In this document: positions 1-24,545 of the stretch, piece by piece
Layout of the letters: each line of letters opens with the position of its first letter
Numbering within the stretch: the stretch's first letter is position 1
IMG/VR virus record: IMGVR_UViG_3300021185_000683
Coordinates: 1 to 24,545 of that record
DNA: 24,545 nt
Origin: a virus
Strand: one strand, 5' to 3'
Notes under the pieces: generated by a model
The model's database searches: none
Seen by the model: the letters and a program-made list of their open reading frames with translations, nothing else
Told to the model about the DNA's origin: nothing
Position numbers and translations under genes: made by a program

Positions 1-2
1 CG

Positions 3-677
3 ATAAGTAAGATCGATGGTCGGACTATTTGGAATTGTTATAAAGCATCTTGTACTATAAGGGGTGCATATAATACGGGGCGGTCGATCTCTGCTATTAA
101 GAATAAAATGAATGGCGAGGTGGCAAATCTAGACCGAAAGATAAAACCAATACCATCTGTATTAACATCAGTTGATAACAATGAGTGTGCGGTTGAATAT
201 CTTAAATCAGTAAATTCCTATGATGCATTCAAGATGGGTCTAGTCTCACTTTCCTATGACCCTGCAAGTAACCGTGTCCTATACTTTACTCATGGGGGCA
301 AAGGTGCAGTAGGTAGATGTCTTGATAATAGAAAACCTAAGTGGATGTCTTACGGAGACACTCAAGATGGTGTTCAAGTAGGTAATACTAAACATGCTGT
401 TCTGGTAGAAGACGCTGCTTCCGCATGCTCTGTAGTAAGGGTTCCGGGGCTTACGGGATATGCAATGCTTGGAACAAACCTTACAGCCCCTATTAAAATG
501 CGTGTTAGACACTTTAGCTGTGTGACAATTATTCTTGACAACGATGCTAGTTCTAAGGCATTACGCATAGCTAAGGCCCTACAACTACATACTGATGTAC
601 GAGTAAGGCTGACGAAAAGAGATTTGAAATGGCTTGATAGGCCTGAGTTAGAAGAATTGATAGGTCATGAATACTAG
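3..677 (+). CDS. DNA primase, TOPRIM type (partial, 5' end outside window)
   Basis: The reading frame is open from the left edge, so the ATG at 108 is internal and the true start lies outside the window. The visible 224 residues begin with what looks like the end of a zinc ribbon (WNCYKASC, Cys at visible residues 12 and 17). A TOPRIM fold follows: the acidic residue of LVEDAAS (visible E136) and the LDND pair (visible D179 and D181) match the metal-binding Glu and DxD of TOPRIM primases. The product would make RNA primers for lagging-strand synthesis. The DnaB-like helicase is a separate gene at 1342, so primase and helicase are split rather than fused as in T7 gp4. The family assignment rests on the motifs; the N-terminus is unseen. 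Confidence 0.8.
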   Translation: MSKIDGRTIWNCYKASCTIRGAYNTGRSISAIKNKMNGEVANLDRKIKPIPSVLTSVDNNECAVEYLKSVNSYDAFKMGLVSLSYDPASNRVLYFTHGGKGAVGRCLDNRKPKWMSYGDTQDGVQVGNTKHAVLVEDAASACSVVRVPGLTGYAMLGTNLTAPIKMRVRHFSCVTIILDNDASSKALRIAKALQLHTDVRVRLTKRDLKWLDRPELEELIGHEY

Positions 678-915
678 GAAATTAGAACATACGGACTATC
701 AAAGATCAAAGGTATTAATTTCCTTTGAAAATACACAATACTTTAAAACCTTAGTTTCCCACAGGTGGACAGGTTCTTACTTGTTAAAACCTTACGGGGC
801 TCATTTTAGGAAATCCTTACGCATACTAAGTAAAAAAATACTTAGGGTTGGATCTGATTGGATTGGCAATAGTGTCTGGGATAGCCCAGTAGTTGGTTTA
901 GCACCACCCTCTTAA
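667..915 (+). CDS. small basic protein of unknown function
   Basis: This 82-residue frame starts with an ATG inside the last codons of the primase gene (11-base overlap), an arrangement typical of phage operons. It is the only reasonable frame in the 340 bases before the next gene. The product is basic and rich in Lys, Arg and Ser, with no membrane segment and no motif I recognise. A purine-rich GAAG lies about ten bases upstream, so the ribosome site is weak. The sequence is visibly more A+T rich than the helicase and polymerase genes. It could be a chance frame; overlap with the primase and lack of an alternative are the main support. Confidence 0.45.
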   Translation: MNTRKLEHTDYQRSKVLISFENTQYFKTLVSHRWTGSYLLKPYGAHFRKSLRILSKKILRVGSDWIGNSVWDSPVVGLAPPS

Positions 916-1015
916 ACATATATACAATTTAACATAGAGGCGCAGGCGATCGGCTGCGAAAAAAAGTATTCGTCTAAGATACCAGTACAGACGTAAAACA
1001 AAAGGGAATGGTACA

Positions 1016-1216
1016 TTGAAAGCTCGTGGAATAATTCTTGTGGATTTTGATTTCGACGGATTCAGAGAGGCCGCAGAGATGCAAGACATACTCGAAAAAG
1101 CAAGAGATATGATTATTACAGACAACAAGTATGTTGTGCATCATCAGACCGACTTGAAGGAAAGAAGAGGCGATCACGCCCCCGACTTGCGGAAGATGAA
1201 ATTTCGTAACAATTAG
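1016..1216 (+). CDS. conserved-looking small phage protein, TTG start
   Basis: The frame starts with TTG at 1016, preceded by an AAAGGGAA ribosome site at about 1001-1008 with good spacing. A nearby ATG at 1008 reads only three codons before a stop, so TTG is the best start. The 66-residue protein opens with a hydrophobic strand followed by acids (GIILVDFDFDGF), a charged helix, and a basic end (DLKERRGDHAPDLRKMKF). I recall similar small proteins near replication genes of T7-like marine phages, but I know no function. It ends just before a strong terminator, so it is the last gene of the leftmost plus-strand unit. Confidence 0.7.
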   Translation: MKARGIILVDFDFDGFREAAEMQDILEKARDMIITDNKYVVHHQTDLKERRGDHAPDLRKMKFRNN

Positions 1217-1239
1217 AACTACTTAAATACTGTATGTAG

Positions 1240-1267
1240 GGCCCTGCCATTTGGTGGGGCCTTTTTT
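1240..1267 (+). terminator. rho-independent terminator
   Basis: A GGCCC...GGGCC stem with two internal G-T wobbles gives about nine to ten pairs around a tiny TT/ATTT loop, directly followed by TTTTTT (1262-1267). It lies 23 bases after the stop of the 66-residue gene and before the helicase operon. It probably ends or attenuates transcription from the left, so the replication operon likely needs its own promoter just downstream. Confidence 0.9.
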
Positions 1268-1282
1268 ATTTGCTTATTTCCA

Positions 1283-1310
1283 TTGCCGTGTATAGTAATC
1301 GTACTATTAA
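1283..1310 (+). promoter_or_regulatory. probable sigma70-like promoter of the replication operon
   Basis: TTGCCG (1283-1288) and TATTAA (1305-1310) are separated by 16 bases, just after a strong terminator and 31 bases before the helicase ATG. A 16-base inverted repeat, ATAGTA-atcg-TACTAT (1292-1307), overlaps the spacer and -10 element and might be an operator. The stretch also loosely resembles a T7-type promoter (TAATCG...ACTATTAAGGGGAGA), but no phage RNA polymerase gene is in the window. The position argues for a promoter more strongly than the match to consensus does. Confidence 0.5.
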
Positions 1311-1341
1311 GGGGAGAACCCTACACTAACAGAGGTGGAGA

Positions 1342-2565
1342 ATGGACCAAGCAATACTCAAGAAACTACTATCGAGCGAATTTTATAATGATAACAGGGC
1401 CAAGCTAAAAAGAGCCCTATTTGCCGAAGAAGGCGCAGACCTCTTCGATGTACTGGAACAAGCACACAGTAAGTATGGACATGATCTGTCCGTCAAAGAG
1501 CTTTTGATTCTGTACAAGATAAACAATCCTATTTCGACAGAAGCAGAAGTGGGCGTTGTAACAGATGTTATAACAAGCATAAGCAATGCGCCTGATATAT
1601 CTGACGGTGTGGCGCAGGACGCTATCATAGATTTGTGGAAGCGAGAGAACGCCCGGCAGATAGCTGACCTAGCCATTAGCGCAGCTACTGAAGGCAACTT
1701 CGAGGCAATGGTTACCATCCGTAATATCATGGATGAAACCATAAGCAGCTACGTCCCTGATGACTTCGGTGACTTCACAACTGATGATCTAGATGAGCTT
1801 CTTGCCGAGACAGGCAACGGGAATAGATGGATGTTCAACATCCCAAGCCTAAGCAGGAATGTTTATGGCATTGGTCCGGGGGAGTTTGCTATCGTATTTG
1901 CTACCCCGGAGACAGGTAAGAGTTCATTTGTTGTGAGCTGTTGCGCTGGGCCCGGCGGCTGGTGTGAGCAAGGTGCTAAGATCTTGTACCTTGGAAACGA
2001 GGAAACAACTCGACGTACAAAGGTTCGAGCCTACCAAGCGTGGTGTGGCATGAATGAGCAGGAGCTGCTGGATCGAAACGAAGAAGCCAAGCGCAAGTAT
2101 ACTGCCATCAAAAGCAACATGCTGATGAAGGATATTCAAGATTGGGATCTAAACCGTATCGAAGCATTCATCGATAAGGTTAAGCCTGATATCATTATAC
2201 TAGATCAGGGTGATAAGATTCAAATCGCTGGCCAGTATAACGCAGGCCATGAGCGACTTAGAGAACTGTACAGGCGGTTAAGGGAAACAGCCAAGCGTTA
2301 TGACGCTGCGGTCATCTCTGTTAGTCAGGCTAGTGCGGATGCCGAGCACAAGACTAAGCTGTCATATACAATGATGGAAGGATCTAAGATTGGTAAGGCT
2401 GCGGAGTCTGACCTGATCATAGGCATAGGAAGACACTCAGGTGAGACCGATAGCGGGGAACCTGACCCTACTCGCTTCTTGACTGTTAGTAAGAATAAAC
2501 TCTCCGGCTGGCATGGAACTATCCCTGTCGTTCTAGAGGCGGGGATTAGTCGCTATGTCCAGTAA
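1342..2565 (+). CDS. replicative DNA helicase, DnaB/RecA-fold (SF4)
   Basis: This 407-residue protein should unwind the replication fork with ATP. The C-terminal half carries a Walker A loop ATPETGKS (residues 187-194), a Walker B strand IIILDQ ending at D288, and a later strand with VISVSQAS (Q329), in the order seen in DnaB and T7 gp4 helicase domains. Residues 1-160 are mainly charged helices with low recognisable similarity; they could bind the separate primase encoded at 3-677. AGAGG at 1331-1335 gives a proper ribosome site for the ATG. The end overlaps the polymerase start by 11 bases, so translation is likely coupled. It is the first gene after the terminator/promoter segment. Confidence 0.92.
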   Translation: MDQAILKKLLSSEFYNDNRAKLKRALFAEEGADLFDVLEQAHSKYGHDLSVKELLILYKINNPISTEAEVGVVTDVITSISNAPDISDGVAQDAIIDLWKRENARQIADLAISAATEGNFEAMVTIRNIMDETISSYVPDDFGDFTTDDLDELLAETGNGNRWMFNIPSLSRNVYGIGPGEFAIVFATPETGKSSFVVSCCAGPGGWCEQGAKILYLGNEETTRRTKVRAYQAWCGMNEQELLDRNEEAKRKYTAIKSNMLMKDIQDWDLNRIEAFIDKVKPDIIILDQGDKIQIAGQYNAGHERLRELYRRLRETAKRYDAAVISVSQASADAEHKTKLSYTMMEGSKIGKAAESDLIIGIGRHSGETDSGEPDPTRFLTVSKNKLSGWHGTIPVVLEAGISRYVQ

Positions 2566-4729
2566 GTATGAAGGATGGCTGGTCCTAGATTTAGAAACCA
2601 CAGTTCAGAAGATTGATGGTAAGTGGGATAACTCACCAAAGAACCCTAATAACAAAATGGTATCGGCGCATTACGCATGGATAACTGCTGATGGTCTGGG
2701 CGAGGTCAAAAGTGACTTTTACCATCACAAGGACTTGAAGAATTACGGGGTGTGGAATCACGCTTTGAAGCACCCTGATGATCCCAGAAAGCTAATGAAG
2801 GCTCTCAAGAAGGCTAAGGGTTGTATTGCACACAACCGTAAGTTCGACAGTTTCTGGCTGAGAGAAACAGGCTTCAAGGAATATATGCCAGAGAATTGGT
2901 ACTGTACCATGCAAGCTGAATATCTTCTGGCAAAGGGTCAACGCACCGAGCTGTCTCTATCAGCAACGTCAGAACGCTATAACGTCACTCGTAAAAAGAG
3001 TGATCTGGTTGATGATATGTTTAGGCAGGGGACCGGGTTCGAGGAGATGCCTATCGAAACAGTCCGGGAATATGCCGAGGCTGATGTCATTAGCTGCGGT
3101 GAGATATTCCTAGCACAGCAAGCCAGATTTGAAGAGCCTGACAATGTATCGCTTCTTCCTGTCTTACAGCTCACATCAGAAATGACAGAGTTCCTGCTGG
3201 AGATCGAAAGTAACGGTTGCCAGATAGATATGGATGTACTGCTTGAGGTCGAACATACATACAAGACGGAGCAATCCAAGCTGCTATCTGATCTGACTAG
3301 GATCATTGAAGAGGTGATGGGGGATACTCCAATCAATCTCAACAGCGGGCAGGATCTCACTAAGGTAGTGTACTCCCGTCAGGTAATAGACAGAGAGGTC
3401 CACCGATCTGAGTTCAATATAGGAGTGAATGCTGCGGGAAAACCTCTACGCCCCACTCCCATGAACAAAGCACAGCTCACTAAGGCTGTAAGAAAGACAA
3501 CTCAGAAGGTTTATCGGACTGAAGGTATGTGCTGCAAGGAGTGCAAAGGCTCTGGCACAATACAGAAGTATAAGAAGAATGGTGACCCGTGGAAGAATAG
3601 AACCAAATGCCCGGTATGTTCAGGTGTGGGTGCTCTCTACATTCCTACAGGTAAGATTGCGGGCCTGAAGCTCATCCCTACAGTTTCGGCTGACGCTTCT
3701 ATCAACGGATTTAAGACCGATAAGCTGACGATCAAGAAGCTCATTGATCAGGCCTATGCTAAGGATAACTTGACTGCGGTTGAGTTCCTTACCAAAATCA
3801 CACGGCTCAATGCCATAAGCACTTACCTTGATAGCTTTGTAAGCGGCATCAAGACATGGACTAGATCGACAGGGCTACTGCACTCCACGTTCAATCAGAC
3901 CGTAACTGCAACTGGCCGCCTAAGTTCCACCAATCCAAATTTCCAGAACTTACCAAAAGGAAATAAGTTTGAAGTTCGCCGGGCTATTGTCAGTAGATTT
4001 GCTGGCGGGAGCTGCGGAGAAATGGATTTCAGCGGTCTTGAATTTAGAGTCGCAGGGATGCTTTCAAAGGATCAGCAGATCATTGATGACGTTCTCGTAG
4101 GTAAGGATGTTCACAGGCAGACTGCCTCGATCATACTACAGAAGCCAGAAGATCAGGTTACTAAAGAAGAAAGAGGTCAGGCAAAATCCAAGACGTTCCA
4201 GCCACTTTATGGCGGGATTGGGATGGGAGAGCCGGACCATGTTCGTGCATATTTCAGTTCATATTTTAAATTATATCAGGGACTTGCACGATGGCATAAG
4301 AGCCTCGGTGATGAGGTATTAAATCGAGGATATATACAGACCCCGAGTGGGCGTCAGTTTGCATTTCCTAACGCCAAACGTCTGCGAAATGGCAGGATCA
4401 CCAACCATACTCAGGTGGTAAACTTCCCCTGCCAATCGTTTGCCACAGCGGACATTGTTCCTCTGGCATGCATACGTGCCCTGCGTAAGTTTAGAGAGAT
4501 GGGGCTGCTTAGTAAGCTGATCCTAAGTGTGCATGACTCCATCGTCGTAGACATACATCCAACCGAGATACAGGACGTAGGCAGGGCACTCCAGTGGGCT
4601 ATGAGCGGCGTAGATGAAGAGCTCCAGCACAGGTTTGGATATCAGGCAGTTCTCCCATTAGATACTGAGTATTCAGTCGGTAGCAACTGGATGAATATAG
4701 AAGAGATAAGTGTTGATACGGACACTTAA
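2555..4729 (+). CDS. DNA polymerase I, family A, with embedded DnaJ-like zinc finger
   Basis: This is the replicative polymerase, 724 residues. The 3'-5' exonuclease is intact: D12/E14 (LDLET), N94 and D98 (HNRKFD), and Y173/D177 (REYAEAD). Between it and the polymerase domain sit two DnaJ-type repeats, CKECKGSG (327-334) and CPVCSGVG (352-359), enough for one zinc site. The polymerase motifs follow: A with D491 (MDFSGLE), the O-helix R540-K544-F548-Y552, and C with H660-D661 (SVHDS). F548 aligns with Phe762 of E. coli Pol I, not the Tyr of T7. No 5'-3' exonuclease domain is present, as expected for phage enzymes. The zinc-finger insertion is, as far as I recall, typical of HMO-2011-type marine podoviruses. 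Confidence 0.95.
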   Translation: MSSKYEGWLVLDLETTVQKIDGKWDNSPKNPNNKMVSAHYAWITADGLGEVKSDFYHHKDLKNYGVWNHALKHPDDPRKLMKALKKAKGCIAHNRKFDSFWLRETGFKEYMPENWYCTMQAEYLLAKGQRTELSLSATSERYNVTRKKSDLVDDMFRQGTGFEEMPIETVREYAEADVISCGEIFLAQQARFEEPDNVSLLPVLQLTSEMTEFLLEIESNGCQIDMDVLLEVEHTYKTEQSKLLSDLTRIIEEVMGDTPINLNSGQDLTKVVYSRQVIDREVHRSEFNIGVNAAGKPLRPTPMNKAQLTKAVRKTTQKVYRTEGMCCKECKGSGTIQKYKKNGDPWKNRTKCPVCSGVGALYIPTGKIAGLKLIPTVSADASINGFKTDKLTIKKLIDQAYAKDNLTAVEFLTKITRLNAISTYLDSFVSGIKTWTRSTGLLHSTFNQTVTATGRLSSTNPNFQNLPKGNKFEVRRAIVSRFAGGSCGEMDFSGLEFRVAGMLSKDQQIIDDVLVGKDVHRQTASIILQKPEDQVTKEERGQAKSKTFQPLYGGIGMGEPDHVRAYFSSYFKLYQGLARWHKSLGDEVLNRGYIQTPSGRQFAFPNAKRLRNGRITNHTQVVNFPCQSFATADIVPLACIRALRKFREMGLLSKLILSVHDSIVVDIHPTEIQDVGRALQWAMSGVDEELQHRFGYQAVLPLDTEYSVGSNWMNIEEISVDTDT

Positions 4730-4756
4730 TTGAGGTACAATAACAACTCTATTATA

Positions 4757-4763
4757 AAAGGAG
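4757..4763 (+). promoter_or_regulatory. ribosome binding site that sets the SSB start
   Basis: AAAGGAGA lies 8 bases before the ATG at 4772. It argues against the in-frame TTG at 4730, which directly follows the polymerase stop and has no ribosome site of its own at suitable spacing. Confidence 0.75.
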
Positions 4764-4771
4764 ACCCGGTA

Positions 4772-5605
4772 ATGGGCGAAATGACAACTTATTCAGCAGC
4801 ACAGATGCAGGAGCTACATGCCACGCTGGGCATGAACGATCAGCAACCTAAGTCAAAGAACAGGCTTCCCGAACTTAAAATCTCTAGTAAGCGGCGGGAT
4901 GAAGCAGGCAATGACATTCGTGACTTCGAGGGCCATTTCTGGCTCAAGAACTACGATCAAGAAGTTTATTCGGATAAGGTAAAGATCCGTGTTCTGTCTC
5001 AGCTTTATCAATGGATTGATTATGATCCAGAAGCACAGAGACCTCGTAACAGAACACTAATGATCCCGTTCCTATCACATCAGGCGATAGACGAGACGGG
5101 AACTGTGCGCTGCGGCAAACCCCTCTCAAAGGTGATGAAGGATTGGTCAAAGGAACAGAAGGCTAAGTATTCTACGATTACTTTGTTCCGTCAGCTAAGA
5201 TGTCTTGTGTCATATACTGGTAAGACTGCTGCTGGCGAAGAAGTGACAGTAGAGAACGTCCCTGCCATCATTATGAACAAGAAGACTTCCTACATGAACT
5301 TCGAGGACGAAGTTATTAAGAAGCTGAATGGTCGTAACTACTCTGACTTCTGGTGTGATTTATCTACAAATGAGCATCAGAACGGTGATGTCACTTATTA
5401 TACTTGGCACTACAAACCGGACCTAAAAAATCCAGTGGCTATGGATGATACCACTATGGATACGTTAGCTCATTTTGCCTCGATGGTTAAAGCCGAGAAC
5501 GAAGATGTCAAAGCTAAGTACGAAGCAGCCCTTAGCCGTAAATCAATGGATGACGATATTCTAGAAGCCCTTGAGGATGATCTAGATGCGGATCTAGCAG
5601 ATTGA
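4772..5605 (+). CDS. probable single-stranded DNA-binding protein
   Basis: This 277-residue protein sits between the polymerase and the exonuclease. The ATG at 4772 is chosen because a clear AAAGGAGA precedes it. The middle is rich in beta-like stretches with aromatic and basic residues (for example KIRVLSQLYQWIDYD). The C-terminus is strongly acidic (DDDILEALEDDLDADLAD), the signature tail by which phage and bacterial SSBs contact polymerase and helicase. The sequence does not closely match T7 gp2.5 or bacterial Ssb by eye, so the call rests on tail, size and position. It could also be a recombination mediator or another replisome accessory. Its stop (TGA) overlaps the next start (TTG) as TTGA. 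Confidence 0.6.
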   Translation: MGEMTTYSAAQMQELHATLGMNDQQPKSKNRLPELKISSKRRDEAGNDIRDFEGHFWLKNYDQEVYSDKVKIRVLSQLYQWIDYDPEAQRPRNRTLMIPFLSHQAIDETGTVRCGKPLSKVMKDWSKEQKAKYSTITLFRQLRCLVSYTGKTAAGEEVTVENVPAIIMNKKTSYMNFEDEVIKKLNGRNYSDFWCDLSTNEHQNGDVTYYTWHYKPDLKNPVAMDDTTMDTLAHFASMVKAENEDVKAKYEAALSRKSMDDDILEALEDDLDADLAD

Positions 5606-6462
5606 TTTTAGAAGCTCAGATACACAAGAGCTGTGACAAACTCTCTAACAACGAAGCGCACCTTTTAGACATCAAACCTGAGTGGATTGATGAGTGTGTG
5701 GAGATGGTTAGAGAGGGCCTTCACAAGCAGTTATTTCGTGAGAACGAACCGTTTCGTGTACGCATGTCAAATATTTCGAGGCCTACCTGTCAGCTCCAGA
5801 TGGACAAGGCAGGGGCTAAGAAAGCTCGGATGCCCTACAATCATATCATTCGTATGATGCATGGGGATATCATTGAGGCTGTGATGCAGCTCATCCTGCG
5901 TATCTCCGGTGCAAATATCACTGGTGGTAAGCACAAGGTTAAGCTCAAGGTTGCGGGAACAGAAGTCCGTGGCGAGGATGACATAGAAATCGATGGCAAG
6001 ATCTTTGATACTAAATCTGCTTCGCCGTGGGCCTTTGGTAACAAGTGGAGCAAAGGCTTTGAAGGTCTAAAGGAGTCTGATGACTTTGGGTATATAGGGC
6101 AGCTAGTAGGCTACTCCGTTGCTCAGAAGAAACAGCCCGGCGGATGGATTGTAGTAGATAAAAGCAGCGGTCAGGTGAAGGTGGTTGAAGCCAACTTATC
6201 AAAGCCTGAGATCAAAGAGATCCTCGGCAGTATGAAAGACACTGTTAAGGCTCTCGATGGTGAGTTCAAACGCTGCTTTGAGCCAGAGGATGAGAACTTC
6301 CGCCGTAAGCCTACGGGCTCCAAGCGTCTGTGCGCTACCTGTGGTTTCTGCTCATTCCTCGATACGTGCTGGCCTAACGCTCAGTATCTGCCTCAGACAG
6401 GTTCTCAAGCGCAAAGCCCACGACATTACTGGTACACCCAGTATGAGGGTAAAGAACTCTGA
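5602..6462 (+). CDS. PD-(D/E)XK exonuclease, Cas4/RecB-like, with probable Fe-S cysteines
   Basis: The 286-residue frame begins with TTG fused to the previous stop (TTGA), implying coupled translation; the next Met, at residue 55, would delete a region that looks like part of the fold. Nuclease residues appear in RecB/Cas4 order: H87 (MMHGDIIEA), acids at 126-127 (GEDD), the D136-x-K138 pair (DTK) and Q167 (GQLVGY). The C-terminus has C244, C247, C250 and C256, and C63 lies before the histidine motif. One upstream Cys plus three downstream is how Cas4 and AddB hold a 4Fe-4S cluster. The enzyme probably resects DNA ends or degrades host DNA next to the replisome. The cluster is inferred. Confidence 0.8.
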   Translation: MILEAQIHKSCDKLSNNEAHLLDIKPEWIDECVEMVREGLHKQLFRENEPFRVRMSNISRPTCQLQMDKAGAKKARMPYNHIIRMMHGDIIEAVMQLILRISGANITGGKHKVKLKVAGTEVRGEDDIEIDGKIFDTKSASPWAFGNKWSKGFEGLKESDDFGYIGQLVGYSVAQKKQPGGWIVVDKSSGQVKVVEANLSKPEIKEILGSMKDTVKALDGEFKRCFEPEDENFRRKPTGSKRLCATCGFCSFLDTCWPNAQYLPQTGSQAQSPRHYWYTQYEGKEL

Positions 6463-6822
6463 ATGGCGATCAAGACCGCCAGCGCTAAAGGTAAAGGCCG
6501 CCGCCATCAGCAATGGGTCCGGGACAGACTATTAGATCTATTCCCGGATCTTGAGCCCGACGATATCAAAAGCACATCTATGGGAGCCTCTGGAGAAGAT
6601 GTCCAACTGAGCCCGGCTGCCCGTAAGCAGATACCCATCAGCATAGAATGCAAGGCCTACAAGAGCTTTGCTGTCTATAAAATAATGGATCAGGCCACCG
6701 AGAATTCCAAAGAAGGAATTGAGCCTGTTGCAATCATAAAAGCGGATCGTAAGAGCCCACTGGCGGTAGTGGATGCTGTGTACTTCCTGAAATTATTAAA
6801 ACAGGCAGGAGCCAATCCATGA
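6463..6822 (+). CDS. small PD-(D/E)XK endonuclease-like protein
   Basis: This 119-residue protein follows the exonuclease with no gap. It has a basic N-terminus (KGKGRRHQQW), then MGASGEDVQLSP with D46, then ISIECK with E62 and K64, and a following Q77. The D...E-x-K pattern is the PD-(D/E)XK core as found in small phage nucleases and Holliday-junction-type resolvases. The likely role is DNA cleavage during recombination, branch resolution before packaging or host DNA breakdown, comparable with the job of T7 endonuclease I, but the substrate cannot be read from the sequence. Its end overlaps the next ATG (ATGA). Confidence 0.7.
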   Translation: MAIKTASAKGKGRRHQQWVRDRLLDLFPDLEPDDIKSTSMGASGEDVQLSPAARKQIPISIECKAYKSFAVYKIMDQATENSKEGIEPVAIIKADRKSPLAVVDAVYFLKLLKQAGANP

Positions 6823-7139
6823 TCGAAGATGAGTTACCAGTAAATACTATGACCCTGATGATTGAGGTCAAAGAAGATGGCCAGATGGCACTGTTCTCAG
6901 GCCATAACCTGTCTAATGAAATGGGAAAGGATGAGTTCGCATTCTTAACAGATATGATGAACGGTCTGTTCCTGTCATTTGATGAATTGATGAATCATTT
7001 TGCCAGCGTAGGAGAGTCAGCTCGAATTGCTGACGAGCTTATGGAGCAAGATGAAATCATATTTGAGGCGGATGAAGAACTTGTCGAGGCAATCAAAGAC
7101 AAGAAGATAATCCCCTTCGATAAGAACAAGTTGAACTGA
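6819..7139 (+). CDS. acidic protein of unknown function
   Basis: This frame encodes 106 residues and overlaps both neighbours (ATGA at the start; TGATG at the end), so it is firmly embedded in the operon. The product is acidic and Met-rich, with an N-terminal beta-like stretch (TLMIEVKEDGQMALFSG) and then amphipathic helices. There is no signal peptide, membrane segment or motif I recognise. The location between nucleases and nucleotide-metabolism genes suggests an accessory or host-takeover role, but that is only context. Confidence 0.7.
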   Translation: MIEDELPVNTMTLMIEVKEDGQMALFSGHNLSNEMGKDEFAFLTDMMNGLFLSFDELMNHFASVGESARIADELMEQDEIIFEADEELVEAIKDKKIIPFDKNKLN

Positions 7140-7420
7140 TGGCAAAGTGGAAAGAAGTACCGCTTGCGGCGGAGGCATGTGATCGAACCAAGGTAGCCTC
7201 GGACGGACTGTCTACGTCCTACTATGAGCTTCCAACTCACGCCACAGAACTACGTCACTTGATCAGTCATAAGGGCATGAGCAAGAGCCGTGGAGACATC
7301 TTCAAGGCTTGTTACCGCCTCGGTGAAAAGCAGGGCACGGACACGCTCTACGATCTCAACAAGATGAAGTTCTTCATTGAGGATTTAATAGAAATGCATA
7401 AGCGTGGAGAGCTTTTATGA
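7139..7420 (+). CDS. small protein, DUF3310-like
   Basis: The protein has 93 residues. The stretch from about residue 29 onward (YYELPTHATEL, then ISHKGMSKSRGDIFKACYRLG, ending in DLNKMKFFIEDLIEM) follows the pattern of DUF3310 phage proteins: a 'YY..P' start, a helix with an 'N/D-I-x-KA-x-YR/LG' core and a final helix. Members are sometimes annotated as nucleotide kinase-like, but I know of no firm function. It overlaps the preceding stop by one base and the following MazG gene by four. The match is from memory and moderate. Confidence 0.6.
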   Translation: MAKWKEVPLAAEACDRTKVASDGLSTSYYELPTHATELRHLISHKGMSKSRGDIFKACYRLGEKQGTDTLYDLNKMKFFIEDLIEMHKRGELL

Positions 7421-7743
7421 ACATGCAAGATTACCAAACCCAAGCATCTAAAACCGCCATCTATAACGATGCTGATATCATCGTATATCCGGCCCTCGGG
7501 ATGCTATCAGAAGCGGGCGAGGTCGCAGGCAAGGTTAAGAAGGTCTTGCGTGATAAGAATGGCAACTTCGATCCTACCGAGAGAGAGAAGATAGCTGACG
7601 AAGTGGGCGATGTGCTTTGGTATATCGCTGCGCTTTGCACCGACTTGGGTATTGGTATGGAAACCATTGCCCAGAAAAATCTCGATAAACTTAACAGCAG
7701 AATGGCACGGGGCGTAATCAGCGGCTCGGGCGATAATAGATAG
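7417..7743 (+). CDS. MazG-like nucleotide pyrophosphohydrolase
   Basis: This 108-residue all-helical protein has the two MazG metal motifs at the usual spacing: E32-A-G-E35 (LSEAGE) and E62-V-G-D65 (DEVGDVLWY). The family hydrolyses NTPs or dNTPs to monophosphates plus pyrophosphate. In marine phages it is thought to clean or rebalance nucleotide pools, or perhaps act on alarmones, which is disputed. Directly upstream of the ribonucleotide reductase, a role in nucleotide supply is most likely. It overlaps the previous gene by four bases and ends eight bases before the reductase start, with GGGGCAG in between as a ribosome site. Confidence 0.88.
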   Translation: MNMQDYQTQASKTAIYNDADIIVYPALGMLSEAGEVAGKVKKVLRDKNGNFDPTEREKIADEVGDVLWYIAALCTDLGIGMETIAQKNLDKLNSRMARGVISGSGDNR

Positions 7744-7751
7744 GGGCAGTA

Positions 7752-9437
7752 ATGAGCAGTTTTAAATCCAACCTTAACCCGGCATTCCGATCAAAGTTCA
7801 GCGAAGACATCTTCAATCATAAGTATAAACATGAAGGCGCTGAAACTTGGGATGCGCTGGCTAAGACACTAATTGATGATGTATGTGGTGACTTCCTACC
7901 ACAAGAAGAATTAGACCAGCTCACACAGTATGTGCGTGAGATGAAGTTTATTCCGGGCGGACGTTACTTGTACTACGCCGGGCGTCCAAACAAGTTCTTT
8001 AACAACTGTTACCTTCTGAAGGCAGAAGAAGATACTCGTGAGGATTGGGCGGACCTTTCATGGAAAGCAGAATCCGCCCTAATGACAGGTGGGGGTATCG
8101 GTGTAGACTACTCTGTTTACCGTGCCAGTGGGTCGCCTATCGCTAAGACAGGCGGACAGGCCAGCGGGCCTATCCCTAAGATGAATATGCTGAATGAGAT
8201 TGGCCGCCGTGTAATGCAAGGTGGATCACGGCGCAGCGCTATCTATGCCAGCCTTAATTGGAAGCATGGGGATATCCATGAGTTCTTAGAAGCTAAGGAT
8301 TGGGCTAACATGCCTGTGGGAAATACAGGCAAGACTCTGTGGGACATCAAGCAAGATGACTTTAACTTCCCTGCCCCGTTGGACATGACAAACATCTCGG
8401 TGAACTACGATACTGAATGGCTTCTGAATTATTACAAGACAGGTGATGTAGGCGAAGTGTTCATGAAGAACGTGCGGCAGGCAATGCAGTCAGCAGAGCC
8501 GGGCTTCTCGTTTAACTTCTTTGATAAGGAAGATGAGACACTTCGTAACGCATGCACGGAAGTGACATCGGCCGACGATAGCGATGTATGCAACCTTGGG
8601 TCTATTAACATGGGCCGAGTAGAAGACATCGATGAGATGGCAGACCTCGTTGCGCTGGGCACAAAGTTCTTAATCTGTGGAACACTAAAAGCCCGTCTGC
8701 CTTATGACAAAGTATATGAAACTCGTGAAAAGAACCGTCGATTGGGCCTTGGCCTGATGGGTATGCATGAGTGGTTAATTCAGAGAGGGTCTAAGTATGA
8801 AGTTACTCCAGAGCTGCATTCATGGTTACAGGTATATAAGGGCGTCAGTGATAAAGTATCACGAGAAACAGCAGATGAGTTCTCTATATCTAGACCCGTT
8901 GCCAACAGAGCCATCGCTCCAACCGGGTCCATTGGTATTCTGGCTGGCACCAGCACTGGCGTTGAGCCTATTTTTGCTGTTGCTTATAAGCGTAGATACC
9001 TCAAGGGCAACACACGATGGGTATACCAATATGTCGTTGACTCAGCAGCTCAAGAATTAATTGACAGGTATGGGGCACAGCCCGATAATGTAGAGAGTGC
9101 TTTGGACCTTGCGTCTGACTATGAACGGCGCATGGCATTTCAAGCTGACGTACAAGACTATGTTGATATGTCGATATCTTCGACGATTAACCTTCCTGCA
9201 TTCGGGAGCAAGCTGAATAATGAAAATACGGTTGAAACCTTCGCTAATACGCTGGCTAAATACGCACCAAGACTCCGTGGCTTCACTTGTTATCCTGATG
9301 GTAGTCGTGGTGGTCAGCCTCTCACTTCCGTACCATATGACGAAGCCGTAGAGAAGTTAGGCGAAGAATTCGAAGAACACATAGAGACACACGATATCTG
9401 CGATATCTCTGGAAACGGGGGTAGTTGCGGAGTGTGA
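7752..9437 (+). CDS. nrdJ: ribonucleotide reductase, class II (adenosylcobalamin-dependent)
   Basis: This 561-residue enzyme reduces ribonucleotides to deoxyribonucleotides for phage DNA. Key residues are visible: redox C86 (NNCYLL) paired with C280 (DVCNLG), the radical site N266-x-C268-x-E270 (NACTE), the PTGSIGILAGTSTGVEP loop (390-406) and C-terminal C550 and C559 for re-reduction by thioredoxin-like partners. No ATP-cone is seen at the N-terminus and no small subunit gene follows, favouring a class II enzyme over class I. The enzyme would need host cobalamin. The catalytic loop reads NACTE rather than the usual NPCxE. It lies directly downstream of the MazG-like gene. Confidence 0.9.
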   Translation: MSSFKSNLNPAFRSKFSEDIFNHKYKHEGAETWDALAKTLIDDVCGDFLPQEELDQLTQYVREMKFIPGGRYLYYAGRPNKFFNNCYLLKAEEDTREDWADLSWKAESALMTGGGIGVDYSVYRASGSPIAKTGGQASGPIPKMNMLNEIGRRVMQGGSRRSAIYASLNWKHGDIHEFLEAKDWANMPVGNTGKTLWDIKQDDFNFPAPLDMTNISVNYDTEWLLNYYKTGDVGEVFMKNVRQAMQSAEPGFSFNFFDKEDETLRNACTEVTSADDSDVCNLGSINMGRVEDIDEMADLVALGTKFLICGTLKARLPYDKVYETREKNRRLGLGLMGMHEWLIQRGSKYEVTPELHSWLQVYKGVSDKVSRETADEFSISRPVANRAIAPTGSIGILAGTSTGVEPIFAVAYKRRYLKGNTRWVYQYVVDSAAQELIDRYGAQPDNVESALDLASDYERRMAFQADVQDYVDMSISSTINLPAFGSKLNNENTVETFANTLAKYAPRLRGFTCYPDGSRGGQPLTSVPYDEAVEKLGEEFEEHIETHDICDISGNGGSCGV

Positions 9438-9477
9438 GGTGTTAGCAATCACTGACCGGGCCCAATCGAGGCAGAAA

Positions 9478-9645
9478 ATGAATACAGGTCTAGTGATAGC
9501 ATATGAGAGGGGAAAGCAAGCCTTCCTAGAAGGAGCTTTCAACTCGCCTTTTACCGAAGGAACAATAAAGCAAAAAGAATGGCAGAGAGGCTTCGATGAG
9601 GCCTTTCTCCAAAACAAAGAGGAACGCCATGTACAAGGAATTTAA
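9478..9645 (+). CDS. small RMF-like protein
   Basis: This frame gives 55 residues from the ATG at 9478 (GAGG at 9468-9471). It could instead begin at GTG 9439, one base after the reductase stop (GGAG at 9429-9432), giving 68 residues. The core, YERGKQAFLEGAFNSPF, then seven residues, then WQRGFDEAF, follows the ribosome modulation factor pattern: 'G..A...G...NP[FY]' then 'W..G[FW]..A'. RMF binds 30S subunits and hibernates ribosomes; many phages carry short relatives of unknown role. An effect on host ribosomes is only a guess. The end overlaps the next gene by 17 bases. Confidence 0.6.
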   Translation: MNTGLVIAYERGKQAFLEGAFNSPFTEGTIKQKEWQRGFDEAFLQNKEERHVQGI

Positions 9646-10051
9646 CCCAGAAATACATTCCAAGTATGATGAGGTTGCTCGAACCAAGGCAAAAGCGTTC
9701 TGGATATCAAATGGATACTCATGCGTTGATAATGAGGACATCTACGGCGTAGATCTCAAGGTATCAGGCAAAGGACGTAAATTTGATTGTGAAGTAGAGG
9801 TAAAACAGGGCTGGCATGGTTTAAATTTCAGCTTTGAGACCATACATATACCTTCTAGGAAGGGTAAGTTCATGAAAGAGCCTACCACCTTCATGGTATT
9901 CAATGCAGGCCTACACCGGGTCGCAATAATATCCCGAAAAGCAGTCCTAAATAGCCCAAAAGTAGTTGTACCCAACCGACAGGTGGCGCTGGGCGAAAAG
10001 TTTTATGATGTGCCTGTGTCGCAGGCCAAATTCTTCACGATAGGAGTATAG
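9629..10051 (+). CDS. PD-(D/E)XK nuclease-like protein of unknown target
   Basis: The ATG at 9629 is preferred over an in-frame ATG at 9596, because AGAGGAA sits just before it. The 140-residue protein starts with a helix containing acids and Lys (YDEVARTKAKAFWISNGY), then GVDLKV with D42, then CEVEVKQGW with E57 and K59. That is the order and spacing of a PD-(D/E)XK core. The rest alternates strands and basic loops. It would be the third protein of this fold in the arm, after those at 5602 and 6463. The specific substrate, and whether it is active, are unknown. Confidence 0.6.
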   Translation: MYKEFNPEIHSKYDEVARTKAKAFWISNGYSCVDNEDIYGVDLKVSGKGRKFDCEVEVKQGWHGLNFSFETIHIPSRKGKFMKEPTTFMVFNAGLHRVAIISRKAVLNSPKVVVPNRQVALGEKFYDVPVSQAKFFTIGV

Positions 10052-10052
10052 A

Positions 10053-10298
10053 ATGGCTGAAGAAACCAACCAAGTGACGAAGGCACTAAATGACGCTATG
10101 GAAGCGAACCTTCAAGCAGTAATAGTATCCGGCGTAGATGCTAACGGGCAGATGTTTATGACCAGTTCAAATTCATCACTTCCGTTCATGCACTGGACCT
10201 TAAATAGGTCTGTGTTTGAGCTCTCATTATTTGAGAAAAACAATGCTGCGGACGCAAAAAAAGACCCGGAATCTGTTGACCCCGAGCCTGATAAATAA
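10053..10298 (+). CDS. small phage protein of unknown function
   Basis: The 81-residue frame starts two bases after the previous stop, with TAGGAG about ten bases before the ATG. The middle (AVIVSGVDANGQMFMTSSNS, then LPFMHWTLNRSVFEL) resembles a family of short phage proteins with a two-strand hairpin and a helix; I know no function for it. The tail is a charged, Pro/Asp-rich disordered stretch. It is the last gene of the plus-strand arm, directly before the bidirectional terminator. Confidence 0.65.
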   Translation: MAEETNQVTKALNDAMEANLQAVIVSGVDANGQMFMTSSNSSLPFMHWTLNRSVFELSLFEKNNAADAKKDPESVDPEPDK

Positions 10299-10311
10299 TA
10301 CAACATTCTGA

Positions 10312-10329
10312 AGAGGCTTGGTCGCCTCT
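10312..10329 (+). other. short hairpin after the early operon
   Basis: AGAGGC and GCCTCT form a perfect six-pair stem around TTGGTC, 14 bases after the last plus-strand stop. No T-tract follows, so it is unlikely to terminate alone. It may protect the 3' end of the transcript or assist the adjacent terminator. Confidence 0.5.
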
Positions 10330-10338
10330 CCAATTTGG

Positions 10339-10368
10339 AAAACCCTCGGATTAAGTTCCGGGGGTTTT
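10339..10368. terminator. bidirectional rho-independent terminator between converging arms
   Basis: AAAACCCTCGG and CCGGGGGTTTT pair over eleven positions (one T-G wobble) around an eight-base loop. The T-run at 10365-10372 (broken by one C) serves plus-strand transcripts and the A-run at 10339-10342 becomes a T-run for minus-strand ones. It lies in the only gap between the replication arm and the late arm, which face each other here. Confidence 0.9.
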
Positions 10369-10371
10369 CTT

Positions 10372-13300
10372 TTACTGTAGACCTAACTCTTGCATGCTAT
10401 CCTTCTTGAGGCGTAGTTGTTCCAATACAGATGGGACTCCTTGTTTGGATTGAAGAGGAGAATACTTCTCTGCGTCAAGCATCGCACGGGTTTGATCATT
10501 GACCCCGATTCCTCCTTCTGTTTCCAGAAAGTTAGACCAACCTTCAGGCAGATCATAAACAGATCTTAATTCCCCAGCGGGCTCGGCAGCAAATACACCC
10601 CGAGCAACAAAGGGACTTGTCTCTGATACAGCGCCTGCTGTGTCTCGAAGTAAGGCAAATCCTAATATATCCCTAGCCCCACCTAGTTCGTTCCGCATAA
10701 CTAATTCCATAGCTGCCGAGAACTTATCGGGGTAAGCAACCATGAAGTCGATGCCTGCTTGCGTTGCTTCTTGTGCAGCCTGCCTGCCATTCTTAGTCAC
10801 GGCCTCACTCATGTTTCTAACAACAGTAGCTGTGGGATTAAGCACACCAAACATAAGCACGGTAAACCTGTCCATCAGCTTCTTCTGCTGCTGGTCATAA
10901 GCAGTTGTGGACCCGAATGTCTCGGGGCGCACAGCTCGGCCTGTAAGTATCTGGTCTTGTAGATCCAGTAATGCCACGGCTTGTGCCGCACGGTCTGGAT
11001 CATTATCAAATATAATAGACAGGTTCTTGAGCACCGGGCTGTTAGGATCTCTGATAAGTCTGTCTAGCGCACCGGGCTTAATATCCCTAACTGCATCCAT
11101 ACCAGTGTCCGAAGCCTTCAGGCCCATGCGCCGGGCCGCACGTAACTGTCCAGCAAGCCATGTTAAGTAGTGCGCCTGTATGCCCTCAACCACAGTAGGA
11201 TCCTTGGTATTGGCTTCTGCCATGATACGCTTCAGAACATTTGTGTTGGTAGAGAACTTATTAAATATGGAAGTAAACGCAGCCGGGGCGTTGTCTAATA
11301 CCTCGGGATTGTTAGTAATATCGTATATGAAGTTAGACGCCGCACTAGATTTAACTTCTGCCAGTGTTGCACTGTAGGCATTGTTTGACCGTGCGAGAAA
11401 CTTCTCATTAGTCATCTTGCCCTGCTGTAATGCCTGTAGGTCTTTAAGGGCATTGTCGTACACAGCGAACTTCTTTGGGTCTGCCAGCTTTAACTTATCC
11501 GCATAAGGCGCAAATGCATTAACAATCTGTGCCGTACTATCAATGTTGCCGCCTTCGACTGCCAGAGCCAGACTCTGCATCACACGCCCTACCATAGCCC
11601 CTGCCACCTGTTCTACTGGTGCGTCTCCTGACACGCTAAGTGCAGTTATAATAGGATCAAAGAAGGCAGAAGACTCAGGGTCCAGAGACTGCTTAATAGC
11701 TTGTGCTGCTGAAACTAGAGCATTGTTTTCTCCGGCGGGCCGACCACTGGCCTGCACTAGGGCCGGGTTAATTGAGTTGGCCGTTTTAGCAAATTCTCTT
11801 AGTGGTTCTGTTTCTGTGAAGATTGCCCGGTGGTTTGCATATAACCCCAAGGCCTCTCCGTACTGAGGTGTGTCCGCAGCAAGTGCATCAATAGAATTCT
11901 TGAGTGCTACCAGCGTACCCACATCTTCTTTATTGGCCATGCCTTGGTCAATAGCCCGAGATAGTCGAGGTCGAACTGTAATAAACAACTGTTTAAAGTC
12001 TACACCTTCAGACATCAAAACCTCTGCTATTTCAGACGCCTCGATAGGTAGAGCATTTTCATCCATACCCTCGCCTAGTTTATCCATAGTACGCTTAACG
12101 ACACGCACGATACGTTTAAACAAGGGATTGTTCAGCCCTTCATTTGTAGCTTTATCAATCTTATTGAGAGGCGTAGAGGCATCCATTATTGCTTCTACAA
12201 TGGGAGTAATATCGGCATCTACTGTGGGTAAATCTGCAAACGCTTTCTTATAAGCGCCCTGCGTCTTCAGAAAACCGTCTAGTAGTTCAGCAGCAAGTCC
12301 ATCTTCTAAAGCTAAGGCATCTGTCACTGCGCCCATAGAGTTGTTGCCCTGCGCTTCACGTAGCAGCACGGTAAACTCAGATGAGCGTAGAGCTTCAGTA
12401 AGATCTGCTGTTGCCTGCATCACATCGATGTCAGCATTCTCTAGATTGTTTGTCGCTAACCTGATGCGTTCTATACCATCTTGAGCCAACTGAGCCGCTG
12501 CAAAGTTCGTGGCTTCCACACCACCTAGTTGTTCAGCAGTGTCCGTAAGAGCTCCCTGCATCTGTCCAACCATGTTGGCATCTTGTTGCTGCACAACGGA
12601 TGAATTAAGTCGTGTCTTCTTGAGTGCAATCATTTTGCCTGCGACCAGCTCACTGTGCTGAGTGACAAACTTCTCCCACTCATCCGCACCCATCAAAGCC
12701 TTGCGGTATATATATGCACGTTCAACGTATTCTTTGGCCCCTTTGAGTAGGGCTGTAGTGGAGTCGCCTTGTATCTTAGCTCCACCTAGTAGACTAAACG
12801 TAAACTCTTTATTCTTCTGCATCACGCCGCCCATAATCTGAGCACGGCGGGCAAGGCGTACACCTTTCATACCTTCGGCCATAGGGTCAATCATACGCAG
12901 AACTTCTGCTGCGGCCTCGGCATCACGCAGCCGCTGACCACCTTTTCCCGGAAGAGAAGAGCCCACTGGGAATGCTTTTTTTACGCCTTTGTATATTCCT
13001 TTCCCGAGTTCTACCCCAGCTTTTAGAAACACACTGAATGCAGCGTTGTCTACGAATACAGCAGCTAATCTGTCATCGTCTTCATCGAACCCAAATGACT
13101 CTATGATGTCTCCGCCAACTAATGTTTCGGAATCCTGTGGAGTGGCCAAAGTAGCACCGCCAATCACACCCAGCTCAATGGCTGCGGCACGAACTAGCAT
13201 GCTGGTCCCTTCGATGACCTCTTCGGGTTTTTTACCTTTGAGCTTTGCGTATCCTTTAGACAGTGAGTTAGCCGCTGCGGAAGTCATCCCGGGCACTTTC

Positions 13301-14025
13301 ATCAGTCTATCCACTAGCCCAGCGCCTACTAGGCCGCCTGTCATCACTGATGTTATCTCATCGAGTATAGCACCGCCTGTGGATTGATTAGGCACAGTAG
13401 GAATAACCTCATCGGCCCCGAAGGTAGATAGAACACTGTCTGCGAACTTTGCACCGCCCCGATAAATAGCACCCGCAACATCTGTCAGACCCGGGATCGG
13501 TCCATCACCCGCAGTGAATGTGGGCGAGGGAACTGTTACTGTGTCTTCTTCTAATTCTGGTGTAATGACCTTTTGTACTTTGGGCCCAAATCCAAATAGA
13601 GTTTCTTCACCCGGCTGATCATCATATATCTGCTTGTTGCTTTGCCTTAGAACATAACGGATCATGTCCTGTTTTTCAAAGTCGCCAGCATTTTTGAATT
13701 CTTCTGTCTCTGCCAGCTCAATAAGCACAGGGTTATTCAAGTCTAGATTCGGTGTGGGTAGTGATACGTCAGAAGGGCTGTTAGCGTCCGCAAACCTTTT
13801 CAGTAATGGTCCTGCCACTGATGAAAACAGAGATGGAACACGACTATACTCAGAACCATCAAACACATCTTTTGGAAGCACTCTTTGATCTGAGTTTTCA
13901 GCCGCTGCCGTTAGCTGGGCAGGATCGAAGGAGATTTCAGGTTCCTCAGTAGAAACATCTTCTTCAGGCTCAGGTTCAATAACAGTAGAGTTATTAGCCG
14001 CTGCGAGTAAATCTTCAGGGTTCAT
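10372..14025 (-). CDS. very large probable internal virion (ejection) protein
   Basis: This 1217-residue protein is the last gene of the late arm. AGGAG lies six bases before its ATG. The N-terminus is acidic and Pro/Glu-rich (residues 13-35). Hydrophobic, Gly/Ala-rich stretches lie at about 226-246, 275-295 and 320-345, followed by long Ala-rich helices to the end. Large helical proteins with some hydrophobic patches at the end of a podovirus structural operon are usually inner-core proteins ejected with the DNA, like T7 gp15 or gp16. No transglycosylase motif (as in T7 gp16) can be seen. I do not recognise it by sequence; the role comes from size, composition and position. Confidence 0.6.
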   Translation of the reverse strand: MNPEDLLAAANNSTVIEPEPEEDVSTEEPEISFDPAQLTAAAENSDQRVLPKDVFDGSEYSRVPSLFSSVAGPLLKRFADANSPSDVSLPTPNLDLNNPVLIELAETEEFKNAGDFEKQDMIRYVLRQSNKQIYDDQPGEETLFGFGPKVQKVITPELEEDTVTVPSPTFTAGDGPIPGLTDVAGAIYRGGAKFADSVLSTFGADEVIPTVPNQSTGGAILDEITSVMTGGLVGAGLVDRLMKVPGMTSAAANSLSKGYAKLKGKKPEEVIEGTSMLVRAAAIELGVIGGATLATPQDSETLVGGDIIESFGFDEDDDRLAAVFVDNAAFSVFLKAGVELGKGIYKGVKKAFPVGSSLPGKGGQRLRDAEAAAEVLRMIDPMAEGMKGVRLARRAQIMGGVMQKNKEFTFSLLGGAKIQGDSTTALLKGAKEYVERAYIYRKALMGADEWEKFVTQHSELVAGKMIALKKTRLNSSVVQQQDANMVGQMQGALTDTAEQLGGVEATNFAAAQLAQDGIERIRLATNNLENADIDVMQATADLTEALRSSEFTVLLREAQGNNSMGAVTDALALEDGLAAELLDGFLKTQGAYKKAFADLPTVDADITPIVEAIMDASTPLNKIDKATNEGLNNPLFKRIVRVVKRTMDKLGEGMDENALPIEASEIAEVLMSEGVDFKQLFITVRPRLSRAIDQGMANKEDVGTLVALKNSIDALAADTPQYGEALGLYANHRAIFTETEPLREFAKTANSINPALVQASGRPAGENNALVSAAQAIKQSLDPESSAFFDPIITALSVSGDAPVEQVAGAMVGRVMQSLALAVEGGNIDSTAQIVNAFAPYADKLKLADPKKFAVYDNALKDLQALQQGKMTNEKFLARSNNAYSATLAEVKSSAASNFIYDITNNPEVLDNAPAAFTSIFNKFSTNTNVLKRIMAEANTKDPTVVEGIQAHYLTWLAGQLRAARRMGLKASDTGMDAVRDIKPGALDRLIRDPNSPVLKNLSIIFDNDPDRAAQAVALLDLQDQILTGRAVRPETFGSTTAYDQQQKKLMDRFTVLMFGVLNPTATVVRNMSEAVTKNGRQAAQEATQAGIDFMVAYPDKFSAAMELVMRNELGGARDILGFALLRDTAGAVSETSPFVARGVFAAEPAGELRSVYDLPEGWSNFLETEGGIGVNDQTRAMLDAEKYSPLQSKQGVPSVLEQLRLKKDSMQELGLQ

Positions 14026-14033
14026 GTCTACTC

Positions 14034-16973
14034 CTACTTTTGCTTAACTTGAGAACCAACCGTGAATGATGATTTTCTGCCATTAGTTTGAATTTGGTAC
14101 TCATCTTCCATAGCTTGAGTCCAGACTACAGCCTCACCATTTAGCCAGCTTTGAAGTGATGCTTGAGCTTCAGCTTTAGCCTTAGCGGCTGCTTCTGCCT
14201 TAGCGGCTGCTTCTGGGTCTACAACTGTAGAATCTGCGTTAGAGGAAGCGGTTGGAAGCTCTTGTCCAGCGTTCACCCAATCGAGAAGATCGTCTAGTCC
14301 CTGAGCCTTCATAAGACCCGTAGCCCCATCAAACTCAGTTCCCTTCTCTACCCCTACTGTATTTAGAATACTACTCACAGCAGTTGTACTTGCCATATCA
14401 GATGCTTTCAGGTCTGCTATCTTAATAAGATCTGCGGAAAAGCTCCGTAAGATAGCATTAATATCTTCGAGAGAGGTTGCACCAACAAAGGCCTCACGCA
14501 ATCTGTTGTAGTCTTGGTTAGAGAATGCCTGACCAGTAGATCCTAAAGCCTCACCCGCTTTAAATATAAGAACTACTGTCTGGTTGATATATTTTCTGTA
14601 TGCAGATTTTGTAGCAGAGTTTATGCTTTCGTCTTTCTCTACAGCCTCTAGCATTGTGTTGAGAATTGCAGATTCATTTCCTGAATCCTCATCAGTAACC
14701 AAGCCTTTACCTGTACGGACAGCAAACTCAAACAAAGATCCAAGCTGTGTCTTTGTTGTCTCGAATACAGATGCAGCCTGCCCGCCCGCAAGAAGAACTT
14801 CTGGATTTTTTTCTACTAGCTGACTGAGTTGGTATGCCTTATTAGCGAAGTCTACCGCTGATAGGTTCTGCTTTGGCAGATCAGTTTTAACTGCATCTGG
14901 AAGTCTGGCAGTAGCCTTAGCAGCTACGTCAACCAAGTCTGGGCTTAGAGTAGACCGTATCTTACTTTCAGGGATGATAATTTTCTCGCCGTTAGGGCCT
15001 CTTTTGCTACTAACTGTTACAGACCCATCAGCGTTTATACGCCCCGCAACTTTTTCAATTTTTCCTTGATCGTTTTCAAACGTGATTATCTGTTCTTCGG
15101 AAGGAACATCACTTGCAGGGCTGCCATCTTCCACAGCTTGTTGCAGTCTTGGAAGATCAGTTTCAAGCCATGCTTTCGCTTCGGCTTGCTCTGCTTCTGT
15201 GCCGTTAGCCTGCTTTTCTCTCCAGTAGTTTGATAAAGCAGCTACGTTACCCGAGGTCAGAGTTTTGCTAGTGTTATCAAACTTCTGCTGAATCTCAATA
15301 AGTTTAGCCTGCAAGGCTTCTGGTTTTAAGTTTTCAGAGTCTGGACTACGCAAGAATTGGTTCACCGCCGCCTGCACAGGTGAGGTAAATACTTCAGGCT
15401 TTTCGCCTGCCTTCTTACGAACTTCTGTTTGCTGGGCAAACTCAAGTAAGAACTTACCGGGGCCTTGTTCCCATGCAACAAATGCTAATGGCTTTCCGTT
15501 TTCATCTACAGACTCTCCGCCTATGGCGAAGGCTTTCCTTAACTCATTAGCTCTTAAAAGATCATAATCATCCATAGTGAAGTCATCACCATCGATCTTA
15601 GCGGCAGCTACAGCTTCGCTTGCCTTGAGAGCTGCAATACGATCACGCAGGGCAATCATATACACCTGTTTTCCGCTGAACTCTCCTGTATCTGTTGCGA
15701 AAGGAAGAGATCCGTATCTGTCGGCCTCAATGTCAGCAAGTATACCTTCACCCGCAGAGGAAGTTTCAAAGTTCAGGCTCGGTAAACCTTCTCTTTCTTT
15801 AGCGTTGTATAACTCTCGGGCTTCGTCTTGAAGTCTTTTAAAAACTTCAGGAGCTAATCCGCTGTACTTGGGGCCCATATTTCCCTGTTCAGTGCTTGCC
15901 AAGATATCTAAGTCAGAAAGAGACAGGTCACCTATTGTGGGTACGTCTGACAACTGAGTGATCAATTTGCCCGCAATATCCGAGGCCGTTTTTGCTTCTG
16001 GTCCTTCAGTAGCATCTGCAACGCCTTTAGCAACGATTGCATCGTTCACGTTGTTTATATCTTTAAGTGGCGGAACCGCTATTGCAGTAGCTGCTTCATC
16101 TGCGTCTAATTTGGGTATAATAGACAGTACAGTAGCCACACCAGTGGCAGAGTCTCCGCTGGCAGCTATTTCCGTACTCGCAGATGTAACTGCCTTTGCG
16201 CTTGTGGTAGTTAGTCCGCCAGCGCTTGTTACATCTCTTCCTGTAGCAGCCTTCCATGCATCTAATCTGTTATTAACATTTCTTGAGATAAGTGCGTCCC
16301 GATTGGCTGTCAGTTTATTCTGTACATTAACGAACCAGCTAGGGCTGTTATCGGCTACTTGAACGCCCTCGACGTTATTACTTCCTGCCTCACCGCTCTG
16401 CATACGGCTAACTAAGTAGTCACCCGCACTCATTTCGGTGTTGGTAGTATTTGTATTTTCAGAAGATAAGACCTCGTTAGTCTGAGTGTCTACGGCAGAT
16501 ACTTCCTCATTCTCAGGAACAACTGGTGCTTCGTTTGTGGGCTCTGGATTTGTAGAAGTTTCAAATGGATTTGATGTAACTCCTTCAGGATTGGTAATAC
16601 GCACTCTGCCATCTTTGATAGCTGTCTGTAAATCTGAAGATATTTGATTAGAAGTCATACCGCTAACTAAACCATTGTAGATGTATGCCTCTACTCCGGG
16701 TAAGTTGGGATAGTTTTTAGCTAGAGCTTTAGCATTAGATACATGGTCCGATAGTTTTTTGCTTGCAGTCGCTTTCAGCTTCTCTCGGTCCTGAATATCC
16801 TTAACAGCTAGTTTAAACAGGTCATCTTCTTGTTTAACTCGTGCTTGCCGGGCTGCCTGATAGGCAGGAACAAATCCCTTGGCAAAGCCTTCAGCAAAAC
16901 CTACGAGGCCCGCATCAGGCCCGCTGTCGTATATCTTACGAAAATCACCAAATTCATATTCACTGTAGCTCAT
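14034..16973 (-). CDS. large probable internal virion protein
   Basis: This 979-residue protein is encoded eight bases upstream of the 1217-residue gene. GAGGAAG precedes its ATG, which overlaps the end of the previous gene by 14 bases. Residues 1-100 are charged helices with aromatic residues (SEYEFGDFRKIYDSG). Residues about 125-175 form a Pro/Glu/Asn/Thr-rich linker. Most of the rest is Ala- and Lys-rich helix, and near the C-terminus there is an EAAAKAEAAAKAKAEA segment coded by a tandem repeat. No enzymatic motif is visible. As a pair with the next gene it fits the inner-core/ejection proteins of podoviruses; that is inference from context. Confidence 0.55.
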   Translation of the reverse strand: MSYSEYEFGDFRKIYDSGPDAGLVGFAEGFAKGFVPAYQAARQARVKQEDDLFKLAVKDIQDREKLKATASKKLSDHVSNAKALAKNYPNLPGVEAYIYNGLVSGMTSNQISSDLQTAIKDGRVRITNPEGVTSNPFETSTNPEPTNEAPVVPENEEVSAVDTQTNEVLSSENTNTTNTEMSAGDYLVSRMQSGEAGSNNVEGVQVADNSPSWFVNVQNKLTANRDALISRNVNNRLDAWKAATGRDVTSAGGLTTTSAKAVTSASTEIAASGDSATGVATVLSIIPKLDADEAATAIAVPPLKDINNVNDAIVAKGVADATEGPEAKTASDIAGKLITQLSDVPTIGDLSLSDLDILASTEQGNMGPKYSGLAPEVFKRLQDEARELYNAKEREGLPSLNFETSSAGEGILADIEADRYGSLPFATDTGEFSGKQVYMIALRDRIAALKASEAVAAAKIDGDDFTMDDYDLLRANELRKAFAIGGESVDENGKPLAFVAWEQGPGKFLLEFAQQTEVRKKAGEKPEVFTSPVQAAVNQFLRSPDSENLKPEALQAKLIEIQQKFDNTSKTLTSGNVAALSNYWREKQANGTEAEQAEAKAWLETDLPRLQQAVEDGSPASDVPSEEQIITFENDQGKIEKVAGRINADGSVTVSSKRGPNGEKIIIPESKIRSTLSPDLVDVAAKATARLPDAVKTDLPKQNLSAVDFANKAYQLSQLVEKNPEVLLAGGQAASVFETTKTQLGSLFEFAVRTGKGLVTDEDSGNESAILNTMLEAVEKDESINSATKSAYRKYINQTVVLIFKAGEALGSTGQAFSNQDYNRLREAFVGATSLEDINAILRSFSADLIKIADLKASDMASTTAVSSILNTVGVEKGTEFDGATGLMKAQGLDDLLDWVNAGQELPTASSNADSTVVDPEAAAKAEAAAKAKAEAQASLQSWLNGEAVVWTQAMEDEYQIQTNGRKSSFTVGSQVKQK
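14179..14214 (-). repeat. tandem 18-bp repeat, two exact copies, within coding sequence
   Basis: The 18-base unit GCCTTAGCGGCTGCTTCT occurs at 14179-14196 and again at 14197-14214. In the gene it adds one extra hexapeptide EAAAKA, making a stiff helical stretch before the C-terminal domain of the 979-residue protein. Such in-frame repeats readily gain or lose copies. Confidence 0.9.
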
Positions 16974-17541
16974 CTTCAGCTTCCTCTTCCACGTTCATTC
17001 CCAGCATCTCAGCTTGAACATCACCTTCGGCAGGATCACCTAATAGATCTGCTTCGGGAGCCATTAGGCCTAAGTCGGCTTCCGGCTCCGCTTCTACCTC
17101 TTCAGGCTCTTCTTCTTCCATCTCAAGAGTACCATCCTCTTGAGCGTATCTAGCCATACGGTCTATGTGCTCTTTGGTTGGGATAATTTCGGTATCCTCA
17201 AAACCCATCTCGTAATCGATGCCTAACTGTACGCAGAATAGCTCAATAGACTTGGCCGTAGGTCCGGCCAGCAAAATACCAAAATCAATGCTAATTAACC
17301 CGTCCATTATAGAACGGGAGATAAACATATCAGTCATCGTGTTAATGGTTACGCCCGACGAAATAAGTGTCTCTAAGCCCGCCATAGTATGGGGCCGCTT
17401 AAATGTCTTATTGACGTACCGCATAAACTCGTCGGGATCGTCATACTCGGGAGGCCTGCGCCACGGGTGATTACGGGTATCTTCTAAGAAGTTTTCTCCC
17501 GGTAGAGGGCCATCTAAATTCTGCCTATCAATCAGCATCAA
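16960..17541 (-). CDS. structural or assembly protein with acidic tail, unknown
   Basis: This 193-residue protein overlaps the genes on both sides by 14 bases. The N-terminal part contains Pro/Arg-rich loops (HPWRRPPEYDDPDEF) and then helices with hydrophobic faces (about 55-110), ending in a PTKEHIDRMARYAQEDG stretch. From residue 140 the sequence is nearly all Glu, Asp, Ala, Leu and Pro. Acidic tails of this sort occur in small phage proteins that chaperone or connect virion components. I recognise no family. Its place before two large virion proteins suggests a role in particle assembly. Confidence 0.65.
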   Translation of the reverse strand: MMLIDRQNLDGPLPGENFLEDTRNHPWRRPPEYDDPDEFMRYVNKTFKRPHTMAGLETLISSGVTINTMTDMFISRSIMDGLISIDFGILLAGPTAKSIELFCVQLGIDYEMGFEDTEIIPTKEHIDRMARYAQEDGTLEMEEEEPEEVEAEPEADLGLMAPEADLLGDPAEGDVQAEMLGMNVEEEAEDELQ

Positions 17542-17734
17542 TTAGCTCCTCTTCATCTTCGTCAGTTCTCTCACCTTTATCGTCACCACGCATTTCAGAC
17601 TCTATTTCGTCCTCAAGGTTAGCAAAGTATTGGGGTGTGAATTTCATGTCAGGGAATTGTTCCATCAACTGTTCCGGGACCACGCCTGTGTAATAGGACT
17701 TAATAGATAGGCGTATAGCTTCTTCTAGGTTCAT
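17528..17734 (-). CDS. small acidic protein of unknown function
   Basis: This 68-residue protein is linked to its neighbours by a four-base overlap (ATGA) at the start and a 14-base overlap at the end. An N-terminal helix with Tyr residues is followed by FPDMKFTPQYFANLEDEIE and a run of Asp and Glu to the end. Like the next gene it is strongly acidic and lies among virion genes. I do not recognise a family. Confidence 0.65.
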   Translation of the reverse strand: MNLEEAIRLSIKSYYTGVVPEQLMEQFPDMKFTPQYFANLEDEIESEMRGDDKGERTDEDEEELIDAD

Positions 17735-19542
17735 TTTAACCTCGCATAATTAACTGTCAGGTAGCCGTTTGGATGCCTTGAAACAGCTTTAGGAAATTTC
17801 TTAATAGCCTCATCCGCCATTACGCCTACGTTTTTATCTTTGTATAATCCCAGACTTATCGCAGCCTCATTCCAATCCCATTTATACAGAGGCAGGCCAG
17901 AAGAATGCTCTCCTATCCTGCGGACATTGGACTTTAAGTTTGCGTCAGAGAAAGGAAGAAGAGCTGCAAGTGCAGAAGCACCCCCAGCCGAAGCTCCAAA
18001 CATACCACCAGTTCCAAACATACCACCCGCCACACTGCCAAGGACACTACCAACCGCACCAAACATGGCTGACTTCTTTTGTGCCTTAGCTTTCATAGCG
18101 GCCATCTGCATTTCCAACTTCATCTGCATTAGCTTGAGATCACGGTCTTTTTGACTCTCAATAGATTTAGCAAGGTAGCCAAACTGCATATCAGCCCGGT
18201 TCCATATGCGACTATGCTGTTCTGTTGTGACGCCTAGTATAGCCTTGCAATCAAACTGTGCTGCCTGAAACTGCATCTGGTTATTGGCAGTTTCTATAGC
18301 TCGACGGGCTGCTACATTGTCTTGATCAATCTGATACTGATGATCATTCTCGTACTTAAACATGGCCATTTCCAACTGAGCGTTAAATTGCTCCGTTGCA
18401 TTCTCAGCATTCATGTTCTGCAACTCCATCGCTTGAAGCTGCCCTTTGTTAAACATATCAATATTAGCGCCCATAGTGGTAAACCACTTGTCCCTATCTA
18501 GGGTGTTGGTGATATCAAAGCGCTTGGCTAAATTATCTTCTTTTGTATCTTCATAGACAGCTTGAAACCGCTGCTGGTTATTAATCATTCTAGCTTGCTG
18601 GGTGTTAGCTAGATTAGTCATATCAAACTGATTGAACGTCTTAGCATTCTGGACGCACTCGGTTACTTTAGCTTCTAGATTTGCTCCCTCAAATTTAGAC
18701 AGAATAAGAGATCTGTTGATGATAGACTGCTGTTTATTATCTAGCCCCTTCATCGCAATAGAGTTAAATATCTGAGCATCTTGTTGTGCGATAGGAAGCA
18801 TGGACTGCATAATTGCTAGACCCAACTTCTCAGTCATGACCGGGCCCATATCCGAGGTGCGGATGTTAAGCATAGCTTTTACGCTATTAGCTAAACCAGA
18901 TGCGTAGGCTGGGATCTTGGGGTTGCCTTCAGCGTCCACAAAGTCCTTCATCAAGACGTTGAGCTGGCCTTGAACAGTCTGCTTTGCGTCAGTGTAGTTG
19001 AACTGGCCCAGATTGTCGGCTGCCATCTTACCAGCCACGGTACTGGTATCGATTACAGTTGAGATATTCTGGCTGGCAAAATCACTATATGCGGAGTTAT
19101 TCTCCGCTGCTTCCATATCAATTAAATCATCATCAAGATTGACTAAGTTATTCGTAGTAGGATCTGCTGTAGCACCCACCATCTGAGTGCCGCTATCTTG
19201 AAGATTCTGCGTCATACTGGTGGAAGTGTAGCCAGTTGCACTGTTAGGCATATCCGGTATGTCGGCAGTAGATGCTGTGCCAGTTGTGGTAGTCACATTA
19301 AACTGATTAGTATCACCATAATCTACATCAGGACGCATCAGGCTGGGGTCATTGGGGTCCATTGTAGGGATGTTATCACCCATAGTAGCGCCAATGTTAT
19401 CTAGAAATGCTTCCGGGTTTCCTAAGATCTCACGGGACTTCTTCGCTATGTTAATGCCGCCTACTCGATTGGCACCACTAGAAGTCATGAAGCGATTTCC
19501 GCCCGAAGTTAAGCCTTTTGCTGATGTTACATCAATAGCCAT
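17731..19542 (-). CDS. virion protein with C-terminal peptidase S74-like (intramolecular chaperone) domain
   Basis: The last 72 of 603 residues match the S74 module found on phage fibres and some other virion proteins: SDANLKSNV, YKWDW, GVMADEA, NGYLTVNYARL. The Ser532 and Lys537 dyad, needed for self-cleavage in endosialidase-type chaperones, is present at the right spacing of five. Residues 1-190 are Thr/Asn/Asp-rich; 190-510 are Gln/Met/Asn-rich helices, then Gly-rich repeats with GGMFG twice. So this is not a beta-helical spike but a helical virion protein, perhaps an internal core or tail component. AAGGA precedes the start, which overlaps the Rz1-like gene by 11 bases. Whether the domain cleaves itself is unknown. 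Confidence 0.75.
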   Translation of the reverse strand: MAIDVTSAKGLTSGGNRFMTSSGANRVGGINIAKKSREILGNPEAFLDNIGATMGDNIPTMDPNDPSLMRPDVDYGDTNQFNVTTTTGTASTADIPDMPNSATGYTSTSMTQNLQDSGTQMVGATADPTTNNLVNLDDDLIDMEAAENNSAYSDFASQNISTVIDTSTVAGKMAADNLGQFNYTDAKQTVQGQLNVLMKDFVDAEGNPKIPAYASGLANSVKAMLNIRTSDMGPVMTEKLGLAIMQSMLPIAQQDAQIFNSIAMKGLDNKQQSIINRSLILSKFEGANLEAKVTECVQNAKTFNQFDMTNLANTQQARMINNQQRFQAVYEDTKEDNLAKRFDITNTLDRDKWFTTMGANIDMFNKGQLQAMELQNMNAENATEQFNAQLEMAMFKYENDHQYQIDQDNVAARRAIETANNQMQFQAAQFDCKAILGVTTEQHSRIWNRADMQFGYLAKSIESQKDRDLKLMQMKLEMQMAAMKAKAQKKSAMFGAVGSVLGSVAGGMFGTGGMFGASAGGASALAALLPFSDANLKSNVRRIGEHSSGLPLYKWDWNEAAISLGLYKDKNVGVMADEAIKKFPKAVSRHPNGYLTVNYARLK

Positions 19543-19786
19543 TTTTATCTCTTTCCTTCTGACAGGTTTTCACTTCATCCCGCAGCTTCACGTAATCAGA
19601 TACGACTGTAGGAAGGGCAGCATACCCGCCGGGTAGAACTTCAAGTTCCTTGGACAATGCCTCGTTAAATTCTTGGGAATACTGTTTTAGCGGGGGGCAA
19701 TAGACTTCTAATTTAGTTCTATAGACCGTCTCTGCGCAGCCTTGTAATAAGACCATCCCGGCTATTAACAGAAGTATCTTCGTCAT
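19532..19786 (-). CDS. outer-membrane spanin subunit, Rz1-like lipoprotein
   Basis: The 84-residue protein begins with MTKILLLIAGMVLLQGC, a short signal with lipobox LQGC whose Cys17 would be lipidated, leaving a 68-residue mature chain in the outer membrane. Pairing with Rz lets it fuse inner and outer membranes in the last step of lysis. The remainder (CPPLKQYSQEFNEAL, LPTVVSDYVKLRDEV) resembles Rz1 relatives of alphaproteobacterial phages and has more than the Pro-rich minimum. The frame is open further upstream to 19846, but that would bury the signal, so the ATG at 19786 is taken. The start lies inside the Rz-like gene in another frame (68-base overlap). Confidence 0.8.
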   Translation of the reverse strand: MTKILLLIAGMVLLQGCAETVYRTKLEVYCPPLKQYSQEFNEALSKELEVLPGGYAALPTVVSDYVKLRDEVKTCQKERDKNGY

Positions 19787-19961
19787 GTTCTGCCATCGCT
19801 TTATAAAAGTCTGAGGCCTTAGTCTGGGCCTGCAATTCGTCAGCAAGAACTTTACCTTTTTCTACCTTCTTCCCATCCCTGCGCCCTAAGACATAGAGAA
19901 TGGGAAGCAGTAGTGCTAAACCAGCAATTAGATAAAGTTTGATCTTGCTGAAGATAAACAT
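19719..19961 (-). CDS. inner-membrane spanin subunit, Rz-like
   Basis: The 80-residue protein has one N-terminal membrane segment (about residues 8-26, LYLIAGLALLLPILYVLG), then a charged periplasmic helix (KKVEKGKVLADELQAQTKASDF) and a basic end (ITRLRRDGL). That is the N-in, C-out form of Rz i-spanins. It follows the lysozyme directly with a one-base overlap (TGATG), and the Rz1-like lipoprotein gene starts inside it. At 80 residues it is shorter than lambda Rz (153), but similar to other short podovirus Rz proteins. Confidence 0.8.
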   Translation of the reverse strand: MFIFSKIKLYLIAGLALLLPILYVLGRRDGKKVEKGKVLADELQAQTKASDFYKAMAEHDEDTSVNSRDGLITRLRRDGL

Positions 19962-20689
19962 CAGTGGATGCCTTCTTTATTATCGTGCCAGCGGGCATAA
20001 GCTGCTAAAGCTATCCCACCAATCGCACACAGCAGGAACAGAGTCTTGAGCATAGGCGCATAAGAAACCAATCCTTGGATCTGCCCAGCGACTTCATTTA
20101 AGCCTGTCGCAGCTCCCGCAATGCCAGCCCCAGCCATCGTCTTCGATTTAACGAGTGACTTAGGTGCTTCCTGAGTAGGCTTCTGCACCATTAGGTCACC
20201 GCCATCAGAAGCTAGGATAGCATCCATCGAGAACAATGCACCTTCAGCAGCCCGGCGGCGTGTCAGGCCACGTAGAGGAGTTAGTTTACCATCTACTCGG
20301 GCCTTGTTCCATCTATTCAGTTGCTCTGGGATTTCATCGTACAGACCCTTGTTCAATTTCTTGAGCAAGGTGCTGGATTTGAAGTTACCTTCGCCTATGT
20401 TGAAAATCCACGAGGTCAAACTATCGTACTGATTTTGAGATAGAGGCACATGGACATAGCGGTGAATCGCCTTTGCGTGAGACTCAATATCTCTTGCTAA
20501 GAGGTCTTCTGCTTCGGCAGGGGTGATCTTCATTCCTGACCTTACACCCTTGCACGAGCCAAAACCTATGGTCCACTTTCCGGCGCTACAGCGGTAACTG
20601 TGGATCATGCCATCGGCACCGACTTTATGCAGCCCCTCAAACTTCTTAATTAGGTCTATGCCTGTCTGGCTTACGCTTGTTGGTATCAT
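19961..20689 (-). CDS. endolysin, GH24 lysozyme with C-terminal membrane segment
   Basis: The enzyme cuts the peptidoglycan glycan chain during lysis. Residues 10-155 match T4-like lysozymes: catalytic E18 (LIKKFEG), YRCSAGKWTIGFGS (32-45), TPAEAEDLLARDI, SWIFNIGEGNFKSSTL and the end RWNKARVDGK..LRGLTRRRAAE. At the Asp and Thr positions of the T4 triad it has C34 and C46. After a linker, residues 196-205 are Gly/Ala-rich and about 221-241 (MLKTLFLLCAIGGIALAAYAR) form a strong membrane segment ending in WHDNKEG. AGAGGTAA precedes the start. There is no N-terminal signal. No separate holin is visible nearby; the C-terminal anchor may replace or assist one. Confidence 0.9.
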   Translation of the reverse strand: MIPTSVSQTGIDLIKKFEGLHKVGADGMIHSYRCSAGKWTIGFGSCKGVRSGMKITPAEAEDLLARDIESHAKAIHRYVHVPLSQNQYDSLTSWIFNIGEGNFKSSTLLKKLNKGLYDEIPEQLNRWNKARVDGKLTPLRGLTRRRAAEGALFSMDAILASDGGDLMVQKPTQEAPKSLVKSKTMAGAGIAGAATGLNEVAGQIQGLVSYAPMLKTLFLLCAIGGIALAAYARWHDNKEGIH

Positions 20690-20698
20690 AAATTACCT

Positions 20699-22174
20699 CT
20701 AAGTTCGAGCATACGGACTACGATTAACAGGAGCTGTTAGTAGTCCGGTATCAGCGATAGAGCTGTCTGCGATTGAGCTCATCGAAGACATAATAGAGTT
20801 AATGTCATATCCGTTTTGTGATATACGAACTCCGGCTTCATCAAACTCAGAAACAATGAGATTACCGTTGCCATCAATGGCACGTTTTACCCGGTTACCC
20901 ATAGCATTCACATCGTCTGATATGAGCTTACCGCTATCGTCAAATGATGTAGTCATCGCAGTGAAGTTTGCCTTCATCTGATTATCAATAGCTGATGTCT
21001 CAGAGTTGATCAGAGACTCCATAGTGCCTAGACCTGTCATGAATTCATCACGGGCTGCGACTTGCTCTTCAGTAGTGGCATCAATGCCTGCGGACAGATC
21101 TCGTGCAGTGGCCCCTAAGTCGGCACTAACTCCAGCAAGCCCTGTAGTAAGAGCTGCATTTGTATCAGAGCCAGCAGACGTAATTGCTGCATCAAGATTT
21201 CTCTCTGCCTCATTTACTTCTTCGACGTTACGACCACCAGTTTCCTGAATATCTGTTCCAAGCTCTTCCTGAGTAATACCTAAAGCAGAAGCTAGGTCAT
21301 TACGGGCTCGGTTAGCTAAAGTAGTGTCAGCATTATAATCGCCTGTGAATGATGTGAAGTCACTCTGCAAGCCGCCTAGATCATCAGAAATACCTGTCTG
21401 TCCTTCGGACAATGTATTGAAGTATTCTGTGCCTTGAGTGTTACCTGTATCAACAGCATCTTGGATGTTACCTTGATTTGTACGCATATCCGTACCAAGA
21501 GTATCCAGTGTGTTTGTTGTCCGGTCATCAAGATCGCCAACTTGCTCTTTAATAGCAGTAGCGTTTGTTTCTTGGTTACCTGTAATAGTATCCGTATTGT
21601 CTCCCATCTGGCCAACTAGATCAGCAAAATACTTAGAGGCTTGTTCAGTAAGGTTACCCTCACTGTCAATTACCTGATCATTAATATCTGTGAATGCCCG
21701 GCCAAGATCTACGTCTTGGGTATCAATGCGATCACGAATATTAGATCGGGTGTCTGCGCCTTCGCCCGCAATGTCAGAAGTGAGATCAGCGAAGTTTTCA
21801 CCCGCATCAGAGTCTACGTCATCAAAGCGACGATCAATGCTTGTAAGTCCTCGGGTAAGATCCCCAGATATACCAGTAACATCAGTTCCTACATCACCAA
21901 TATCACCACTAAGGGCATCAAATTCACCTGTAATATTACTTTCAGATGTATCTATGCGAGAGATAGTGTCGCTAAGTGCATCATCAATGTCATCTTGAAT
22001 ATCAGCTTGATTACCAAAAGTAGTATCAAACTGCGGGTCACCGTATTCAGCAACGGCTGTTTTAATTTCTGCAAGTGATGGCCCGCTACTTCCACCGCCA
22101 CCAAAAGCAATTAATCCTGAGTTACGCATGTGGACATAGCGCATAGGACCAAATATGTGCATGATATTTTTCAT
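20699..22174 (-). CDS. Asp/Gly/Thr-rich coiled-coil virion protein
   Basis: This 491-residue protein starts after a GGAG nine bases upstream. The first 30 residues end in FGGGGSS, a flexible patch common near the N-termini of podovirus virion proteins. From about 59 to 420 the chain is a long run of Ile, Leu, Val and Phe at 3-4 spacing (a heptad pattern, clear from 80 to 120) with Asp, Gly, Thr, Asn and Glu between. It is very acidic, with few aromatics and no enzyme motif. A parallel coiled-coil fibre or needle-like component, located between the GNAT-like gene and the lysis cassette, is likely. I cannot tell if it lies inside the particle or outside. Confidence 0.6.
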   Translation of the reverse strand: MKNIMHIFGPMRYVHMRNSGLIAFGGGGSSGPSLAEIKTAVAEYGDPQFDTTFGNQADIQDDIDDALSDTISRIDTSESNITGEFDALSGDIGDVGTDVTGISGDLTRGLTSIDRRFDDVDSDAGENFADLTSDIAGEGADTRSNIRDRIDTQDVDLGRAFTDINDQVIDSEGNLTEQASKYFADLVGQMGDNTDTITGNQETNATAIKEQVGDLDDRTTNTLDTLGTDMRTNQGNIQDAVDTGNTQGTEYFNTLSEGQTGISDDLGGLQSDFTSFTGDYNADTTLANRARNDLASALGITQEELGTDIQETGGRNVEEVNEAERNLDAAITSAGSDTNAALTTGLAGVSADLGATARDLSAGIDATTEEQVAARDEFMTGLGTMESLINSETSAIDNQMKANFTAMTTSFDDSGKLISDDVNAMGNRVKRAIDGNGNLIVSEFDEAGVRISQNGYDINSIMSSMSSIADSSIADTGLLTAPVNRSPYART

Positions 22175-22177
22175 GTC

Positions 22178-22627
22178 TTAGATCTCCATGTTATATACAT
22201 GATACAGAGGCTCATAGCTATGTCCCGTATCGTTGGTTAAGTGCCGAAGCCGCCGTTGCCAGCCTTTCCGACCCCAGATTTGAATCGAACTACACCTGTT
22301 ATCCTGTGCAAATTTTATTAGGGTATCGTGGTGTGCAGTCCATGCGTCCCATCCTTCGACAGAGCCGCCGCAAGTCTGGATCAACATTGTTTTACGTCTG
22401 GTTTGTTCAATAAACCGGGTGACGATTACCGAGGCTACGTTGTTATTCTGATCAACTGTGAGCCAAATATGTGCTTTTCCTACCATAGCCAGCAAGGCTA
22501 TATCGAAGGAGGTCATCTCTCCCGCAGAATGCTCATTAGCTGACTCAATATGAGGCTTGAGGATCTGCCACTTTTCAAGAATGTCTTGGGGTTTTAGGAG
22601 TGATGACCGATATTCATTCTCGATCAT
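22178..22627 (-). CDS. GNAT-like phage protein
   Basis: The 149-residue protein ends three bases before the coiled-coil gene. It looks like a short GNAT acetyltransferase: an N-terminal helical part, a strand with WLTVDQNNNVASVIVTRFIE, a hairpin RKTMLIQTCGGSVEG, a helix (LIKFAQDNRCSSIQIWGRKGWQRRL, interrupted here) and a final strand. The 'I-x-GRxGWxRxL' block is typical of small phage GNAT relatives near tail genes. The acetyl-CoA loop (Q/RxxGxG/A) is not obvious, so enzymatic activity is uncertain. No ribosome site precedes the ATG; two sigma70-like promoters do, the nearer only four bases away, so a leaderless message is possible. Confidence 0.65.
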   Translation of the reverse strand: MIENEYRSSLLKPQDILEKWQILKPHIESANEHSAGEMTSFDIALLAMVGKAHIWLTVDQNNNVASVIVTRFIEQTRRKTMLIQTCGGSVEGWDAWTAHHDTLIKFAQDNRCSSIQIWGRKGWQRRLRHLTNDTGHSYEPLYHVYNMEI

Positions 22628-22631
22628 CTAT

Positions 22632-22661
22632 ATTATACCGCATTTTATGCCACTAAGGCAA
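22632..22661 (-). promoter_or_regulatory. sigma70-like promoter P2 (near)
   Basis: On the minus strand TTGCCT (22661-22656) and a perfect TATAAT (22637-22632) are 18 bases apart. Transcription would start at or a few bases from the ATG of the GNAT-like gene (22627). Confidence 0.6.
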
Positions 22662-22671
22662 CATAAGGTGC

Positions 22672-22700
22672 ATTATAGACACTTAACTAAGTGTTGGCAA
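22672..22700 (-). promoter_or_regulatory. sigma70-like promoter P1 (far), near consensus
   Basis: On the minus strand TTGCCA (22700-22695) and a perfect TATAAT (22677-22672) are separated by exactly 17 bases. The start would be near 22665, giving a leader of about 40 bases before the GNAT-like gene. It lies in the only sizeable gap (78 bases) of this part of the late arm. Confidence 0.75.
22679..22694. promoter_or_regulatory. 16-bp palindrome filling the P1 spacer; candidate operator
   Basis: ACACTTA-gt-TAAGTGT (minus strand reading) has two perfect seven-base arms and occupies 16 of the 17 bases between -35 and -10. A dimeric DNA-binding protein sitting here would block RNA polymerase, as in many repressor/operator pairs. 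The two-base centre makes a stable RNA hairpin unlikely, and no T-tract follows, so a DNA site is the better reading. Confidence 0.6.
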
Positions 22701-22705
22701 GTAGT

Positions 22706-23239
22706 TTATGCCGACGCTACTACTTCTTCAGGTGTAGTATCTACAGTAGCCTGTGCCGCTGTTCGTTCTTCTACATCCGCCGTAATCAGAGGGTTCTCAA
22801 TCGTTTCCTCTGTAGGCTCTGCCTCAATATCATCTGAGTACACCAACCGTGTGACTGTAGGCTCAACAGGTTCAATGGCTGTCTGCACGATGACTTCCAT
22901 CATCACATCTTCCATCTCTTCTGTCTCTTCACTCCAGACCTGCTCACCAGTAGGCTGCATTTCCCGTACTTCTGCACGACCATCTGCAACGATGTATTGT
23001 GCTAGTCTGGCCACTGCTACACGGTAGTCTGCCAGTTGTTGAGCAAACAGTTTAGCGTCTGCCGCTGCTTGTAGGTCTGCTGGAATATCACCGTCAAAGC
23101 AGTCTGCGCCTTGTTCAATGATTGCGTCTAGCACTTCCTGATAGTGGCGGTTTGCAGGGTCTATGGGGATGTAAAGGTTATCGGTTGAGCAATAGATGAT
23201 GCTGCCGCCGCCTACCTCTGAGGTGTTGATATTATACAT
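22706..23239 (-). CDS. probable tail-fibre assembly or accessory protein
   Basis: The 177-residue protein follows the fibre gene, with GGAG of that gene's last codons as ribosome site. The N-terminus (MYNINTSEVGGGSIIYCS, then IPIDPANRHYQEVLDAI) resembles the short proteins encoded after phage fibre genes that act as fibre chaperones: a small beta part, a 'DPxNRxYQE' helix, and a helical middle (LQAAADAKLFAQQLADYRVAV). The last 80 residues are acidic, rich in Glu, Val and Thr, with repeated EEVV/EEME-like blocks. The function is assumed from position and general form. Confidence 0.55.
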   Translation of the reverse strand: MYNINTSEVGGGSIIYCSTDNLYIPIDPANRHYQEVLDAIIEQGADCFDGDIPADLQAAADAKLFAQQLADYRVAVARLAQYIVADGRAEVREMQPTGEQVWSEETEEMEDVMMEVIVQTAIEPVEPTVTRLVYSDDIEAEPTEETIENPLITADVEERTAAQATVDTTPEEVVASA

Positions 23240-23241
23240 GA

Positions 23242-24381
23242 TTATAACTCCGCATCTACGAGCATAGTGAAAGCTGTCTGTAACCTGTACCAGCCAGAGT
23301 CTCCCGCTGTGGCACCACTGGTATTAAATTTAACCTCTACTGAAGAAGGGCTGGAGTTGATAAGGCCTGTGGTTGATGGATTGAAATTTGTACCCCCAGT
23401 AAAAAGCCTAACGGCATTTCCATCAGTAATCACAGCCGTAGGCGTTGCTCTCATAGTTACAGGTAACTGTATAGGAGCATAGGCAGAGCTAGCAGTGTAG
23501 CTATGATACATACCAAACCCAGCTTCTACGCCTGTGCGTATTTTTTGTAAAAAGCGTTGGCACAAAGCCAGTTCTTCACCGTAGCTTCGGTGTTCAAAGG
23601 GGGTGGCTACCTTGCCTAGTTCTAGTTGAACACCTGCTATCTGAACGTAATTGTCGGTACTGCTACTAAGGTTTGGGATGTCAGAGTTTACTCTGGCAGG
23701 ATTGGATGCCCCTGACCAAGCGTCTGAATTTAATGAACCCGATTTAAAGGATGATGAGGCTGAAAACCACATAAACAGATATAGCCCTAGCGAACTGTTA
23801 CTACTAAAACCGTGTGAAGTATCGGGAGGGTATGTGATAGTCTTATATTCCCACACCCCAGAATTATTTACTGTGTATGTTTTTGATATTTGCTGGTCTG
23901 TTCCAGTGGGGTTATAGAGTTCAGCGGTAAATGTACCTGTCTGGTGTGATTTAATCCAAAAGGAAAGAGTGAGGTGTTTGGCGTTATTTGTTCCAAATCC
24001 TGTCTGCACAAGGTCATAGCCCTCGAGCCGCTGCTCAAATATAGTAGTGGTGTGACCAGCCGTAGCTGTGCAATCTGCTTTCATTGAAAAGCTATAGCCA
24101 TCAGGTGCATCGGTAGATTGGCTAAAAGTGTAACGGGAGGGCATATTATTCTTCCACCTATCCACCGTAGAATAATTAGTCGCAGTAGATGATGTACTCC
24201 TCTGTGCGATCATAAAGTCACCATTATACAGCAAATTCTTACGTCCAGCACCTATAAGCTGAAACTGTTCCTGTGGTGTCTCAGCACGAAGCATAGCCTG
24301 TCCAGCTATGCCTGTGGGTTTCTTTAGATCAGCCAGTTCCTCACGAACATTTATGGCTGGTTTGCTTACTTTAACTGTCAT
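23242..24381 (-). CDS. tail fibre / receptor-binding protein with carbohydrate-binding-like module
   Basis: The 379-residue protein has AGAGGA before its ATG and starts three bases after the stop of the preceding gene. Residues 1-45 form a short helical linker (INVREELADLKKP, ETPQEQFQLIGAG). NLLYNGDFMIAQR at 49-61 opens a beta-rich module containing LTLSFWIKS and GVWEYKTITY, typical of carbohydrate-binding jelly-roll domains. It closes with VQIAGVQLELGKVATPFEHRSY, a phrase found in many marine phage fibre proteins, followed by LCQRFLQK. The C-terminal 100 residues are Ser/Thr/Gly-rich strands that could form the tip. It likely recognises host surface glycans. Confidence 0.75.
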   Translation of the reverse strand: MTVKVSKPAINVREELADLKKPTGIAGQAMLRAETPQEQFQLIGAGRKNLLYNGDFMIAQRSTSSTATNYSTVDRWKNNMPSRYTFSQSTDAPDGYSFSMKADCTATAGHTTTIFEQRLEGYDLVQTGFGTNNAKHLTLSFWIKSHQTGTFTAELYNPTGTDQQISKTYTVNNSGVWEYKTITYPPDTSHGFSSNSSLGLYLFMWFSASSSFKSGSLNSDAWSGASNPARVNSDIPNLSSSTDNYVQIAGVQLELGKVATPFEHRSYGEELALCQRFLQKIRTGVEAGFGMYHSYTASSAYAPIQLPVTMRATPTAVITDGNAVRLFTGGTNFNPSTTGLINSSPSSVEVKFNTSGATAGDSGWYRLQTAFTMLVDAEL

Positions 24382-24384
24382 GCT

Positions 24385-24545
24385 TTAATCCTCTGCTACC
24401 AAGCCATTTGAGGCACTAATTGCTGCACCGACTGCATCGGTTGTGTTGTCTACTCTGCGTAGCCCTTGGAAGACTGAACGTCCTGCGCTTGTGCCGACAT
24501 GAAGTAGTTCAGTATCGTCATCGTAGGCCAAAGCTGTTACCGCAT
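24385..24545 (-). CDS. C-terminal end of a tail/appendage structural protein (partial)
   Basis: The minus-strand frame ending with TAA at 24387-24385 is open to the right edge. The 52 full codons seen read ...VTALAYDDDTELLHVGTSAG, then RSVFQGLRRVDNTTDAVGAA and a short Ser/Asn/Glu tail. The 'YDDxTxLLHVGTSAG' phrase looks like a beta-propeller blade-like repeat that I associate with large tail-associated proteins of marine phages. It is too short for a firm name. It precedes the fibre gene by three bases, so it belongs to the same operon. Confidence 0.6.
   Translation of the reverse strand, partial: AVTALAYDDDTELLHVGTSAGRSVFQGLRRVDNTTDAVGAAISASNGLVAED

Follow-up and report, generated by a model that had tools for sequence, protein, structure and literature searches.

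The promoter-like elements and the genes around them

The window, by which we mean the whole stretch of DNA analysed here (24,545 nt), comes from a virus record that is a 24.5-kb fragment. The gap between an upstream ORF and a GNAT-like ORF on its minus strand holds two promoter-like elements, P1 and P2 (Table 1). Read along the minus strand from 22700 to 22672, P1 is TTGCCA-ACACTTAGTTAAGTGT-C-TATAAT, where ACACTTAGTTAAGTGT is a perfect 7-2-7 inverted repeat and the single C is the only base left over in the 17-nt spacer. The preliminary description of this DNA had reported TTGCCA-N17-TATAAT with such a repeat in the spacer, which is exact to the base; its location also stands, and we add that the whole of P1 lies on the minus strand and faces the GNAT-like ORF. 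P1 shows a sigma70-like match of 11/12, the joint best in the window; the equal match, at 9061, is intragenic, and P1 is the best intergenic promoter match. Both hexamers, a spacer within 16-18 bp, an intergenic position and a gene to read into are all present, as in a sigma70-type promoter, and the transcript start predicted from the position of the -10 element is at about 22665. The probability of a palindrome this good in a random 17-nt spacer is 5.6e-4 in a simulation.

The ATG of the GNAT-like ORF lies 44 bases from the P1 -10 element. The label given to this ORF earlier holds in part, in that its relatives are annotated as acyltransferases but the ORF itself has no Pfam match. The genes that follow are the coiled-coil and lysis genes already recognised in the preliminary description; beyond the lysozyme gene lie two further small ORFs, one of which weakly resembles Rz1. 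The sequence 3' of the upstream ORF varies between relatives, and in the phage CRP-212 the equivalent gap separates the GNAT-like gene from a gene of the tail module. P2, which is absent from the preliminary description, has a -10 element that ends 4 nt before the ATG. Both of its hexamers and its last 4 nt are invariant over the 8 distinct alleles of this gap, making it better conserved than P1. P2 may act as another promoter or belong to a conserved leader, and its transcript, if P2 is used, would be nearly or fully leaderless.

Table 1. Positions of the features in the window and of an unannotated gap in four complete roseophages
Feature	Position	Strand	Remarks
Upstream ORF, 177 aa	22706..23239	minus	ends 5 nt before the P1 -35 hexamer
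P1 -35 hexamer	22695..22700	minus	TTGCCA
Operator-like palindrome in the P1 spacer	22679..22694	minus	ACACTTA-GT-TAAGTGT
P1 -10 hexamer	22672..22677	minus	TATAAT
Promoter-like element P2	22632..22661	minus	TTGCCT-N18-TATAAT; between P1 and the ATG
First downstream ORF, 149 aa	22178..22627	minus	GNAT/acyltransferase-like, from relatives' annotation only
Downstream ORF, 491 aa	20699..22174	minus	repetitive, coiled-coil-like
Lysozyme (endolysin) gene	19961..20689	minus	Pfam Phage_lysozyme, E 2.8e-40
Unannotated gap, CRP-212	50165-50939
Unannotated gap, CRP-3	48353-49212
Unannotated gap, CRP-235	48878-49632
Unannotated gap, CRP-738	48726-49533

The polymerase encoded at 2555-4729 has a cysteine-rich DnaJ-like insert (CxxCxGxG), a described feature of HMO-2011-type phages (PMC6918029). 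Together with a gene order common to CRP-3 and CRP-212, this partial DnaJ insert places the window, as judged from its sequence, among the HMO-2011-type roseophages, as a fragment whose close relatives are CRP-212 and CRP-3, with helicase-polymerase DNA identities of 69% and 65%, respectively. Phages of this type are reported to be dominant in the ocean, and CRP-3, CRP-212 and CRP-235 have a common host, FZCC0040. Neither promoters nor repressors come up in the two papers that we searched on the group, and a search for a transcriptome of the group returned none. CRP-3 integrates into the host tRNA-Met gene (PMC6918029). Upstream of the primase gene in CRP-212 (~2800-2850), CRP-3 and CRP-235, a stretch whose opposite strand resembles a tRNA gene's 3' part is probably the attP core. 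All four complete roseophages also share an unannotated gap of ~750-860 bp that contains short blocks of conserved DNA (Table 1), in which we found no tRNA and, in an Rfam search of CRP-212, no family at the gathering level. In the metagenomic relatives G019, G024 and G025 the integrase gene has one in-frame stop; in G027 it is split in two.

Conservation and recurrence of the palindrome

A GNAT-like gene with at least 85% identity is found in nine viral contigs and CRP-212, and the gap is included in eight of these contigs and in CRP-212. Over the 8 distinct alleles, the P1 -10 hexamer is invariant, the palindrome arms show 92-93% mean pairwise identity and the -35 hexamer 89%, while the two central bases of the palindrome (66%), the P1-P2 interval (67%) and the upstream flank (62%) are much more variable; at four-fold degenerate sites of the GNAT-like ORF the mean is 0.74, and 0.59 between the window and CRP-212. 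The arms are conserved together with the hexamers across relatives, in keeping with the candidate operator that the preliminary description had placed in this spacer. Arms that do change keep the form CACYTA-NN-TARGTG, the changes being symmetric or within the same Y/R class. The alleles are ACACTTAGTTAAGTGT in the window, ACACTTAGCTAAGTGT in L009, ACACTTAGTTAGGTGT in CRP-212, GCACCTAACTAGGTGT in L007, ACACCTAGTTAAGTGT in L016 and L064, and ACACCTAATTAGGTGT in L020, and every one of them fits CACYTANNTARGTG. The GNAT promoters of the more remote relatives CRP-235, CRP-738, G004 and L017 have a TTGC -35 element, a TATA-type -10 element and mainly the -10-proximal arm, and the GNAT gap of CRP-3 has neither promoter nor palindrome.

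A search for the 16-mer elsewhere, as proposed in the preliminary description, gives no second copy in the window with up to 3 mismatches but does give sites between genes in related phages, with the shared consensus ACACYTANNTARGTGT. CRP-212 has three exact sites, all intergenic, at 348 (upstream of the integrase gene), 25972 (the GNAT gap) and 48589 (before a DUF1127 gene), the last being part of the promoter CACCTAATTAGGTG-TGG-TATAAT. CRP-3 carries the palindrome before its DUF1127 gene, at 46710. In G001, the record of L009, the DUF1127 promoter is ACACCTAATAGGGTGT-GA-TATAAT, degenerate yet symmetric, and a degenerate palindrome pair lies upstream of the integrase gene; L170 and L168 contain GCACCCAACTAGGTGC-GG-TATAAT and CCACCGAGTTAGGTGT-GA-TATAAT, respectively. 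Between lineages, the outermost pair of the DUF1127 promoter switches on both sides, from ACAC..GTGT to GCAC..GTGC, and these promoters have no recognisable -35 element. The small-protein gene with the DUF1127 domain (CRP-212 48374-48568; L037:21375-21569) is conserved in four relatives and lies directly behind the operator-bearing promoter. G004 has two exact sites, at 2211 and 38495, and the second is its coat-protein promoter, TTGCAA-AGCACTTAGTTAGGTGT-TATAAT; in CRP-212 and G001 the orthologous promoter of the coat gene retains the left half alone. The 16-mer is separated from the -10 element by 0, 1 or 2 nt, and the spacers of the palindrome-bearing GNAT and coat promoters are 17 or 18 bp. 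Symmetry kept by paired changes and a site at several promoters of one genome are what is expected of a repressor operator.

The pattern CACYTANNTARGTG occurs at 12 places in 18 related records and at none in the reversed control, which indicates a small cis-regulon in the CRP-3/CRP-212-like clade, with the P1 palindrome as one member, rather than a lone curiosity, and strengthens the operator reading of the preliminary description. In 8 sequences, 9 sites were observed against ~0.2 expected under a first-order Markov model; because the GNAT-gap sites of the window, CRP-212, G001 and G002 are orthologous, not all nine are independent. CACTTA ranks first among the 4,096 six-base half-sites of 6-2-6 palindromes in these genomes, and a word-enrichment count without a preselected motif places TAGGTG and TAAGTG among the leading words immediately 5' of -10 elements. 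The exact operator is present in one of 23 wider-group records and, by its distribution in the sequences, belongs to one clade, the CRP-3/CRP-212-like phages. Some 70-odd other viral contigs that combine the palindrome with TATAAT have proteins in common with the group only at the level of weak capsid or lysozyme similarity, and we regard them mostly as other contexts or chance. Separately, TTGACA-ACACCTACTTAGGTGTA-TATAAT occurs at L059 3478 and in similar contigs, an identical architecture in unrelated phages, where the adjoining gene resembles T4 gp55.

Candidate regulators and the mode of action

Because the 16-base symmetric sequence recurs at other promoters of the group with its symmetry kept, the palindrome very probably acts as the docking site of a regulator, and this regulator is most likely a repressor. 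The 0-2 nt between the 16-mer and the -10 element, together with spacers of 17-18 bp, favours occlusion over contact activation or MerR-type untwisting, which makes repression the best reading. On balance, we think it probable that P1 is the promoter of the lysis-side late genes and that its palindrome is the operator of a dimeric repressor shared with other promoters. P1, as a host sigma70-type promoter, would drive these genes; a dimeric, sequence-specific DNA-binding protein on the palindrome would fill the interval between -35 and -10 and exclude RNA polymerase, and P1 would fire once the protein is lost or diluted. We infer that the regulator is phage-encoded, as we infer protein binding itself and repression rather than activation. 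It is plausible that the palindrome times the late genes. P2 is strong and has no palindrome, and with P1 alone repressed the genes may therefore still be transcribed.

The operator is found at coat, DUF1127 and integrase sites in relatives, which makes it probable that late genes, integration and a small early or middle gene are co-ordinated by a single regulator, in a group with temperate members. If the coat, lysis-side, DUF1127 and integrase promoters were repressed together, this could serve lysogeny or the timing of the lytic cycle. In a bolder and more doubtful version, to which we give a limited chance, a phage repressor of an unrecognised family would use one spacer operator to hold down the late promoters (coat and lysis-side) along with those of DUF1127 and the integrase; if true, the abundant HMO-2011-type marine phages would thereby have their first known switch for lysis versus lysogeny or for timing.

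As in the preliminary description, no repressor gene is visible in the window, and the complete relatives contain no secure one. The best helix-turn-helix (HTH) candidate in the complete relatives is a gp55-like protein (CRP-212 51713-52378) with HTH_23 and resolvase-HTH matches below the cut-off. It fits CRP-212, CRP-3 and G001, which encode it, but it is present in six viral contigs only and was not found in G002 or G004, both of which bear the operator; on these grounds we set it aside as the regulator. A gp50-like protein of 85 aa (L162-L241, e.g. L165:2501-2755) has the near-invariant N-terminal motif INLxYIRAAIEANTGxRLSL...YLVEEGLI, is present in all complete isolates and in G001 and G002, and is conserved in 270 viral contigs. 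Pfam and the PDB yield no match to it, and PHROG none that is informative; its AlphaFold model is of modest confidence, with no meaningful PDB fold match. This protein was rejected as well, because it is so widespread and yet 22 of 23 such records have no exact operator. An RNA hairpin was discarded as an explanation of the palindrome, which lies upstream of the expected transcript start and, on the promoter strand, would contain C-A mismatches in some alleles; an Rfam search of the window found nothing.

A host transcription factor might also bind the palindrome, with the phages exploiting it to time late genes or to sense the state of the host. Such a factor would fit the finding of one consensus in both CRP-212 and G002, although their helicases are 55% identical and their G+C contents are 0.49 and 0.39, and it would fit the absence of a phage protein that tracks the sites, the gp50-like protein being more widespread than the operator and the gp55-like protein lacking in G002 and G004. 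CRP-235, however, grows on the same host as CRP-3 and CRP-212 and has no exact site, and when 84,980 species genomes were scanned for the whole promoter with the palindrome, the six matches were unrelated bacterial ones, none of them from an alphaproteobacterium. To our knowledge, the palindrome resembles no known alphaproteobacterial box. We consider this explanation unlikely. Less probable still is that an activator of late or middle genes, rather than a repressor, binds the palindrome. In favour of this, the sites occur at the late promoters for coat and lysis-side genes; no clear -35 element is seen in the DUF1127 promoters, so that an activator replacing the -35 contacts is possible there; and the gp55-like protein weakly resembles late activators and Mor in its HTH. 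On the other hand, most known sites between -35 and -10 act by blocking polymerase, the GNAT and coat promoters come close to consensus unaided, and the spacing to the -10 element is not fixed.

Finally, there may be no regulator, the arms being a favoured spacer sequence and their symmetry a chance feature shared by descent. The promoters are indeed orthologous within the clade, so conservation is partly due to descent, and the -10-proximal half-site is kept where the left arm is broken. This reading is nevertheless highly improbable, since non-orthologous promoters carry the palindrome with symmetric changes, and both the reversed control and the Markov expectation lie far below the observed counts. 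A repressor operator thus accounts best for the palindrome. Its value is that it points to a regulatory system, so far unstudied, in an abundant group of marine phages: the shared operator names the promoters that are worth mapping and can serve as DNA bait for its regulator.

Comparison with known regulatory systems

A phage promoter combined with an operator is of a known kind and belongs to ordinary phage gene control. Like the CI and Cro operators of the lambda OR/OL type, the candidate operator is a two-fold symmetric site of ~16 bp over or between -35 and -10, repeated at several promoters of one genome, in a group with temperate phages. Unlike in lambda, where the operators cluster at the divergent early immunity region, the sites here, which are candidate operators by sequence, are mostly single per promoter and are found on late coat and lysis-side promoters. 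Promoters of MerR-family activators resemble P1 in having a palindrome centred between -35 and -10, but their spacers are over-long (19-20 bp). The GNAT and coat promoters do not combine such a spacer with a centred palindrome; their spacers of 17-18 bp need no correction by a MerR-type untwister, and the position of the palindrome relative to the -10 element varies. The NrdR box has the consensus ACACWATATATWGTGT and is likewise 16 bp long with ACAC/GTGT ends and overlaps promoters; the P1 palindrome differs from it at four inner positions, and, unlike NrdR boxes, it is not one of a pair at P1 and does not lie at ribonucleotide reductase genes.
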